NCBI GenBank assembly: GCA_029210625.1
Contig: JARGFU010000015.1
Coordinates: 76,940-140,939, forward strand
Length of the DNA stretch: 64,000 nt
Direction: 5' to 3'
From: Deltaproteobacteria bacterium
Lineage (GTDB): Bacteria; Myxococcota; Myxococcia; SLRQ01
In this document: one piece after another, positions 1-64,000 of the stretch
Layout of the letters: each line of letters starts with the position of its first letter
How positions within the stretch are numbered: the stretch's first letter is position 1
Program-made: the position numbers and the translations under genes
Notes under the pieces: model-generated
Database searches by the model: none
The model's input: the letters and a program-made list of their open reading frames with translations, nothing else
Told to the model about the DNA's origin: nothing

Positions 1-136
1 CCAGATCCCCGACGTAGCGATACTGATAGTAGACGCAGTAGTCGAGATCTCTCTCGGTGCCGCATCCCCCCGACAGGCCCATGAGCACCGCTGCGAAGCC
101 CAATACCCGAAGAGTCGACCCGTATGATCCGACCAT
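1..136 (-). CDS. putative lipoprotein, N-terminal fragment at window edge
   Basis: The N-terminal 45 codons of a minus-strand gene that leaves the window at base 1. The start ATG at 136 is preceded by GGAG-type purine runs (about 141-155). The product opens with a short basic and hydrophobic stretch ending in LSGGC, a plausible though not ideal lipobox, followed by a Cys- and Tyr-rich segment, so an exported lipoprotein is likely. It lies 78 bp downstream of the next minus-strand gene and may share its transcript. The family cannot be named from this fragment. Confidence 0.55.
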   Translation of the reverse strand, partial: MVGSYGSTLRVLGFAAVLMGLSGGCGTERDLDYCVYYQYRYVGDL

Positions 137-214
137 CTCTCTCCGTCCTCCTCTGCAGAGAGCCGACCGGGGTGCGGCCTGGTTCGCCCGTCCCCCGATC
201 GACCCTCGAAGCCC

Positions 215-1114
215 CTAGAACGGGGCGCACCATTGCGTTCCAGCGCTGGTCACCCCATCCAACGTGAAGGTCGTGCCCCTCGACTCATGGCTCGACCATG
301 TGCCGACCAGTCGCTCGGCCGGCTCGAACCCGAAGAAGTACGCGGCGAAGCCAAACTGCACCCTCGGCTCATTCTGTCCCCACAGGGGCCTGTCGAAGAT
401 GGCCAATCCCGTGCCATCACAGAGCCTCACGCGAGACTCGAGCTCGTGCTCGCCCGTGGGCTCCGAACAGGCCCAGGGAATGAACCCAAATCTCCAGCAG
501 AAGCGGCTGTTGGCCTGATACCCGCCCCGGGTCTGGGTCGTGCTGCCGCGGGCAATGTGCCTCCAGGATCGATGGAGGTTCACGGACTGGAACTCCGCGC
601 AGTTCTCCTGCTCCCCATCACAGGCCACCTGCGTGTCGATCTCGTCGAAGAGCGCCATGGGTGTCGCCATCATGGCTGCGAGACCCGCGCCGGCCTCGCA
701 GTCGTCTTCCGCGAGGCAGAACTGCTGCCCACCCACGATGATGTAGCCCGCCTTTCCGGAGAGGAAGGCCGTGACCGGGTTGCCGACCGCGAAGAGGGTC
801 TCCGTCTTCTCGTCGGGGATGTAGCCCTGACCGATCATCTCGAAGGCCAGCTCGATCCCGATCTGAGATCCTTCCCGCATCAGCGGTGCAGCGTTCAGGT
901 GCTCCTCGGAGAAGGCGTAGAAGTCGTGCCACGTGTCGAACTCCAGCGGCTTCTCCGGTGCCGGAAAGACCGTCTTGAGCTCGGTGGCGTCGAAGGTGAC
1001 CTGCCCGGGTTCGCCGAAGACGAGCTCCGTCTCCCCGTCGAACTCCGCGGCCATGGCCGCAGGGTTGATCCCCAGAAGTCCTGAAACCGCGAACAGAACC
1101 ATTGTCTTTCTCAT
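215..1114 (-). CDS. secreted protein of unknown function
   Basis: 299 residues. The ATG at 1114 is preferred over the upstream TTG (1126) because GGAGG lies six bases before it and the product then starts with a clean signal peptide (MRKTMVLF..., cleavage around Ala-Met-Ala/Ala). The mature part has about nine Cys, several in the C-terminal half near Trp and aromatic residues, which suggests a disulfide-bonded extracytoplasmic domain. I do not recognise the family. The gene looks less GC-rich than the rest of the window. It may be co-transcribed with the lipoprotein gene that follows. Confidence 0.6.
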   Translation of the reverse strand: MRKTMVLFAVSGLLGINPAAMAAEFDGETELVFGEPGQVTFDATELKTVFPAPEKPLEFDTWHDFYAFSEEHLNAAPLMREGSQIGIELAFEMIGQGYIPDEKTETLFAVGNPVTAFLSGKAGYIIVGGQQFCLAEDDCEAGAGLAAMMATPMALFDEIDTQVACDGEQENCAEFQSVNLHRSWRHIARGSTTQTRGGYQANSRFCWRFGFIPWACSEPTGEHELESRVRLCDGTGLAIFDRPLWGQNEPRVQFGFAAYFFGFEPAERLVGTWSSHESRGTTFTLDGVTSAGTQWCAPF

Positions 1115-1192
1115 GAGAGCCTCCAAGATGGCGTTGAGGTCGATACGACGCCCTGGAGGCTAGAGAGCCCTCCCGCTGCAGTCTCTCGGGGA

Positions 1193-1224
1193 AACCCTGA
1201 TTCTCGTGCACTCATTTCAGGGTT
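1193..1224 (-). terminator. possible terminator hairpin after the response regulator
   Basis: A perfect 8-bp inverted repeat (AACCCTGA / TCAGGGTT) with a 16-base loop overlaps the end of the response-regulator reading frame. On the minus strand only a short T run follows the stem, so it may be a weak or factor-assisted terminator, or chance. Confidence 0.35.
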
Positions 1225-1471
1225 CTTCCCGATCGTCGATCGCGAGCAGGCCCCAGAGGCGCGCGAGCTCGACCATCTCCCGCCGGTCCGCGAAGCCGAG
1301 CTTCTGGCGCAGCGTGGCTCGATGCGACTCGACGGTCTTCTCGCTCACCACCAGCGCTCGAGCCACCTGCTGGTTCGTCCACCCCCTGGCCAGCCGGCCG
1401 AAGACCTCCTCCTCCCTCGGGGTGAGGCTGACGAACGCATCCGTCTCGACGAGCCGCCGCTCGCCTCGAAA

Positions 1472-1491
1472 CCGGACGGTGCCGGACGGTG
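1472..1491. repeat. 10-bp tandem duplication inside the response regulator
   Basis: Two perfect adjacent copies of CCGGACGGTG (1472-1481 and 1482-1491). Ten bases shift the frame by one, exactly at the receiver/HTH junction. A single copy would give a continuous protein. Confidence 0.85.
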
Positions 1492-1863
1492 ATCGTTCCT
1501 TCGAGGATCGCTCGCAGGGACTCGACCAGGTCCTCCATCGGGATTGCCTTGTGTACGACACCAGCGGCGCCGGCCTTAAGGGAGGAGGTCACCAGGTCGG
1601 GATGATCGAGGCCGGTGTACACCACGGACTTCGTCGCGGGCTGCGTCCTGCGCAACGTCCGGATGGCCCAGAGGCCACCCTGCCGGGGCATCTTCAGGTC
1701 GACCAGCAAGAGCGAGGCCTCGTGCACGGTGGCCACCTCCACAGCGTCCTCAGCGCTCTGGACACAGATGATCTCATCGAAGTCCAGCGCCTTCGCGAGC
1801 AAGGGCTCCAGCACCGAGGTCACGCAAGGATGATCGTCCGCCACCACCGCGATGCGCGCACTT

Positions 1864-1877
1864 GCTTGTCGCTTGTC
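1864..1877. repeat. 7-bp tandem duplication at the 5' end of the response regulator
   Basis: Two perfect adjacent copies of GCTTGTC lie between the ATG at 1897 and the receiver domain. With two copies the ATG and the receiver are out of frame; with three copies they would be in frame. Confidence 0.8.
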
Positions 1878-1910
1878 GCCGACCCGGTCCCATCCATCAC
1901 CATCTCCTCA

Positions 1911-1928
1911 ATGGGTATTTATACCCAT
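1911..1928. promoter_or_regulatory. 18-bp palindrome upstream of the response regulator
   Basis: A perfect inverted repeat with 8-bp arms and a 2-base centre (plus strand ATGGGTATTTATACCCAT), one base upstream of the GAGGAG ribosome site. It is AT-rich in GC-rich surroundings. It could be an operator, perhaps autoregulatory, or a hairpin at the 5' end of the transcript. Its TATAAAT core also resembles a -10 element. Confidence 0.5.
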
Positions 1929-1976
1929 GTCCGACACTGACGCAAACGCGCCAAAAGCGTGAGGTGCGGGCGCCCC

Positions 1977-3137
1977 CTAGACCTTGCCGTAGAGCCAGCC
2001 CAGCGGGCCCCAGACCTTCGCGTAGCCGGCCTCGCCGTGGGGGCGGCTAAAGCCCAGCCTCATCAGCGGGGTCATCACCCGCTGCTTCTTCTCCAGCGAG
2101 CGATGGATGCGGCTCTGCGCGAAGGCGGCGTTGTAGCGCTCCATCGCCTCCGGGCTCCAGCGGCCGGGCGGCCGGTCCGCGAGGTGGCCGACCAGGAAGC
2201 GGGCGTTCTTCATCGAGGGGACGATGCCGCAGCCCCCGGTGGCCTCGACCATGCCGATGGTGTCCCCCACCAGGGCCAGGCCGGGGATCTCCATCCCCCG
2301 CTCGTGCAGGGCCCCCATGGGGATGAGGGTCGCCCCCTGGAAGGACCAGCTCGCCGAGGCCACCCGCTCGGAGAAGACCGGCAGCCGCTCGAAGAGGGCG
2401 TCGAGGAAGGCGAGCATCCGGCTGCCGCCCGGCGGGCGGGCCCGCTCTGCCGGGGAGAGGGCGGCGGAGATCAGCATCACCCCGACCTCGGCGGCGTCGC
2501 CGCCCCGGGGGAAGATGAAGGCCAGCGCCGCGGGCATCTCCGGCTCGATGGCGCCGGCGGAGACGAAGAAGAACTCCATCCCCTCGTAGTCGGTGGTGAG
2601 GCCGGTGCAGATCCGCTTGGCGATGGGGCAGTCGAGGCGCCCGCGATCGACGCCGGTGGCGAGCCGGGAGCGGTGGCCGTCCGCGGCGACCATGGTCTCG
2701 CCCTCGACGCGAGCGCCGTCGGCCAGGATCAGGCCCACGCAGCGCCCTTCCTCCAGGACCGGCGCGGCCACCGGGCTCTCGAAGCGGAGCTCGGCCCCGG
2801 CCGCCTCCGCGGCCTCCCGCAGCCCCTCGGTGAGGGAGCGCCACTCGAAGAGGTGGGACTCGACCTCGCGCTCGACCTCGAAGCTCGCCCTCGCCCCCGG
2901 CGACCAGTAGCGCCGCTTCGCGGTGCGGTGGAGGCTGATCGTGTCCATGAAGGAGGGCCCGAGCAGCTCGTCGACGATCGGGTCGGGCCGCAGGGTCTCC
3001 CCCCGGGGAAAGACCCCGGTGGTCTTCTCCTTCTCCAGGACGAGGACCGAGAGCCCGGCCCGGGCGGCGAAGATCGCCGTCGAGAGGCCCGCCGGGCCGG
3101 CGCCGCTGATCAGGAGGTCGTAGCGCGATTCGCTCAC
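1977..3137 (-). CDS. FAD-dependent oxidoreductase, geranylgeranyl-reductase-like
   Basis: About 386 residues if started at GTG 3137, which places the Rossmann motif (YDLLISGAGPAGLSTA) near the N-terminus. A GTG at 3215 would add 26 unlikely residues. The product shows the GxGxxG FAD-binding motif with an acidic/Lys segment (VLEKEK) ending strand 2, the PRGETLRP segment, a GDRxxL-like middle (AADGHRSRLATG) and the second FAD motif LVGDTIGMVEATGGCGI. These fit the p-hydroxybenzoate-hydroxylase-like fold of geranylgeranyl reductases and related monooxygenases. The substrate cannot be told; no isoprenoid genes are adjacent. Transcribed away from the membrane-protein gene at 3269. Confidence 0.75.
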   Translation of the reverse strand: MSESRYDLLISGAGPAGLSTAIFAARAGLSVLVLEKEKTTGVFPRGETLRPDPIVDELLGPSFMDTISLHRTAKRRYWSPGARASFEVEREVESHLFEWRSLTEGLREAAEAAGAELRFESPVAAPVLEEGRCVGLILADGARVEGETMVAADGHRSRLATGVDRGRLDCPIAKRICTGLTTDYEGMEFFFVSAGAIEPEMPAALAFIFPRGGDAAEVGVMLISAALSPAERARPPGGSRMLAFLDALFERLPVFSERVASASWSFQGATLIPMGALHERGMEIPGLALVGDTIGMVEATGGCGIVPSMKNARFLVGHLADRPPGRWSPEAMERYNAAFAQSRIHRSLEKKQRVMTPLMRLGFSRPHGEAGYAKVWGPLGWLYGKV

Positions 3138-3250
3138 GCGACACTCGTATCGCGATCCCTCCGGGGTCGGCAAAGGGGGGCCGGTGGAAGAGGCCGCGAG
3201 ACAGGCCTGTTGCACTCCGGACCATTTCTCGCCCGATCCCCCGTTCGAGC

Positions 3251-3266
3251 CTACCCTCGCGGGTAG
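3251..3266. promoter_or_regulatory. short hairpin directly before a start codon
   Basis: CTACCC and GGGTAG form a perfect 6-bp stem with a TCGC loop, ending two bases before the ATG at 3269. It occupies the place where a ribosome site would be, and no clear Shine-Dalgarno sequence is seen. It may regulate translation or be an operator; it could also be chance. Confidence 0.35.
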
Positions 3267-3268
3267 AC

Positions 3269-5758
3269 ATGAGAGGTCTCTCCTTCATCCGGAGGCTCGG
3301 GGTCCTCGCCCTCGCGCTCCTCCTCCTCTCGCCCGTCTGGGCGCAGGTCGAGCTCGACCGGGCCGAGGCTGGGCTCGACCGCCTCGAGCAGCTGCGGCGC
3401 GCCGAGATCCGCGGCTGGCGCCAGCAGGTCCAGCAGCTGCGCGCGAAGGAGGGCGCCGACGAGAGCTGGCAGGCGAGCGTCGACACCTTCGCGCTCCAGC
3501 TCGAGGCCGTCCTCCAGGCCGACCTCGTCGATCTCGGCGCCCCCTCCCTCGTGCCCCCGGCCACCCGGCCGGCGCCGATCGCGAGCGAGCCGCCGGACCC
3601 GGCCGCCCTGGAGCGGATGGAGGCCTACGCGGCGCGCGCCGGGGCGCTGAAGGCCCGCGAGGCCCAGCTGCGGGCGGCCCGGGCGAAGGTGAGCGCCGGG
3701 GCGCTGCGCGGGCTCCACCGCCTGGAGTCCTCTCGCACCGGCCCGCCGACGGCCGGCGGCTACTTCCGGGCCGCCGAGCGCGAGCGCCTCCTCGACCGGC
3801 TCCGGCAGAGCCTGCGCATCGCCGAGGAGCACACCCGCCGCCAGCTGCGCGGGCTCCACACCCTCCCCGCCCGCGCCTCCGCGCCCGAGCTCTCGAGGGC
3901 GCTGTGGACCGCCTGCGCCTGGGCGGTGGTGACCCTGGTCGCCTTCGGCCTGGTGGCCCGCCGCAAGGACGCGCTGATGCGCTTCCTGCGCAAGCGCATC
4001 GGCCGGAGCATCGAGCGCCCCGCCCTGCGCCTCTCGGTGGAGCGCTGGGTGCGCTTCTTCCTGGCCATCGGCCCGGCCTTCTTCTGGGTGCTCTTCCTCG
4101 AGGCGATGAACGCGGCGCTCGCCCCGCTGAACCTGGGGGAGGTGCGCCTGCTACGGCTGCTCCTCCTGACCTGGGCCTGGTACCGGGTCGTCCGGGACGG
4201 GGCCCTCCACCTGCTGACGACCTGGGCGGCCGCCCGCGACAACGTGCTGGGGCCCGCGGTGCGCCTGCGAATCATGCGCTCGCTGCGCCTCGGCGGGCGG
4301 ACCGTCGTCGGCCTCCTGGTGGTCCTGCTCTCCCTCGAGCGCCTCGCCGGCGCCGGCCCCCTCTTCCACGCCGCGGCCGCGATCGCCGCGATCTTCCTCG
4401 CCACGAGCCTGCTGGTCCTGGTGGCACACTGGCGAGTGGAGATCCTGGAGACCTGGCGGGAGGACTTCGAGGGGGGCCGGCTCGCCCGCCTCGCCCATCG
4501 CTCCGAGGCCCACCCCACCTTCGAGACCCTCGTCGCCCTGATCCTCGGGCTGGCCCTGGTGGTCGTCCTCTTCGTCCGCGGTCTGCGCGACCTGGCGCTG
4601 CGCTTCACCCGGGTACGCCGCCTCTTCGCCGCCTTCGAGCGCCGCAAGCTCGAGCGCCGCGGCGAGACCGCGGTCTCGGGCGACGACGACCTCGCCCGCC
4701 TGCCCGACGCCATCCAAGACGCCCTGGGGGAGGGCCCCATCGCCCCGGCCGAGGCCCTGCCCCACTTCCCGGGCCTCACCGAGGCCCGGCTCTTCTTCGA
4801 GCAGCGCGCCGACCGCGGCACCGGGGGCAGCCTGGCCCTGGTGGGCGAGCCGGGCTCGGGCCGGCGCAGCTGGCTGCGCGCCCTGGGCGAGGCCTGCAAG
4901 GACATCCCCACCACCGAGCTCACCCTCCCCCGCCGCCCCACCTCCGCCACCGAGGTCTGCGAGCAGCTCATCGCGGGGCTCTCCCTCGAGTGCGAGGCGA
5001 CCCCCGACGCGGTGGTCGCCGCCCTCGAGGCCCGGCCCCTGACCCGGATCGTGGTGCGCAACCCCAAGCTCCTCGCGCTGCGCTGCATGGGGGGGCTGCG
5101 GACCTTCGAGACCTTCCTCGAGATCATCGGCCGCAGCGCCGAGCGGGTGCAGTGGATCTGCGTCTTCCCCGCGGGCCTCTGGCGCTTCCTCTCCCGCGTC
5201 TACAACGAGGTGCACCTCTTCCAGCAGGTCTGCCAGCTCGGCCCCTGGAGCGAGGAGCAGATCGACGAGCTGATCAGCCGCCGGATGCGCCGGGCCAAGG
5301 TCGTGCCCCGCTACCAGATCTCGGTGGTCGACAACCTCGACGGCACGGCCTTCGACACCGAGGTGGTCCACACCGCCCGTCGCTACCACCGGCTGATCTG
5401 GGACTACGCCGACGGCAACCCGGCGGCGGCCCTCCACTTCTGGCTGCGCTCCCTCTCGGTGGACCCCGAGACCGGAGAGGTGGTCGCCCGCCTCTTCCGG
5501 GCGCCGGACGGCGCCGCCCTGGATCGCCTCGACGAGCGCTCCCGCTTCGCCCTGGCCTGCGTCGCCCTCCACGACGGCATCTCCATCCCGGACGCCGCCC
5601 GCGCCCTGGGCTACTCGGTGGGGGAGACCGAGGCGCTGCTCGAGAACCTGCGCGAGTCCGGCGTGCTCGAGGAGCGTGACCGCCACCTGAAGCTCTCCAC
5701 CCACTGGCAGCGCGCGGTCCTGCGCTTCCTGCGCCAGCGCCACCTGGTGGCCGCCTAG
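3269..5758 (+). CDS. multi-pass membrane protein with a degenerate P-loop cytoplasmic domain
   Basis: 829 residues. A signal peptide (1-25) is followed by an Arg/Glu-rich, coiled-coil-like periplasmic segment (to about 205). Several membrane helices follow (around 212-230, 265-290, 350-390, 425-445). The C-terminal cytoplasmic part carries LALVGEPGSGRRSWLRALG (about 521-539), which resembles a Walker A loop but has Arg where the catalytic Lys should be. The later segment RIVVRNPKLLAL lacks an obvious Walker B Asp. A winged-helix-like tail ends the protein (IPDAARALGYSVGETEALLENLRESGVLEER). It therefore looks like a STAND/AAA-like module that may bind but not hydrolyse nucleotide. The stop is 14 bp before an MscS channel gene, so the two proteins probably act together. 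No family name is assigned. Confidence 0.7.
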   Translation: MRGLSFIRRLGVLALALLLLSPVWAQVELDRAEAGLDRLEQLRRAEIRGWRQQVQQLRAKEGADESWQASVDTFALQLEAVLQADLVDLGAPSLVPPATRPAPIASEPPDPAALERMEAYAARAGALKAREAQLRAARAKVSAGALRGLHRLESSRTGPPTAGGYFRAAERERLLDRLRQSLRIAEEHTRRQLRGLHTLPARASAPELSRALWTACAWAVVTLVAFGLVARRKDALMRFLRKRIGRSIERPALRLSVERWVRFFLAIGPAFFWVLFLEAMNAALAPLNLGEVRLLRLLLLTWAWYRVVRDGALHLLTTWAAARDNVLGPAVRLRIMRSLRLGGRTVVGLLVVLLSLERLAGAGPLFHAAAAIAAIFLATSLLVLVAHWRVEILETWREDFEGGRLARLAHRSEAHPTFETLVALILGLALVVVLFVRGLRDLALRFTRVRRLFAAFERRKLERRGETAVSGDDDLARLPDAIQDALGEGPIAPAEALPHFPGLTEARLFFEQRADRGTGGSLALVGEPGSGRRSWLRALGEACKDIPTTELTLPRRPTSATEVCEQLIAGLSLECEATPDAVVAALEARPLTRIVVRNPKLLALRCMGGLRTFETFLEIIGRSAERVQWICVFPAGLWRFLSRVYNEVHLFQQVCQLGPWSEEQIDELISRRMRRAKVVPRYQISVVDNLDGTAFDTEVVHTARRYHRLIWDYADGNPAAALHFWLRSLSVDPETGEVVARLFRAPDGAALDRLDERSRFALACVALHDGISIPDAARALGYSVGETEALLENLRESGVLEERDRHLKLSTHWQRAVLRFLRQRHLVAA

Positions 5759-5772
5759 AGGCCAAGAAGACC

Positions 5773-6591
5773 ATGGTCGAGTTCGACAAGATCCTCGAAG
5801 TGATTCGCCCTGGCGGGATCGTCTCGGGCATCGTGGTCCTCGGCTTCACCTGGCTCCTGGCCGAGGCCATCCGCAAGGGCATGGCCACCTGGAGCGCGCG
5901 CTGGCCCTCCAACCGCCTGGTGCTGCAGCACTCAGGCTCCCTGCTGCGCTACGCGGTCTGGGGCCTCGGAGCCATGGCGGCCCTCTTCCTGGCGGTGGAT
6001 CTCTCCCGGCAGGCGCTCACCGCCCTGGCCGGCATCATCGCCGTGGCCGGGGGCTTCGCCCTCAAGGACGTGGCCACCTCGGTGCTGGCAGGGATCACCC
6101 TCCTGGTCGATCGCCCCTTCCAGGTCGGCGACCGGATCACCTTCGGGGAGCACTACGGCGAGGTGGTCGCCATGGGCCTGCGCTCGGTGAAGCTGATGAC
6201 CCTGGATCACAACCTGGTCACCATCCCCAACGGGAGGCTGCTCACCGACGTGGTCTCCTGCGGGAACGCCGGGGCGATCTCGATGATGGTGCAGCTCGAC
6301 TTCCACCTCGGCGTCGATCAGGATCTGGCGGCTGCCCGCCGGATCGTCACCGACGCCATCACCACCTCGCGCTACGCCTACCTCAGGGAGCCCTGGAAGC
6401 TGGTCGTCAGCCAGGTCACCCTGGGCGAGGTGGTGGCGCTGCGCCTGCGGGCGAAGGTCTACGTCCTCGATCTGGGCTACGAGAAGGACCTGGAGACCGA
6501 CGTCACTTCGAAGGTCACCCTCGCCTTCGCCGAGGCCGGCCTCTCGCCGCCGGCCATCCTCCACCGGCCCCTCCCCGCCGCCGCGGCCTGA
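5773..6591 (+). CDS. MscS-type mechanosensitive ion channel
   Basis: 272 residues, with hydrophobic helices at about 15-32, 57-77 and 85-105. The hallmark pore-helix and beta-domain sequence follows: GIIAVAGGFALKDVATSVLAG, then LLVDRPFQVGDRI and the GEVVAMGLRSVKLMTLDHNLVTIPN stretch. This is the MscS superfamily core, a channel that opens on membrane tension and releases solutes. The protein is close in size to E. coli MscS. It is translationally close to the preceding membrane protein, which suggests a regulated channel. A large inverted repeat follows the stop. Confidence 0.92.
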   Translation: MVEFDKILEVIRPGGIVSGIVVLGFTWLLAEAIRKGMATWSARWPSNRLVLQHSGSLLRYAVWGLGAMAALFLAVDLSRQALTALAGIIAVAGGFALKDVATSVLAGITLLVDRPFQVGDRITFGEHYGEVVAMGLRSVKLMTLDHNLVTIPNGRLLTDVVSCGNAGAISMMVQLDFHLGVDQDLAAARRIVTDAITTSRYAYLREPWKLVVSQVTLGEVVALRLRAKVYVLDLGYEKDLETDVTSKVTLAFAEAGLSPPAILHRPLPAAAA

Positions 6592-6597
6592 TGGCCC

Positions 6598-6663
6598 GAT
6601 GGGGTCAGACCCCGACAAATGACACTTGCTCGTATGTGTCATGTGTCGGGGTCTGACCCCATC
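6598..6663. repeat. 28-bp-arm inverted repeat (REP/MITE-like)
   Basis: The left arm (6598-6625) and right arm (6636-6663) are complementary over 28 bp with one mismatch, around a 10-base loop. The arms contain GGGGTCAGACCCC, itself palindromic. It starts 6 bp after the mscS stop, so it could terminate transcription, but its length and perfection are more like a mobile REP-type or miniature element. No second copy was seen in this window. Confidence 0.75.
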
Positions 6664-6713
6664 CCTGACCGGGCCGCTTCGGACGGCCTGGCTGGTGGTC
6701 CCTAGGATCGACT

Positions 6714-6740
6714 GAAACGGACCTCCGTTTCGGTGAAACG
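6714..6740. promoter_or_regulatory. GAAACG/CGTTTC palindromes upstream of the sigma-54 activator gene
   Basis: Two overlapping inverted repeats: GAAACGGACCTCCGTTTC (6714-6731) and CGTTTCGGTGAAACG (6726-6740). The same half-sites recur at 11269-11305 before the molybdoenzyme operon. Since the next gene encodes an NtrC-type activator, these are good candidates for its own binding sites (autoregulation). Confidence 0.55.
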
Positions 6741-6767
6741 AATCCTTTCGCGCCCGGATTGGCACCC

Positions 6768-8141
6768 ATGGACGAGCACGTGCGAGAGATGATCGGCAAC
6801 ATCCCCCTGGACGACCTCATGACCGACACCTCGGCCTGGCGGGCGGTGGAGCTCGCCTTCGCCACCCTCGGCCGGGCCGTCCTCCTCCTCGACGAGGACT
6901 TCAAGGTCCTGGTCGCCACCCAGAGCTTGAGCGAGATGCTCTGCGACCGGGCGGCGGAGAAGATCGTCGGCCGGCCGATCTCCAACCTCCTCGGGGAGAG
7001 CTTCGCCGCCATCGGCTCGGAGATCCGCACCGCCCTCGAGCAGGGCATGACCCAGGAGGGGCGCCGGGCCTTCCTCCACTGCGGCGAGGGTCAGAGCCGC
7101 CTAGCCTCGGTCTCCGGCAGCCTGCTGCCGGGCACGCCCCCCCGCTACCTGCTGGTGATCCGCCCCGCCGAGTCCGAGATCTTGAGCTCGGTGAGCGTGG
7201 GACGGGGCCTGGTCGCCGAGTCGCCCGCCATGCTCTCGGTGGTGCACCTCATCGAGCAGCTCCACCGCTCCGAGGCGAACCTCCTGGTCACCGGGGAGAG
7301 CGGCGTGGGCAAGGAGGCCGTCGCCCGGGCCTTCCACGAGAGCTCTCCGCGCCGCGGCGGCCCCTTCGTGGCCATCAACTGCGCCGCCATCCCCGAGACC
7401 CTGCTGGAGTCCGAGCTCTTCGGCCACAAGCGGGGCGCGTTCACCGGCGCGGTGCGCGACCGCAAGGGCCGCTTCGAGATGGCCTCCGGCGGCACCCTCT
7501 TCCTCGACGAGATCGGCGAGCTCCCCCTGCACCTCCAGGCCAAGCTGCTGCGGGTGCTGCAGGACAAGACCTTCCTGCCGGTGGGGGAGGACCGGGTGCG
7601 GAAGCTCGACGCCCGGATCATGGCCGCGACCAACGTGGACATCGAGGCCGCGATCGCCCGGGGCGACTTCCGCGAGGACCTCTACTACCGCCTCTCGGTG
7701 GTGCCGGTGCGCATCCCTCCCCTGCGCGATCGCCCCGAGGACATCGAGCCGCTGACCCGGCACCTGCTGATGCGGATCAGCGGCCGCGAGGGGCGCGCCC
7801 TGCTCCTCTCGCCCGACGCCCTCGACATCATCCGGCGCTACCGCTGGCCGGGGAACGTGCGTCAGCTGCAGAACGTCATCGAGTTCGCGGTGGCCATGAG
7901 TCAGGGCCAGACCCTGCGCCCCGACCACCTCCCCACCGAGATCCGGCAGGAGCGCTGCTCGACGCCGCGCCCCGAGGGCGAGGCGGCCGCCGAGCTACCG
8001 GTCGCGGCCACCGACCCGGAGCGGGCCCGGATCGAGGCCGCCCTCTCCGAGGCCCACTGGAACCGCAACCGCGCCGCCGAGCGCCTGGGGATCAGCCGCA
8101 CCACCCTCTGGCGGCGGATGCGCGAGCTGGGGATCCAGTGA
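6768..8141 (+). CDS. PAS-domain sigma-54-dependent transcriptional activator
   Basis: 457 residues from ATG 6768; a TTG nine bases earlier is an alternative. The N-terminal part (about 20-125) looks like a PAS sensor: AVLLLDEDFKVLVAT, then IVGRPISNLLGES. The AAA+ domain has Walker A GESGVGKE (about 175), the sigma-54 contact loop GAFTGA (about 222), Walker B GGTLFLDEIGE (about 241) and the arginine-finger region YYRLSVVPVRIPPLRDRPEDI. A Fis-type HTH ends the protein (NRNRAAERLGISRTTLWRRMRELG). There is no receiver domain, so it probably senses a ligand or redox state directly. Its stop overlaps the Rieske gene start (ATGA), tying it to the electron-transfer genes. It is the probable activator of the promoter at 11365. 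Confidence 0.92.
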   Translation: MDEHVREMIGNIPLDDLMTDTSAWRAVELAFATLGRAVLLLDEDFKVLVATQSLSEMLCDRAAEKIVGRPISNLLGESFAAIGSEIRTALEQGMTQEGRRAFLHCGEGQSRLASVSGSLLPGTPPRYLLVIRPAESEILSSVSVGRGLVAESPAMLSVVHLIEQLHRSEANLLVTGESGVGKEAVARAFHESSPRRGGPFVAINCAAIPETLLESELFGHKRGAFTGAVRDRKGRFEMASGGTLFLDEIGELPLHLQAKLLRVLQDKTFLPVGEDRVRKLDARIMAATNVDIEAAIARGDFREDLYYRLSVVPVRIPPLRDRPEDIEPLTRHLLMRISGREGRALLLSPDALDIIRRYRWPGNVRQLQNVIEFAVAMSQGQTLRPDHLPTEIRQERCSTPRPEGEAAAELPVAATDPERARIEAALSEAHWNRNRAAERLGISRTTLWRRMRELGIQ

Positions 8142-8551
8142 AGCGCCGCCCCTTCCTCCTCCGGGTCTGGAGCGCCCTCGGCCTCCTGCTGGTGGGAGGA
8201 TGGTCGGGCTTCTCCCTCGCCGCGCTCCACCGCGCCGGCCGCCGCCGGGAGGCCCCCCTCGCCCTGGACGATCCGCGCCTCGAGACGCTCGAGCCCGGCG
8301 CCGCGCTGCTGATCGAGGGGTGGTGGCTGCGCCGGGAGGACGAGGGGCTGCTGGCCCTCTCCCGCACCTGCACGCACCTCGGCTGCACCCTCGCCCCCGC
8401 CGCCGGGGGTGAGGGCCTCGCCTGCCCCTGTCACCGCAGCCGCTTCGACGCCGCCGGGCAGCCCCTCTCGGGCCCGGCCCGGGAGCCCCTCGCGCGCCGC
8501 CACCTCCGGCGGAAGGACGGCCGGTGGGTGGAGGGAGCGCCCGCGGGATGA
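8138..8551 (+). CDS. Rieske [2Fe-2S] protein with N-terminal membrane anchor
   Basis: 137 residues. One hydrophobic helix (about 8-30) after basic residues gives an anchor or twin-Arg-like start. The Rieske boxes are CTHLGC (78-83) and CPCHRSRF (96-103): Cys78, His80, Cys96 and His99 are the cluster ligands, and Cys83/Cys98 the usual disulfide pair. It passes electrons from quinol oxidised with cytochrome b to a c-type cytochrome, as in bc complexes. It overlaps both neighbours by 4 bp, so it forms one translational unit with the activator gene and the cytochrome b gene. Confidence 0.92.
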   Translation: MKRRPFLLRVWSALGLLLVGGWSGFSLAALHRAGRRREAPLALDDPRLETLEPGAALLIEGWWLRREDEGLLALSRTCTHLGCTLAPAAGGEGLACPCHRSRFDAAGQPLSGPAREPLARRHLRRKDGRWVEGAPAG

Positions 8552-9393
8552 GCACCCCCGCCGCCGCCGCCCCCCGCCGGGCCGATCCGCTGGCGCGGCT
8601 GGCGCTGGCGGCCCTCTTCCTCTCGCTGCTCACCGGCCTCCCCCTGGTCGGCCTCTACCGGCCGGAGGCCGCCCGGGCCAGCGTCGAGGCCCTCGCCTCG
8701 GGCTGGCCCTTCGGCTGGCTGCTGCGGGGGATGCACTGGGCGGCGGCCACCGCGCTCGTCGCCTTCACCCTCGGCCACCTCCTCCTCGCCCTCTGGCGCC
8801 GCGACGATCAGCGCGCGAGCCGCGGCCGCTGGTGGACCGCCCTCCTCTCGGGCCTGGCCCTGATCCTCGTCGGGCTCTCGGGCTTCGTCCTGCGGGGTGA
8901 CGCCGAGGCCCTCGGCGCCCTCGCGATCTGGCGCGGCCTCCTCGAGGCCCTCCCCCTTCTCGGCCCCGCCCTCGCGACCCTGGTGCTGGGCGTGCCCGGC
9001 GCGGGGCTGGGCCCGGTGGCGATCCACCACGCCGGCACCTTCTCGCTCCTGGCCCTGGGCCTGACCCTCCACCACGGGCTGATGCGCTGGCCGGACCTGC
9101 GCTCGTGGGTGCTCGTCCTGGGCGGCGCCTTCTGCCTGGCGGCCCTCCTGCCCGCCACCCTCTTCGAGGGCAGCGGCGCCGGCGTGGTCCACGGCCCCTG
9201 GTACCTCCTGGGCCTGCAGGCCCTCCTCCTCGTCTCTCCCCTCTGGGTCGCCGGCCTCGGCGCCCTGCTCCTGGGCGGGGCCCTCCTCCTCCTGCCCCGC
9301 CTCTCCGATCCCGGCCGGCGGGCGCTCCTCTCTGGCCTCGCCCTCCTCGCCCTGCTCCACCTGGGGGGCAGCCTCTGGCTGGTGCTGCGATGA
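8548..9393 (+). CDS. cytochrome b (N-terminal, di-heme type)
   Basis: 281 residues, starting at ATG 8548 within the Rieske stop. About eight hydrophobic helices. Two His pairs have bc-complex spacing: His63/His77 in HWAAATALVAFTLGH and His161/His175 in HAGTFSLLALGLTLH. These should bind two b hemes on helices B and D. The PEWY quinol-site motif of the C-terminal half is absent, as in short b6-like subunits, and the extra C-terminal helices are divergent. With the Rieske protein and the multiheme cytochrome c it probably makes a bc-type quinol oxidoreductase. Confidence 0.85.
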   Translation: MSTPAAAAPRRADPLARLALAALFLSLLTGLPLVGLYRPEAARASVEALASGWPFGWLLRGMHWAAATALVAFTLGHLLLALWRRDDQRASRGRWWTALLSGLALILVGLSGFVLRGDAEALGALAIWRGLLEALPLLGPALATLVLGVPGAGLGPVAIHHAGTFSLLALGLTLHHGLMRWPDLRSWVLVLGGAFCLAALLPATLFEGSGAGVVHGPWYLLGLQALLLVSPLWVAGLGALLLGGALLLLPRLSDPGRRALLSGLALLALLHLGGSLWLVLR

Positions 9394-11261
9394 GCGAGCC
9401 GGGCCCGGCCCCTGCCGACGCGCCTCCCCTCCGCTTCGGCGGCGCCCTGCGGGCCGTGCTGATCTTCTCGCTGCTGGCCGGCCTGGTCGTCCTCCTGCGG
9501 GAGGTCGAGCGCCGGGAGGGGGCGGGGGATCCCGCGATGATCCCGGCGGGGAGCCAGGAGGCCTGCCTCGCCTGCCACGCCCTGCGCGAGGGGCCGGGGG
9601 GCGCGCACGGCGGGCTGCTCCAGGGCTGCGAGAGCTGCCACCTCGGCGACCCGCTCGCCCTCGAGAAGGGCCGGGCCCACCGCGGCCTGGAGAAGGAGCC
9701 GGGGGCGCTCGAGACCGCCGCCCTCACCTGCGGCCGCGCCGGCTGCCACCCGGACACCACCCGCGACGTGCAGGGCTCGCTGATGGCCACGGCGGTCGGG
9801 CTGGTCTCGGTGGACCGCCTCGTCTTCGGAGAGCACCCGCGGCCCGGGGGTGAGCAGACGATGGCCGAGGTGCTGGCCGAGGCCGAGCCGAGCCCGGCCG
9901 AGGACCACCTGCGCCACCTCTGCGGCGGCTGCCACCTCGGCGCTCGCCGGGCGAACCGCGACGACGCCGTGGGCCTCGGCGCCGACGTCGGCTCGGGCTG
10001 CGCCGCCTGCCACAGCCGCAAGGCGAAGGAGGAGGGCGTCCACTCCCCGCTGCTGCCCACCCCCGACGACGCCCAGTGCCTGGGCTGCCACTCCCGCAGC
10101 GGCCGGATCTCCCTCTCCTACCGCGGCCTCTCGGAGGTCCTCCCCGGCCAGGCCCCGCCCTGCGGCGAGAGCGAGCGGGAGACCCTCGCCGACGGGAGGA
10201 TCACCTGCCGCCAGCCCGCGGACGTCCACCAGCGCGCGGGGCTCGGCTGCGTCGACTGCCACCTCCCCTCCGAGCTGATGGGCGACGGCCAGCGTCACGC
10301 TCACCAGGAGGAGGCGGTCGAGGTGCGCTGCGCCGACTGCCACCCCGCCGCGGATGCCCCGCCCCGCAGCGTCGCGGCGGCCACGGTCGGCGATCCCCGC
10401 CTGCGGCGGATCCTCGCGAAGCAGGATCCTCCCCTGCCGCCCGGGACCCGCCTCGGCCTGGGCGAGGGCGGCCGCCCCCTGTGGAACCTGCGCCTGGAGG
10501 AGGGCCAGCGCTGGCTGCAGCCCAAGGGCGGCGGCGCGCCGCATCTCTCGAAGCCCACCCCGGCGGATCCCGATCACCGTCAGCCGGGGCACGAGCGCCT
10601 CGCCTGCGCGAGCTGCCACGCGCGCTGGGCGCCGACCTGCCCGACCTGCCACACCCGCAAGGAGCCCGCGACGCCCCAGTGGGACTTCGCCCACGCCGCG
10701 CAGACCCCCGGCGCCTGGATCGAGACCAGCGAGGGGGGCTTCGCCCGGCCCCCCACCCTCGGGCTGCGCCGCCAGGCCGGGAGCGAGGGCGCCGGCCGCA
10801 TCGTGCCGGTGGTGCCCGGGATGATCCTGGAGGTGGAGCCGGGGCCCGGAGCCGCGCCGCTGCGGCACCGCCTCTTCGCGCCCCTCGACCCCCACACCAC
10901 CGGCAAGAGCCGGACCTGCGAGGCCTGCCACCTCGACCCCCTGACCCTGGGGCTGGGCCGCGGGACGATCCGCTTCGGACCGGAGGGCCCGATCCTCGAG
11001 CCCGAGGAGGGCGCGGACGATCACTGGACCCGGCTGGGGGACCTCGAGCCCGGCCGGGGCACCCGCAGCAACCTCCACAGCCTCGACGCGCCGACCCTGC
11101 AGCGCAGCCTGCGGGTGGGGCTCTGCCTCGGCTGCCACCCGGCGAAGGATCCCATCCACCGGGACCTCCCGGGCGCCCTCGAGCGGCTGCGCACGAGCCG
11201 CCGCTGCGAGGGGCCCCGGGATCCCTGGATCTTCGCCGGACCCGGGACGGCGGAACCCTGA
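9390..11261 (+). CDS. membrane-anchored multiheme cytochrome c (12 heme motifs)
   Basis: 623 residues from ATG 9390, which overlaps the cytochrome b stop. One N-terminal helix (about 20-41) anchors or exports it. Twelve c-type heme motifs are visible: CLACH, CESCH, CGRAGCH (a CX4CH variant), CGGCH, CAACH, CLGCH, CVDCH, CADCH, CASCH, CPTCH, CEACH and CLGCH. The motifs are spread over the protein with heme-poor stretches between (about 345-400 and 430-500). It likely serves as the periplasmic electron wire for the Rieske/cytochrome b pair. It ends the first transcription block; a regulatory region follows. Confidence 0.9.
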   Translation: MSEPGPAPADAPPLRFGGALRAVLIFSLLAGLVVLLREVERREGAGDPAMIPAGSQEACLACHALREGPGGAHGGLLQGCESCHLGDPLALEKGRAHRGLEKEPGALETAALTCGRAGCHPDTTRDVQGSLMATAVGLVSVDRLVFGEHPRPGGEQTMAEVLAEAEPSPAEDHLRHLCGGCHLGARRANRDDAVGLGADVGSGCAACHSRKAKEEGVHSPLLPTPDDAQCLGCHSRSGRISLSYRGLSEVLPGQAPPCGESERETLADGRITCRQPADVHQRAGLGCVDCHLPSELMGDGQRHAHQEEAVEVRCADCHPAADAPPRSVAAATVGDPRLRRILAKQDPPLPPGTRLGLGEGGRPLWNLRLEEGQRWLQPKGGGAPHLSKPTPADPDHRQPGHERLACASCHARWAPTCPTCHTRKEPATPQWDFAHAAQTPGAWIETSEGGFARPPTLGLRRQAGSEGAGRIVPVVPGMILEVEPGPGAAPLRHRLFAPLDPHTTGKSRTCEACHLDPLTLGLGRGTIRFGPEGPILEPEEGADDHWTRLGDLEPGRGTRSNLHSLDAPTLQRSLRVGLCLGCHPAKDPIHRDLPGALERLRTSRRCEGPRDPWIFAGPGTAEP

Positions 11262-11268
11262 ACACTGC

Positions 11269-11305
11269 CGTTTCATGAAACGCTTCGGTGCAACGGGGCG
11301 TTTCA
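11269..11305. promoter_or_regulatory. paired palindromic activator sites upstream of a sigma-54 promoter
   Basis: CGTTTCATGAAACG (11269-11282) is a perfect 14-bp palindrome. TGCAACGGGGCGTTTCA (11289-11305) is an imperfect copy of the same half-sites in the reverse arrangement. They lie about 60-100 bp upstream of the -24/-12 element at 11365, a usual position for an NtrC-type enhancer. The same half-sites precede the activator gene (6714-6740). Confidence 0.6.
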
Positions 11306-11364
11306 GTTTCGACGCGCCGAGTCGAAGGCACTGAGCCAACCCACCGGAATCACGTGATCCGGAT

Positions 11365-11381
11365 CTGGTCCGGGCGTTGCT
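11365..11381 (+). promoter_or_regulatory. sigma-54 (-24/-12) promoter of the molybdoenzyme operon
   Basis: CTGGTCCGGGCGTTGCT has the invariant GG (11367-11368) and GC (11379-11380) separated by exactly ten bases, and a good TTGCT -12 box. The -24 box is TGGTCC rather than TGGCAC. The start of transcription would fall near 11392, 23 bases before the ATG at 11415, leaving room for the AGGAGGCGAAG ribosome site. Confidence 0.65.
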
Positions 11382-11414
11382 CTTGCCTCCTCTCACCAGG
11401 AGGCGAAGCAAGGC

Positions 11415-13616
11415 ATGAAGCTCGACCGACGACAGTTCATCAAGGTGTCCGGCCTGGCCGCGGGCGCGACCTACGCCGCGGGAGCCAAGGGCGACTTCTG
11501 GGGGCTGACCCGCCCCAACACCGACGCGCCGCAGACCGAGGGTGACCGGATCGTCCCCACCTTCTGCGAGATGTGCTTCTGGAAGTGCGGCGTGCTGGCC
11601 CACGTGAAGGACGGCCGGGTGACCAAGATCGAGGGCAACCCCGATCACCCGCTCTCCCAGGGCCGCCTCTGCCCCCGGGGCGCCGGCGGCACCGGCCTCC
11701 TCTACGATCCCGACCGGCTGCGCCAGCCGCTGCTGCGGGTGAAGAAGCGCGGCGAGCAGGTCTTCGAGCCGGTGAGCTGGAGCCGGGCCCTCGACGAGGT
11801 CGCCGAGAAGCTCGACCGCGTCCGCCAGAAGCACGGCCCCGAGGCCCTCGCCCTCTTCAGCCACGGCTTCGGCGGCTCCTTCTTCAAGACCCTGGTGAAG
11901 GCCTACGGCACCGGCAACATCACCGCGCCGAGCTTCGCCCAGTGCCGGGGTCCCCGGGACGCGGCCTTCCAGCTCACCTTCGGCGCCGCCGTGGGCTCCC
12001 CCGAGCGGGTCGACCTCGAGAACGCCCGCGTCATCGCCCTGATCGGCTCGCACCTGGGCGAGAACATGCACAACACCCAGGTGCAGGAGCTGGCCACGGC
12101 CATCGATCGCCGGGCCGAGATCATCGTCGTCGATCCGCGCTTCTCCACCGCCGCCGGCAAGGCCCGCCACTGGCTGCCCATCAAGCCGGGCACCGACGTC
12201 GCCCTCCTGCTGGCCTGGATCAACGTCATCCTCGAGGAGGAGCGCTTCGATCACCGCTACGTCGCCGAGCACGCCATCGGCCTTACGCAGCTGCGCGAGC
12301 ACGTGGCCGGCAAGACCCCGGAGTGGGCGTGGACCCAGACCGGCGTCGACCCGGATCAGATCCGCGCCTCGGCCCGGCTCCTCGCCGGCGCCCGGCCCGC
12401 CGCGCTGGTCCACCCCGGCCGCCACTCCACCTGGGACGGCAACGACACCCAGCGCGGCCGGGCCATCGCCATCCTCAACGCCCTGCTCGGCAGCTGGGGA
12501 CGCAAGGGCGGCCTCTTCGTCCCGACCAAGAAGAAGATCGCCCCCTACCCCGGGCCGGTGCCCCACGTCGCCGAGGGCGCCGCGCGGGACATGCCCGAGG
12601 GCGTGGTCTACCCCTTCGCGGACGAGGTCCTGGCCCACGGCCTGCGCGACGCCAGCCTCCCCGACTGGAAGGGCGAGCCCATCAAGGCCTGGATGGTCTA
12701 CGGCACCAACCTCCTGCACGCGCTGCCTCAGCCCGCGCGCACCATCGAGGCCATGCAGAACCTCGACTTCAGCGTGGTCATCGACGTGCTGCCGGCCGAG
12801 GTCACGGGCTGGGCCGACGTGATCCTCCCCGAGGCCACCTACCTCGAGCGCCACGACGACATCCACACGCCGGGCTGGAAGCGCGGCTACGCCGCCCTGC
12901 GCCAGCCGGTGGTGCCGCCCCTCCACCAGAGCCGGCCGGGGTGGTGGATCGCCAGGGAGCTCGCCACCCGGCTGGGCCTCGGGGAGTACTTCCCCTGGGA
13001 GGACGCGCGGGACTACCTCGAGACCCGCCTGCAGGCCTCGGGCTCGTCCCTGGCCGAGCTCGAGCGCAAGGGCGTGCTCGTCGACGACGAGGCGCCGATC
13101 ACCTTCGAGGAGGGGATCGCCCCGAGCTTCCCCACGCCCTCGGGGAAGATCGAGCTCTACTCCCAGCAGCTCGCCGACGCGGGCCTCCCTCCGATGCCCG
13201 AGATGGTCGCCCCGGTGAAGCTGGAGAGCGAGCAGTTCCACCTCCTCTTTGGCCGGGCGCCCACCCACACCTTCGGGCGCACCACCAACAACCGCGTCCT
13301 CGGCGAGGTGATGGCGGAGAACGTCCTGTGGATCAACGCCGGCCGGGCGAAGGAGCTCGGCTTCTCGCGCAACGAGAAGGTGACGCTGGTCAACCAGGAC
13401 GGCGTGGTCTCCGACCCGATCCGCCTGCGGGCCACCGAGCGGATCCGCCCCGACTGCGTCTACATGGTCCACGGCTTCGGCCACACCAACCCGAAGCTGC
13501 GCTTCGCGCGCGGCAAGGGCGCGGCTGACTCCCCCCTCATCACCCGCACCCGCGTCGACCCGGCGATGGGGGGCACGGGCATGAACGTCAACGTCGTCCG
13601 GCTGCAGAGGGCCTAG
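11415..13616 (+). CDS. molybdopterin oxidoreductase, Psr/Phs-type catalytic subunit
   Basis: 733 residues. A twin-arginine signal opens the protein (DRRQFIKVSGLAAGA), so it is exported folded. One [4Fe-4S] site is formed by Cys51, Cys54, Cys58 and Cys86 (CEMCFWKCG ... GRLCPRG). Cys179 in the segment APSFAQCRGPRDAAF sits where polysulfide/thiosulfate reductases carry the Cys molybdenum ligand. The C-terminal cofactor-binding part includes LLFGRAPTHTFGRTTNN. Order and partners (Fe-S protein, NrfD anchor) match psrABC/phsABC; tetrathionate or arsenate reductases are related alternatives. The downstream sulfur-transport proteins favour a sulfur substrate. It lies behind a sigma-54 promoter and palindromic sites. 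Confidence 0.88.
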   Translation: MKLDRRQFIKVSGLAAGATYAAGAKGDFWGLTRPNTDAPQTEGDRIVPTFCEMCFWKCGVLAHVKDGRVTKIEGNPDHPLSQGRLCPRGAGGTGLLYDPDRLRQPLLRVKKRGEQVFEPVSWSRALDEVAEKLDRVRQKHGPEALALFSHGFGGSFFKTLVKAYGTGNITAPSFAQCRGPRDAAFQLTFGAAVGSPERVDLENARVIALIGSHLGENMHNTQVQELATAIDRRAEIIVVDPRFSTAAGKARHWLPIKPGTDVALLLAWINVILEEERFDHRYVAEHAIGLTQLREHVAGKTPEWAWTQTGVDPDQIRASARLLAGARPAALVHPGRHSTWDGNDTQRGRAIAILNALLGSWGRKGGLFVPTKKKIAPYPGPVPHVAEGAARDMPEGVVYPFADEVLAHGLRDASLPDWKGEPIKAWMVYGTNLLHALPQPARTIEAMQNLDFSVVIDVLPAEVTGWADVILPEATYLERHDDIHTPGWKRGYAALRQPVVPPLHQSRPGWWIARELATRLGLGEYFPWEDARDYLETRLQASGSSLAELERKGVLVDDEAPITFEEGIAPSFPTPSGKIELYSQQLADAGLPPMPEMVAPVKLESEQFHLLFGRAPTHTFGRTTNNRVLGEVMAENVLWINAGRAKELGFSRNEKVTLVNQDGVVSDPIRLRATERIRPDCVYMVHGFGHTNPKLRFARGKGAADSPLITRTRVDPAMGGTGMNVNVVRLQRA

Positions 13617-13620
13617 AGCG

Positions 13621-14187
13621 ATGAAGAAGCGCTACGTGATGCTGATGGACATGGCGAAGTGCGTGGGCTGCTCGGCCTGCGCCATCGCCTGCAAGGCCGA
13701 GAACGCCACCCCCGAGGGCGCCTCCCGCAACTGGATCGTCGAGGAGACGGAAGGGGCCTACCCCGACCTGCGGATGACGATCCGCTCCGAGCGCTGCCAC
13801 CACTGCAGCGACGCGCCCTGCGTCGAGGCCTGCCCCACCGGGGCCAGCCACTACGGGCCGGGCGGCACCGTGATGATCGACAAGGACCTGTGCACCGGCT
13901 GCCGGGTCTGCATGGCCTCCTGTCCCTACGGCGCCCGCTACGTGCACCCCGAGGGGCACGTCGACAAGTGCACCTTCTGCATGCACCGCGTGGAGAAGGG
14001 CCTCGACCCGGCCTGCGTCACCAACTGCCCGACCCACAGCCTCCACTTCGGGGACGTGAACGAGCCCGAGAGCGAGGTCGCCACCCTCCTGCGCGTCCGC
14101 GACCACGAGGTGCTGCACGCCGAGGTGGGCACCCGCCCCAACCTCTACTTCCTGACCGACGACCGGTCCTCCCGGAGGAGCGCATGA
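13621..14187 (+). CDS. 4Fe-4S electron-transfer subunit (PsrB/DmsB type)
   Basis: 188 residues, starting five bases after the previous stop. Sixteen Cys fall in four ferredoxin-like groups: CVGCSACAIAC (from Cys14), CHHCSDAPCVEAC, CTGCRVCMASC and CTFCMHRVEKGLDPAC with CP. This binds four [4Fe-4S] clusters, as in PsrB, PhsB and DmsB, and carries electrons between the molybdenum subunit and the membrane anchor. There is no signal peptide; such subunits are usually exported in complex with the Tat-bearing catalytic subunit. It overlaps the anchor gene by 4 bp. Confidence 0.93.
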   Translation: MKKRYVMLMDMAKCVGCSACAIACKAENATPEGASRNWIVEETEGAYPDLRMTIRSERCHHCSDAPCVEACPTGASHYGPGGTVMIDKDLCTGCRVCMASCPYGARYVHPEGHVDKCTFCMHRVEKGLDPACVTNCPTHSLHFGDVNEPESEVATLLRVRDHEVLHAEVGTRPNLYFLTDDRSSRRSA

Positions 14188-15191
14188 ACCCTCGAGCCCT
14201 GGAGATCTTCAGCACCCGGACCAACGCCGGGGTCGATCCCACCCTGCACGTCTGGGGCTGGGAGATCCCCGTCTACCTCTTCTTCGGCGGGCTGGTCGCC
14301 GGCGTGATGATCCTCCTCTCGGCCCTGGAGCTGCGCGGTCACCTGAACCCGAAGCTCAAGGACGAGGGGCGGCTGCGCTTCATGCCCTGGGCCGCCGTCG
14401 CGCTGCTCTCCCTCGGGATGCTCTCCCTCTTCATCGACCTCTCCAACCGCCTCAACGTCTTCCGCTTCTACACCGCCCTGCGGCTGACCTCGCCGATGTC
14501 CTGGGGCTCCTGGCTGCTGCTGCTGGTCTACCCCGCCCTGATCGGGCTGGGCCTGGGCACCCTCGAGCACGCCGAGCGGCGCAAGCTCAACCGGCTGGCG
14601 CGCCACGCGGGGCTGCGGGGCTTCCTGATCGAGCTCTCCCGCTGGACCCGGGCCCACCGCCCCCTCATCCTCCGGGCGAACCTGGTGGTGGGGATCGGCC
14701 TGGGCGTCTACACCGGCGTCCTCCTGGGCACCCTGGTGGCGCGGCCGCTCTGGAACAGCGCGCTGCTCGGCCCGCTCTTCCTGGTCTCGGGGCTCTCCAC
14801 CGGCGCCGCCCTGCTCATGCTCGTGCGGCCGAGCCGGAAGGCCTCGGCCCACCTGCTGGCGCGCCTCGACCTCCTCGCGATCGCCGCGGAGCTCGTCCTG
14901 CTGGCGCTCTACCTCATCGGCGGGAGCATGAGCCTCGCGGCCACCGAGTCGGCGACCGCCCTCTTCCTCGGCGGCGAGTGGACGCCCTGGTTCTGGTCCC
15001 TGGTCGTCGTCGGCGGGCTCATCATCCCCGCGATGCTGGAGCTCACCGAGCTGCGCTACGGCCTCTCCACCACGAGCTGGTCGCCGGTGCTGATCCTCAT
15101 CGGCGGGCTGGCCCTGCGCGCCATCCTCGTGGCCGCCGGCCAGGACGCCACGATCCACCTCGAGCACTCCCTCGCTCTCCTCGCGCCCTGA
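14184..15191 (+). CDS. NrfD/PsrC-type membrane anchor
   Basis: 335 residues from ATG 14184, overlapping the Fe-S subunit stop. About eight to nine hydrophobic helices alternate with short loops. The start has HVWGWEIPVYLFFGGLVAGVM, the typical opening of the NrfD/PsrC family, which exchanges electrons with the quinone pool. No heme-binding His pattern is evident, as expected. It completes a Psr/Phs-like trimeric complex with the two preceding genes. Confidence 0.9.
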   Translation: MNPRALEIFSTRTNAGVDPTLHVWGWEIPVYLFFGGLVAGVMILLSALELRGHLNPKLKDEGRLRFMPWAAVALLSLGMLSLFIDLSNRLNVFRFYTALRLTSPMSWGSWLLLLVYPALIGLGLGTLEHAERRKLNRLARHAGLRGFLIELSRWTRAHRPLILRANLVVGIGLGVYTGVLLGTLVARPLWNSALLGPLFLVSGLSTGAALLMLVRPSRKASAHLLARLDLLAIAAELVLLALYLIGGSMSLAATESATALFLGGEWTPWFWSLVVVGGLIIPAMLELTELRYGLSTTSWSPVLILIGGLALRAILVAAGQDATIHLEHSLALLAP

Positions 15192-15213
15192 GGCGCCCTC
15201 CCGGAGCAACGAC

Positions 15214-15729
15214 ATGACCCAAGAGAGACCCTTCTGGAATCCCTACATCGCCGGGATCGTCCTCGGCCTGGTGCTGCTGCTCACCTTCCTGACCATGGGC
15301 TTCGGCCTGGGCTCCTCGTCGGCGGCCACCCGCCTGGCCTACGCCGGCGCCCACGCCGTGGCGCCCGCCCCGACCGAGCACAACGGCTACATGGCGACCT
15401 ACGTGGCCGAGGGGAACCCCCTGGAGGACTGGATGATCTTCGAGGTCATCGGGGTCTTCCTCGGCGGGCTCCTCGGCGCCTTCTCCGCCGGCCGCCTGCG
15501 CCGGCCCCACCTGCTCAAGGGGCCCCGGGCGACGAACCTCCAGCGGGTCGTCCTGGCGATCCTCGGCGGCATCCTCATGGGCTTCGCCGCGCGGCTGGCC
15601 CGGGGCTGCACCTCGGGGCAGGCCCTCACCGGAGGCGCGATGCTCTCGGTGGGCTCGTGGATCTACATGATGGCGGTCTTCGCGGGCGGCTACCTGGTGG
15701 CCCCCTTCGTGAGGAGGCAGTGGCGATGA
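15214..15729 (+). CDS. YeeE/YedE-family sulfur transport protein (first half)
   Basis: 171 residues with four to five hydrophobic helices. Contains ARGCTSGQALTGGAMLSVGSW, the Cys-bearing motif of the YeeE/YedE family, which includes the thiosulfate importer TsuA. The half-length size and the following second YeeE gene suggest a two-part transporter, as is common in bacteria. It follows the NrfD gene by 22 bp and overlaps the next gene (ATGA). It may import thiosulfate or another sulfur compound, or take up product of the reductase. Confidence 0.85.
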   Translation: MTQERPFWNPYIAGIVLGLVLLLTFLTMGFGLGSSSAATRLAYAGAHAVAPAPTEHNGYMATYVAEGNPLEDWMIFEVIGVFLGGLLGAFSAGRLRRPHLLKGPRATNLQRVVLAILGGILMGFAARLARGCTSGQALTGGAMLSVGSWIYMMAVFAGGYLVAPFVRRQWR

Positions 15730-16901
15730 TGCCCTTCTACCAGCTCGGATCCTTCGACTACATGACGGCCATGGCGCTCGCCACCGTCCTCGGGGTGGGC
15801 TTCGGCTTCGTCCTCGAGCGCGCGGGCTTCTCCCGGGCCACCAACCTCGCCGCCCAGTTCTACGGCCGCGACAACCGCGTGCTGAAGGTGATGTTCTCCG
15901 CGATCGCCACCGCGACCGTCGGGCTGGGACTCTTCGGGGCCTTCGGCATCATGGACCTCTCCGCGCTCTCCTTCCCCTCCACCCTCGTCGGCCCCCTCAT
16001 CGTGGGTGGCCTGCTCCTGGGCGTCGGCTTCGTGGTGGCCGGCTACTGCCCGGGGACGGCGGTGGTGGCGACGGCGTCGGGGAATGTCGATGGCCTCATC
16101 ACCTTCGTCGGCGTGATGGCCGGCTCCATCCTCTTCGCCGTCGCCTGGCCGGCGGTCGAGGGCTTCTACTTCAGCGGCGATCTCGGGGTGCGCACCTTCC
16201 CCGAGCTGCTCGACCTGCCCTGGACGGTGATCGCCCTGATCGTCGTGGCCATCGCGGTGGTGACCTTCTTCGCGGTCGAGAAGCTCGAGGCCTTCCTCGC
16301 CGAGCGGGACAAGGCTCCGCCCCAGAAGGCCGGCACCGTCGGCCTGCGTCACCTCTCCCTCACCCTGGCCACCCTCGCGGGCATCGCCCTCATCGGCCTC
16401 GCCCAGCCCGCGCCCGCCGCCGAGGAGCCCGCTGCCTTCCGCGGCGCCGACTGGAGCCTGCTGAAGCTCGGCAACGAGCTGGTCTCCGGCGGGGATCGGG
16501 TCTGGGTGGTGGACCTGCGACCCTGGGAGCGCTGCACCGAGAAGCGCATCCCCGGCGCGATCTGCCGCCCGAAGGACGACAACCTCAGCGGCCTCTTCGC
16601 CTCCCTGCCCGCCACCCGGGAGCTGCTGCTCTACGGCGAGGGCGAGCTGGCGGAGCTCCCCCCGGGCACCGCGGCCTTCGCCGGCCACCTCCACGCGCTC
16701 TCCGGCGGCTTCGAGGGCTTCGCCCGGCTCGAGGCGGCCGCCCCGGCGTTGCCGGCCGACCCCTCCCCGGCGCAGGTGGAGGAGAACCGCCGCCTCCACG
16801 CCCTCCACGCCTGGCTCTCCGGCGCCGTCGACGCCGGGCCGCCCCCGACGGTCGAGCGCAAGGTCATCGAGCGCTCCACCCGCAAGGGCGGCGGCTGCTG
16901 A
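15726..16901 (+). CDS. YeeE/YedE-family protein fused to a degenerate rhodanese-like domain
   Basis: 391 residues. Residues 1-195 form a second YeeE/YedE half with hydrophobic helices and the Cys motif GYCPGTAVV. A linker with one more helix (about 210-235, ending in Ala-rich QPAPAAEEP) leads to a C-terminal domain (about 240-340). That domain has rhodanese-like features: VWVVDLRPWERCTEKRIPGA and, at the usual active-site position, LLLYGEGE. The catalytic Cys of that loop is missing, so sulfur transfer by the usual mechanism is unlikely; it may bind or sense a sulfur species. The protein ends in GGGC. It is the last gene of the operon. Confidence 0.82.
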   Translation: MMPFYQLGSFDYMTAMALATVLGVGFGFVLERAGFSRATNLAAQFYGRDNRVLKVMFSAIATATVGLGLFGAFGIMDLSALSFPSTLVGPLIVGGLLLGVGFVVAGYCPGTAVVATASGNVDGLITFVGVMAGSILFAVAWPAVEGFYFSGDLGVRTFPELLDLPWTVIALIVVAIAVVTFFAVEKLEAFLAERDKAPPQKAGTVGLRHLSLTLATLAGIALIGLAQPAPAAEEPAAFRGADWSLLKLGNELVSGGDRVWVVDLRPWERCTEKRIPGAICRPKDDNLSGLFASLPATRELLLYGEGELAELPPGTAAFAGHLHALSGGFEGFARLEAAAPALPADPSPAQVEENRRLHALHAWLSGAVDAGPPPTVERKVIERSTRKGGGC

Positions 16902-16907
16902 TCGGCC

Positions 16908-16935
16908 CCCGTCTCTCTCGAAGGGGAGAGACGGG
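16908..16935. terminator. hairpin between convergent genes
   Basis: CCCGTCTCTC and GAGAGACGGG form a perfect 10-bp stem with an 8-base loop, seven bases after the sulfur operon stop. The convergent dehydrogenase gene ends at 16980, so it could serve both. There is no T run on the plus strand, so termination strength is uncertain. Confidence 0.55.
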
Positions 16936-16979
16936 CGTGCCGGGGGGTCATTCGAGCACGAAGCGGTGTGCTGCGCCCT

Positions 16980-18134
<1,155 letters not shown>

Positions 18135-18216
18135 GCTGAAACCTCGGGTGTGTGAAGGGAGAAGAGGTTTCTTATCGCGGGAAGCCCCGACAGGTCACGG
18201 GGATCGAGAAATACCC

Positions 18217-18259
18217 GGGAGAGGCCGTGCACGTGCACGTGTACGTGGACGTGTACGGC
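18217..18259. repeat. palindromic GTNNAC element, copy 1
   Basis: GGGAGAGGCC is followed by five hexamers (GTGCAC, GTGCAC, GTGTAC, GTGGAC, GTGTAC) and GGC. It is an inverted partner of copy 2. It lies upstream of the dehydrogenase gene (start 18134). Confidence 0.8.
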
Positions 18260-18303
18260 AGGAATTACAGGCACATAGGTGCCAGCCGGCTCCCACGGAG
18301 GAC

Positions 18304-18345
18304 GCCGTGCACGTGCACGTACACGTACACGTTCACGGCCTCTCC
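18304..18345. repeat. palindromic GTNNAC element, copy 2
   Basis: GCC, five hexamers (GTGCAC, GTGCAC, GTACAC, GTACAC, GTTCAC), then GGCCTCTCC. Its reverse complement closely resembles copy 1, 44 bp away, so the two could pair as a long stem. It sits 18 bp before the 3' end of the minus-strand lipoprotein gene. The rest of the 18135-18362 interval shows no gene. Confidence 0.8.
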
Positions 18346-18362
18346 TCTGGCCCGCCCCGCCC

Positions 18363-19460
18363 TCAGCCGCACTCGGGCACGGCACACTGCATCGAGGTCT
18401 CGGCGCAGAACCCACTCACGCACTCCCACTCCCCGCTGCAGCTCTCCCCGATCCTCTTGGACCGGAAGCAGATCCCATCGACGCACTCCAGCCCCGGCTG
18501 GCAGCCCTCGCCCATGAAGGTATCGGCGCAGGCCGCGTTCTCGCCCGGCAGCGCGGTGCAGGTGCCCGTGAGGTTGGAGGGATCGATCTGGCCGGCGCAG
18601 TACTCGGTCGAGGGGCAGGGGTCGGGCAACCCGTAGTTGCAGGTCGCGCCGCTCGCCACCCCGGGCTTGCACTCCCAGATCGGGATCTCCCCCCCCTCGA
18701 GGCCGATGAGGGAGCAGGAGAGGCCGGCCTGGCAGAGCTGCCGGGCTTCCGGATCGCAGGCCTGATCCGCGCCCGCCAGGGTCGGGGTCGGCTGAGCGAC
18801 GCAGGTGCCGGGGTTCGGCCAGCTCTCGCCCTCGCAGTCGAGGCCGTTGGCGCAGTAGGGGTGGGCCTCACCGCCGCAGGGCTGGCCGGCCTGGGCCAGC
18901 GGCGTGCAGACGCCGCCGACGCAGGTGGTGGAGCCGGTGCAGCGGCCGCCCATGGTGCAGTCGGCCTGCGCGGGCAGGTAGCTCTCGCACATCCCGGGGC
19001 AGGCCATGTCCTGGCTGCAGAAGGCGTCCCCGGCGCACTCCTCGTCGATGTAGCAGGTGCCCTCCGGCGCCACGTTGCCGGCCATGGCCTGCTCGCAGGC
19101 CGCGGGCGGCTCGTCCGAGCCGATGGCCTCGCAGCCGGCGGCGCTCATGGCGTCGATGCACTCGCGCATCTTGTCGCCGTCGTAGGCGAGGGTGCCGCGG
19201 TCGATGGCGGCCTGAAGCTGCGGCTCGGTGGTGTCCTCGAACTGCGCCTGCATGGCGCCCTGGCAGTCGTTCCCCCCGAAGAAGCCGGGGCCGATGCAGC
19301 GATCGATCAGGCCGCAGAAGACCGAGGCGACCTCCTGGCCCATCTGCTCCACGGGGACCGGACCGTCCTCCTCCCCCTTGCCGCCTCCGCCGCCGAAGGC
19401 CCAGCAGCCGGTGAGGGTGAAGGTCACGGACACGGCAATGGCATAGATGCTCTTCATCAT
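18363..19460 (-). CDS. Cys-rich secreted lipoprotein
   Basis: 365 residues from ATG 19460, chosen because GGAGG lies upstream and the product then begins MMKSIYAIAVSVTFTLTGC, a lipoprotein signal with lipobox LTGC. The mature protein has a Gly/Lys/Glu linker, then an N-terminal helical part and a long region with more than 30 Cys in repeated short units (for example CVGGVCTPLAQAGQPCGG and CQPGLECVDGICFRSKRIGESC). Such dickkopf/EGF-like Cys repeats are common in myxobacterial surface proteins. The function is unknown; the protein should be disulfide-stabilised at the cell surface. Confidence 0.75.
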   Translation of the reverse strand: MMKSIYAIAVSVTFTLTGCWAFGGGGGKGEEDGPVPVEQMGQEVASVFCGLIDRCIGPGFFGGNDCQGAMQAQFEDTTEPQLQAAIDRGTLAYDGDKMRECIDAMSAAGCEAIGSDEPPAACEQAMAGNVAPEGTCYIDEECAGDAFCSQDMACPGMCESYLPAQADCTMGGRCTGSTTCVGGVCTPLAQAGQPCGGEAHPYCANGLDCEGESWPNPGTCVAQPTPTLAGADQACDPEARQLCQAGLSCSLIGLEGGEIPIWECKPGVASGATCNYGLPDPCPSTEYCAGQIDPSNLTGTCTALPGENAACADTFMGEGCQPGLECVDGICFRSKRIGESCSGEWECVSGFCAETSMQCAVPECG

Positions 19461-19494
19461 CGAGCTCCCTCCTGAAGAGGGCAGCTTAACGCAT

Positions 19495-19523
19495 CGAGCC
19501 CGGAGGCGTCGCCCCCGGGCTCG
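19495..19523 (-). terminator. hairpin after the 2-oxoacid oxidoreductase operon
   Basis: CGAGCCCGG and CCGGGCTCG form a perfect 9-bp stem with an 11-base loop, between the porB-like stop (19551) and the lipoprotein start (19460). No T run follows on the minus strand. Confidence 0.5.
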
Positions 19524-19550
19524 AATACGCACGCGAGATGTTCAGTCGCG

Positions 19551-20471
19551 TCAGGAGATCTTCTGGGTGTCGAAGGCCGCGCGCATCTGGAGGAGTCGCC
19601 AGTTGCGGTGGATGGCCTTGCTCACCTCCGCCAGGTCGATCTTCGTCTTGCCGAAGCGGCCCTGGGCGGCGAAGTAGCTCTCGAGGGCGCCCTGGGAGAG
19701 CGCCGAGTCCACGTTGACCACCCAGCGGTGTCCGTCGAAGACCTCCACCACCGGGTAGAGGCCCGACTCGACCGCCTGGCGCACCAGGTTGATCCCCTCC
19801 CCCGGCTCCGACTTCCAGCCCGTGGGGCAGGGAGAGAGCATGTGGAGGAAGCGGAAGCCCTTCATGTCGAGGGCCCGGCGCATCTTGTGGAAGAGGTCTT
19901 CGGGGTGGGCCATGCTCATGGTCGCCACGTAGGGGATGCCGTGGGCGGCCATGATCCCGACGATGTCCTTCTTCTGCTCGAGCTTGCCCGAGGCGGTGGT
20001 GGTGGTCACCGCGCCCATGGGGGTCGCCGACGAACGCTGACCGCCGGTGTTCCCGTAGATCTCGTTGTCGTAGCAGATGTAGAGGATGTCCTCGTTGCGC
20101 TCGGCCGCGGCCGAGATGGTGGCCATGCCGATGTCGTAGGTGCCGCCGTCACCGGCCCAGCAGAGCACCCGGGTGTCCTCCCCGTTCATCTTCGCCACGT
20201 GGGCGAGCCCGGTGGCCACCGCCGCCGCCGAGGCGAAGGTCGAGGCCACCACCGGGGCACCGTAGGCGGAGTGGGGGAAGGGGCCCGCGGTGACGATCCC
20301 GCAGCAGGCCGGGATCACCATCTGCACGGTCCGGTCGGCCACGGCCCGCGAGAGCATCTGGAGGCCGATGGACATGCCGCAGCCGCCGCAGTTGGTGTTG
20401 CCGGCCCGGAGGATGGGCTCGGGGCGATCGACACCCGTCTGGGTGATTCCGTCGAGCAGAGGCTCTTGCAT
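19551..20471 (-). CDS. porB: 2-oxoacid:ferredoxin oxidoreductase, beta (TPP) subunit
   Basis: 306 residues. CGGCG near the start (NTNCGGCGM) and CCGIV supply cluster Cys, and the thiamine-diphosphate motif reads CWAGDGGTYDIG followed by YDNEIYGNTGGQRS. This is the PorB type (pyruvate or other 2-oxoacid to acyl-CoA plus CO2, reducing ferredoxin). The start ATG overlaps the alpha-subunit stop (TGATG), so the subunits are translationally coupled. Pyruvate is the best guess; 2-oxoisovalerate or 2-oxoglutarate enzymes are close relatives. Confidence 0.9.
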   Translation of the reverse strand: MQEPLLDGITQTGVDRPEPILRAGNTNCGGCGMSIGLQMLSRAVADRTVQMVIPACCGIVTAGPFPHSAYGAPVVASTFASAAAVATGLAHVAKMNGEDTRVLCWAGDGGTYDIGMATISAAAERNEDILYICYDNEIYGNTGGQRSSATPMGAVTTTTASGKLEQKKDIVGIMAAHGIPYVATMSMAHPEDLFHKMRRALDMKGFRFLHMLSPCPTGWKSEPGEGINLVRQAVESGLYPVVEVFDGHRWVVNVDSALSQGALESYFAAQGRFGKTKIDLAEVSKAIHRNWRLLQMRAAFDTQKIS

Positions 20472-21628
20472 CACGCCACCTCCTTCAGGATCGAGGGCTC
20501 GGGCCGATCACGCTCGGCCAGGTCGTCGAAGATCTCCACCAGGTGGTGGGGCCGCACGTCGCCGCCCCCCAGGCCGATGAGGTAGCTCTGCACCACGTCG
20601 GCCGTGCGCACCGCGCCACGCAGCTCGCTCCAGAGGATGCCGCCCATGCCGGGCGAGAGGTCGCGATCGATGACCGCGATCTTCTTCGCCCCCTTCAGGG
20701 CGTCGACGAGCTGCTGCTCGGGGAAGGGGCGGAACATCTTCACCCGCAGGCTGCCGGCCTTGATGCCCCTCTCGCGGGCGGTGTCCACCGCCTGCTTGGC
20801 CGTGGCGCCCAGGGTGCCCATCGAGACGATGACCACCTCGGCGTCCTCGGTCCGGTAGGGGACCACCGGTCCGTCGATGGAGCGGCCGAAGGACTTCTCG
20901 AAGGCCTTCTGGTGCTCCTCGTAGACCTTGAAGACCCGGTTCATGGCGTCCTGCATCTGGCCGCGGTGCACCTCGGTCTCGTGGGGGAAGTCCAGGCCTC
21001 CCATGGTCCGGGGCTTGTCCGAGATCCGGTGCTGCATCTGCAGCGGGGGCAGGAAGCCGTCGACCTGATCCTGCTCGGGGATGTCCGTCTCCATCAGCGT
21101 GTGGGAGAGGACGAAGGCGTCGATGCAGACCATCGTCGGCAGCAGCACCCGCGGGTCCTCGGAGAGCCGGTAGGCGAAGAGCAGGGAGTCGAAGGCCTCC
21201 TGGTTGTCCTCGCAGTAGAGCTGGATCCAGCCGGAGTCCCGCAGGAGCAGGGTGTCGTTGTGGTCCACCCAGATGTTCCAGGGCGGGCCCAGGGTGCGGT
21301 TGACCGCCAGCATCACGATCGGCAGCCGGTACATCGCCGCCGTGATGACGTTCTCGGTCATGTACGCGAGCCCGTTCGAGGAGGAGGCCGTGAAGGTGCG
21401 CGCGCCGTTCGAGGCCATGCCGATGCAGACCGCCATGGCGGAGTGCTCGGACTCGACCCGCACGACGCTCCCCTTCTCGATCTCCTGCCGGGAGAGGAAC
21501 TCGATGGACTCGGTCTGGGGGGTGATGGGGTAGACCCCGCCCCCGAAGCCGCGCCCCTTCCGGTTGGCCCGGCCGGCCAGGGTGGCCGCGAGGCCTGCCG
21601 CATGGTTCGCCGTGATGAGCTTCTTCAT
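20471..21628 (-). CDS. porA: 2-oxoacid:ferredoxin oxidoreductase, alpha subunit
   Basis: 385 residues from ATG 21628, overlapping the preceding stop (ATGA). The motif GGGVYPITPQTESIEFLS and SEHSAMAVCIGMASNGARTFTASSS mark the pyrimidine-binding domain I. The domain II/transketolase C-like part runs from about 255 to the end (VVIVSMGTLGATAKQAVD). Works with the beta subunit and the fused gamma/flavoprotein subunit encoded just upstream. Confidence 0.9.
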   Translation of the reverse strand: MKKLITANHAAGLAATLAGRANRKGRGFGGGVYPITPQTESIEFLSRQEIEKGSVVRVESEHSAMAVCIGMASNGARTFTASSSNGLAYMTENVITAAMYRLPIVMLAVNRTLGPPWNIWVDHNDTLLLRDSGWIQLYCEDNQEAFDSLLFAYRLSEDPRVLLPTMVCIDAFVLSHTLMETDIPEQDQVDGFLPPLQMQHRISDKPRTMGGLDFPHETEVHRGQMQDAMNRVFKVYEEHQKAFEKSFGRSIDGPVVPYRTEDAEVVIVSMGTLGATAKQAVDTARERGIKAGSLRVKMFRPFPEQQLVDALKGAKKIAVIDRDLSPGMGGILWSELRGAVRTADVVQSYLIGLGGGDVRPHHLVEIFDDLAERDRPEPSILKEVA

Positions 21629-23835
21629 TCGTTCACCATCTCCATGGCGCCACGCGGACACTCGGCCACGCAGATGCCACAGCCCTTGCAGTAGTCGGCG
21701 TCGACCATGTAGCCGGCACCGTTTCGATGGATGATCCCCTCGGGGCAGAACACCATGCAGGTGTCGCACTCGGTGCAGTCCCCGCAGGAGAGGCAGCGCT
21801 GGGCCTCGAGGCTGCCGCTGGGCAGCCCCGCGTCGACATCCATGAACGCCTTCAGCCGCTCCTCCACGCTCATGCGCTCGTGCGCCTCGGCCTTGCGCTT
21901 CGCGAAGTGGGCGAAGTTCACCTGCTTCGGTCCGACGGCGCGCTCGACCGCGGGCCGCACGAAGAGCTCGACGTCCTCGCCGAGCTCGCGCAGCAGGCGG
22001 GTGGCCGCCAGGCGGCCGTCACCGATGGCGTGGGCCACGGTGCCCTCCCAGGTCGAGAGATCGCCGGCGACCCAGACGTTGAGCGCCTTCTCGCCGTCGA
22101 AGACGCGGCCGTCCTTCATCTCCCAGCCCTCGGGGAGGAGGGAGAGATCCGCGGACTGGCCGAGGGCCAGCAGGACGTGATCGCAGGCGATCTTCTGCTT
22201 GCGATCGGTGACGACGGGGCTGCGCCGGCCGCTCTCGTCCGGCTCGCCCATCTCCACCTCGGCCAGCTCGATGGCCTCGAGCTTGCCCTCTCCGTAGAAG
22301 GCCGTCGGGGCCAGCTGGAAGTGGAAGACGACGCCCTCCTCCAGGGCCTCCTCGACCTCCTCGGCGATGGCGGGCATCTCCTTGGCGGTCCGCCGGTAGG
22401 CCACGGTGACCTTCTCGGCGCCCTGCCGCAGGGCCGAGCGGGCGCAGTCCATGGCGGTGTTGCCACCGCCGAGGACCACCACGTGGCCCGAGAGGCGCTG
22501 CTCGCTCTCGAGGTTCACCCGGTGGAGGTAGCGGATGCCCTGCTCCACCTGCGGGAAGTCGGCGCCCGGCACGTCGAGGCCGCGGAGCTTCTGCAGGCCC
22601 GTGGCGATGATCAGGGCGTCGAACTCGGAGGCCAGCTCCTTGATCCGGCCCCGGGAGAGGAAGACCCCGGTCTCGGCGACCACGCCGAGCTCGAGGACCG
22701 CGCTCACCTCCCGGTCGAGGACGTCGCGGGGCAGGCGGAAGGTGGGGATGCCGGTGCGCAACACGCCGCCGAGCTTCTCCTCACCGTCGAAGATCACCAC
22801 CCGGTGCTCGTCCCGCGCCAGCTGGTAGGCGGCCGAGAGGCCGGCCGGCCCGCCGCCCACGATGCCGATGCGCCGGCGCTCGCCGACCACCGCGTCGGGG
22901 TCGGTGCGGGCGATGTGGGCGTGGTCGGCGATCCAGCGCTCGAGGGCGCGGGTGTCGACGGCGCCGTCGTAGTCGATCCGGTTGCAGCTGCTCTTGCAGA
23001 AGCCGGGGCAGACCCGGCCGCAGACCGCCGCGAGCGGCGTGGAGTCGGCGAGCACCTCGGCGGCGGCCACCTCGTCCTTGCGCGCCAGCGCCTGGACGAA
23101 GGCCTCGACGTCGTTGCCGGCCGGGCAGGAGGCCGTGCAGGGGGCCAAGGCCCGGACGTAGCGGGGCAGCTGGGTGCGCCAGCTCCCGGTCTTCAGGCCG
23201 GTGGGCGCCCCCTCGACGTGATCGAGGAGATCGAGGACGCGGGGCGGGACGGGCATCTGCATGGCAGGGGCGCCGTCCTCCATCGCGGCCGTGTCGATCT
23301 CGCGGACCTTCACCAGCTCGAAGGCCTCCTGGGCGGCGGCCAGGTTCGAGTCGAGGCCGAGGTCCTCGTAGGCCTGCTCGACGGTCTCCCAGTCGATGCC
23401 CATGAGGCGGGCGAAGGCGCCGGAGATGGTGGTGTTCACGATCACCACCGTCCGGGTGCCGATGCCGTGACCCCGGGCGATCGAGGTGGCGTCCACCGTG
23501 GCCAGCCGGGTCCCGGGGAAGAGATCCGCGATCTCGTCGGGGGACTTCGGCGTGTTGATCAGCAGGATGCCGCCGGGCTTGAGGCCCGCCAGCACCTCGG
23601 GGCCGAGCAGGGTCGGATCCAGGACCAGCAGGTGGTCCGGGTTGTAGACCTTGTTGCGGGAGACGATCTCGTTGTCGTCGACCCGGGTGTAGGCGCGGAC
23701 CGGGGCGCCAGCGCGCTCACCGGCGTAGTCGCCGAAGGCCTGGACCTTCTTGCCCAGGCGCGAGTAGATGGCAGCGAGGATCTTGGCGCCGGTGACGCCG
23801 CCCTGGCCGCCTCGACCATGAAGGCGGATCTCCAT
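21625..23835 (-). CDS. fusion of PorG gamma subunit, GltD-like flavoprotein and ferredoxin domain
   Basis: 736 residues from ATG 23835, preceded by GGAGG. Residues 1-185 are the PorG domain (HGRGGQGGVTGAKILA). Residues 225-310 hold the Cys-rich Fe-S domain of GltD/NfnB proteins (CTASCPAGNDVEAF ... CGRVCPGFCKSSCNR). FAD motif GIVGGGPAGLSAAYQLA is at about 322 and the NAD(P)H motif VVLGGGNTAMDCARSA at about 450. The C-terminus carries Fe-S ligands (CLSCGDCTECDTCMVFCP and CKGCGICVAECP). The enzyme should pass electrons between 2-oxoacid oxidation and NAD(P)H through one polypeptide. The longer frame upstream of 23835 is not coding. Confidence 0.88.
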   Translation of the reverse strand: MEIRLHGRGGQGGVTGAKILAAIYSRLGKKVQAFGDYAGERAGAPVRAYTRVDDNEIVSRNKVYNPDHLLVLDPTLLGPEVLAGLKPGGILLINTPKSPDEIADLFPGTRLATVDATSIARGHGIGTRTVVIVNTTISGAFARLMGIDWETVEQAYEDLGLDSNLAAAQEAFELVKVREIDTAAMEDGAPAMQMPVPPRVLDLLDHVEGAPTGLKTGSWRTQLPRYVRALAPCTASCPAGNDVEAFVQALARKDEVAAAEVLADSTPLAAVCGRVCPGFCKSSCNRIDYDGAVDTRALERWIADHAHIARTDPDAVVGERRRIGIVGGGPAGLSAAYQLARDEHRVVIFDGEEKLGGVLRTGIPTFRLPRDVLDREVSAVLELGVVAETGVFLSRGRIKELASEFDALIIATGLQKLRGLDVPGADFPQVEQGIRYLHRVNLESEQRLSGHVVVLGGGNTAMDCARSALRQGAEKVTVAYRRTAKEMPAIAEEVEEALEEGVVFHFQLAPTAFYGEGKLEAIELAEVEMGEPDESGRRSPVVTDRKQKIACDHVLLALGQSADLSLLPEGWEMKDGRVFDGEKALNVWVAGDLSTWEGTVAHAIGDGRLAATRLLRELGEDVELFVRPAVERAVGPKQVNFAHFAKRKAEAHERMSVEERLKAFMDVDAGLPSGSLEAQRCLSCGDCTECDTCMVFCPEGIIHRNGAGYMVDADYCKGCGICVAECPRGAMEMVNE

Positions 23836-23919
23836 GGGACCTCCAGTCGATGGGGGAGCGGGGAGCTTCTTCGAACAAGGTCCGGTGACGTCCCCATGAA
23901 GAGGTACATCCCGCCCCTT

Positions 23920-23948
23920 AATAGACATGGCGGTACCGGGGTCATCAA
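23920..23948 (-). promoter_or_regulatory. candidate sigma-70-type promoter of the 2-oxoacid oxidoreductase operon
   Basis: On the minus strand TTGATG, 17 bases, then TCTATT (overlapping TATTAA) give plausible -35 and -10 boxes about 85 bp upstream of the ATG at 23835. The 23836-24084 interval holds no gene and must also contain the promoter for the divergent Spy-like gene; no clear one was seen for that side. Confidence 0.4.
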
Positions 23949-24084
23949 GGCATTTCGCAGGTTTTTCGCGGGCTGCATTTCTTGCGTTCGGCGTCCCGCA
24001 ATCATTGCGAGGTGCTTTTCCGTTTACCCCCGGACCCCCCGGGCGTCCTTTCTCCGTGAAACCCCTTTCCCCAAGGAGAACCCC

Positions 24085-24852
24085 ATGAAGCCCTCTTCCC
24101 GCCGGAATCTCTCTCGCGCATCCCTCGCGCTGGCCCTGATCGCCGCCGCCAGCTTCACCCTCCCCGTCCTCGCCCGCGGACCCCGCGGCGGAGGCCCCGG
24201 CGGAGGCGAGGGACCGATCGATCCCGAGCTCGCCTCGGCCCGCAAGCAGCTGATGGCCGCCACGGTGGTCGCCAAGCTCGACCTCTCGAAGGAGCAGAAG
24301 GCCGCCCTGAAGAAGATCGTCCTGCAGGCCCGCGAGGTCCGGGAGGAGGGTCGCAACGACGCCGACGCCAAGCGCCACCGGGCCGAGGCCAGGGCGCTGC
24401 TCGAGCGGGCCACCGCCGAGGTGCGGGCCAACGGCGGCGAGATGAGCGCCGACACCCGCGCGGCCCTCGAGGCCCACAAGGCCGAGCGCGCCCCGCAGCG
24501 GCAGGCCCAGCGCGCCACCATGAAGGAGCTGATGGTCTCTGCCCGCAACGTGCTGACCCCCGAGCAGCAGGCGAAGCTGCACGAGCTCCGCGGCCCCGGC
24601 GGCCCCGGCGCCCACGGCCCGCGCGGCCCCGGCTTCGGTCCCGGAGGCGAGCAGGGCTTCGGCGGCGGCCCCGGCCCCTGCGCCAAGAACCCCGAGGCCT
24701 GCCAGCAGATGCGGCAGGGCCGGCGCGGCCCCGGCGGCCCGGGCTTCGGCCCCGGCGCCGGTGGTCCGCAGGCCCGGCACGGTCAGCGGCAGGGCAAGAA
24801 GATGATGAAGCTCCTGCTCTCCGACGAGTTCCTGGCCGAGCTGTCTCGCTAG
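24085..24852 (+). CDS. Spy/CpxP-like periplasmic protein with Gly-Pro-rich tail
   Basis: 255 residues, with AAGGAGAA before the ATG. The signal peptide ends near VLARG. The helical middle has two LTxxQ-like motifs (LDLSKEQKAALKKI and VLTPEQQAKL) with an Arg/Glu/Ala-rich helix between, the pattern of Spy/CpxP/CnrR-type periplasmic chaperones and metal sensors. A low-complexity Gly/Pro/Phe-rich segment (about 170-235) contains CAKNPEAC, and a basic end follows. It may bind metal or unfolded proteins. A strong terminator follows. Confidence 0.7.
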   Translation: MKPSSRRNLSRASLALALIAAASFTLPVLARGPRGGGPGGGEGPIDPELASARKQLMAATVVAKLDLSKEQKAALKKIVLQAREVREEGRNDADAKRHRAEARALLERATAEVRANGGEMSADTRAALEAHKAERAPQRQAQRATMKELMVSARNVLTPEQQAKLHELRGPGGPGAHGPRGPGFGPGGEQGFGGGPGPCAKNPEACQQMRQGRRGPGGPGFGPGAGGPQARHGQRQGKKMMKLLLSDEFLAELSR

Positions 24853-24917
24853 GCCTCCCCGATCCGCTGCCCGGTCGGTCCTTCCTCCCCACTCACCCAT
24901 CCGCCGGTCAGCCTCTC

Positions 24918-24956
24918 GCCCGGGATCCGCTTCGCTGCGGGTCCCGGGCTTTTCTT
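24918..24956 (+). terminator. intrinsic terminator
   Basis: GCCCGGGATCCGC pairs with GCGGGTCCCGGGC over a 6-base loop, leaving one G-T pair, and is followed by TTTTCTT. This is a typical rho-independent terminator for the Spy-like gene. Confidence 0.85.
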
Positions 24957-24967
24957 CTGGTTCGACA

Positions 24968-25018
24968 GGAGAGACCCCGTGCACGTGGACGGGTACGTGT
25001 ACGTGCACGGCTTTCCTC
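24968..25018. repeat. palindromic GTNNAC element, copy 3
   Basis: GGAGAGACCCC, five hexamers (GTGCAC, GTGGAC, GGGTAC, GTGTAC, GTGCAC), then GGCTTTCCTC. One hexamer departs from GTNNAC. It ends 16 bp before the GroES-like start codon. Confidence 0.75.
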
Positions 25019-25020
25019 GG

Positions 25021-25026
25021 TATATC
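25021..25026 (+). promoter_or_regulatory. possible -10 box for a leaderless GroES-like mRNA
   Basis: TATATC lies eight bases before the ATG at 25034 and there is no Shine-Dalgarno sequence. Transcription would start at or next to the ATG. A -35 box would fall inside the GTNNAC element. This is inference from position only. Confidence 0.3.
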
Positions 25027-25033
25027 GCCGGCC

Positions 25034-25387
25034 ATGGAAGCGCCGACGCCCCCGAAGAAGAGCCACCGCCTCATCCTCCCTCTGGGCATGCGGGTCCTGG
25101 TGAAGATCCTCCACGACGAGGAGCGCACCGAGACGGGCCTCTACCTGCCGGAGGGCGCGAAGGCGAAGCACGAGGAGGCCTTCTACGCCGAGGTCATCGA
25201 GGTCGCTCGCGACCGGGCCACCGGCGACGAGCCCTCGGAGAACGTCTCGGGCATCCCCCACGGGGCGAAGGTGCTCTTCCCCAAGACCAAGGGGGTCCCC
25301 GTCCCCTGGGACGACTCCCTGCGCCTCGTCGACGTGAAGGACGTGCTCGCCACCGTGGAGGAGCACAGCGAGGAGGAGGCCCACTGA
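25034..25387 (+). CDS. GroES-like (Cpn10 fold) protein
   Basis: 117 residues. LGMRVLVKILHDEERTETGLYLPEGAKAK matches the start and mobile loop of co-chaperonins. VPWDDSLRLVDVKDVLATVE matches the end, where GroES has a YLI/ILAV motif. The middle is longer than in GroES (insert VARDRATGDEPSENVSGIPH). No groEL is adjacent, so it may be a divergent or specialised Cpn10 rather than the main one. Its stop overlaps the start of a membrane PH-domain gene (TGATG). Confidence 0.75.
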   Translation: MEAPTPPKKSHRLILPLGMRVLVKILHDEERTETGLYLPEGAKAKHEEAFYAEVIEVARDRATGDEPSENVSGIPHGAKVLFPKTKGVPVPWDDSLRLVDVKDVLATVEEHSEEEAH

Positions 25388-25947
25388 TGGAGCCCCGGCT
25401 ACCCACCCGCAGCGGCGCGCCCGACGACGCGGCGATCAAGTCCATCACCCGGCCGGACGGGAACCTGCTCGTCTACTACGTGCTGGCCTCGCTGATGACG
25501 GCCTTCGCCTTCCCCATCGTCATCCTGCCCCTGGTCTTCAAGTACTACACCCTGCGCTACACCCTCGACGACGAGGGGGTGAGCGCCTCCTGGGGTCTCT
25601 TCTTCCGGCGCGAGGTCTACCTGACCTACCGGCGCATCCAGGACATCCACGTACGCCGCAACATCGTCGAGCGCTGGCTGGGCATCGGCACCGTCGACAT
25701 CCAGACCGCCTCGGGCAGCTCCACCGCGGAGATGAAGCTCGAGGGGATGACCGACTACGAGGCGGTGCGCGACTTCCTCTACCGCCGGATGCGCGGGCAC
25801 GCGGCGATCCCGGGCGCGAGCGCGGCGACGGCGCTCGAGGCCGCGGGCGAGGCCCCGGCCGGCGAGGCGCGGGTGATCGCGCTGCTCGGCGAGATCAAGG
25901 ACGAGCTCGAGGCCACCCGCGAGGCGCTCGCGGCGCGGGAGCGCTGA
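25387..25947 (+). CDS. bacterial PH-domain membrane protein (YdbS/YdbT-like)
   Basis: 186 residues, translationally coupled on both sides. One or two hydrophobic helices (about 28-55) precede a PH-like domain: YTLRYTLDDEGVSASWGLFFRREVYLTYRRIQDIHVRRNIVERWLGIGTVDIQTASG spans 55-115 and is typical of DUF304/bPH2 proteins. The tail is Ala/Glu-rich and helical. Paired bPH2 membrane proteins are widespread but poorly understood. Confidence 0.8.
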   Translation: MEPRLPTRSGAPDDAAIKSITRPDGNLLVYYVLASLMTAFAFPIVILPLVFKYYTLRYTLDDEGVSASWGLFFRREVYLTYRRIQDIHVRRNIVERWLGIGTVDIQTASGSSTAEMKLEGMTDYEAVRDFLYRRMRGHAAIPGASAATALEAAGEAPAGEARVIALLGEIKDELEATREALAARER

Positions 25948-26684
25948 TGTACGGCCTCATCAAGGAGCCCCTGCTGCGCCTGGTGAAGGCGCCCCTCGAG
26001 CCGCCCGAGCCGCCGGCGGGCGACCACGAGACCCTGCGCATCTTCCGGGCGAGCCCCCGCTACCTCACCTACCGGATGCTCGGGCTGATGATCGTCGGCT
26101 CCCTCATCGTGCTGCCCGCCTTCGCCGCCTGGGCCGCGGCCCTCGCCCAGGGCGAGACGGTGACGATCGGCTCGGTGGCGGCCTTCACCCTCCTCGCCCT
26201 CTGCGGCTTCTTCCTGGGCTACTTCCTGATCCGCATCGACTACGACATGCGCTACTACCTCGTGACCGATCGCTCGATCCGGATCCGGGAGGGCGCCTGG
26301 ACGATCAAGGAGATGACCCTCACCCACGCCAACGTGCAGAACCTCCGGGTGAGCCAGGGTCCCCTCCAGCGCCTCTTCGGCATCGCCAATCTCGAGCTCG
26401 ACACCGCCGGCGGCGGCGGCGCGGCGGCGCAGCAGGGTCAGCAGGTCACCCACGCCCACGCCGCCCAGATGGCCGGCATCGAGAACGCCCACGAGGTGCG
26501 CGACCTGGTCCTCGCCCACCTGCGCCGCAACGCCGCCGGCAGCGGCCTGGGCGATCCCGACGACGAGCCCGCGGCGCTGCCCGCGACGCAGCCCGCGGCC
26601 GGCGCCTCCTCCCCGTCGCTGCTCGAGGCCCTCGAGGCCGTCCGCGACGCCGCCGCCGCGCTGCGGGCCGAGGCCGAGCGCTGA
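25947..26684 (+). CDS. second bacterial PH-domain membrane protein
   Basis: 245 residues, start overlapping the previous stop. Two strong hydrophobic helices (about 47-67 and 75-97) are followed by DYDMRYYLVTDRSIRIREGAWTIKEMTLTHANVQNLRVSQGPLQRLFGIANLELDTAG, a clear bPH2 pattern related to the preceding protein. A Gly/Ala/Gln stretch and an Ala-rich C-terminal helix follow. The pair probably forms a membrane complex. Confidence 0.8.
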   Translation: MYGLIKEPLLRLVKAPLEPPEPPAGDHETLRIFRASPRYLTYRMLGLMIVGSLIVLPAFAAWAAALAQGETVTIGSVAAFTLLALCGFFLGYFLIRIDYDMRYYLVTDRSIRIREGAWTIKEMTLTHANVQNLRVSQGPLQRLFGIANLELDTAGGGGAAAQQGQQVTHAHAAQMAGIENAHEVRDLVLAHLRRNAAGSGLGDPDDEPAALPATQPAAGASSPSLLEALEAVRDAAAALRAEAER

Positions 26685-26701
26685 GGCGCGGCAGCCGCGC
26701 C
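26685..26701. terminator. short hairpin between convergent genes
   Basis: GGCGCGG and CCGCGCC with a 3-base loop, placed between the PH-domain gene stop and the convergent kinase stop (26706). No T run. Confidence 0.4.
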
Positions 26702-26705
26702 CGGC

Positions 26706-28022
26706 TCAGGCCGCCTCGGCCGTGGGCCGCTTGAAGCGCAGGACCAGGGTGGTGCCCGGCTTGCCTGCCTCGGAGTGGGCCTCCACCGAGCCCCCGTAGC
26801 GCTCCATGAACATCTTCAGGATCGGCATCCCGAAGCCGGTGCCCTTCTCCCGGCGGACCCCCCGGCGGGTGGTGGGCCGCCCGAAGTCGAAGACGTGGGG
26901 CAGGAGATCGGGCGGGATCCCGGCGCCCTGGTCGCTGACCCGCAGCAGGACCTCCTGTGCGCCGCGCTCCATCTCCACCACCAGGGAGGCGTTGTCGGGG
27001 GAGAACTTGATCGCGTTGGAGACGACGTTCGCCAGGACGTTGCTCACCAGGGAGAAGGGCTCGGCGATCACCTCCAGCTTCTCCCCGGGCTCGAGGCCCC
27101 GGGTCTCCACCGAGAGGTGCCGCCGCTCCAGGTCCCGCTCGAAGAGCTCCAGGGTCTGGAGCAGGGCCTGGGGGAGACAGACGGGGACCGGGCGGATCGA
27201 GAGCTTGCCGGTGCGCATGGCGTTGAAGGCGTTGGTCTGCTCCACGATCTTCATGACCCGGTCGAGCTGCTCCCGCGCGATCTGGCAGCTCTCCCGCGGC
27301 GCCCCCGAGATCTCTCTCTCGACCAGGGAGAGGCGGAGGTCCACCACCATCAGGTGGTTGTTGAGGTCGTGGCCGATCATCGAGAGGAGGGCGCTGTTCG
27401 TCTCGTAGAGATCGAAGACGCGCTCCCTCTGCCCCTCGATCCGCCCCACCATCTGGTCCACCTCGGTGGCGAGGCGCCCGGCGATGTGCCCGCCCACGAC
27501 GACCATGAGCGCAAGGGAGACGAGGTGGAACTCGAAGATATCCTGCTCGGAGAAGGGATCCCCCTCGAGCCCGAGCCTCGGCCGCAGGAAGCCGGCGATC
27601 AACACCAGCAACGAGGAGGCGAGGCCCAGCCGCAGCCCGTCCCGGCGACCGAGGAGGTGGACGCTCAGGATGGTGAGGAGCGGGGGCCAGAAGAGGTTCG
27701 AGAGGAGGCCGTCCGGGGCGTAGAGGTGCTGGGCCCCCAGGAGCAGCTGACAGAGGACCACCGCCAGGACCGAGGTGAGCACGAAGCGATCGGTGAAACG
27801 GAAGCTGAGGGTCAGGAGCAGGAGCGGGACCGCCGCGGCCAGGTTGATCCGGGCCGAGATGAGCTTCCCGGTCGCGAGATCGAAGAAGGAGAAGAAGAAG
27901 ACCACCCCGGTGATGACCAGGAGGTAGCTGACCAGCAGCCGGCGGTTCTTCGTCACCCGAAGATCGGCCTCACGATCCTGCGCCTGCGGCGGCGTGAGCC
28001 ACCGGCTGATCTTCTCGAACAA
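26706..28022 (-). CDS. membrane sensor histidine kinase
   Basis: 438 residues. Six or so hydrophobic helices fill residues 30-200 and there is no large periplasmic domain, so it probably senses a membrane or intramembrane signal. The phosphoacceptor region reads SMIGHDLNNHLMVVDL (His about 217), an HDLNN type rather than the usual HExRxP. The ATPase domain has the N box NVVSNAIKFSP, G1 DQGAGIPP, F box and G2 GTGFGMPI. No response regulator gene is adjacent, so the kinase is an orphan here. It precedes a DUF2490 gene on the same strand in reverse order. Confidence 0.9.
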   Translation of the reverse strand: MFEKISRWLTPPQAQDREADLRVTKNRRLLVSYLLVITGVVFFFSFFDLATGKLISARINLAAAVPLLLLTLSFRFTDRFVLTSVLAVVLCQLLLGAQHLYAPDGLLSNLFWPPLLTILSVHLLGRRDGLRLGLASSLLVLIAGFLRPRLGLEGDPFSEQDIFEFHLVSLALMVVVGGHIAGRLATEVDQMVGRIEGQRERVFDLYETNSALLSMIGHDLNNHLMVVDLRLSLVEREISGAPRESCQIAREQLDRVMKIVEQTNAFNAMRTGKLSIRPVPVCLPQALLQTLELFERDLERRHLSVETRGLEPGEKLEVIAEPFSLVSNVLANVVSNAIKFSPDNASLVVEMERGAQEVLLRVSDQGAGIPPDLLPHVFDFGRPTTRRGVRREKGTGFGMPILKMFMERYGGSVEAHSEAGKPGTTLVLRFKRPTAEAA

Positions 28023-28070
28023 GCTCTCCTCCCGGCAGGCGGCTCCCCGGGGAGCCGCTCGACTGGAGGT

Positions 28071-28730
28071 CTACCGGATCGAGAAGCGGTAACCCAGACC
28101 CAGGATGTGCCAGGTGTCGGGGTTCGGATCGCCGATGGGGCGCTGAACCCGGTAGAAGAGCTCGCAGTCGTGATCCGCGATCGAGTAGGCGGCGCCGAGG
28201 GTCAGCCGCCACTTGGTGGCTCCGGTGGTGCCTCCCCCGAGCTGCAGGTAGAGCTCGGCTTCGACGAAGGGCTCGACCCCGAGCTCGGTGCCGTAGGCGA
28301 GGCCGATCCGCTGGCGCAGCACCGGCTCGAGCGGATCACCGCTGCCCGACGCGCCGGAGGTGAGCTGCAGCCGGGCCCGGTAGGCCAGGGTGACCTCCCC
28401 GACGCGGTAGCGGGGCAGGAGGTCCAGCATCACCCGGTGGGCGGTGGTGAACTGGCGCTGGTTGTTTCCCTCGGCGATGAGGCGGTAGCCGAGCGCCGCA
28501 CGGAAGTTCTTGTGGACGCCGTAGCGCAGACCCAGCTCGGGCATGATCTTGCGCAGGCGCGTCAGGTCGTTGTCCCAGCGCAGGTGCTGATCGAAGGAGA
28601 GCCAGAGCTCCTTCACGGGCCGGTAGCGCACCCCTCCCTCGAGCCAGAGCTGGGCCTCGGGGGCGGCCCGGGCCGGCAGGGGCGAGAGGAGCGCCAGCGC
28701 GAGGAGCGGCAGGAGGAGTCGGCGGGTCAT
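28071..28730 (-). CDS. DUF2490-like outer-membrane beta-barrel protein
   Basis: 219 residues. A signal peptide (ending PARAAPEA) is followed by alternating beta-strand pattern typical of a small barrel, with aromatic residues (LWLSFDQHLRWDND, RAALGYRLIAEGNNQ) and a C-terminal strand ending in YRFSIR. This resembles DUF2490 proteins, which often sit beside DUF4956 and VTC genes. It overlaps the DUF4956 gene stop by 4 bp. Confidence 0.7.
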   Translation of the reverse strand: MTRRLLLPLLALALLSPLPARAAPEAQLWLEGGVRYRPVKELWLSFDQHLRWDNDLTRLRKIMPELGLRYGVHKNFRAALGYRLIAEGNNQRQFTTAHRVMLDLLPRYRVGEVTLAYRARLQLTSGASGSGDPLEPVLRQRIGLAYGTELGVEPFVEAELYLQLGGGTTGATKWRLTLGAAYSIADHDCELFYRVQRPIGDPNPDTWHILGLGYRFSIR

Positions 28731-29410
28731 GCGTTCACCTCCCCGCGCTCGGCGGGCTCGAGGGTCGCGGCGCCGGACTCGGCGTCCACGCAGTAGACGG
28801 TGATCTCGGCGGTGTCCCGCAGGAGGTTCACGCTCATCACCTCGGCCCGGGCGATGACCAGCCCGGTGCGGGCGCGCAGATCGGCCCGCAGCTCCGCCTC
28901 CCTCCCCGGCTTGAGCAGCTCGAGGTCGTCGTAGGTGATGAGCTTCGACTCGAAGTACTTGTGCCGCAGGACGTACTCGAGGGTGTAGGTGAGGCCGACG
29001 ATGGCGATGTTCATCACCAGCAGCTCGGCGACGCTGATCTTCTTGTTGGCCAGCGCGTTGAGGATGGCGAGGCCGATGACCACGAAGAGGTAGGTCAGAT
29101 CGCGGATCCGGATCGGCTCGGTGCGGTAGCGCAGGATCCCGAAGACCGCGAAGAGGCCGAGGGCGAAGCCCAGCTCGATGGGCACCTTCCGCAGCAGGAA
29201 GCAGAGCGAGAAGGTGATGAGGTTGAAGATGAAGTAGGTGAAGACCTGGTCGTTCCAGCGGTAGCGCCGGACGTAGACGAAGCGGACGATCAGCGTCGTG
29301 AAGAAGAGATCGGTGCCCAGCCGGACGACCAGCTTCGCGACGGCCTCGATGTCCATGAACTCGTTGGCGCCGTAGACGTCCAGGAACCAGGCGAGCAACT
29401 CATCGAGCAT
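28727..29410 (-). CDS. DUF4956 membrane protein
   Basis: 227 residues with four or five hydrophobic helices in the first 150, then a soluble C-terminal domain (KLITYDDLELLKPGREAELRADL). LGFALGLFAVFGILRYRTEPIRIRDLTYLFVVIGLAILNALA is the signature stretch of DUF4956 proteins. These commonly accompany VTC-domain (polyphosphate polymerase-like) and CotH genes, which here follow directly. Its start overlaps the truncated VTC reading frame by 11 bp, so the original gene order VTC-DUF4956-DUF2490 was an operon. Confidence 0.8.
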   Translation of the reverse strand: MLDELLAWFLDVYGANEFMDIEAVAKLVVRLGTDLFFTTLIVRFVYVRRYRWNDQVFTYFIFNLITFSLCFLLRKVPIELGFALGLFAVFGILRYRTEPIRIRDLTYLFVVIGLAILNALANKKISVAELLVMNIAIVGLTYTLEYVLRHKYFESKLITYDDLELLKPGREAELRADLRARTGLVIARAEVMSVNLLRDTAEITVYCVDAESGAATLEPAERGEVNA

Positions 29411-29706
29411 GATGGGACCTCATGATCTCTCGCACCCGGGTCGGGGTGCGGTAGGCCCGCGGCTCCTCTCCGCTCAGGGAGACGGCCGCGCAGTACTTGG
29501 AGAAGCCCCCGGGGTGGATCCGGCAGGCGCGGATCGCCCTCATCCCCGGCGTCCGGGGTCCGAAGCGGGGCTGCTTGAGCTCGGCGATGACGAGCTCGGG
29601 GATGTCGATCCGCGAGCGCTCGGTCTGGACGGTCAGGCCGAGATCCAGGGTCACGCGCTCGACGCTCCGGCTGCCGACGAGGGTCACCCGGGGGAAGAGC
29701 AGCCAC
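29400..29706 (-). pseudogene. VTC-domain (polyphosphate polymerase-like) gene, C-terminal remnant
   Basis: The frame encodes RVTLDLGLTVQ, IPELVIAELKQ and FSKYCAAVSL, the last part of a VTC domain (inorganic polyphosphate polymerase-like fold). The N-terminal two thirds, with the catalytic Arg/Lys residues and start, are missing. Upstream of about 29706 the frame only reads the antisense of the CotH remnant. The junction is placed between 29695 and 29715 by where homology on each strand stops. Confidence 0.7.
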
Positions 29707-30822
29707 TGGGAGGGCGCCCTCTCGGACTTCCGGCCCGACTGGGTCGGCACCTTCCAGCGCAAGAGCAACAAGTTGAGCGACGACCGCTCCCAGCTCGAGG
29801 CGCTGGTGCCCGTGATGCAGCTCCCCGACGACCAGCTCCTCGCCGCCCTCGAGCCTCACCTCGACGTCGACGCCTTCCTCGACTTCTGGATCACCGAGCT
29901 GATCATCTCCCACGCCGACGGCTACGCCCGGAACACGAACAACTTCTATCTCTACTTCGACCCCGACACCGGGCGGATGAACTTCATCCCCTGGGGCATC
30001 GACTCGATCTTCCACGTGGGCAACCGCGCGGCCCCCTGGGAGGAGCGGCCGCCCCCGGAGATCCTCTGGGAGGAGGGCGTCCTCGCTCACCGCCTCTACC
30101 GGCACCCGACGATGGGGCCCCTCTACCTCGAGCGCCTGCCCTTGCTCCTCGACGCGCTCTGGGACGAGGACGCGCTGCTGGCCCGGGCGAACGAGTACCA
30201 CGCCCTGCTCTCGCCCTACGTGGTCGACGCGAACCGCGAGGCCTTCGAGGGCGAGGTCGATCGGGTGCGCTACTTCATCCGCAGCCGGCGGGACGCCCTC
30301 CAGAACGCCCTGGCCCGGCCGCCGCCGGTCACCGACGACCTCCTGCGCGACCCCTGGTGCGTGGACCAGATCGGCACCGTCCAGGCCACCTTCGCCACCA
30401 CCTGGGGCAACCTCGCCGAGCAGGATCCCTTCGCGGCGGGCACGGGCACCCTCACCCTGGACCCGGCGGTGGACCCCACCCTGCCGCCGATCACCCGCGT
30501 CGGCTCCAAGAGCGGCTACGACGAGCAGGGCCGGCAGAACGTGATCCAGGTCGTCACCTGGCACGATCCGAACATCGCCCTGGTGCTGAACCTGACCGTC
30601 GCCAACCCGGCGGACCTCGCCCCGGGGATGTCCCTGCCCCTCGACTGGCTCGAGAGCTCGGGCCACATCTTCAAGGTGATCTTCCAGCCGGGGGCCGATC
30701 CCGAGGTGTCGATCCTCGGGCTGGTGGGCGACGGCGTGCTCTACCTCCACGAGGCCGGCACCGAGGCGGGCGACGGCGTCGTCGGCACCGTCGACGCGCT
30801 GGTCTACGAGTCGATCTGGTGA
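29707..30822 (+). pseudogene. CotH-family spore-coat kinase-like gene, N-terminally truncated
   Basis: About 370 residues of a CotH-family protein: DFRPDWVGTFQRK, then LDVDAFLDFWITELIISHADGY and NNFYLYFDPDTGRMNFIPWGIDSIF, parallel to the intact neighbour at 30819 (DFRPGIVQGLQPK, LDAFLTFWAMEVITDHWDGF, NNFYAYHDPVSDRFRFIPWGVDSTF). About 200 N-terminal residues, including the signal sequence and N-lobe, are gone; the sequence instead runs directly into the antisense VTC remnant. The frame stays open upstream only by antisense reading. The C-terminal beta-rich domain is retained and coupled (GTGA overlap) to the next gene. Confidence 0.75.
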
Positions 30823-32474
30823 TCCCCCGGAGCCAGGGTCGGGGGCCGCTGGCGCTCCTCCTCCTCCTGCTGGCGGTGGGCTGCGGCCGGGAGGAGGGCG
30901 ACAGCTCCGGCCTGCTCTTCCCGGCCGATCGGCTCCTCGAGATCGAGATCACCCTCGACCCGGGCGACTGGGAGCTGCTGCGTCACGAGCCCGACGACAT
31001 CGGCCACCCCAAGGTGACCTGCGCCGAGCAGCCGACCGACCCCAAGTACACCTACTTCCCGGCCGAGGTGAGCATCGACGGCGTGCGCTACCCCGACGTG
31101 GCGGTGCGCAAGAAGGGAGGCTTCGGCTCCCTCTCCACCCTGCGGCCGGGGCTGAAGGTGAAGACCAACGAGTACGTCCCCGGCCAGGAGATCCATGGCC
31201 TGAAGCGCCTGACCCTGAACAACAACCACCAGGATCAGGCGCTCCTGCGGCAGTGCCTCACCTACGGCCTCTTTGCCGACGCCGGGCTGCCCGCCTCGCG
31301 CTGCGCCTTCGCCCACGTGACGGTCAACGGTGAGGACCTGGGCGTCTACTCCCACGTCGAGAGCATCAAGAAGCCCTTCCTCGGCCGCTTCTTCGAGGAC
31401 GACTCGGGCAACCTCTACGAGGGGGGCGGCGACTTCCGACCGGGGATCGTGCAGGGCCTCCAGCCCAAGGTGGACAAGGAGGCCCCCGACTGCTCGGACC
31501 TCGACCGCATCGTGGACGTCTTCCAGCTGCCCGACGGCGACTTCGATCGGCGCGTCGATGAGGTGATCGACCTCGACGCCTTCCTCACCTTCTGGGCGAT
31601 GGAGGTCATCACCGATCACTGGGACGGCTTCACCAACGGACCGAACAACTTCTACGCCTACCACGACCCCGTCAGCGATCGCTTCCGCTTCATCCCCTGG
31701 GGGGTCGACAGCACCTTCGAGGGGCGCCAGCGCACCGGACGGCCCTCCTCGGTCTTCGCCTGCTCGATCCTCCCCTGGCGCCTCTACGACCGGCCGCCCA
31801 CCCGCGAGCGCTACGTCACTCGCCTCGAGGAGCTCCTCGCCTCGGTCTGGGATCCCGCCCGGATCGTGGGCGAGATCGATCGGATGGAGGCGCTGATCAC
31901 GCCCTCCACGACGGGCAACGGCGTCGCGGATCTCGCCGGCCAGATCCAGGGCGTGCGCGACTTCGCCACCTCCCGCCGCGACCTCCTGGAGGCCGAGCTG
32001 ATCGACGGGCCGCCGGTCTGGCCGACCCCGCTGCAGGATCCCCCCTGCCTGGCGCTCCTGGGCAACCTCTCCGGCACCTTCCAGGCCACCTGGGGCACCC
32101 TCGGCACCTTCCCCGCCGGGAACGGCACCATGAGCGGCAACGTGACCGGCCGGCCGGTGAGCTCGAGCACCCTCAACGCCACCGCCGGCCTCGACGAGGA
32201 GGGCAAGGTCGTCCTCCAGCTCTTCGCGCCCCAGGCCGACGGCACCTACGCGGTCGTGATGGCCATCGTCCACGACCCGGCCGACTTCGTGGTGGGTGAC
32301 CTCCCCTTCAACCTCGTCGACCTCGCGGGCATCACCGGCTTCTACGATCCGGGGACCGACACCTTCGAGGGCGGCTGGCTGTTGCTCGGCGGGCAGCTCA
32401 CCCTCGAGCAGGCAGGCACCACGGCAGGCGCCCCGGTCGTCGGCTCCTTCAGCGCGCAGGTCGTGGAGCTGTAG
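30819..32474 (+). CDS. CotH-family lipoprotein
   Basis: 551 residues from GTG 30819, overlapping the upstream stop. The signal peptide ends in LLLAVGC, so it is a lipoprotein. The CotH kinase-like domain (about 35-400) contains FAHVTVNGEDLGVYSHVESIKKPFL, GNLYEGGGDFRP and NNFYAYHDPVSDRFRFIPWGVDS. CotH proteins are atypical secreted protein kinases. A C-terminal domain (about 410-551; GTFQATWGTLGTFPAGNGTMSG) is shared with the truncated neighbour. The intact partner presumably took over any shared role. Confidence 0.85.
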   Translation: MIPRSQGRGPLALLLLLLAVGCGREEGDSSGLLFPADRLLEIEITLDPGDWELLRHEPDDIGHPKVTCAEQPTDPKYTYFPAEVSIDGVRYPDVAVRKKGGFGSLSTLRPGLKVKTNEYVPGQEIHGLKRLTLNNNHQDQALLRQCLTYGLFADAGLPASRCAFAHVTVNGEDLGVYSHVESIKKPFLGRFFEDDSGNLYEGGGDFRPGIVQGLQPKVDKEAPDCSDLDRIVDVFQLPDGDFDRRVDEVIDLDAFLTFWAMEVITDHWDGFTNGPNNFYAYHDPVSDRFRFIPWGVDSTFEGRQRTGRPSSVFACSILPWRLYDRPPTRERYVTRLEELLASVWDPARIVGEIDRMEALITPSTTGNGVADLAGQIQGVRDFATSRRDLLEAELIDGPPVWPTPLQDPPCLALLGNLSGTFQATWGTLGTFPAGNGTMSGNVTGRPVSSSTLNATAGLDEEGKVVLQLFAPQADGTYAVVMAIVHDPADFVVGDLPFNLVDLAGITGFYDPGTDTFEGGWLLLGGQLTLEQAGTTAGAPVVGSFSAQVVEL

Positions 32475-32490
32475 TAGAAGTCGAGGGACC

Positions 32491-33624
32491 GTGCCCCGCC
32501 GCCGCTCACTCCTCGTCCGCCTCGCTCCTCTCCTGCTGGTCGCGGCCCTGGCGCTCCTGGCGGGCCGCCTCCTGAAGCGGCACCTGCGCGCGGCGGCGCC
32601 GCCCCCGCCACCGCCGCCGGAGGCCGAGGCCGCGGTCGACCTCCCGCCCCGGGGGCCCGCGGCGACCCCGGGGGCCCACCCGATCCTGCCCCCCTTCAGG
32701 GGTGACCTGGACCACCCCCTCCTCCTCGATCCCGGGCCGGCCGAGCCCTCGGGAGTGGTCTACCTCCCCGAGCACGAGGGCTTCCTGGTGGTCGACGACG
32801 AGTCGACCCTCGAGCCCCAGCGCGGCATCTTCTTCCTCGCCACCACCCCCGACGGGGGCCTCTCTCCGATCCCGGTGCGCCTGGATGACCTGGGCGCGCG
32901 CCAGACCTGGGACGACCTCGAGGCCGTCGCCGCCAGCCCCGAGACCCTGCTCTTCCTCGCCTCCCACGCCTACGACAGCAGCTGGCGCCAGCGGATCTGC
33001 TGGGCGCCGCGGGCCGGCCTCTCGCGCGCGAAGGAGGGCGAGGCCCTCCTCCTCGAGGGCCTGCAGTGCACCTCGGAGCGGCGCTCCCGCGAGGCCCTGC
33101 TCGAGGCCCTGGAGCCCGCGGTCGGCGAGGAGCCGGAGCTCGACCTCGAGGGCCTGACCTTCTCCGAGGCCGCCGGCGCCTTCCTCGTCGGCGTGCGCCA
33201 CCCCCTGGCGAAGGAGCGCGCCCTCCTGCTGACCCTCCAGCCGCCGCGCGGCAGATCCGGCCACCTGCAGATCCAGCTCGCCCGCACCCTGGACCTGAAG
33301 CAGCGGGGCATCCGCGGGATGTCCTTCCTCGATCGCCGCCGGCTCGTCCTCGCGGCCGGCCCCGCCGGGGACAACCCGGGGCGCTTCGATCTCTACCTCC
33401 ACGATCTCGCCGAGGCCGACGAGGCGAAGGCGACCACCCTCCTCACCCCCGCCGGCTTCCCCCTCCACCTCGGGGGTGACCCCACCGCCCGCAAGCTGCG
33501 GATCGAGGGGCTGGCCTTCGACGGCGAGGCACTCCTGGTACTCTGCGACTCCGGCGACTGGCCCGAGGAGGGGGTGAGCGCCGCCCCGACCTACACCTTC
33601 CGCCTGCCCCTGCAGGCGGACTAG
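32491..33624 (+). CDS. membrane-anchored DUF3616-like beta-propeller protein
   Basis: 377 residues from GTG 32491. One N-terminal helix (about 8-25), a Pro-rich linker with eight consecutive Pro, then SGVVYLPEHEGFLVVDDESTLEPQRGIFFL, TWDDLEAVAAS, LDLEGLTFSEAAGAFLVGVRHP and LRIEGLAFDGEALLVLCDSGDW. This repeated blade-like pattern fits DUF3616/esterase-like phytase propellers. It follows the CotH gene by 16 bp. It overlaps the end of the convergent TonB receptor by 4 bp. Confidence 0.65.
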   Translation: MPRRRSLLVRLAPLLLVAALALLAGRLLKRHLRAAAPPPPPPPEAEAAVDLPPRGPAATPGAHPILPPFRGDLDHPLLLDPGPAEPSGVVYLPEHEGFLVVDDESTLEPQRGIFFLATTPDGGLSPIPVRLDDLGARQTWDDLEAVAASPETLLFLASHAYDSSWRQRICWAPRAGLSRAKEGEALLLEGLQCTSERRSREALLEALEPAVGEEPELDLEGLTFSEAAGAFLVGVRHPLAKERALLLTLQPPRGRSGHLQIQLARTLDLKQRGIRGMSFLDRRRLVLAAGPAGDNPGRFDLYLHDLAEADEAKATTLLTPAGFPLHLGGDPTARKLRIEGLAFDGEALLVLCDSGDWPEEGVSAAPTYTFRLPLQAD

Positions 33625-35837
33625 AAGGCGCCGCGGAGGTAGCCCTGCGCCCGCGGCTTCAGGGGGTGGCCGAAGTTGTTGCTGCCGTCCGGGAGGTAGC
33701 TGCCGGCGGTCTCGCGCATCTCCAGGCCGAGGACGGGGAGCTGCCCGTAGACGCCGGCCTCCCAGCGGGTGCCGCCCAGCTCGAAGGCCCAGCCGACGCG
33801 GCCCGCCAGGAGGGTGTTCGCCCCCAGCTCCCGCCGGATGCTCGGCGCCACCAGGGACTCGGGCGCGTTCTCGATCTCCCAGAAGCCGCTCACCCACATG
33901 GCGTCGAGGGAGAGCCTGAGGTTCCGCCCCAGGTAGCGGGCCCCGCCCAGGATGCGGTGCTGCGGCTCCTGATCGTCCACCTGCCAGATCCGGGCGCCGT
34001 CTGCCCCGACCACCCGCCGGTTCACGTAGTCGAGGTGGTAGCTGGCGAGGAGCTCCAGGTCCTCGGCCGGGCGCCAGGTCGCGGTGAGCTCGGCGCCGAT
34101 CGAGCCGGTCGGATCGGGGTCGTTGAGGTAGTTGGCCGCCACCTCGTCGCCGATGATCGGCAGCCCGGCGAAGTACTCGATCTTCTGGAGCGACTCGACG
34201 TCGAGGACCACGTCGTCGAGGTAGCGGGAGGCGTAGAGCTCGACCTCGACCCGCAGCGCGTCCCCGAGGAAGCGGCCGCGCCAGCCGAGCTCGGCGATGT
34301 CGACCTTGGCGTTCTGGAGATCGGCGTTGCCGAGGTTCACGGCGAAGATGTGCTGGAGGCGGCGCAGGAGGTCCTCGTCCTGCATGGTGCCCGGCTCGAG
34401 GAGGACGTGGCCCTGCAGCTCGAAGAAGGAGGGCTTGCGGTAGGCGCGCGCCGCCGAGGCCCGGAAGGTGTGGTGGGCGCTCGCCCGGTAGACCGCCGAG
34501 AGGCGCGGGGCGAAGCCCGGCTCGCGCACCAGGTTGTTGAGGCCCGCCCGCACCCCGAGGTTCAGATCCAGGTCGTCCATGACCTGCCACTCGAGCTGGC
34601 CGTAGAGATCGGGGCGCAGCTCGACCAGGGGGTTGGCCTCGCAGGTGGAGGGATCGAAGTTGGTGGGCAGGCTCGGCGCGCAGGTCACCATCGTGCCCTC
34701 GCGGTGGTGGATCATCTTGCCCTGGAAGCCACCGAGGACCCGCAGGCGCTCGCCGATCCGCCAGGCCCGCTCGGCGGAGAGCTCGTAGACGGTCGTGGGG
34801 TGCCGGATCGGCTGGGGCAGCTGCGCCATGACGATCTCGGGATCGGAGGGGAAGCGCAGGTTGAGGTCGAGGTCGAAGCGCGCGTTCACCCGGTCGACGA
34901 AGAAGCGGATCCGGGTCTCGTGGACGATGGCCTCGGAGCGCAGATAGAGCTGATCGAAGCGCCCCTCGCCGATGCCGGCCACGGTGACCATGTCGCCGCC
35001 GTTCACGCCGCCGCCGAGCTCGAGGGTGGCCTCGACCTTCTCGCCCTCGTAGCGGACCCAGCTGCGGCTCCGGAAGGAGGAGGCCCCCACCCGATCCGGC
35101 TCGTAGAAGGGCGCCCGCTGGTCGTAGCCCCAGGCCGACCACCAGCTGAAGGCGCCGGAGCGGCCGAAGATCCGCAGATCACCGACCAGGGTCTCGGGCC
35201 GGTAGCCGCCGAGGCTCACCTCCGCCTGCAGCTTCTTCTCCTCGGCCCGGCGGGTGACGATGTTCACCACCCCCTGCAGCGCGCCGGCGCCGTAGAGAGT
35301 GGAGGCCGGGCCCCGGATGATCTCGATCCGCTCGATCGAGCCGATGTCCACCGGCAGGCCGATCCAGACCGGCAGCTGGAAGAGGGGGTTGAGGACGTCC
35401 CGGCCGTCGATCAGCACCAGCACGTTCGAGCCGGCGAGGGTCGTGCCCGAGCGCGCCCCCACCGCGGGGTAGGCGATGGTCAGGTGGAGGACGTCCACCC
35501 CCGGCACCATCCGCAGGAGGTCGGCGATGTTGTCGAAGGGCATCGCCAGGAGATCCTTGCGGGTGAAGACCGTGATCGCCGAGGGCGAGTCGTCGAGGCG
35601 CTGCGCGCGCCGGGAGGCGGTGACGACGACGTCCTCCTGCTCGAGGAGGGCGAACTCGTCCATGAGGTTCAGGTCATCGAGGCTCTCGAAGTCGAAGGCC
35701 TCCTCGAGCGCCGCCTCGTCGATCACGGGCTCCTCGATCGCGGCCTCCTCGGCCCGGGCCGCCAGCGCCAGCACGAGGCAGGGCAGAAGCACCATCGCCC
35801 CGCGCACCCCCCGTGCCTTTGAGCTCCACTCGCGCAT
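33621..35837 (-). CDS. TonB-dependent outer-membrane receptor
   Basis: 738 residues. The signal peptide is followed by an unusual acidic N-terminal stretch (Glu/Asp/Ala repeats, about 30-65), then EDVVVTASRRAQRLDDSPSAITVFTRKDL (TonB box region and plug start). The plug contains SNVLVLIDGRDVLNPL and IERIEIIRGPASTLYGAGALQGVVNIVTRR. The rest is a beta-barrel. It lies third in a minus-strand operon behind a HmuY-like lipoprotein, which suggests heme or another iron source as the ligand, though vitamin B12-type receptors look similar. Confidence 0.9.
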   Translation of the reverse strand: MREWSSKARGVRGAMVLLPCLVLALAARAEEAAIEEPVIDEAALEEAFDFESLDDLNLMDEFALLEQEDVVVTASRRAQRLDDSPSAITVFTRKDLLAMPFDNIADLLRMVPGVDVLHLTIAYPAVGARSGTTLAGSNVLVLIDGRDVLNPLFQLPVWIGLPVDIGSIERIEIIRGPASTLYGAGALQGVVNIVTRRAEEKKLQAEVSLGGYRPETLVGDLRIFGRSGAFSWWSAWGYDQRAPFYEPDRVGASSFRSRSWVRYEGEKVEATLELGGGVNGGDMVTVAGIGEGRFDQLYLRSEAIVHETRIRFFVDRVNARFDLDLNLRFPSDPEIVMAQLPQPIRHPTTVYELSAERAWRIGERLRVLGGFQGKMIHHREGTMVTCAPSLPTNFDPSTCEANPLVELRPDLYGQLEWQVMDDLDLNLGVRAGLNNLVREPGFAPRLSAVYRASAHHTFRASAARAYRKPSFFELQGHVLLEPGTMQDEDLLRRLQHIFAVNLGNADLQNAKVDIAELGWRGRFLGDALRVEVELYASRYLDDVVLDVESLQKIEYFAGLPIIGDEVAANYLNDPDPTGSIGAELTATWRPAEDLELLASYHLDYVNRRVVGADGARIWQVDDQEPQHRILGGARYLGRNLRLSLDAMWVSGFWEIENAPESLVAPSIRRELGANTLLAGRVGWAFELGGTRWEAGVYGQLPVLGLEMRETAGSYLPDGSNNFGHPLKPRAQGYLRGAF

Positions 35838-35861
35838 CCGCGGCCCAGGGATGCCCCGGAA

Positions 35862-37451
35862 TCAGGAGATTTTCAAGAGCCCGACCCGGCGCCGGCGCCG
35901 GGCCCCCAGCGCCAGGCCCAGCAGGAGCAGGCCGAGGGCGGGGCCGGAGGGATCGACCCCGGGGCCCCGCAGCGCGGTGCAGCCGCAGCCCTTCGGGTCG
36001 GGATCACCACCGCCGCCGCCGCCGCAGTCCTCGGGCGGCTCGCAGACCGGGGGGGGATCGAGGCGCTCGAGGCAGGCGAGCACCTCCTCCGGGGAGCCGG
36101 CGCAGAGGCCCGGCCGCTTGCTGGCCCCGGTCCGCTCGACGTTGATCACCATCGCCAGCAGCTCGCTGGTGCCGGTGGCGTCGAGGGTGATCCGTCCGTC
36201 GGCGGCGGCGCCGTCCTCACCGTCGGCGAAGAAGACCCACTCGCCGGCGACGCGGCTGGCGCCGATCACGATCAGGCCCGCGGTCTCGTCCTCGGCCGTT
36301 TCGGGGAGATCGACCAGGGCGAAGTCGACGGTCTGCCGGCCGGCGGCCTGCAGCTCGAAGGTCTTCACCGAGGCGTGGAAGAGCCGGAGGCTGGGGTCCT
36401 CGGCCGGGAAGGCCAGGGGCTCGCGCTTGGTGCGCGGATAGTCGGCGCCCTTCGCGTAGGAGAGCGCCGGGTCGGCCTCGGCCGAGAGGTAGAGGTTCCA
36501 GATGCAGAAGGTCTCGAAGGCCTCGGCGAAGCTGCTCTGGTGATCGCGCTGCAGGAGCTGATCGACCTGCTCGATCCAGAGGGGCTGCTCGGGGCTGTCG
36601 AGGCCGCCGGCGAGGCCCTGCCCCCGCTCCAGGTGCTCCCAGAGGGTGCGCAGGAAGTCGGGGCCGTACTTCTCGTGGAGGAACTGCCACCATAGGGAGG
36701 AGCCGTAGGAGAAGCGATCCACCGGCCCGGGCAGGGGCACGTCGAGGCTGCGGTCGGCGTTCTCGAGGTAGCCCGAGATCTGCCAGCGCAGATCCGAGGT
36801 GGCCGGATCGAAGATCTCGCTCCCCCACACCGCCGTCCCCTCCGAGACGATGGAGTCGGTGGCGATGCTGTAGGCGGCCTGCACCGCGTGGAAGTACTCG
36901 TGGCTGGCCAGCAGCCGGGCGGCGAAGGTCAGCGAGGGGTAGCCGTAGCCCTGGAAGTCGTTCTCCTGGAGGATGTGCCCCAGGCAGATCGTGTCGTTGT
37001 CGACCAGGCAGGCATCCGTGCCGAAGTGCCCGTCGGAGGAGAGGCCGAAGTCGAGGAGGTAGACGTCAAAGCGGCCGTCGCCGCCGTTGTCCCCGGAGAG
37101 GGTCTCGTCGGAGATCGGCGCCCGGAAGCCCAGCTCGTCCTGGTAGCGCGTCGCCACCGCCTCGTAGCTGTCCGCGACCAGCTCGACGTAGTCGGGCACC
37201 CCGCTGGCGTCGTTGTCGAAGGAGGGCACGGCGTGGGTGCCCGCCCGGGTGTAGTGCACCCGGAAGCGCCCGCCCGCCGAGTCGTGCTGCTCGATCACGT
37301 CGGTGGGGTCGTAGTGCCAGAGGCCGCCGGTGCCCTCGTTCGGGCGCAGGTAGGCCACCCCGGTGTCGTAGACCGGCGCGCGGGGGGCCTGGGCCTCGGG
37401 GCCGCAGGCCGTCAGACCGACGAGGACGAGGAGCGGGAGGCCGCGCCTCAC
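35862..37451 (-). CDS. secreted HExxH (putative metalloprotease) protein with MYXO-CTERM-like tail
   Basis: 529 residues from GTG 37451, overlapping the preceding stop. A lipobox (VGLTAC) ends the signal sequence. HEYFHAVQAAY (about residue 185) is a zinc-protease-like HExxH, with SEGTAVWGSEIF downstream as a possible third-ligand region; similar to MXAN_6640-type proteins as I recall them. The C-terminus has CEPPEDCGGGGGGDPDPKGCGC, then a helix (GPALGLLLLGLALGA) and RRRRR, matching the MYXO-CTERM surface-anchoring tag. Having both a lipobox and this tail is odd. Second gene of the HmuY-TonB operon, so it may release heme from proteins. Confidence 0.72.
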   Translation of the reverse strand: MRRGLPLLVLVGLTACGPEAQAPRAPVYDTGVAYLRPNEGTGGLWHYDPTDVIEQHDSAGGRFRVHYTRAGTHAVPSFDNDASGVPDYVELVADSYEAVATRYQDELGFRAPISDETLSGDNGGDGRFDVYLLDFGLSSDGHFGTDACLVDNDTICLGHILQENDFQGYGYPSLTFAARLLASHEYFHAVQAAYSIATDSIVSEGTAVWGSEIFDPATSDLRWQISGYLENADRSLDVPLPGPVDRFSYGSSLWWQFLHEKYGPDFLRTLWEHLERGQGLAGGLDSPEQPLWIEQVDQLLQRDHQSSFAEAFETFCIWNLYLSAEADPALSYAKGADYPRTKREPLAFPAEDPSLRLFHASVKTFELQAAGRQTVDFALVDLPETAEDETAGLIVIGASRVAGEWVFFADGEDGAAADGRITLDATGTSELLAMVINVERTGASKRPGLCAGSPEEVLACLERLDPPPVCEPPEDCGGGGGGDPDPKGCGCTALRGPGVDPSGPALGLLLLGLALGARRRRRVGLLKIS

Positions 37452-38245
37452 GGCAGGAAGGCCCAGTGCATCCGGATGTTGCCGGAGCCGGTCGGCGGCG
37501 TGGGCGCCGTCTGCAGGGTGTCGCACTGCTCCTGCTTGGTGGGCTCGTAGTAGCTCTCGACCTCGAGCTTCACATGGGAGCCGTCGCGCAGCTGCACGAT
37601 GAAGATCTGCCCGGTCATCGAGACGCAGCTGGTGTAGGCGTAGAAGCCCGAGAGGGCCGTCAGCGGCGAGGTGCCCAGCCCCGAGCCGTCGTCGATGAAG
37701 TTGCAGCTCTCGTCGTAGAAGTCGTCCTCGACGAAGGTCAGGCCGGTGGGCACCTCGGTCACGTCCGCGTAGAGGACCGAGGTCGGCAGGCCCGCGGCGG
37801 TCACGCAGGAGGCGCCGGAGGCCCCGCTGTTGATCCGGATGACGAAGCGGTGGAAGGCGATGTCCCAGTCGTGGGAGAGGGTCGCGTCCTCGTCGGAGAG
37901 CTCGACCTTCTGGAGGCCGTTCGGAGTGAACTTCGCGTAGACGTAGGCGTCCGGGGGGTTGGCCATGAAGCCGCCGGCGGTGGCGTCGACGTGGGAGTCG
38001 AAGCCGCCCTCACCGTCGGCCAGGGTCACGATCTGCCCGGGGGCGATCGTGGACTGGAGGTTCATCTCCAGGAACATCGTGTCCTCGCAGGGCGGGCGGA
38101 CCAGCTCCTCGCACAAGGGACCCGAGCCCCCGTCGCCGCCCCCGTCGGCGCCGCCGTCGGCATCGTCGTCGGTGCCCGAGGGGCAGCCGGCGACGAGGAG
38201 AGTGGTCAGGGCGAGGGCGAGGAGGACGGGGCTCTTGAAACGCAT
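37448..38245 (-). CDS. HmuY-family lipoprotein
   Basis: 265 residues from ATG 38245. A lipoprotein signal (LLVAGC) is followed by an Asp/Gly linker (TDDDADGGADGGGDGG). The body shows ATLSHDWDIAFHRFVIRINSG, the characteristic segment of HmuY, a heme-binding lipoprotein of heme scavenging systems, and ends with a beta-strand pair. First gene of an operon continuing with the HExxH protein and the TonB receptor. The heme ligand residues cannot be assigned from this alone. Confidence 0.8.
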   Translation of the reverse strand: MRFKSPVLLALALTTLLVAGCPSGTDDDADGGADGGGDGGSGPLCEELVRPPCEDTMFLEMNLQSTIAPGQIVTLADGEGGFDSHVDATAGGFMANPPDAYVYAKFTPNGLQKVELSDEDATLSHDWDIAFHRFVIRINSGASGASCVTAAGLPTSVLYADVTEVPTGLTFVEDDFYDESCNFIDDGSGLGTSPLTALSGFYAYTSCVSMTGQIFIVQLRDGSHVKLEVESYYEPTKQEQCDTLQTAPTPPTGSGNIRMHWAFLP

Positions 38246-38284
38246 GGGGCGCGGTCTATGCCCCGCCGCCCACCTTTTCAAGGA

Positions 38285-38725
38285 TCAGTGGGCGCCCTTG
38301 AGCCACATCGCCGTCTGCTCGCTCTGGTAGACCAGCTCACCGGCCTGCTCGAAGCGGAAGGCGTAGCGGGTCATGATCTTGTCGCCCAGGCGCCGGTTGC
38401 GGACGGCCTTGCACTCGATCTCGATCGGCTCGCCCGGCGTCGAGAGGGTGAAGAAGCGGGCGTCGTGGATACGCACCCCGTAGCCGATCCACCCCTCGGC
38501 GTGCCGCAGGCCCAGCAGCTCGTAGGCGTGGACGAAGGCCGCCATGCCGGTCATGTGCACCATCAGGCCGCCGCTGACATGCCGGGGGTGGCGCACGGGG
38601 TCGGCCCGCTGGGTGTTGGTGATCGGCAGATCGTCGTGGGTCGGCATCCGCACCCGCACCAGGCTCTGCTCCTCGTCGACCTCGAGGATCTCGTCCAGGA
38701 GGAACCCCTCGGGGGCGTAGGGCAT
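38285..38725 (-). CDS. hotdog-fold protein (thioesterase/dehydratase-like)
   Basis: 146 residues. The sequence pattern (FLLDEILEVDEEQSLVRVRMP, long helix with HVSGGLMVHMTGMAAFVHAYEL, then beta-strands PIEIECKAVRNRRLGDKIMTRYAFRFEQ) is that of a single hotdog domain, such as acyl-CoA thioesterase or FabZ/FcoT-like proteins. The catalytic residue is not clear. It lies 33 bp downstream of an alpha/beta hydrolase gene on the same strand. Confidence 0.6.
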   Translation of the reverse strand: MPYAPEGFLLDEILEVDEEQSLVRVRMPTHDDLPITNTQRADPVRHPRHVSGGLMVHMTGMAAFVHAYELLGLRHAEGWIGYGVRIHDARFFTLSTPGEPIEIECKAVRNRRLGDKIMTRYAFRFEQAGELVYQSEQTAMWLKGAH

Positions 38726-38758
38726 GTCGGCCAGCAGGGCTACGAACCCTAGAGAAGC

Positions 38759-39490
38759 CTAGGCCAGGAAGTCGAGGAGGGCGGCGTCGAAGGCCTCGGG
38801 GAGCTCGAGGTTCGAGAGGTGACCCGCGCCGGGGAGCTCCACCAGGCGAGCGTCGGGGAGGGCCTCGACCATCGCCCGCGCGGCCGCCGGCGGGGTGAGG
38901 GTGTCCTCGGCGCCGACCAGCACCAGGGTCGGGCAGGTGATCTCGCCGAGCTGGGGAGTCGAGTCCGGGCGATCCCGCATCGCCTCCAGCGCCCGGGCCA
39001 CGCCCTCGGCGTCGGCGCCGGTGATGAGCGCCTCGGCCCTCGCCACGGCGTCCGGGCGCTCCCGGCGGGTGGTCTCTCCCAGGAGCGCCGGCAGCAGGGC
39101 CGCGGCCATCCAACCGGTGCCCTCCGCGCGCACCCGGGCGGCCTGTTCGCTGCGCTTCTGTCGCCCCGCCTCGTCGTCGGCGCCGCTGCGGGTGTCGGCC
39201 AGCACCAGCCCGGCGAAGCGCTCCGGCGCCAGCGCGTGGAGGCGGAAGGCCACGTAGCCCCCCATCGAGAGGCCGACGAAGATCGCCCGGTCGATCCCGG
39301 CCGCGTCGAGGTCGGCGAGCACCGCCCGGGCGAAGGCCTCGAGGGTGGGCTCGCCGGGGGCGCGGCCGCCGAAGCCCGGGAAGTCGGGGGTCAGCACCTC
39401 GCGGCCGCCGAGGGCCTCGCGCTGATCGGCCCACATGCCGGCGTGGAGGGGGAAGGCGTGGAGGAAGACGACGGGGGTGTTCGGGTCCAT
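38759..39490 (-). CDS. alpha/beta hydrolase
   Basis: 243 residues from ATG 39490. VVFLHAFPLHAGMW gives the oxyanion-hole HxF segment, GLSMGGY the nucleophile elbow (Ser about 91), LVGAEDTLTPP the acid Asp region and GAGHLSNLELP the catalytic His. The family spans 3-oxoadipate enol-lactonases, haloperoxidase-like and other esterases; no pathway genes are adjacent to fix the substrate. Confidence 0.88.
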   Translation of the reverse strand: MDPNTPVVFLHAFPLHAGMWADQREALGGREVLTPDFPGFGGRAPGEPTLEAFARAVLADLDAAGIDRAIFVGLSMGGYVAFRLHALAPERFAGLVLADTRSGADDEAGRQKRSEQAARVRAEGTGWMAAALLPALLGETTRRERPDAVARAEALITGADAEGVARALEAMRDRPDSTPQLGEITCPTLVLVGAEDTLTPPAAARAMVEALPDARLVELPGAGHLSNLELPEAFDAALLDFLA

Positions 39491-39532
39491 GGCCGGCAGC
39501 TTCGACCCGGCGGGAGCGAGGCGCAACCGCCC

Positions 39533-39549
39533 TGGCATCCCCCTCGCAA
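39533..39549 (+). promoter_or_regulatory. possible sigma-54 promoter
   Basis: TGGCATCCCCCTCGCAA has GG and GC ten bases apart, a good -24 box (TGGCAT) and a poorer -12 box (TCGCA). A start near 39559 would leave a 49-base leader with GGAGAGGAG before the ATG at 39608. Confidence 0.4.
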
Positions 39550-39607
39550 CCCCCTGCGGGACGGGCCGGATGCCAGTCGTGCCAGCCGGCCCGGGAGAGG
39601 AGCAGCC

Positions 39608-40327
39608 ATGACCCGAATTCTTCCTTCCTGGAGGGCCTTCCTGGCCTTCCTCTTCCTCCTCGGGATGGGCTCCTGCGCCACCCTGGGGCTGGGATCCTCC
39701 GCGATCCGTGGAGGCGGTGACACAGGCGCGGTGCCGCCGGGCCACGCCGCGGCGGCCCGGGCGGGCTGGAGCCCCCGGACCGGCGACCTCGTCTTCCGCC
39801 AGTCCCGCTCCCGCCAGGCGCAGGCGATCGAGCTGGTCACCCACTCCCCCTGGGGGCACACCGGGATCGTGCTGCTGATCGACGGAGAGCCCATCGTGCT
39901 CGAGGCCGTCGAGCCGGTGAAGCTCACCCCCCTGGAGCCCTGGCTCGCCGCCGCCCGGGGCGGGCGCTGGGCCGTGCGGAGACACGAGCAGGCCGAGACG
40001 ATCTTCACCCCCGACCTCGAGCGGGAGCTGATCCGCGCCGGGCGCGCGCTGCTGGGCACCCACTACGACGGCCGCTTCGAGTGGAGCGATCGCCGCCTCT
40101 ACTGCTCGGAGCTGGTCTGGAAGCTCTACGCCCGCCAGGCGAAGGTCCGGCTGGGGGAGCCCCAGCGCTACGCCGACCTGGACCTCTCCCACCCCATCGT
40201 CGGCCGCCTCATCCGCGAGCGCCTCGGCGCCGAGGAGCGGCCGAAGGGGAAGATCGTCACCCCCGGCGGCCTCTTCGATGCGCCCGGGCTGCGCACCGTC
40301 GCGGCCTCCTGGAAGCGCGACCGGTGA
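39608..40327 (+). CDS. YiiX/NlpC-P60-type lipoprotein peptidase
   Basis: 239 residues, with GGAGAGGAG before the ATG. The signal ends in LLGMGSC (lipobox). The domain is of the permuted papain type (YiiX/YebB): RTGDLVFRQS, SPWGHTGIVLLIDGEPIVLEAV carries the His, and RRLYCSELVWKLY carries the catalytic Cys. Such enzymes may cleave peptidoglycan peptides or lipid-linked amides. It is monocistronic and convergent with the helicase gene. Confidence 0.82.
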   Translation: MTRILPSWRAFLAFLFLLGMGSCATLGLGSSAIRGGGDTGAVPPGHAAAARAGWSPRTGDLVFRQSRSRQAQAIELVTHSPWGHTGIVLLIDGEPIVLEAVEPVKLTPLEPWLAAARGGRWAVRRHEQAETIFTPDLERELIRAGRALLGTHYDGRFEWSDRRLYCSELVWKLYARQAKVRLGEPQRYADLDLSHPIVGRLIRERLGAEERPKGKIVTPGGLFDAPGLRTVAASWKRDR

Positions 40328-40402
40328 CCCCGCGCTGATCTGCAGTAGATTGGGCCGGTGAGCGCCCCCCACCGCGAGCGGGTGACGGTCCTCGGTCGCT
40401 GA

Positions 40403-43060
40403 TCAGCGCTCGAAAGCGAGCAGCTCGAGGAGGGGGCGGCCCTCGGCGGGCGTTCGCAGATCGACCCGGCCGAGCAGGGCCCAGTCGGTCTCGCTGGTCT
40501 CGGCCGCGTCGTCCTGCACCGCCAGGCCGCAGAGGATCTGCTGCACCTTCCACTGCCGATCCCCGTCGGGGTTCAGGTGGGTGAACCAGGGCGCCCGGCC
40601 CCGGGGTGAGACGTCGAGCTCGCCGTTGACCTCGGCGAAGGCGTCGAGCTCGGCCTGCAGGCGCTCGGGGGTCCAGGGCTCGGCCCCCTCGGGCAGGCGG
40701 GCGGCCGCGGCCTCGAGCTGGCCGCGGGCCAGGAGGCCCAGGAGCTGGTGGACCTCGGCGCGCACCCGCGCGGTGAGCTGCTTCTCGTCGGCCGCCAGGG
40801 TCTCGGCGAGGCTGGAGGCGCGCACCTCGTGGACGACCGCGGCGGCGCCCTCCCTCGAGAGGGCCTCGATGAGCGCCAGGCGCTCGCCCGGGGCGACCTC
40901 GAGGACCCCCTGCATGGCCTCCCACTCGTCCAGGAGGCTGGAGTCGACCCCGCGGATGATGCCCTCGAGGGTCGCGCTGATGTCGGCCAGCGGCTCGGTG
41001 ATCAGCGCCTCGGGCAGGCCCCGACGCAGCACCCGGTAGACGTCGTTCAGGTGGCGCAGGAGCACCCCCTCCATCCGCTCCAGGCCGTGGTGGGTGACGT
41101 AGGTCTCGAAGCTGTGCGCCCGCTCGATCATCTCCCGGGCGATGGTCTTGGGCGCCAGCCCCCGCTCCCGCACCCAGGGGCGGTGCCGGGCGAAGGCCTC
41201 GAAGGTGGCCTCGAGGAACTCGAGATCGGGGCGGGGCGGCTCGAGCTCGTCGAGCAGCTCCATCCGCTCGTCGTAGGGGACGCCCTCGGACTTCAGCTTC
41301 GCCACCAGCTCGCCCTTCAGGGTCGAGAGCTGCCGCGCGAGGATCGCCCGCGGATCCTCGAGGATGGCCTCGATGACCGAGAGGGCGGTGAGGGCGGCGT
41401 CGATCGAGCCGGGGTCGTGCTCGCCCTCCCCCGTCGTGAGGAGGCTCTCGACGGCGGCCAGCAGGTAGAGGCCGAGGGCGTCGTCGAGACTGAAGCTCTC
41501 GTCCAGGGTGTCGTCCAGCTGAAGGCGGGCGTGACCGCCCGGCTGCCGGCGCTCGAGCCGGACCACCTCGGCCTTGCGCAGGGCCCGCAGGCGGGAGGCC
41601 AGGCGGCGGCGCTGGAAGGCCTTCTGGCCCTCGGTGAGGTGGGCGTGCTCGATGATGGCCAGCAGGCGGCGGTAGCCGCCGTCGCGGTCCTCGCTGCCCA
41701 CCTGCAGGACCGAGAGCAGCAGGCCGAAGTCGAGCTCGAAGACCGGGACCAGGGGCTCGGGCGGGCGGTTCTTGATCTTCACCGTCGCCGGCTCGTCCCA
41801 GGGCACGAAGCCCTTGGGCGCGGCGCTCTTCGAGAGCTTGCGGGCGAGGTCCGGCCGGCGGGCGATCTTCTCGTCGACGCGCTTGTTCTCGATCACGTGG
41901 GCGGGGGCCTGCACCACGACGTTGCCGTGGTCGTCGAAGCCCTTGCGTCCGGCCCGGCCGGCGATCTGGTGCAGCTCCCGGCTGGTGAGCAGGCGCATCT
42001 TCGTGCCGTCGTACTTGCACAGGCCGGTGAGCAGCACCGTGCGCAGCGGGATGTTCACCCCGACCCCGAGGGTGTCGGTGCCGCTGATGACCCGCAGCAG
42101 CCCGGCTTGCGCCAGGCGCTCGGTGAGGCGGCGGTAGCGGGGGATGAGGCCGCCGTGGTGCAGGCCGACGCCGGCCTTGAGCAGGCGGGCGAAGGTCTTG
42201 CCGAAGGGGGTGTCGAACTTCTCCCCGGCGAGGGCCTCGGCGATCTCGCGCTTCTTCTCCTTGTCGATGAGCTTGAGGCTGGTGAGGGCCTGGGCCTCGT
42301 CGAGGGCGGCGCGCTGGGTGAAGCTGACCAGGTAGATCGGCGCCTCGCCCGCTCCGAGCAGCCCCTCGATGGTCTCGTGCAGGGGCGCGTCGGCGTAGCG
42401 CCAGGAGAGGGGCACCGGCCGCACGTCGCGGTGCACCTGCACCACCGGACGCCCGGAGAAGGCCTCGAGGGCCTCGAGGGTGGGCGAGAGGTCGCCGAGG
42501 GTGGCGCTCATCAACAGGAAGCGCGTCTCGGGCAGGGTGATCAGGGGCAGGTGCCAGGCCATGCCCCGCTCGGGATCGGCGTAGTAGTGGAACTCGTCGA
42601 TCACCGCCTGGGCGAAGCGGGCCTCCCCCCGGACCGCGAGGAGGGCCAGCACCTCCTGGGTGCAGCAGATCACCTCGGCCCCGGGGTTCACACTCGCGTC
42701 GCCGGTCATCAGCCCGACCCGCGCGGGCCCGAAGACCGTGCAGAGCTCGAAGAACTTCTCGTTCACCAGCGCCTTGATCGGCGAGGTGTAGACGCTGCGC
42801 TCCCCCTTCGCGAGGGCGTCGAGGTGCAGCGCCCGGGCGACCAGCGACTTCCCCGAGCCGGTGGGCGTGGAGAGGACCACGTGGTTGCCGGCGAGGAGCT
42901 CGAGGACGGCCTCCTCCTGCGCCTCGTAGAGGGTGAGGCCTCGCGCCTCGACGTCCTCGACGAAGAGCTCGAGGAGGGTGTCGGCGTCGGCGGGAGCCTC
43001 GGCGGCGAGGATGCGATCGAGCGCGGCTTCGAGTCCTGCGGCCATGAGGCCGCCGGTCAT
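40403..43060 (-). CDS. Ski2-like DEAD/DEAH-box helicase (DUF3516 type)
   Basis: 885 residues. Motif I STPTGSGKS (about 64), motif II DEFHYY (about 154), motif III SAT, motif IV-VI region GLHHGGLIPRYRRLTERLAQAGLLRVISGTDTLGVGVNIPLRTVL and QIAGRAGRKGFD. The long C-terminal part (about 450-885) is helical and fits DUF3516 of bacterial Ski2/Mtr4-like proteins, probably RNA helicases. A second in-frame Met at residue 6 is an equally good start. It may close an operon with the two genes upstream. Confidence 0.88.
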   Translation of the reverse strand: MTGGLMAAGLEAALDRILAAEAPADADTLLELFVEDVEARGLTLYEAQEEAVLELLAGNHVVLSTPTGSGKSLVARALHLDALAKGERSVYTSPIKALVNEKFFELCTVFGPARVGLMTGDASVNPGAEVICCTQEVLALLAVRGEARFAQAVIDEFHYYADPERGMAWHLPLITLPETRFLLMSATLGDLSPTLEALEAFSGRPVVQVHRDVRPVPLSWRYADAPLHETIEGLLGAGEAPIYLVSFTQRAALDEAQALTSLKLIDKEKKREIAEALAGEKFDTPFGKTFARLLKAGVGLHHGGLIPRYRRLTERLAQAGLLRVISGTDTLGVGVNIPLRTVLLTGLCKYDGTKMRLLTSRELHQIAGRAGRKGFDDHGNVVVQAPAHVIENKRVDEKIARRPDLARKLSKSAAPKGFVPWDEPATVKIKNRPPEPLVPVFELDFGLLLSVLQVGSEDRDGGYRRLLAIIEHAHLTEGQKAFQRRRLASRLRALRKAEVVRLERRQPGGHARLQLDDTLDESFSLDDALGLYLLAAVESLLTTGEGEHDPGSIDAALTALSVIEAILEDPRAILARQLSTLKGELVAKLKSEGVPYDERMELLDELEPPRPDLEFLEATFEAFARHRPWVRERGLAPKTIAREMIERAHSFETYVTHHGLERMEGVLLRHLNDVYRVLRRGLPEALITEPLADISATLEGIIRGVDSSLLDEWEAMQGVLEVAPGERLALIEALSREGAAAVVHEVRASSLAETLAADEKQLTARVRAEVHQLLGLLARGQLEAAAARLPEGAEPWTPERLQAELDAFAEVNGELDVSPRGRAPWFTHLNPDGDRQWKVQQILCGLAVQDDAAETSETDWALLGRVDLRTPAEGRPLLELLAFER

Positions 43061-43080
43061 AGCACGCTATCGACGAGCGC

Positions 43081-43413
43081 TCACTGCGAGCGGACGGCGA
43101 TGCCCTCGACCTGGGTGCAGGAGCGCGCCACCAGGATGTAGTGCTGGAAGAAGCTGTCGGCGGTGACCTGGATCAGGGCGTCGGCGCCCTTGCGGTCCCG
43201 GATGGCCTGCTTGGTGGCCCCCTGGAGGGTGTTGCCGGTGGAGACCGGAAGCACTCCGAAGAGCAGCCAGAGGCAGTCGACCCCCTTCGCCGGGCCGAGC
43301 TCCTCGTAGCCGCCGGGCGCCAGCGGCTTGGTCGAGGGGGTCATGCCGATGGCGGAGTGGAAGCAGCCGCCGAGGGTGAGGAGGGCCAGGCCCAGGAGCA
43401 GGAGCCGTCGCAT
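43081..43413 (-). CDS. small lipoprotein, TRL-like
   Basis: 110 residues. Signal with lipobox LTLGGC. The body (YEELGPAKGVDCLWLLFGVLPVSTGNTLQGATKQAI then ADALIQVTADSFFQHYILVARSCTQVEGIAV) resembles the TRL/Bor-like group of small lipoproteins that place an ATKQAI helix before paired strands. The role is unknown. It lies between the SRPBCC gene and the helicase gene on the same strand. Confidence 0.65.
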   Translation of the reverse strand: MRRLLLLGLALLTLGGCFHSAIGMTPSTKPLAPGGYEELGPAKGVDCLWLLFGVLPVSTGNTLQGATKQAIRDRKGADALIQVTADSFFQHYILVARSCTQVEGIAVRSQ

Positions 43414-43443
43414 GGTGGGAGCCTTTCGCTTTGCCGGTGGGAG

Positions 43444-44283
43444 CTACTTCTTCCGGGGACGCTTCTTCGCGACCTTCTTGGCCGCCTTCTTCTTCGCGAC
43501 CTTCTTTGCGACCTTCTTGGCCGCCTTCTTCACCGGCTTCTTCTTCGCCGGCGCCTTCTTGGCCGCCTTCTTCGCCGGCTTCTTCTTCGCCGGCGCCTTC
43601 TTGGCCGCCTTCTTCACCGGCTTCTTCTTCGCCGGCGCCTTCTTGGCCGCCTTCTTCACCGGCTTCTTCTTCGCCGGCGCCTTCTTGGCCGCCTTCTTCG
43701 CCGGCTTCTTCTTCGCCGGCGCCTTCTTGGCCGCCTCCTTCTTCGGGGTCGGCGCGGCCGGGGCCGGGGTCTCGGCCACCGGAGGCGGCGGAGGCGGCGG
43801 CGGGGTGTCCGGGCGCAGCACCGGGTACTGGCGGGTGAGCTCGGGATCGGGCACGTCCCAGCCACCCTGGCCGATCGCGGCCCGCCGGCCCTCCTTCAGG
43901 TAGTGGTAGAGGGGCTCGAGGTAGTTGCGCATCCAGCCGCGCTCCAGGGCGCGGCCGAAGCCCTCGGGGATGCTGCTGTGGAGCACCACCACCCGGGTGC
44001 CCAGGCCGGCCGGCTCGAGGACGATCTCCACCCGCGACTCGAGGGTCTTGGGGGGGAAGGTCGAGAGCCTCCAGGAGAGGAGGATCCGCCGGGCCGGCTC
44101 CAGGGTGCCGACGCGGCCGGAGATCGCGCCGTCCCAGAGCTGGAAGGCCGTGCCCACGTTGGGGACGATCGTGGCCGCGTGACCGGTGAAGTCCCGATGC
44201 TCCCTCGCGTTGAGGAAGGCATCGAAGACCCGGTCGGGGTCGGCCGGGAGGAAGGCGGAGACTCGGATCGATTCGGTCGCCAT
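43444..44283 (-). CDS. SRPBCC/START-domain protein with histone-H1-like Lys/Ala/Pro tail
   Basis: 279 residues, with AAAGGAGG before the ATG. Residues 1-135 form a START/AHSA1-like domain (FLPADPDRVFDAFLNAREH, GRVGTLEPARRILLSWRL, LEPAGLGTRVVVLHSSIP). A Pro-rich hinge leads to a tail of five 14-residue repeats of the form APAKKKPVKKAAKK (about 185-255) and a final basic stretch. The tail resembles eukaryotic histone H1 and bacterial H1-like nucleoid proteins, so it may bind DNA or RNA, while the START domain binds a hydrophobic ligand. This fusion is unusual. Confidence 0.75.
   Translation of the reverse strand: MATESIRVSAFLPADPDRVFDAFLNAREHRDFTGHAATIVPNVGTAFQLWDGAISGRVGTLEPARRILLSWRLSTFPPKTLESRVEIVLEPAGLGTRVVVLHSSIPEGFGRALERGWMRNYLEPLYHYLKEGRRAAIGQGGWDVPDPELTRQYPVLRPDTPPPPPPPPVAETPAPAAPTPKKEAAKKAPAKKKPAKKAAKKAPAKKKPVKKAAKKAPAKKKPVKKAAKKAPAKKKPAKKAAKKAPAKKKPVKKAAKKVAKKVAKKKAAKKVAKKRPRKK
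43519..43728. repeat. five tandem 42-bp coding repeats
   Basis: Repeat starts at 43519, 43561, 43603, 43645 and 43687; each begins GGCCGCC on the plus strand and encodes 14 residues of the Lys/Ala/Pro tail. Copies differ mainly at one codon (Val or Ala). Copy number should be variable by slippage or recombination without loss of frame. Confidence 0.9.
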
Positions 44284-44370
44284 GGTCTAGGACCTCCTTT
44301 GGGGATCGATCCCTACACCAAGGCCGGTCCCGGGGCCACGGCCCCGTTTCCGGACGTGGATCATCGGCCC

Positions 44371-44399
44371 TTGTCCGACTCCTGCCGCGCACGCATACT
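44371..44399 (+). promoter_or_regulatory. candidate sigma-70-type promoter
   Basis: TTGTCC, 17 bases, CATACT lies 79 bp upstream of the lipoprotein ATG at 44478. The divergent 44284-44477 interval otherwise shows no gene; the SRPBCC promoter must also be here. Confidence 0.45.
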
Positions 44400-44477
44400 G
44401 CCCGGCCGAAACGGACACCCCCTCCCGGCCAGGGCAGCCAAGAGGCGCCCGGCCCAAACCGCCACCGGAGCCACATC

Positions 44478-45224
44478 ATGCGTATCTCCCTCCTCGCCGC
44501 CGCCCTCGTCCTCCTGGTCTCGGGTTGCCCGGACAAGCCCAGCACCGACAACTCCAAGTCGGTCTTCGAGCCCGCCCCGACCGCCCCCGCCGGTGAGGCC
44601 GGCGCGGCCAACCCCCACGCCGGCATGGACCCCGGAGCGCTGCCGGCCGGCCACCCCCCGATGGGCGGCGCCATGGGCGGCGCGGCCGCCGGCAACCCGC
44701 AGATGGTCGGCGGCATCGCCGCCCCCTCCGCCGCCGCCGGGCAGGGCGCGATGGCCCTGACCTGGACCCTCCCCGAGGGCTGGAAGGAGACGCCCCCCGC
44801 CAACGCCATGCGCCGCGCCCAGTTCGAGGTCGAGGGCAAGGGCGGCAAGGCCGAGTGCGTGGTCTTCTACTTCGGCCCCGGCCAGGGCGGTGACCCCCTC
44901 TCCAACGCCCGCCGCTGGGCCGACCAGTTCCAGCAGCCCGACGGCAAGCCCTCCTCCGAGGTGATGAAGACCGGCTCCCGCAAGGCCGGCGAGATCGAGA
45001 TCACCACCGTCGAGGTCACCGGCACCTACGCCAACACCATGATGGGCGGCGCCCCCGAGGCCAACCAGATGCTGCTGGGCGCCGTGGCCATGGGCCCGGA
45101 CGCCCCCTGGTTCTTCAAGTTCACCGGTCCCCAGGAGACCGTCGAGGGCGCCCGCGCGGGCTTCGAGGCCCTCCTCGACTCCCTGAAGGCCGGCGCGGCC
45201 GCGGCCGAGAAGGCCGCCGAGTAG
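44478..45224 (+). CDS. lipoprotein of unknown function
   Basis: 248 residues. Signal with lipobox VSGC. A low-complexity Ala/Gly/Pro/Met segment (about 30-95) is followed by a folded domain starting [27 protein letters not shown] and including [26 protein letters not shown] near the end. The pattern resembles periplasmic PsbP/DUF1795-like domains in a general way only. It lies 14 bp before an NtrC-type response regulator gene, so the two are likely co-expressed. Confidence 0.65.
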
Positions 45225-45238
45225 GTACCGGTCCGCTC

Positions 45239-46657
45239 ATGGCGCGCATCCTGATCATCGACGACAACGAGACGATGCGGGAGGGCATGGCCCTCACGCT
45301 CGCCAAGCTCGGCCACGAGATCGTCACCGCCCCCGGGGGGGAGGCGGGGATCGCCGCCTACGAGAAGAAGCGCGCCGACTTCGTCGTCACCGACCTGAAG
45401 ATGGAGCCGGTCGACGGGGTCGAGGTCCTTCGCCGGGTGAAGGAGCTCGATCCGGCCGGCATGGTCATGGTGGTCACCGCCTTCGGCACCATCGAGACCG
45501 CCGTCGAGGCGATGAAGCTCGGCGCCTTCGACTTCCTCACCAAGCCCTTCACCCCCGAGGTGCTGCGCGAGAAGGTGAAGAAGGCCCTCGAGGTCGCCTC
45601 GATGCGCGAGGAGTGCGGCCGGCTGCAGGACGAGAACCACGCCCTGCGCCAGCACGCCGGCGAGGACCTCTCCAGCATCGAGGCCATCGTCGGGGAGTCC
45701 CCGGTGATGGAGGAGGTCTTCAAGGCAATCCGCAAGGTCGCGCCGACCGACGCCTCGGTGCACGTGCACGGCGAGTCGGGCACCGGCAAGGAGCTGGTGG
45801 CCAAGGCCATCCACGCCCTCTCCACCCGCGCCGACGGACCCTTCATCAAGGTCAACTGCGGTGCGCTGACCGAGACCCTCCTCGAGTCGGAGCTCTTCGG
45901 CCACGAGAAGGGCTCCTTCACCGGCGCCGTGAAGCGCAAGCTCGGCCGCTTCGAGCTCGCGCACGGCGGCACGATTTTCCTCGACGAGATCGGCGACATC
46001 ACCCCCTCCCTCCAGCTCAAGCTCCTGCGCGTGCTGCAGGAGCACGAGTTCGAGCGGGTGGGCGGCGAGAAGACCATCCAGGTCGACGTCCGGGTCGTCT
46101 CGGCGACCAACAAGAAGCTCCAGGACGAGGTCGAGCGCGGCGCCTTTCGCGAGGACCTCTTCTACCGCCTCCACGTGGTGCCGATGACCCTGCCGGCCCT
46201 GCGCGAGCGCGGCGACGACGTGCTCTTGCTGGCCCGCACCTTCTGCGAGGCCATCGGCAAGCGGATGGGCCGCGAGGCGCGCGGCTTCACCGCGGAGGCG
46301 GAAGGCCTCCTGCGCCGCTACCCCTGGCCCGGCAACGTCCGCGAGCTCGAGAACGCCGTCGAGCAGGCCCTGGTCTTCGCCGAGGGCGACACCATCGAGG
46401 CCGACAACCTCCCGGCCTACCTCTCCCAGAAGAGCCGCACCGAGCTCTTCGCCCTGCCCTCCCGGAGCGTGCCCCTGCCCCAGATCCTCGACGATCTGGA
46501 ACGGCAGCTGATCCTGCAGGCCTACGAGAAGGCCGGCGGCGTGAAGACCGAGACCGCCCGCCTCCTCGGCGTGAAGACCAGCGCCCTCTACTACAAGCTC
46601 GACAAGTACGGGTTGCGAGACCCCGACGACTCCGAGCCCCCCGACGCCGAGGCCTAG
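45239..46657 (+). CDS. NtrC-family sigma-54 response regulator
   Basis: 472 residues. Receiver: acidic pair DD (8-9), phosphoacceptor Asp52 in VVTDLKM, Thr80 and Lys102 (LTKPF). AAA+ domain: Walker A GESGTGKE (about 178), GSFTGA loop (about 224; Ser for the usual Ala is common), Walker [12 protein letters not shown] (about 242), [21 protein letters not shown]-terminal Fis-like HTH ([24 protein letters not shown]). A partner kinase is not adjacent. Together with the activator at 6768 it shows that sigma-54 control is important here. Its stop overlaps the convergent glycohydrolase stop. Confidence 0.93.
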
Positions 46658-47613
46658 GCCCGGCCCCTCACCGCCACGAGCTTCTCGATCAGGGGATCGC
46701 AGAACTCGCGGCCCCGCAGCTGCGCGAGCCAGTCCCCGGGGAGGGCCTCGAAGCCGTGGACGATCCCGGCGATCCCGCCGGCGATGCAGGCGGTGGTGTC
46801 GGTGTCGTTCCCCAGGGCGATCGCCGCCTGCACGACGCCGCGGTAGCCGCCGCCCTCCTCGAGGGCGAGGCGCGCGGAGTGGAGGGCGTCGACGACGTAG
46901 CCGCTGCCCTGCCCGCCCGGCGGCCGGTCGGCCCCGAGGGGCCCCATCAGCTCGGCGGGCGCGCCCTCCACCTCCAGCGTCTCGGCCCGGACGATCGCGA
47001 CGGCCCGGGACCACGCGTCCTCGAGGTCGGGCTCCTCGGTTAGGAGCAGGAGACGGGCCCACACGCAGTAGAGGGCGCAGCAGAGCTGCGAGCGCAGGTG
47101 GCCGTGGGTGGGCAGGCCCTGGGCCATCGCGTCGTGCACCAGCTCGGCGTCGGAGCCCCGGTGCCAGAGCGCCAGGGGCAGCGCCCGCATCAGGCTGCCG
47201 TTGCCGTTCTTGCGCTCACCGGCGGGGCCGGTGGTGTGGGCCGGCCGGCCGGCGCGCAGGGCGTCGATGGCCTCCCGGGTCTGGATCCCCACGTCGAAGA
47301 TGTCGGCGTCGACCGCCAGGTAGCCCTCGTCCAGCCAGCGGACGATGCGGCCGCCGAGGTCCGGGAGGTCGAGGCGCCCGCAGGCGAGCAGCGAGTCGAG
47401 GAGGCAGAGGGCCTGGGCGCCGTCGTCGCTCCAGGTGCCCGGCGGCACCCTGGCGTGAGCCCGCCGGAAGGAGAAGCCCTCGGGTGGGACGAGCTCGATC
47501 CGGTCGCGGGGCGGCAGCCGCTCCGGCGCGTTGAACTCGTAGGGCACGCCCACCGCGTCGGCGAGGAGCAGGCCCAGGACACCACCACGAAGCCGGGACC
47601 CGAGAGGAAGCAT
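46654..47613 (-). CDS. ADP-ribosylglycohydrolase (DraG-like)
   Basis: 319 residues. The start [18 protein letters not shown], the metal site [10 protein letters not shown] (Thr60, Asp63, Asp64) and the second site [17 protein letters not shown] (about 270) are the hallmark magnesium-binding motifs of DraG/ARH enzymes, which remove ADP-ribose from proteins. No cognate ADP-ribosyltransferase is in the window. Single gene, convergent with the response regulator. Confidence 0.9.
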
Positions 47614-47643
47614 GGGACGAGCCTACGCCGGACCTGTGACGGA

Positions 47644-48606
47644 TCAGGGCCTGGGGTGCGCCATCAGCCAGTCGTAGATCACGCCGGCCCAGTCGCTGCG
47701 GAAGGTGGGCAGGTGGCTGCCCGCCTCGATCCGCCAGAGCTCGGCGGCGCCGGTGGCCGGGCAGCCCTCGTGGACGATCCGGGTGGTCTCGGCGCCCAGC
47801 AGGTCGTTGACGAGGTCGAGGTCGGGGGTCAGCGCCGTCGTGGTGGCGTCGCAGCCGTTGAGGGTGGCCCAGGTATCGACGGTCTCCACCGCGCCCGGGT
47901 ACTCGAAGCCCATGTTCCAGCCGCCGCCGTAGAGGATCACCGCGTCGAGGGTGCCGTGGATCTGCAGCACCGAGACCGGCTCGGCGGGATCGCAGAGGCT
48001 CTCGTCCTTCCAGACCGCGCCGGCCAGGGAGGCGATGGCTGCGACGCGCCCCGGGCGCTCGCAGGCCATCCGGTGCGACATGAAGCCGCCGTTGGAGTGC
48101 CCGACGAAGAAGACCCGCTTCGGATCGATGAGGTACTGGCTCTCGATGTCGTCGAGGACCGCCTCGAGGTAGGCCACGTCGTCGACGTCCGAGCCGAAGC
48201 CGCAGCAGGCGTCGGTGGCGTTCCAGAAGCGCTGGAGGGTCGCGTTGAAGGTGCCGTCCGGCAGGGCCACGAAGAAGCCCCGCTGGCGGGCCAGCGCCGA
48301 CATCCCGAAGTAGAGATCCTGGGTCACCGCGTCGGCGGTGAAGCCGTGGAGGAGGAAGACCAGGGGCAGGGCCGCGCTGCCGTCGTAGGCGTCCGGCACG
48401 GTCAGGCCGTAGGGCCGGTCCTCGACCAGGCTGCCGCCGTCGGTGCCGCCCCCATCGAGGCCTCCGTCACTCCCACCGTCCTCGCTGCCCGCGTCGGCCC
48501 CGCCGTCGGTCCCGGCGTCGGTGGTCCCGCCGTCGGTCGCCGAGGGCTCCGAGGGGCCACAGGCGGCCGCCAGCAGCAGCGGCAGGAGGAGGAGGCGCCA
48601 GCGCAT
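47644..48606 (-). CDS. secreted esterase lipoprotein of the PHB-depolymerase type
   Basis: 320 residues. Lipobox LAAAC, then a long Asp/Gly/Ser/Thr linker (about 25-60) typical of Myxococcota lipoproteins. The alpha/beta-hydrolase domain has LVFLLHGFTADAVTQD, GHSNGGFMSHRMACERP (nucleophile Ser), QIHGTLDAVILYGGGW (acid Asp) and GSHLPTF (His), as in LpqC/Est1-type polyhydroxybutyrate depolymerases and feruloyl esterases. The paired Cys (DACCGFG, NGCD) fit such secreted esterases. Confidence 0.82.
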   Translation of the reverse strand: MRWRLLLLPLLLAAACGPSEPSATDGGTTDAGTDGGADAGSEDGGSDGGLDGGGTDGGSLVEDRPYGLTVPDAYDGSAALPLVFLLHGFTADAVTQDLYFGMSALARQRGFFVALPDGTFNATLQRFWNATDACCGFGSDVDDVAYLEAVLDDIESQYLIDPKRVFFVGHSNGGFMSHRMACERPGRVAAIASLAGAVWKDESLCDPAEPVSVLQIHGTLDAVILYGGGWNMGFEYPGAVETVDTWATLNGCDATTTALTPDLDLVNDLLGAETTRIVHEGCPATGAAELWRIEAGSHLPTFRSDWAGVIYDWLMAHPRP

Positions 48607-48615
48607 CGTCGGGGG

Positions 48616-48993
48616 CTACTTGGCCGGCGGCGGCGGCGCGGCGAGCTTGCGCAGCTTGCCCTCGGGATCGCACTTGGAGGCCGCCTGGAGGTCGGGGGCC
48701 GCGATGGCGCAGTCCATCACCTCGACGATCTCGGGGTTCTCCTTCACCGTCTCCAGGCAGTTCTGCACCATCTGGGGGCGGTTCTTCTTCATCTCCGCCT
48801 CCATCGTCGCGTTCATCTCGGCGACCTTCTCGGCCGGCATCATCTTCGAGAGCGCCTTGGTCATCTCCTGGGCGATCTCGAAGGCCTTGTCGGTCATCTT
48901 CTCGCAGCGCTCCTGGTCCTTGTTCGGACAGCCGGTGGCGAGGAGGAGCGCAGAGGCGAGGCCGAGGGCGGCGAGGCGGGAGGCGAGGTGCAT
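48616..48993 (-). CDS. small helical lipoprotein
   Basis: 125 residues. Lipobox LATGC, then an Lys/Glu/Met-rich helical region with a few Cys (ERCEKM, QNCLETV, MDCAI, SKCDPEG) and a Pro-rich end. Function unknown. It follows the zinc-ribbon pair and precedes the esterase gene on the same strand. Confidence 0.6.
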   Translation of the reverse strand: MHLASRLAALGLASALLLATGCPNKDQERCEKMTDKAFEIAQEMTKALSKMMPAEKVAEMNATMEAEMKKNRPQMVQNCLETVKENPEIVEVMDCAIAAPDLQAASKCDPEGKLRKLAAPPPPAK

Positions 48994-49033
48994 GGGGGGT
49001 CCCTTCGCTGGGGGTTGTTCGGGCCCGGGCAGG

Positions 49034-49981
49034 CTAGCCGGAGAGCAGGTGGAAGGCGAGGAAGGCGGCGCCGAGGACGGCCAGGCCGACCAGGACGATC
49101 TTCACCCAGGAGACGGGCTTCTTGCCGATGACCACCGCGTCGTCCTGCCCGTGGACGATCACCCGGTAGAGCTCGTCCTTGTAGCGGTAGGCCAGCACGT
49201 GGGCCGGGAAGGCGAAGCGGCGGGTGAGCAGTCGGCTGATCTTGGCGACGACGTGCAGGTTGCGCTGCCGGCTGCCCGGCACCCAGGAGGAGGCGTGATC
49301 GGCCGCCACCGAGTCGATGGCCCGGGCGACGACGGCCCGCGCGCCCGAGCGCGAGAGGTCGAAGGTCTCCTTCACCACCCCCGGCATCGGGTGGGCCTCG
49401 GCCTCGGCGCTCGAGAGGTCGTAGGCCCGCGCCAGGGCGGCGACCTCGCGCTCGTCGAGGCCGCGCGAGGCGCTGACGACGATGTCGTCGAGCTGCAGGG
49501 ACCGCTGCCCGGCGTGGGGGGCCCAGTCGGCCCTGCCGTGGCCGGCGTCGGAGTCGGCGGACCAGCTCACCAGGGCCTCGGCGTCGAAGGCCCAGCCCAC
49601 CCACCACAGGGGCTTGAGGGAGTCGAAGGTGGCGACGCGGGAGAGATCGTTCGGACGGAAGAAGCCGTTCTTCGAGAGCCAGCGGGTGAGCGCCGCCCGT
49701 GCGCGCACGTCGTCCACCCGGAAGGGGAGCCAGCCGTCGGGCTGCTCGGGGGGATCCTCGCGCTCCTCGAGGGCCGTCACCGAGCCGCAGAAGGCGCAGC
49801 GCGGGGCCTGCACCTCGACGTCGTAGGCCACCGCCGCGTGGCAGCTGCCGCAGCGCACGATGGTCGCCTTCACGCCCTCCCGGGCCTCGGCGGGCGGCGG
49901 GCAGGGCAGCGCGCAGACCGGGCAGCGCAGGTCCGAGTCGTAGAGCGGGCTCTCGCAGCGGGGGCAGGGGTGGGTGTCCAT
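49034..49981 (-). CDS. zinc-ribbon membrane protein, paralogue A
   Basis: 315 residues. Two N-terminal zinc ribbons (CPRCESPLYDSDLRCPVC and CGSCHAAVAYDVEVQAPRCAFCGS), a middle domain with WWVGWAFDAEALVSWSADSD and VSASRGLDEREVAALARAYDL, then a segment RYKDELYRVIVHGQDDAVVIGKKPVSWVKI and one C-terminal helix. The layout matches the next gene upstream, so these are paralogues. The start directly abuts that gene's stop, so they are one operon. Possibly membrane-associated proteins of the type that carry out lipid- or surface-related roles; no function assigned. Confidence 0.6.
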   Translation of the reverse strand: MDTHPCPRCESPLYDSDLRCPVCALPCPPPAEAREGVKATIVRCGSCHAAVAYDVEVQAPRCAFCGSVTALEEREDPPEQPDGWLPFRVDDVRARAALTRWLSKNGFFRPNDLSRVATFDSLKPLWWVGWAFDAEALVSWSADSDAGHGRADWAPHAGQRSLQLDDIVVSASRGLDEREVAALARAYDLSSAEAEAHPMPGVVKETFDLSRSGARAVVARAIDSVAADHASSWVPGSRQRNLHVVAKISRLLTRRFAFPAHVLAYRYKDELYRVIVHGQDDAVVIGKKPVSWVKIVLVGLAVLGAAFLAFHLLSG

Positions 49982-50887
49982 CTACATCCCCCCCGAGCCG
50001 ATCACGACCGCGGCCACGATCCCGCCCACGACGGCCAGGCCCAGCAGCACCGCGAGGCTCACCTTCAGCCAGGAGATCGGCCGCTTCGCGCTCACCTTGC
50101 CGGTCTGCCCGTTGACCAGGAGGCGCACCAGCTTCTGCTGCGCCTCCGGCGCCTCCCGGGGGTAGCGCACCGGCAGGGTCCAGACCGGCACCAGCAGCGG
50201 CTCGAGGTGCTCGTCGCTCACCGAGGTGCAGGCCTCGAGGCCCCGCTGCTCGTCGCCGGGGAGGAAGGCGGCGATGCGCCGCTCGGCCTGGTCGCTCACC
50301 TCCTGCCGCGCCAGCTCCCGGCAGGCCTCCGGCGTCAGGGAGGGCTCCTCGCTGGCCCAGCCCGAGACCAGGTCGGGGCGGTAGCGCTGGAGCTTGCCCA
50401 GGAGGAAGGGCTCGACGCTCTCGAGCAGCTCGTTGGGCACGCCCCGGGAGGCGGTCACCACCTCGTCGGTGGACCAGGCGGTGTAGCGGCCTCGCAGGGA
50501 GCACCACTCGGTCTTCACCTCGGTCTTCGTCTTCCCGTCGCGGCCGCGGGTCTGCACCGTGTAGCGCTCCCCGATGTCGACGCGGTACTCGGCGTCGAAG
50601 GCGGCCGTGTAGAGGTAGGCGGGCAGGTAGACCCCGCGCACGTCCTCCACCGGCGCGCGCCGGAAGGCGCCGGGCGACCAGAAGGATCCCTTCACGAAGG
50701 CCCGCGCCTCCTCCAGCGCCTTCGCCGGCAGCACCTCGAAGGGCAGCACGAAGGTGGGGTTGGGCCTCCCCTCCTGGGGGGGCCGCTCGATCACCTGCGG
50801 GGAGCCGCAGTAGAGGCACCGGCCGGTGCGCTGATCGGCCTCCAGCTCCAGGCGAGCCCCGCAGCTCTGGCACTCCAGGCCTTCCAT
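49982..50887 (-). CDS. zinc-ribbon membrane protein, paralogue B
   Basis: 301 residues from ATG 50887; the longer upstream frame is antisense to the nucleotidyltransferase pair. One N-terminal zinc ribbon (CQSCGARLELEADQRTGRCLYCGS), then FVLPFEVLPAKALEEARAFVKGSFWSPGAFR, YLPAYLYTAAFDAEYRVDIGERYTVQTRG and WSTDEVVTASRGVPNELLESVEPF, and finally VRLLVNGQTGKVSAKRPISWLKV followed by a C-terminal helix. The same order as in paralogue A, sharing the TASRG/VSASRG and KPVSW/RPISW elements. Confidence 0.65.
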   Translation of the reverse strand: MEGLECQSCGARLELEADQRTGRCLYCGSPQVIERPPQEGRPNPTFVLPFEVLPAKALEEARAFVKGSFWSPGAFRRAPVEDVRGVYLPAYLYTAAFDAEYRVDIGERYTVQTRGRDGKTKTEVKTEWCSLRGRYTAWSTDEVVTASRGVPNELLESVEPFLLGKLQRYRPDLVSGWASEEPSLTPEACRELARQEVSDQAERRIAAFLPGDEQRGLEACTSVSDEHLEPLLVPVWTLPVRYPREAPEAQQKLVRLLVNGQTGKVSAKRPISWLKVSLAVLLGLAVVGGIVAAVVIGSGGM

Positions 50888-50935
50888 CGTAGGCCTCCGA
50901 TAGCAGCCTTGTGCTGACGAGACCACGGTACGATC

Positions 50936-51154
50936 ATGGAAGCGATGGCCCGGAGCACCCAGACCACCCACGATCTGCGCGAGCAGCTCCTCGCCCGGCT
51001 CGCCCGGGAGGATCCCGAGCTGCTGGAGGCAGCGTCGGAGGTCGATCGCACGCTCCTGCGCGACTCCCTCGCGCGCTCCCCCCTGGAGCGGTTGCGCGCG
51101 GCCACGAGATACCGCCGGGCGCTCGCGAGGTTCCGCCGTGTCCGACCCGACTGA
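50936..51154 (+). CDS. small helical protein paired with a nucleotidyltransferase
   Basis: 72 residues; a second ATG at 50945 is possible. The segment VDRTLLRDSLARSPLERLRAATRYRRALARFRR is mostly helical and basic. From memory, similar short proteins of the form DRSLLR..LSxSPxERLxxxxxxxRALxRFR sit just upstream of nucleotidyltransferase genes in many bacteria. It overlaps the next gene by 17 bp. It could be the antitoxin or toxin half of a toxin-antitoxin-like pair. Confidence 0.6.
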   Translation: MEAMARSTQTTHDLREQLLARLAREDPELLEAASEVDRTLLRDSLARSPLERLRAATRYRRALARFRRVRPD

Positions 51155-51629
51155 GGCAGACCTCGGCGCCCTGATCGAGGCTCTCCTCGACGCCGAGGTG
51201 CGCTTCGCGGTGGTCGGCGGAGCCGCGGCCATCCTCCACGGCGCCCCGACCTCCACCCTGGATCTCGACATCCTGGTCGAGCGATCGAAGGAGAACGCCG
51301 AGCGCCTGGCGAGGGTCGCGGAGGAGCTCGAGGCGACCATCCGCGACGCCACCGAGCGCCGGCTTCGCCCGACCCGCGCCCTCTTCGAGACCGTGCGTCA
51401 GCTGCTCCTCTCCACCCGGCTCGGCCCCCTCGACGTGCTGGGTGAGCTTCACGACGGTCGGGGCTTGAGCGAGGTGATGGAGGCGACGGTCGTCCTGGAG
51501 GACGGGGAGCGAAGGATCCGCGTGATCGACCTCCCGACCCTCCTCGAAATCAAGTCCTCCACCGGGCGGACCAAGGACCGGCTGGTCGTACCCCTGCTCC
51601 TGGCCCTCCTGGAGGAGCGGGAGACCTGA
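51138..51629 (+). CDS. nucleotidyltransferase-fold protein (DUF6036/AbiEii-like)
   Basis: 163 residues from GTG 51138. FAVVGGAAAILHGAPTSTLDLDILV has the GG ... HG ... T.D.D pattern of minimal nucleotidyltransferases; the two Asp would bind metal. The later part VIDLPTLLEIKSSTGRTKDRLVVPLLLALLEE is shared by DUF6036-like proteins. Related families include AbiEii/MenT toxins and MNT antitoxins. Translated with the 72-residue protein, so likely a two-gene module. Confidence 0.7.
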   Translation: MSDPTEADLGALIEALLDAEVRFAVVGGAAAILHGAPTSTLDLDILVERSKENAERLARVAEELEATIRDATERRLRPTRALFETVRQLLLSTRLGPLDVLGELHDGRGLSEVMEATVVLEDGERRIRVIDLPTLLEIKSSTGRTKDRLVVPLLLALLEERET

Positions 51630-51661
51630 ATCCGGTGTCCTACCCGGGCCTACCTCCCCTT

Positions 51662-51685
51662 CCACGAGATCCGCAGGATCCGTGG
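51662..51685. promoter_or_regulatory. imperfect palindrome upstream of a sigma-54 promoter
   Basis: CCACGAGATCC and GGATCCGTGG face each other across GCA with a one-base bulge. It lies about 95-115 bp upstream of the -24/-12 element at 51779, a usual enhancer distance, but overlaps the end of the intergenic region after the nucleotidyltransferase gene and could also be a terminator. Confidence 0.35.
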
Positions 51686-51778
51686 TTGGGGGAGCCGATC
51701 GTCAGGATTCTGAGGGGCGGATTGGACGGCGGCCGCCTCGCGGGGTAATGATTTCGAACACTTAGGGGGCGCCCTCCC

Positions 51779-51796
51779 CTGGCACCCCCGTTGCAC
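51779..51796 (+). promoter_or_regulatory. consensus sigma-54 promoter
   Basis: TGGCACCCCCGTTGCA matches the consensus TGGCAC-N5-TTGCW at every conserved base. Transcription should start near 51805, only about seven bases before the ATG at 51812. There is no Shine-Dalgarno sequence, so the mRNA would be nearly leaderless. Confidence 0.8.
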
Positions 51797-51811
51797 TTTC
51801 CGGTCGACGAA

Positions 51812-52996
51812 ATGCGACGCCTCCTGACCCTGACCATCGCCCTCACCCTCGCCGGCGCGGCCCAAGCCGCACCGCAGACGAGCGGGCTGGCGGTGCAGCG
51901 TCAGGAGGTCGTCGCGCTCGATTCCCGGCGCATGACCTTCGCCGGCCAGCGGGTGCGCCTCGAGACCGAGCTCGACGGGCTCTCCACCGAGATCGCCGCC
52001 CTCAAGTCGAAGTCCGGCTCGCTCCTCGGCGGCGGCGCCCTCGACGCGAAGCTGGTCCGCTCCCGCGAGCTCTCCGCCCAGATCGACGCGCTGCGCGAGC
52101 AGGAGGGCCAGGTCCTCCACAAGCTCGAGCGCAAGGCCGAGGCCCTCCTCGGCGCCTACGACGCTCAGGTCGCCGAGGTCCGCGCCACCCTCGAGGGTGC
52201 CAAGGGCCAGGAGCGCCAGGCCGCCCTCACCGAGCTCGCCCGCCTCGAGCAGGAGCGTAGCCAGGTGCGCGCCGGCCTCGACCGCCTCTCCCCCGACGCC
52301 CGCGGCTATTCCGACCACAAGCTGGAGCGGACCGGCGCCCTCGGTCACAAGCTCGAGCGCGAGGGCACCCTCTCTCACAAGCTCGAGAAGGAGGATCCCG
52401 ACTCCCTGCGCGCCGAGGCCGATCGCCTGCGGGACACCCGGGATCGCCTCCTGCGCCGCATCAAGCAGCTGCAGCGCCGCTCCGACGAGCTGCGGGCCCA
52501 GGCCGAGCTCGAGGTCGAGATGCGCAGCTTCCAGGCCGAGACCAGCCTCTTCGACGAGACCGACTTCTCGGTGGTCCGCATGACCTCCACGGTCTCGCGG
52601 GCCAAGGGCGGCGCCCTCGAGGCGACCTCGGCCGACACCGGCGGCCCGGGCGACTACGCGGCCGGCGGCGGCGCCCCGGCGCCGAACGACGGCACCGCCG
52701 AGAACGGCGACCCCACCGCCGGCGCCTTCAGCCTCGACGGCGACACCTCCCGCAGCAGCGGCGAGGCCACCACCGCCGCGGTCGCGGGCTACGACGACAC
52801 CGAGGCCTACTTCCAGCTCGGCCGCCAGGCCGGCCGCGCCGAGAACCTCGAGGCCGCCGGCGCCCTCCTCCTCGACGAGGGTGAGGGCTCGAGCGAGACC
52901 CTCGAGAGCCGGCAGGCCGAGATGAAGCGCCTGGCCGAGCGCCTCGAGGCGCGGGCGAAGAAGCTCGACGCCGAGGCGAGCGGGCTCGAGCGCTAG
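51812..52996 (+). CDS. exported coiled-coil protein
   Basis: 394 residues from ATG 51812, chosen because a clean signal peptide (MRRLLTLTIALTLAGAAQA) follows. Residues 25-260 are Arg/Glu/Leu-rich coiled coil. A short threefold repeat lies at about 170-195 (DHKLERTGAL, GHKLEREGTL, SHKLEKEDP). A Gly/Ala/Thr low-complexity linker (about 275-330) and a final helical segment follow. The function is unknown; such proteins may act as periplasmic scaffolds. The sigma-54 promoter suggests control by one of the NtrC-type activators. Confidence 0.75.
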   Translation: MRRLLTLTIALTLAGAAQAAPQTSGLAVQRQEVVALDSRRMTFAGQRVRLETELDGLSTEIAALKSKSGSLLGGGALDAKLVRSRELSAQIDALREQEGQVLHKLERKAEALLGAYDAQVAEVRATLEGAKGQERQAALTELARLEQERSQVRAGLDRLSPDARGYSDHKLERTGALGHKLEREGTLSHKLEKEDPDSLRAEADRLRDTRDRLLRRIKQLQRRSDELRAQAELEVEMRSFQAETSLFDETDFSVVRMTSTVSRAKGGALEATSADTGGPGDYAAGGGAPAPNDGTAENGDPTAGAFSLDGDTSRSSGEATTAAVAGYDDTEAYFQLGRQAGRAENLEAAGALLLDEGEGSSETLESRQAEMKRLAERLEARAKKLDAEASGLER

Positions 52997-52997
52997 C

Positions 52998-53095
52998 GGG
53001 CTGCGAGCTACGAGCTGCGAGCTCTGATGGCCCGGGCTTTCAGCGTGGAGCCTTGGGCTCGAAGCTCATAGCTCGTAGCTCATAGCTCGCAGCCC
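52998..53095. terminator. long stem between convergent genes, made of AGCTCN-type repeats
   Basis: The left arm (52998-53023) and right arm (53070-53095) are complementary at 24 of 26 positions. Each arm is itself built of short repeats (GCGAGCTACGAGCT). It fills the space between two convergent stops (52996, 53096), so it is a good bidirectional terminator, and resembles the structure at 60261. Confidence 0.6.
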
Positions 53096-53506
53096 TCACG
53101 CCATCAGCACGTCCGCGATCATCAGCACCAGCGCCACGACCTGCACCATGAACATCGTGAAGCGTGCGTTGACGATCACGGGCGCGAGCGAGATCAGGTG
53201 GAAGCTGGTCTGCAGCACCCTCGCCGCCAGGTAGATCCCGGCGAAGGCGTCCAGCCCCGAGGTGTGCTGACCGCTGACCTCGGCGACCAGCACCACCGTC
53301 GCGAAGAGGGGGAGGTTCTCCACGCAGTTGAGGTGAGCCCGCCAGAGCCGCCGGTAGAAGGGTCCCCCGTGGGGCTCGTCGGCCGGGAACTCGTTCGAGC
53401 GCTTCTCTCCCTTGAGGACCGCCGCCACCCGCATGGCGGCGATGGCGACGACCAGGAGAGCGGTCCAGGCGACGAAGAGGAGGAGATAGAGGAGAGCATC
53501 ACTCAT
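53096..53506 (-). CDS. MAPEG-family membrane protein
   Basis: 136 residues with four hydrophobic helices. The family motif is RRLWRAHLNCVENLPLFATVVLVAE (cf. ERxxRAHxNxxENxP). A conserved EF-like loop KRSNEFPADEP precedes it. MAPEG proteins are membrane glutathione-linked enzymes or relatives; the bacterial role is unknown. A GTNNAC element lies about 45 bp upstream. Confidence 0.85.
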   Translation of the reverse strand: MSDALLYLLLFVAWTALLVVAIAAMRVAAVLKGEKRSNEFPADEPHGGPFYRRLWRAHLNCVENLPLFATVVLVAEVSGQHTSGLDAFAGIYLAARVLQTSFHLISLAPVIVNARFTMFMVQVVALVLMIADVLMA

Positions 53507-53550
53507 GTCCCCACATTAGCCGGGGAGACCGCGAGCGACCGATCCCTCCC

Positions 53551-53600
53551 GGGAGAAGCCGTGTACGTTCACGTGCACGTGCACGTGCACGGCCTCTCCC
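53551..53600. repeat. palindromic GTNNAC element, copy 4
   Basis: GGGAGAAGCC, five hexamers (GTGTAC, GTTCAC, GTGCAC, GTGCAC, GTGCAC), then GGCCTCTCCC. The ends are inverted repeats (12 of 13 pairs between GGGAGAAGCCGTG and CACGGCCTCTCCC). This is the most complete copy. Confidence 0.85.
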
Positions 53601-53613
53601 CCGGCGCGATCCC

Positions 53614-55332
53614 TCAGCCGACGAACGCCTCCGATGAGAACTCCAGCACCCTGCTCTTCCCCTTCCCCAGCTTCACCTCCCAGATCACCTCCGAGCGGTT
53701 GTTCGGCCCGCTGCCGTCGGAGAGCTTCACCCTCGCGCCTTCCGCGCCGGTGACCTTCCCCTCGGTCTCGAGGCGCACCCGCAGGGTGGCGTTGCGGCCC
53801 AGGAGGGAGTCGAGCTTCAGCTCGCCCTTGCGCTTCACCCGGTACCAGCTGCGGCCGAGGTGAGCCTCCGCCTTGGAGGCCCGGTAGGTCTCCTCCTCCT
53901 CCAGGCTCGCCCGCAGGTTCACCGCGACGGTCAGCGGCAGCAGGGTCCGCCCGCCCTTCGGGGTATAGGTCAGCAGCTCCTGGGCCACGGGGATGCCGTC
54001 GCGCATCACCAGCACCGGGCCGGTGGTCCAGGCCTGGCCGCCGGGGTTCGTCAGCTCGAGTTGGTGCCAGATCTCGTTCCGCGAGAGCTGCAGGGGGCCG
54101 CGGCTGCGCGCGCCGCGCGCCGCGTCGAGGGAGAGGTCGAGGGTGTGGAGGTGGGTCAGGGAGAGGGAGCGCTCCCAGAGGGGCACGCTCATCCGGGCCC
54201 CCTTCGGCAGGGAGAGCGGCGCGAGGTGGTAGACCTCGAGGTCCTGGGGGGCGTCGGGGGGCAGGTCGGGGCCCGCGTAGTCGCCGCCGCCGCTCGCGTC
54301 GGCCACCCGGTGCTCGCTCGCCCGCTGGGAGAAGAGGGCGTTCGAGAGATCGTTGCCCATCCCCATCAGCCCCGGGGCGGTGCGGCCGAGGACGTCGCGC
54401 AGGGCGCGCTCGAGGGTCAGCGGTGAGGCCACGCTCTTGAAGCGGAAGTTGGGCACGCCCACCACCAGATCGATCCGGGTGCCCGCGAGGCTCTCGACCT
54501 CGTTGAGGAGCTCGGCCTGCAGGGCCAGATCACCACGCTCCTCGCCCTCGAGCTCGAGCCGGTAGGTGGGGATCCAGCGGATGCCCGGGGCGAAGTACAT
54601 GATCGAGAGCTCGATCTCCTTGCCCGCGGCCTGCTCGCCGAAGTCGAAGACCAGCCGCTTCTCCGCCACCCGCTCCCGGCGCTCGAGGGTGCAGCGGGTC
54701 GAGAGGCCCTTGCCGCGGATCCTCCGCACCTCGGAGAGGGGCAGCACGAGCTGCTCCCCGCCGTCCTGCTCCAGGAGGAGGAGGCCTCCGCCGCGCATCG
54801 GCTCGCCGGGGACGTGCACGCCGGCGAGCTCGCCCTCCCCGCCCGGCGCGGCGGGCCGCTCGAGGAGCCCGGCGAGCTTGCCCCGCAGCTCCTCGTCGGC
54901 GAGCTGGAGGACGACCTCCCGGCCCGGGTTGCGCCGCACCAGCTCGGCGGTGTCCACGCAGGGCGCGTCCTCCCGCTCCCGGGTCTCGGCCTCGAACTGC
55001 TCGGCCCGCATGGCCTTGAGCTCGGCCTTCTTCGCCGTGGCCCAGAAGGAGCCGAGCACCGCGCCCTCGGGGATGGCGGTGGTGTAGACGGTGCCGTCGG
55101 CGGCGACGGTGGCCTTCGCGCGGCGGGTGAAGAGGCCGTAGCCGTCCTTGAAGATGGCGACGCGCTCGACCCGCTCCTCGAGGCGGCCGTCGCGGCGCGG
55201 CGCGGGCGCCGGTCGGGGCCGGGCGCCGGCCGCGCTGGCAGCGGCCTCGGCCGGGGCGAGGCAGGAGAGCCCGGGCAGGCAGAAGGGGAGGAGCAGGGCG
55301 GCGAGGACGGCGAGGCGAGCGCGATGGTTCAT
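53614..55332 (-). CDS. secreted DUF4139-family protein
   Basis: 572 residues, with AAAGGAGG eight bases before the ATG. A signal-like N-terminus with a possible lipobox (LPGLSC) is followed by an Ala/Arg/Pro linker. VERVAIFKDGYGLFTRRA opens the DUF4140-like strand-rich start, and YFAPGIRWIPTYRLELEGEERGDLALQAELLNEVESLAGTRIDLVVG is the DUF4139 signature. A long insert (about 300-345) separates the halves. Related proteins include the mucoidy inhibitor MuiA of fungi and bacterial homologues. Divergent from two more DUF4139 genes. Confidence 0.75.
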   Translation of the reverse strand: MNHRARLAVLAALLLPFCLPGLSCLAPAEAAASAAGARPRPAPAPRRDGRLEERVERVAIFKDGYGLFTRRAKATVAADGTVYTTAIPEGAVLGSFWATAKKAELKAMRAEQFEAETREREDAPCVDTAELVRRNPGREVVLQLADEELRGKLAGLLERPAAPGGEGELAGVHVPGEPMRGGGLLLLEQDGGEQLVLPLSEVRRIRGKGLSTRCTLERRERVAEKRLVFDFGEQAAGKEIELSIMYFAPGIRWIPTYRLELEGEERGDLALQAELLNEVESLAGTRIDLVVGVPNFRFKSVASPLTLERALRDVLGRTAPGLMGMGNDLSNALFSQRASEHRVADASGGGDYAGPDLPPDAPQDLEVYHLAPLSLPKGARMSVPLWERSLSLTHLHTLDLSLDAARGARSRGPLQLSRNEIWHQLELTNPGGQAWTTGPVLVMRDGIPVAQELLTYTPKGGRTLLPLTVAVNLRASLEEEETYRASKAEAHLGRSWYRVKRKGELKLDSLLGRNATLRVRLETEGKVTGAEGARVKLSDGSGPNNRSEVIWEVKLGKGKSRVLEFSSEAFVG

Positions 55333-55430
55333 GACGAACCTCCTTTCGCGCTCGACCCTAGGCCCTCGTCCTTCCGGCTTGGGTAAAGCGCCGGTAACGG
55401 ACTACTCTCGGCCCTCCAAAGGGGGATCCG

Positions 55431-57665
55431 ATGACGACCACGCTCTCGTCCCGCATCGAAGCCGTCACCGTCTACCGCATGGGCGCGCTGGTGCGCCGCC
55501 GTGCCGAGCTCATCCCGGAGCAGGGCGAGCTGCCCGGCAAGGTGGTGCTCGGCGGCCTGCCCCTCTGCCTCGACGAGCGCAGCCTGCGGGTGCGCCTCGA
55601 GCGCGAGCAGGGGCCGGCGCCGGTGGCGACGGATCTGAAGGTCGGCCTCGCGCTCCACGAGCCCGACCCCGAGCTGCCCCCGGCCGACGACACGGCGCTG
55701 CGCGCGGCGCGGGTCGAGGAGCGCAAGGCCCTCGACCTGCTCACCCTGCTGCGGGACGAGCTGCAGCGCGTCCTGGACCTGGAGGTCGAGGGGCGGCCCG
55801 AGCCCGAGGAGGGCAAGGCGCCGCTCCCCTCGCCGGTGGAGGGGAGGCTCTCCCTCCTCGCCTTCCGCGAGCGGGAGGCCCTGCGCCTGCACCAGGAGCT
55901 CGCGGCGGCCGCCGAGGCCCTGCGGGTGAAGCGGGAGCAGCGCCAGGAGCTCGAGAGCCAGCGCGCCGCGGCCAGCAACGCCCGCCAGAACCGGGCCGAG
56001 GAGCTGCGCAAGACCGTGGAGGTCGGCCTGCGGCCGGTCGAGGGCAGCGGCAGCGGCGCGGTGCACCTCACCGTGGAGTACCTGATCCCGGGCGCCCACT
56101 GGTCGCCCTCCTACGACCTCGTGCTCGATCCCGACCTCGGGGGCGGGCGCCTCGCGGTGCGGGCGGCGGTGCGGCAGCGCAGCGGCGAGGACTGGCGGGG
56201 CGTGCACCTCACCCTCTCCACCGCCGAGGCGCAGGCCTGGACCGAGCTGCCCGAGCTCAAGGCCATCCGCATCGGCCGCCGCCAGGCCGCGCCGCCCCGG
56301 GTGGGCTGGCGGCCGCCTCCCTCGGGGGCGGAGGCCCTCTACGCGGATCACGACGCGGTCTTCCGCCATGCGCCCCCTCCGCCGCCGCCGGTGCAGCCCG
56401 CTCCGGTCTCGGGCGCCGGCTACGGCAATCAGGGCGCCGTCGGCGGGATGCTCGAGCAGGCCGCGACCCGCTCGATGGTGGCGGACGACTACGACGACGA
56501 CGTCGACTACGCGATGGACGACGCGCTCCCCGCCGCCGAGCCCCCCGAGGAGCTCTGGGAGGAGGAGCTCGCCGCGGGGGCCGCGCCCGACCTGGAGATG
56601 GCCCTCCCTCCCCCGGCCCCGATGGCCCCCTCCCCGGCCGGCGCGCCGCCTCCTCCCGTCCGGGCCCGCAAGACCATGGCCTTCGGCCGCGGCGCCCCCG
56701 AGGCGAAGAAGAAGGCCCGGGCGCCGCACAAGAGCGACCGCGGCGGCGGCGCCTTCGGCGGCGAGGACGAGGGCGGCCTCGAGGCCCGCGCCGACCTCCT
56801 CGAGTACGGCGCCCTGCGGATGCGCCCGCCGGGCGATCCGGGGCGGGGCAAGCTGGTGCCGGTCTCCGGCGCCGAGATCACCCTCCAGCTGGTCCAGGCC
56901 CTGCAGCTCACGGTGAAGGTGGACGCCGCCGGCATCATCGGGCGCGCCCTCGACCAGGCTCGCGGCGTCGCCTCCCTCGACCTGCCCGGCGGCCACGTCT
57001 GGCCCCACAGCCAGGCGGGCTACGACTACGCCTACGAGGCCGCCCACCCGGTGGACGTCCCCTCGGACGGCGCGGCCCACACCCTCGCCCTGATGGAGGC
57101 GAAGGGCGAGGCGAAGGCGCGCTACGTCTGCGTGCCCCGGGAGAGCCAGGACGTCTTCCGGCAGGTGTCCTTCCACAACCCCCTCGACGCGCCCCTCCTC
57201 GACGGGCCGGTGGACGTGGCGGTGGGCGAGGACTACCTGCTCACCACCCGGGCCCGGAACACCCCGGCCAAGGGTGAGCTGGAGCTGGGCCTCGGCGTCG
57301 AGCAGGCGATCAAGGTCGCCCGCAACGTGCGCTTCGAGGAGGAGAGCAAGGGCCTGGTGCTCACCAAGCTCGGCCTGGAGCACGCCATCGAGGTCGAGCT
57401 CACCAGCCACCTCTCCACCCCGGTCGAGGTCGAGGTCCGCGAGCGCCTGCCGGTCGCGGTCGAGAACGACGACGACGTCGAGGTCGAGGAGCTCTCGGTG
57501 ACGCCGGCCTGGGAGGACTTCGAGCAGGAGCCCCCGGTGAAGGGCGGCAAGCGCTGGCGCCTCACCCTGCCTCCCGCCGAGAAGACGGTGCTGCGCGCCA
57601 GCTACCGGATCAACATCCCCAAGAGCCACGAGCTGGTCGGCGGCAACCGCCGGGAGGTGTCGTGA
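55431..57665 (+). CDS. DUF4139 (MuiA-like) protein with long low-complexity insert
   Basis: 744 residues, with AAAGGGGG before the ATG. EAVTVYRMGALVRRRAELIPEQGELPGKVVLGGLP matches the N-terminal DUF4140 domain; a coiled coil (about 95-200) follows. VEYLIPGAHWSPSYDLVLDPDLGGGRLAVRAAVRQRSGEDWRGVHLTLSTAEAQ is the DUF4139 core. An insert (about 290-470) is Pro/Ala/Asp-rich with an acidic Tyr/Asp stretch and basic stretch. The C-terminal barrel-like domain has VEVRERLPVAVENDDDVEVEEL. No signal peptide. Coupled to the next gene (TGATG). Confidence 0.8.
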   Translation: MTTTLSSRIEAVTVYRMGALVRRRAELIPEQGELPGKVVLGGLPLCLDERSLRVRLEREQGPAPVATDLKVGLALHEPDPELPPADDTALRAARVEERKALDLLTLLRDELQRVLDLEVEGRPEPEEGKAPLPSPVEGRLSLLAFREREALRLHQELAAAAEALRVKREQRQELESQRAAASNARQNRAEELRKTVEVGLRPVEGSGSGAVHLTVEYLIPGAHWSPSYDLVLDPDLGGGRLAVRAAVRQRSGEDWRGVHLTLSTAEAQAWTELPELKAIRIGRRQAAPPRVGWRPPPSGAEALYADHDAVFRHAPPPPPPVQPAPVSGAGYGNQGAVGGMLEQAATRSMVADDYDDDVDYAMDDALPAAEPPEELWEEELAAGAAPDLEMALPPPAPMAPSPAGAPPPPVRARKTMAFGRGAPEAKKKARAPHKSDRGGGAFGGEDEGGLEARADLLEYGALRMRPPGDPGRGKLVPVSGAEITLQLVQALQLTVKVDAAGIIGRALDQARGVASLDLPGGHVWPHSQAGYDYAYEAAHPVDVPSDGAAHTLALMEAKGEAKARYVCVPRESQDVFRQVSFHNPLDAPLLDGPVDVAVGEDYLLTTRARNTPAKGELELGLGVEQAIKVARNVRFEEESKGLVLTKLGLEHAIEVELTSHLSTPVEVEVRERLPVAVENDDDVEVEELSVTPAWEDFEQEPPVKGGKRWRLTLPPAEKTVLRASYRINIPKSHELVGGNRREVS

Positions 57666-59206
57666 TGAAGATCGAGCTGCCGATCCAGGAGGTCACCCTC
57701 CTCGAGGACCGCGCCCACGTGGTGCGGACAGGACGCGTCGAGGTCGAGGCCGGGAAGACCACCCTCGTGATCGAGGACGTCGCGCCGGTGATCGTGGACA
57801 AGACCCTCGCGGTGAAGATCGAGGAGGGCGCGGCCAGCTGCGGCAAGGCCCGCGTCCTGCGCCGCCGGGTGGTGCTCGCCGCCGACAAGCCCGAGGAGCT
57901 CGCGGCCCTCGACGAGAGGCTGCGCGCGCTGCAGGCCGAGCACGACCTCGAGGAGGCCCGGCGCGACCTGCTGCAGGGCCAGCTCGCCCTCCTCGGTGAG
58001 CTCTCCGAGCACCGGCTCGGCGAGATCGCCGAGGACGCCGGCTGGGAGCGCATCGAGATCGATCGCTGGACCGAGCAGGGCAAGCGCCTCCACGAGGAGA
58101 GCCGGGGCTGCCAGCAGGCGATCCTCGTCGCCGAGCAGAAGCTGGAGAAGCTCGACGAGCGAGCCGCCGATCTGCGGCGGCAGCGCGCGGCGCTGGCCTC
58201 CCCCACCCTCTTCCACCGCAGCTCGATCGAGCTCGAGCTCCACGCCGAGAGCGCCGGCGAGCTGAAGCTGCGCCTCACCTACCTGGTGCCCGGCGCCTGC
58301 TGGCGGCCCTACCACCGGGCCCAGCTCGTCGAGTCCGCGGTGGGCGCGAGGCTGCACTTCGAGTCGGACGGCTGCGTCTGGCAGAACACCGGTGAGGACT
58401 GGAGCGACGTGCAGCTCTACTTCTCCACCGAGCGGCCCTCCCTCGGCGTCGAGGTGCCGAGGCTCTCCACCGACACCCTCCACGCCCGGAAGGTGGGCTC
58501 GACCGTCGCGGTCGAGGCGCGCGAGGAGAAGATCCACACCTCCGGCCTGGGCGGCGGTGGCAAGGTCTCCCCGGAGGTGCCGGGCATCGACGACGGCGGC
58601 GAGGTGCGCAAGCTGAAGGCGAAGGCCCTGGCCTCCGTCCCCTCCGACGGCCGCCCCTACCGGGTGCCGGTCCTCGCCTTCGAGAGCCCGGCGAAGGTCG
58701 AGCTTCGCCTCGCGGCCGAGCTCACCCCGGCGGTGATCCTCCGCAGCGAGCAGAAGAGCGAGGCCTCCCTGCCCCTGCTCGCCGGCCCCGTGGACCTCGT
58801 CCGCGAGAGCGGCCCCGTCGGCCGCACCAGCATCCTCTACGTCGCCCCCGGCGAGACCTTCGAGCTCGGCTGGGGACCGGAGGCCTCCCTGCGGGTGCAC
58901 CGGGAGCAGCGCGAGCTGGACGAGGAGTCGAGGCTCCTCTCCTCCTGGACCAAGGCCCGCCACCGGGTCACGGTGCGCCTCTCGAACATCGGCCCGCAGG
59001 CCCGCACGGTCTCGGTGCGCGAGCGCATCCCCGTCTCCGAGGTCGAGAAGGTGAAGATCGAGCTCGAGAGGAAGGAGACCACCGGCGAGGTGAGGCCGGA
59101 CGCCGACGGCCTCCTCGAGTGGACGGTCGAGCTGAAGCCCTACGGCCGGGAGAAGATCGAGCTGGGCTACGAGGTCGCCCGCCACTCGGACGTGGTCGGG
59201 CTCTGA
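57665..59206 (+). CDS. DUF4139 (MuiA-like) protein
   Basis: 513 residues from ATG 57665, with the preceding GTG as alternative; coupled to the previous stop. Same architecture without the insert: LPIQEVTLLEDRAHVVRTGRVEV (DUF4140), a coiled coil (about 80-180), LRLTYLVPGACWRPYHRAQLVESAVGARLHFESDGCVWQNTGEDWSDVQLYFSTERP (DUF4139 core) and RVTVRLSNIGPQARTVSVRERIPVSEVEKVKIELE at the end. No signal peptide. The pair may act as partner proteins. Confidence 0.8.
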   Translation: MKIELPIQEVTLLEDRAHVVRTGRVEVEAGKTTLVIEDVAPVIVDKTLAVKIEEGAASCGKARVLRRRVVLAADKPEELAALDERLRALQAEHDLEEARRDLLQGQLALLGELSEHRLGEIAEDAGWERIEIDRWTEQGKRLHEESRGCQQAILVAEQKLEKLDERAADLRRQRAALASPTLFHRSSIELELHAESAGELKLRLTYLVPGACWRPYHRAQLVESAVGARLHFESDGCVWQNTGEDWSDVQLYFSTERPSLGVEVPRLSTDTLHARKVGSTVAVEAREEKIHTSGLGGGGKVSPEVPGIDDGGEVRKLKAKALASVPSDGRPYRVPVLAFESPAKVELRLAAELTPAVILRSEQKSEASLPLLAGPVDLVRESGPVGRTSILYVAPGETFELGWGPEASLRVHREQRELDEESRLLSSWTKARHRVTVRLSNIGPQARTVSVRERIPVSEVEKVKIELERKETTGEVRPDADGLLEWTVELKPYGREKIELGYEVARHSDVVGL

Positions 59207-59292
59207 GGGGTCGGGCGGAGAGCAGGGCCTCCTGGTGGGCGCCGCCGGGAGGCCGAGGCCTCTTCGAGATGGCCTCCAGGGCACCCGGCGCG

Positions 59293-59634
59293 CTACTCCG
59301 GGAAGAAGGTGCAGGACGACGGTCGCGCCCCGGTCCCGGGATCGGAGACCAGCGCGCAGCCGGGGCCGGCGAGCCGCACCGAGGTGCCGTCGTCGCACTC
59401 GAACCGGCCCGTCCCGGCCTCCTCGCCGGCGACACAGTGGCTGCCCGGCGTGATGATGGCCCAGATGCCCTCCGGGGAACCGGCTCGGTCCCCGGCGGAG
59501 CAGGTGACGAAGCGGACCGGCGAGTCAGCGGGCGTGTCGACCCGGCACTGGTCGGTCCTCGTGTCGGCGGCCACGCCGGCGACGACCCCGACGGTGGCGA
59601 TGAGGGCGAGCCCCCCTGTGATGCGCATCGACAT
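59293..59634 (-). CDS. small secreted Cys-containing protein
   Basis: 113 residues from ATG 59634; the frame upstream of this ATG lacks support. A signal peptide (MSMRITGGLALIATVGVVAGVAA) precedes a domain with five or six Cys (DQCRVDTP, VTCSAG, SHCVAG, FECDDG, GCALVSD, SSCTFFPE), suggesting disulfides. Family not recognised. The 59207-59292 stretch after the DUF4139 gene shows only short inverted repeats. Confidence 0.55.
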   Translation of the reverse strand: MSMRITGGLALIATVGVVAGVAADTRTDQCRVDTPADSPVRFVTCSAGDRAGSPEGIWAIITPGSHCVAGEEAGTGRFECDDGTSVRLAGPGCALVSDPGTGARPSSCTFFPE

Positions 59635-59660
59635 GGTCGTTCTCCCCTTCGTGAGTGAGC

Positions 59661-60242
59661 TCAGATCCCGACGTGGTTGCACACCGCGGACCAGGAAGCG
59701 GCGTCGAGGACCTCGGCCGCGAGGTGGCACATGCCGTCGAGGACCTCGGCGGGGGCGTTGGCCTTGAGCCCGGTGAAGAGGGCGCTTCGCTCGGCGATGT
59801 TCATCGCCGGCAGCATGAAGGCCATGAACTCGGCGAGGCGCGGCGGCGGGATCGAGCCCCGCAGGTTGGCGCTGATCGCCAGGATCTGCTCGTCGGCCAT
59901 CGCGGCCTGGATCACGGGCATCGCCTCGTTCTCCTCCCGGCTCATGTGGGTGAGGTAGGGGCCGACGAAGGCCGCGAGGGCGCCGTGGGCGAGGTGACCG
60001 GCCGTCATCCGGTCACCGGCGGCCGTCCAGGTGGCGAAGGCCGCCGCGACCTCCTCCAGTTGCGCGTGCAGGCGGGTGTGCTCCCCGGCGAGCTCCTCGG
60101 CCAGGTCCGGCCGGAGCTCCCGCAGGACGGGCTCGACCCACCTGTCCTCGTGCGCGGCGTGCTCCTTCAGCACGCTCTCGATGGCGCGAAACCGCTCCAC
60201 CAGCTCGCCCACCGACGCCTCGTGCTCCGGAACCCGGCTCAC
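59661..60242 (-). CDS. hemerythrin-like (HHE) domain protein
   Basis: 193 residues from GTG 60242, preferred because GGAG lies upstream and the longer frame runs into an inverted repeat. The helical pattern has HAAHEDRWVEPVL, EHTRLHAQLEEV, HLAHGALAAF and HMSREENEAMPV, fitting the His/Glu ligands of HHE cation-binding/hemerythrin-like domains (di-iron; O2, NO or redox sensing or iron handling). The C-terminal 80 residues form a second helical region. Confidence 0.75.
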   Translation of the reverse strand: MSRVPEHEASVGELVERFRAIESVLKEHAAHEDRWVEPVLRELRPDLAEELAGEHTRLHAQLEEVAAAFATWTAAGDRMTAGHLAHGALAAFVGPYLTHMSREENEAMPVIQAAMADEQILAISANLRGSIPPPRLAEFMAFMLPAMNIAERSALFTGLKANAPAEVLDGMCHLAAEVLDAASWSAVCNHVGI

Positions 60243-60260
60243 TTTCGAGGTCTCCTGGTT

Positions 60261-60388
60261 TCCGACACGGCTCACGGCTCACGGCCCAGCGAGGTCTCCT
60301 TCGGACCCTGGGTCTGAAGAGGAGGAACAGTTCACATCGATCGCTCGCCGGTTTCCCGGATGAGCCGTGAGCCGTGAGCCGTGTCGGA
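60261..60388. repeat. 25-bp perfect inverted repeat around a short spacer
   Basis: TCCGACACGGCTCACGGCTCACGGC-type arms (left 60261-60285; right 60364-60388) are perfectly complementary over 25 bp and enclose 78 bp. Each arm is built of tandem CACGGCT units. It lies between the hemerythrin-like gene start and the 3' end of the TPR gene, so it could be a terminator or a mobile-type repeat; similar in design to 52998-53095. Confidence 0.7.
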
Positions 60389-60449
60389 TCACCGTGGACC
60401 TCGAGAGCCCGCTCGGATCCCCGGCCCACTCCAGCTCCAACCAGGGGAC

Positions 60450-63400
60450 CTACCGCCGCTGGACCTCTTCCCAGAGCCGATCGATGTCCTTGCGCAGCAT
60501 GAAGAGCGCGAGGTCGCGCAGATCGGGGTTGTCCTGGACGGCCAGCTCGCGGACGCCCTCGCCCTCGGTCTCGTGCCCGTCGAGCTTGAGCCGCGCCGCG
60601 AGCGCGCCGGAGACGTCGCCGGTGACCAGCAGCGCCACCCGGTCCGAGGTCCGATGCAGCGCCGGGCCGAAGACCTTCGGCTCGAAGTAGTCGATGGCGG
60701 CGATGGCCTCCTTGGCCAGCGGCATCAGCTTCCACTTCTGCTCGTCGGGGCAGAGCACCCGCATCGCCTGGTGGTACTGCGCCAGCTTGTCCGGCGGGAT
60801 CTCGACCTTCACCGCCGGGTCGAAGAAAGAGGCCGCCAGGCGCACCAGGATGGTCAGGTCGTCGGGCGCGAACTTCGAGGGCAGCGCGTAGCCCGCGCCC
60901 ACCAGGTCGAGGGCGCGGATGAGCACCTGATCCTGCGCGCCCACCGAGGCCTCGGCGACGGGCCGGCCGACGATGATCGAGACGGGGCGGGTGTTCTCGA
61001 GGCGGTACTCGAAGCCCAGCACCTCGGAGCGGAAGATCTGGAACTCGCGATCGGTGAGGATCTTCGCCAGCGCGACGGCCCGCGCCGCGAGGGGCGAGGT
61101 CGCGGGATCGAGAGGGGCCTTGGGATCGACGCCGAAGGGTGAGAGGTCGGCGGGGAAGAGGGGCTCGAGCACCGAGGCCATGGCCCGGAAGAACCAGGCC
61201 ACCGGCGTGCCGGCCTCGGCCACCGAGAGGTCGTTGCGGGTCAGGTAGGAGAGCTCGACCCCGGCCAGGGAGCCACCCTCGGCGCGCGGCGACTCGCCCT
61301 CGAGGAAGGCGGCGAGGCCCCGGACGAAGGCCGAGCGGGTCGAGTTGGCGTCCTCGAGGAGGCGCGCCAGCCGCCCGAGGGCGAGCTGATCGGTGGGGTC
61401 CTGCTCGGCGATCTTCTGCCAGAGGTAGCCGGCCTCGGCCTTCCGGTCGGCGGAGTCGAAGAGGGTCGCCAGATCCCGCTGGAGCGCGCGGTCGTCGGGG
61501 CGCTCCATTGCCAGCGGCTTGAGCATGTCGGCGGCGGCGGAGGGGTCCCCGACCTGATCGGCCATCACCCAGGAGAGGCCGCGCGCGGCCAGGGCGCGGA
61601 TCTGCGGCTCCATGCCCTCGTCCTCGAGGCCGCGCCGCATCATCTCGACGTACTTGCGGGCGTCGCCGGCCATGAGCGCCGCGTCGGCGGCGGCGCGGAA
61701 GTCGGAGGGCTGCGCGGTGAGCTCGGCGAGGCGCTCCATCAGCACCAGCGCGACGTCGTGCTTGCCGGCGAGGGCGACGGCGGAGGCGGCCTCGGCCACC
61801 AGCTGCCGGTCCTCCGGGCGCTCGCGGGCGGCGGAGACGAGGAGGTCGGCGGCCCAGGCGCCGTTGCCGGTGGCCAGGAGGGCGCGGCCCGCCTCGAGGC
61901 GGAAGGGCTCGAGGACGCTGGTGCGCCCGAGCTCGAGGAGGTGCCGGGCCACCCGGGCGAGGATGGCGGCGTCGCCGCGGGGGGCGACCAGCTCCAGCAG
62001 ACGCTCCCAGGCGGCGGAGTGGCTGGGATCGGCGCGGGTCGCCCGCTCGAGGACCGGCAGCGCGCCGTCGGCGTCGGCGAAGCGATCGGTGAGGACCGTC
62101 GCCAGGCGCACCAGCACCGCGGCCTCCTCGTCGGGGGCGAGGCCGGTCCGGGCCAGCTTCTGCAGGGTGTCGCGCAGCTCCACCCAGCGCGCCTGCGCCT
62201 CGTAGACCTGCGCCAGCTCGGCGAGGATCTCGGGGTTGCCCGGCTGCAGCTCGAGGGCCTGCTCGAAGAGATCGATGGCCCGCTCGTTGCGCAGCTGCCG
62301 GCGCTCGATGGCGCCGAGCTCCTTGAGCGCCTGGAAGCGGCCGGGGGTCTCCTCCATCGGCAGGGCGCCCAGCAGCCCCTCGAGGCCCCAGCCCTTGCTC
62401 GCGAGGTCACCCGACCGCTCGGCGGTGCGCACGACGCCCTCCCAGGCCGGGAGGAAGGCGGCGTTCCGCTCGGCGGCGCTGCGGAAGCGGGCGAGGGCCC
62501 CCGCCTGGTCGCCCTCGGCCTCGGCGATCTCGGCGAGGCGCAGGGCCACCACGAAGGCGGGCAGCTCGGGGGTGCCCTCGGCGATGACCTCGTAGTGCTC
62601 CTTCGCCTGGCCGCGCTTGCCCATGGCGAAGAGCCCCTCGGCCAGACAGGCGCGGGCCAGGAGGAGCTCCGGCTCGGTGCCCACCGAGCGCTCGAAGGCG
62701 TCGACGGCATCGGGCAGGCGCCCGAGCTTGTCGCGGTAGTGCAGGCCCAGCTCGAGGAAGGCGCGGGCGCGATCCCCGCTGTCGTCGGCGTGCCGCGCCC
62801 GGTTCTTGAGCAGCTCGGCCATCCCCTCGAGGTCGTCGCTCTCGGCGAGGACGGCGCGCTGGCGCTCGAAGGCGCGGTGCGAGCCGGGCTCCAGCTCGAG
62901 GGCGCGCGCCTCGGCGGTCTGCGCCAGCTCGTCCTGACCGGCGGCGTGGGCGCGCTCGGCCAGCTCGAGCCAGACCGAGGCCCGCTGGGCCGTCTCGTTG
63001 CCCATCGCGGCCAGGCGCTCGCGCAACCCGATCTCGCCGCGCAGGTCGCCGGTGGCGATGGCGAGCTGGCAGAGCCCCTCGAGGGCCATCTGCTCGGAGA
63101 GGGGATCGCCGAAGGCCTGCTCGAAGGCCTCGCGGCTGCGATCGTGGGCGCCGGCGTGGAGGGCGGCGCGGCCCTCGACCAGGGCCAGGGCGCTGTCGGT
63201 CTCGACCCCGGCGGCCCGGGCCACGTCGACGAAGGTCAGGGCGGCCTGGGCCTGGTCGGCCGCCATCGCGCCGCGGGCGAGCTCGGGCGCGGCCTCCTGC
63301 AGGACCCGGTTGGCCCACTCGGGCCGCTCGGTGGCGCCGGGCTCGGCGCTCGACATGGCGGTGGCGTAGGCGACGCGGAAGGCGGAGGTGGCCGCCGCCA

Positions 63401-64000
63401 CGTCTCCGATCCGGCTCTCGAGCTGGCCGAGGGAGAGGGCGATGCGCGCCCGCTCCTCGGGCTCCGCGGCGGCGCTCAGGCGGGTGGAGAGGGCCTTGCG
63501 CTCGGCGTCGACGTCGCCCGCCGCGCGGGCCATCTCGGCCACGAGCTTGTTGGCCTCGGCGTGAGCCGGGTTACGCGAGAGGATCCCCTCGAGGATGACC
63601 TGGCCGCGCTCGGCCTCGCCGGCCTCGATGGCGGCGTGCACGGCCTCGATGCGAAGCGCGTCGGCCTGATCCTCGTGGCCGTCGGCCTCCAGGATGTCGG
63701 CCCGGTCGCGGTAGAGCTTCCCGAGGGCGTCGGGGTCCTTGCGCGAGACGTAGTAGCGCCGCAGGCCCTCGAAGGCGTCCTCCTGGTGGGGGTCGATCTC
63801 GAGGGTCCGCGTCCAGGTCTCGACCGCCGCGACCGAGTCGCCGACCTCCATGTGCAGGTTCGCCAGGCGCAGGGCGTGAGCGACCTGCTCGGCCTCGCTC
63901 TCGCCGACCGCGGCCGCGGTGGAGAGGAGCCAGGAGACGAGCTCGGCGGCCCGAACGTCGTCGCCGGCCCGCGACCAGGCGTCCGCCGCCCGGCTGGCCA
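60450..64000 (-). CDS. large TPR-repeat protein, start beyond window
   Basis: At least 1,180 residues are encoded; the frame is open to the window edge, so the start lies beyond base 64000. The sequence is a long series of helical TPR-type repeats rich in Ala, Leu, Glu and Arg (for example WTRTLEIDPHQEDAFEGLRRYY, DLFEQALELQPGNPEILAELAQVYEAQARW and YLWQKIAEQDPTDQLALGRLARLLE). The C-terminal 250 residues, from about position 61200 down, form a non-TPR domain including PVSIIVGRPVAEASVGAQDQVLIRALDLVGAGYALP and VFGPALHRTSDRVALLVTGDVSGAL, which I recall from other myxobacterial TPR proteins. Role unknown; likely a scaffold. Confidence 0.85.
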   Translation of the reverse strand, partial: ASRAADAWSRAGDDVRAAELVSWLLSTAAAVGESEAEQVAHALRLANLHMEVGDSVAAVETWTRTLEIDPHQEDAFEGLRRYYVSRKDPDALGKLYRDRADILEADGHEDQADALRIEAVHAAIEAGEAERGQVILEGILSRNPAHAEANKLVAEMARAAGDVDAERKALSTRLSAAAEPEERARIALSLGQLESRIGDVAAATSAFRVAYATAMSSAEPGATERPEWANRVLQEAAPELARGAMAADQAQAALTFVDVARAAGVETDSALALVEGRAALHAGAHDRSREAFEQAFGDPLSEQMALEGLCQLAIATGDLRGEIGLRERLAAMGNETAQRASVWLELAERAHAAGQDELAQTAEARALELEPGSHRAFERQRAVLAESDDLEGMAELLKNRARHADDSGDRARAFLELGLHYRDKLGRLPDAVDAFERSVGTEPELLLARACLAEGLFAMGKRGQAKEHYEVIAEGTPELPAFVVALRLAEIAEAEGDQAGALARFRSAAERNAAFLPAWEGVVRTAERSGDLASKGWGLEGLLGALPMEETPGRFQALKELGAIERRQLRNERAIDLFEQALELQPGNPEILAELAQVYEAQARWVELRDTLQKLARTGLAPDEEAAVLVRLATVLTDRFADADGALPVLERATRADPSHSAAWERLLELVAPRGDAAILARVARHLLELGRTSVLEPFRLEAGRALLATGNGAWAADLLVSAARERPEDRQLVAEAASAVALAGKHDVALVLMERLAELTAQPSDFRAAADAALMAGDARKYVEMMRRGLEDEGMEPQIRALAARGLSWVMADQVGDPSAAADMLKPLAMERPDDRALQRDLATLFDSADRKAEAGYLWQKIAEQDPTDQLALGRLARLLEDANSTRSAFVRGLAAFLEGESPRAEGGSLAGVELSYLTRNDLSVAEAGTPVAWFFRAMASVLEPLFPADLSPFGVDPKAPLDPATSPLAARAVALAKILTDREFQIFRSEVLGFEYRLENTRPVSIIVGRPVAEASVGAQDQVLIRALDLVGAGYALPSKFAPDDLTILVRLAASFFDPAVKVEIPPDKLAQYHQAMRVLCPDEQKWKLMPLAKEAIAAIDYFEPKVFGPALHRTSDRVALLVTGDVSGALAARLKLDGHETEGEGVRELAVQDNPDLRDLALFMLRKDIDRLWEEVQRR

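Follow-up and report, generated by a model that had tools for sequence, protein, structure and literature searches.

Gene organization of the locus

The window, that is, the whole 64,000-nucleotide stretch analysed in this study, corresponds to bases 76,940-140,939 of contig 15 in a 64-contig draft genome of 6.11 Mb (completeness 98.04%, contamination 0.07%). GC content at the locus is 72%. On the minus strand lie the genes for a DUF2490 protein (28071-28730; profile positions 2-176 of 186) and a DUF4956 membrane protein (28727-29410; 1-168 of 169), both whole, followed by the C-terminal stump of a VTC gene with its polyphosphate polymerase domain (29400-29714; about 100 codons and the stop codon). 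On the plus strand lie the C-terminal part of a first CotH gene, CotH1 (29707-30822, or from about 29701 at the widest; about 370 codons), and a second, whole CotH gene, CotH2 (30819-32474), which has a lipoprotein-like start and matches positions 18-547 of 580 in the CotH profile. The VTC stop codon overlaps the DUF4956 start, the DUF4956 stop overlaps the DUF2490 start, and the CotH1 stop overlaps the GTG start of CotH2. Given these three overlaps, the genes most likely form two operons running outward from an intergenic region that has been lost. An earlier sequence-only reading had described the DUF4956, DUF2490 and CotH2 genes as intact; this is right for their sequences, which have full-length profile matches, but it leaves out the probable loss of their promoters.

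An accessory group of cotH, polyphosphate polymerase and DUF4956 genes beside pel genes is described in PMC7112168 for streptococci, clostridia and bifidobacteria. The same three families adjoin in the window. In the group as described there, the genes are whole and stand beside pelDEADAFG, whereas in the window DUF2490 and a second CotH gene are added and the VTC and CotH1 genes are broken.

The VTC stump

The VTC profile PF09359 matched the minus-strand frame 29403-29771 only from position 142 to 232 of 235, with an E-value of 0.0032 and 17.5 bits, which is under the 23-bit cut-off. A profile built from relatives gave 85.9 bits over positions 185-289 of 294. Only the C-terminal 100 or so residues are thus encoded, and 22 of the 37 VTC columns that are conserved at 90% or more fall in the missing front half, which in the family is rich in conserved Arg, Lys and Glu. 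The conserved C-terminal residues (R-x-TL, ER-T-D, E-KQ and SKY) are present; 13 of 15 such columns are kept, and the two lost ones belong to the C-terminal tail. The sole listed start of the frame sits inside CotH-derived DNA. Judged from its sequence, the stump is what remains of a VTC gene and not a working member of the family. Against solved structures, the profile of A1 gave no better than a weak match, to Vtc2 (E 0.037).

The first CotH gene and its catalytic residues

PF08757 (CotH) matched the plus-strand frame 29497-30822 from position 135 of 322 with 63 bits. The longer CotH profile matched the CotH1 frame at 217-547 of 580 (201.8 bits), beginning at residue 86, which is base 29710. 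CotH1 lacks its first 200 residues or so; a full domain with its front half and the export signal (signal peptide) are absent. BLAST extended CotH homology upstream of the junction, to frame residue 23 with locus L037 and to residue 52 with locus L136. This extension was rejected because no conserved motif stands before (Y/W)EG in the alignments and the profile match begins at 29710.

In B. subtilis CotH, according to PMC7821199, replacement of D228 by Gln inactivates the protein and D251A is inactive too, so both Asp residues are essential. The FDGF and PWD motifs would be the counterparts of D228 and D251, as their spacing of 23 suggests. CotH1 keeps the catalytic-loop motif HxDGY: its HADGY lines up with HWDGF in CotH2 and FDGF in the structure 5jd9, and the Asp equivalent to D228 is therefore present in the stump. 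Both genes had been read as beheaded with loss of their catalytic parts. The partial profile matches, together with the full forms in relatives, bear out the beheading, but what CotH1 lost is not the part with the catalytic Asp. At the position matching D251, CotH1 and CotH2 both have Gly. This Gly was seen in 9 of 60 aligned CotH rows, CotH1 and CotH2 included, with an Asp two residues further on. The subgroup, which has PWGxD instead of PWDxN/D, comprises the two window genes (29936-30027 and 31642-31733) and L037, L136, L006-L009 and L014. Its members may be pseudokinases, or the Asp two residues on may be used instead.

Junction and length of the missing segment

The VTC and CotH homologies meet head to head within 29701-29717, with weak end matches allowed for. 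DNA to the left is VTC-derived and DNA to the right is CotH-derived, and at most about 17 bases are ambiguous. The sequence-only reading had placed the meeting point of the minus-strand VTC and plus-strand CotH C-terminal sequences at about 29700, and the profile ends confirm it. Both frames stay open through the junction into the DNA of the other gene, the minus-strand frame to 29855 and the plus-strand frame to 29455, which is unremarkable at 72% GC. Gene callers may therefore extend both and annotate a 'CotH' of 441 residues and a 'VTC' protein of 123, a point for annotators to bear in mind.

The missing segment was sized by the distance between two landmarks, the Phe codon in the VTC motif F-x-R-x-T-L and the codon that follows the Tyr in the CotH motif L-Y-E/K. 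This distance is 1186 bp in L136 and 1320 bp in L036, the two relatives with an intact divergent pair, and 14 bp in the window. Thus, 1172 bp are missing by comparison with L136 and about 1306 bp by comparison with L036, or about 1.17-1.31 kb. The parts to be summed are 157-181 VTC codons (from four relatives), the 42 bp between the start codons in L136 and 200 CotH codons (from the length of CotH2 itself). Inverted repeats listed for 28000-32500 include none at the junction. Recombination between the two CotH copies was also considered as a source of the junction and was rejected: it would yield a fused CotH gene, and the longer direct repeats are shared between the two CotH copies and not between the ends of the junction.

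The locus in relatives

DUF4956 relatives were taken from a one-genome-per-species collection, and all of the best 80 of 112 were examined. In 77 of these 80 loci the gene immediately upstream of DUF4956 is a VTC gene. The remaining three are locus ends, where the stored sequence stops 2, 63 and 142 bases from the start of DUF4956. The window follows the same arrangement, with the VTC gene as a stump. The VTC domain is uncut in 75 of the 77 genes (best 80 of 112 loci), with 244-377 residues from stop to stop; L113, one of the 75, touches the locus end. The two exceptions are L079, which is cut by the locus end, and L045, which is split. In L045, the VTC profile is covered over 5365-6007 by two ORFs that overlap (5365-5655 and 5633-6007), and the split is a frameshift or a sequencing error. 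A short form of the window's type was looked for and found in none of the 77 VTC genes (best 80 of 112 DUF4956 loci). The short form in the window is thus atypical of the family.

A CotH gene was detected at 27 of the 80 loci (best 80 of 112), many of which have short flanks. The earlier description of a conserved cluster is accordingly well founded for VTC-DUF4956 and less so for CotH. In most CotH-bearing loci the CotH and VTC genes share a strand, and the divergent order was seen in only two of the best 80 of 112, L136 and L036. L136 belongs to genome G170, of the same phylum, and holds two full genes, VTC on the minus strand (ATG at 4743) and CotH on the plus strand (ATG at 4786), their inferred starts being 42 bp apart. 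L036, from a Deltaproteobacteria UBA12015 MAG, has an intact head-to-head VTC/CotH pair. These pairs resemble the window in their head-to-head order, and both members are homologous to the stumps; they differ in being made up of whole genes whose starts face one another. In G170 the pair is on a different contig from DUF4956-DUF2490 (L135), which has an unrelated gene upstream, and the cluster is split in this genome. The divergent order would be ancestral at exactly the site in the window.

A protein search found close DUF4956 matches in 6 of 195 genomes of the phylum, the window's own included, and none of the other five belongs to the class. With a more sensitive family search, 85 of 147 genomes of the class had a match, own genome included, and all the others were far weaker. 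The nearest relatives of the window's DUF4956 protein are outside the class, and horizontal gain of the cluster is possible. The close cluster is thus patchy, and its partial loss is hardly surprising. No match to CotH, DUF4956 or VTC came from the sole genome of the same family, which is 85% complete.

Missing halves and decay of the stumps

A profile, A2, was made of the VTC front halves of eight relatives. It gave no match at E ≤ 10 in the assembled contigs of the window's own genome (G000). Over six genomes it matched in G170, G181, G188 and G190 and not in G000 or G168, so that four of the five other genomes served as positive controls. G190 is apparently the source of one training row of A2, its locus L120 having the coordinates of L037. 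PF09359 found nothing in G000, which is a weaker test since even the stump goes unreported. The PF08757 search placed CotH at three sites in the own genome, namely CotH2, the CotH1 stump and one on contig 3, and showed no orphan CotH front there.

Decay was compared across the 75 loci in which both VTC and DUF4956 proteins were usable. The divergence of the VTC stump relative to DUF4956 is ordinary (mean residual -0.025, pair s.d. 0.072), and 16 of the 75 relatives rank lower. The GC fraction at third codon positions, which is 93-98% in five intact neighbours, comes to 92% for the VTC stump and 98% for the CotH stump. No decay was seen in the stumps by conserved columns for VTC or by third-position GC for both. 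This means that the event is recent or that the assembly is in error.

Origin of the junction

We consider it likely that the locus has undergone a real and recent deletion of about 1.2 kb in which the front parts of two divergent genes were lost. Such a deletion would have taken about 160-180 codons from the front of VTC, a short divergent promoter region and about 200 codons from the front of CotH1. Left over would be two stumps that have neither start nor promoter and point apart. We infer one event, and a recent one. From the sequence, one deletion of this size would explain all the observed features. The intact divergent pairs in L136 and L036 put the loss at about 1.17 and 1.31 kb. Ordinary deletion pseudogenes of bacteria have cut 5' ends, a clean junction and untouched flanking genes. 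The window is alike in all three respects and shows no difference in kind; the event would be an ordinary gene-breaking deletion, with two genes broken together because of its position.

The main rival, which we regard as unlikely, is an assembly error or a mixed population, in which the genes are whole in the living genome or in most of the population and about 1.2 kb was skipped. The stumps are undecayed and the three neighbouring genes, which would have lost their promoter, are whole, as an assembly error would also leave them, and in a 64-contig draft at 98.04% completeness the missing piece could in principle fall in a gap. However, a k-mer misjoin requires a word common to both ends, usually of 21 bases or more. 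A misjoin is therefore disfavoured, since the 17 or so junction bases that at most fit both genes are below the usual assembly word, and the missing VTC half is on no other contig. The scarcity of divergent CotH loci (two among the best 80 of 112) is a further point against a simple deletion. It leads to the idea of a multi-step rearrangement, such as a deletion that came after an inversion or insertion: with CotH mostly on the same strand as VTC, the divergent order must have arisen by rearrangement at some time, and the separation of the VTC/CotH pair from DUF4956-DUF2490 in G170 indicates that the cluster is mobile. Nevertheless, two relatives have the divergent pair intact, neither a VTC front half nor an orphan CotH front is found elsewhere in the assembled contigs, and the listed inverted repeats (28000-32500) miss the junction, which makes this history very improbable. 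It is hardly credible that the short proteins work in their present form, with, say, a regulatory or binding role. Both frames do stay open and conserved residues remain in them, but none of the 77 VTC genes (best 80 of 112 loci) is so short, most of the highly conserved VTC columns (22 of 37) were in the missing front, CotH1 has no export signal, and the one start listed for the VTC frame falls in CotH-derived DNA.

Consequences of the probable deletion

If the deletion is real, both stumps are probably dead and their products inactive, and the promoter of both operons was probably removed with the intergenic region. The DUF4956-DUF2490 genes and CotH2, having lost their native promoter, would be expressed poorly or not at all. 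A scan of 29300-30900, restricted to consensus promoters of the sigma-70 type and to terminators, found none. It is improbable that the deletion is fixed in the lineage with DUF4956, DUF2490 and CotH2 still expressed and kept by selection. If this were true, the module could work without its polyphosphate polymerase, and the functions of the membrane protein and CotH would be separable from VTC-made polyphosphate. The genome has one match to a PPK-type polyphosphate kinase gene, on contig 17, and polyphosphate synthesis itself need therefore not be lost. If the deletion is real, this cell is a natural double knockout that has lost both a polyphosphate-polymerase-like gene and a CotH gene and retains a PPK-type kinase gene. 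The usefulness of this is modest; the cluster is poorly studied and recurs in genomes of Bacteroidota and Myxococcota.

Very long open frames run antisense to the real genes, at 29290-30750 and 30804-32273 on the minus strand and 26775-28796 on the plus strand. Such frames are expected in DNA of 72% GC and may be mis-called as genes.
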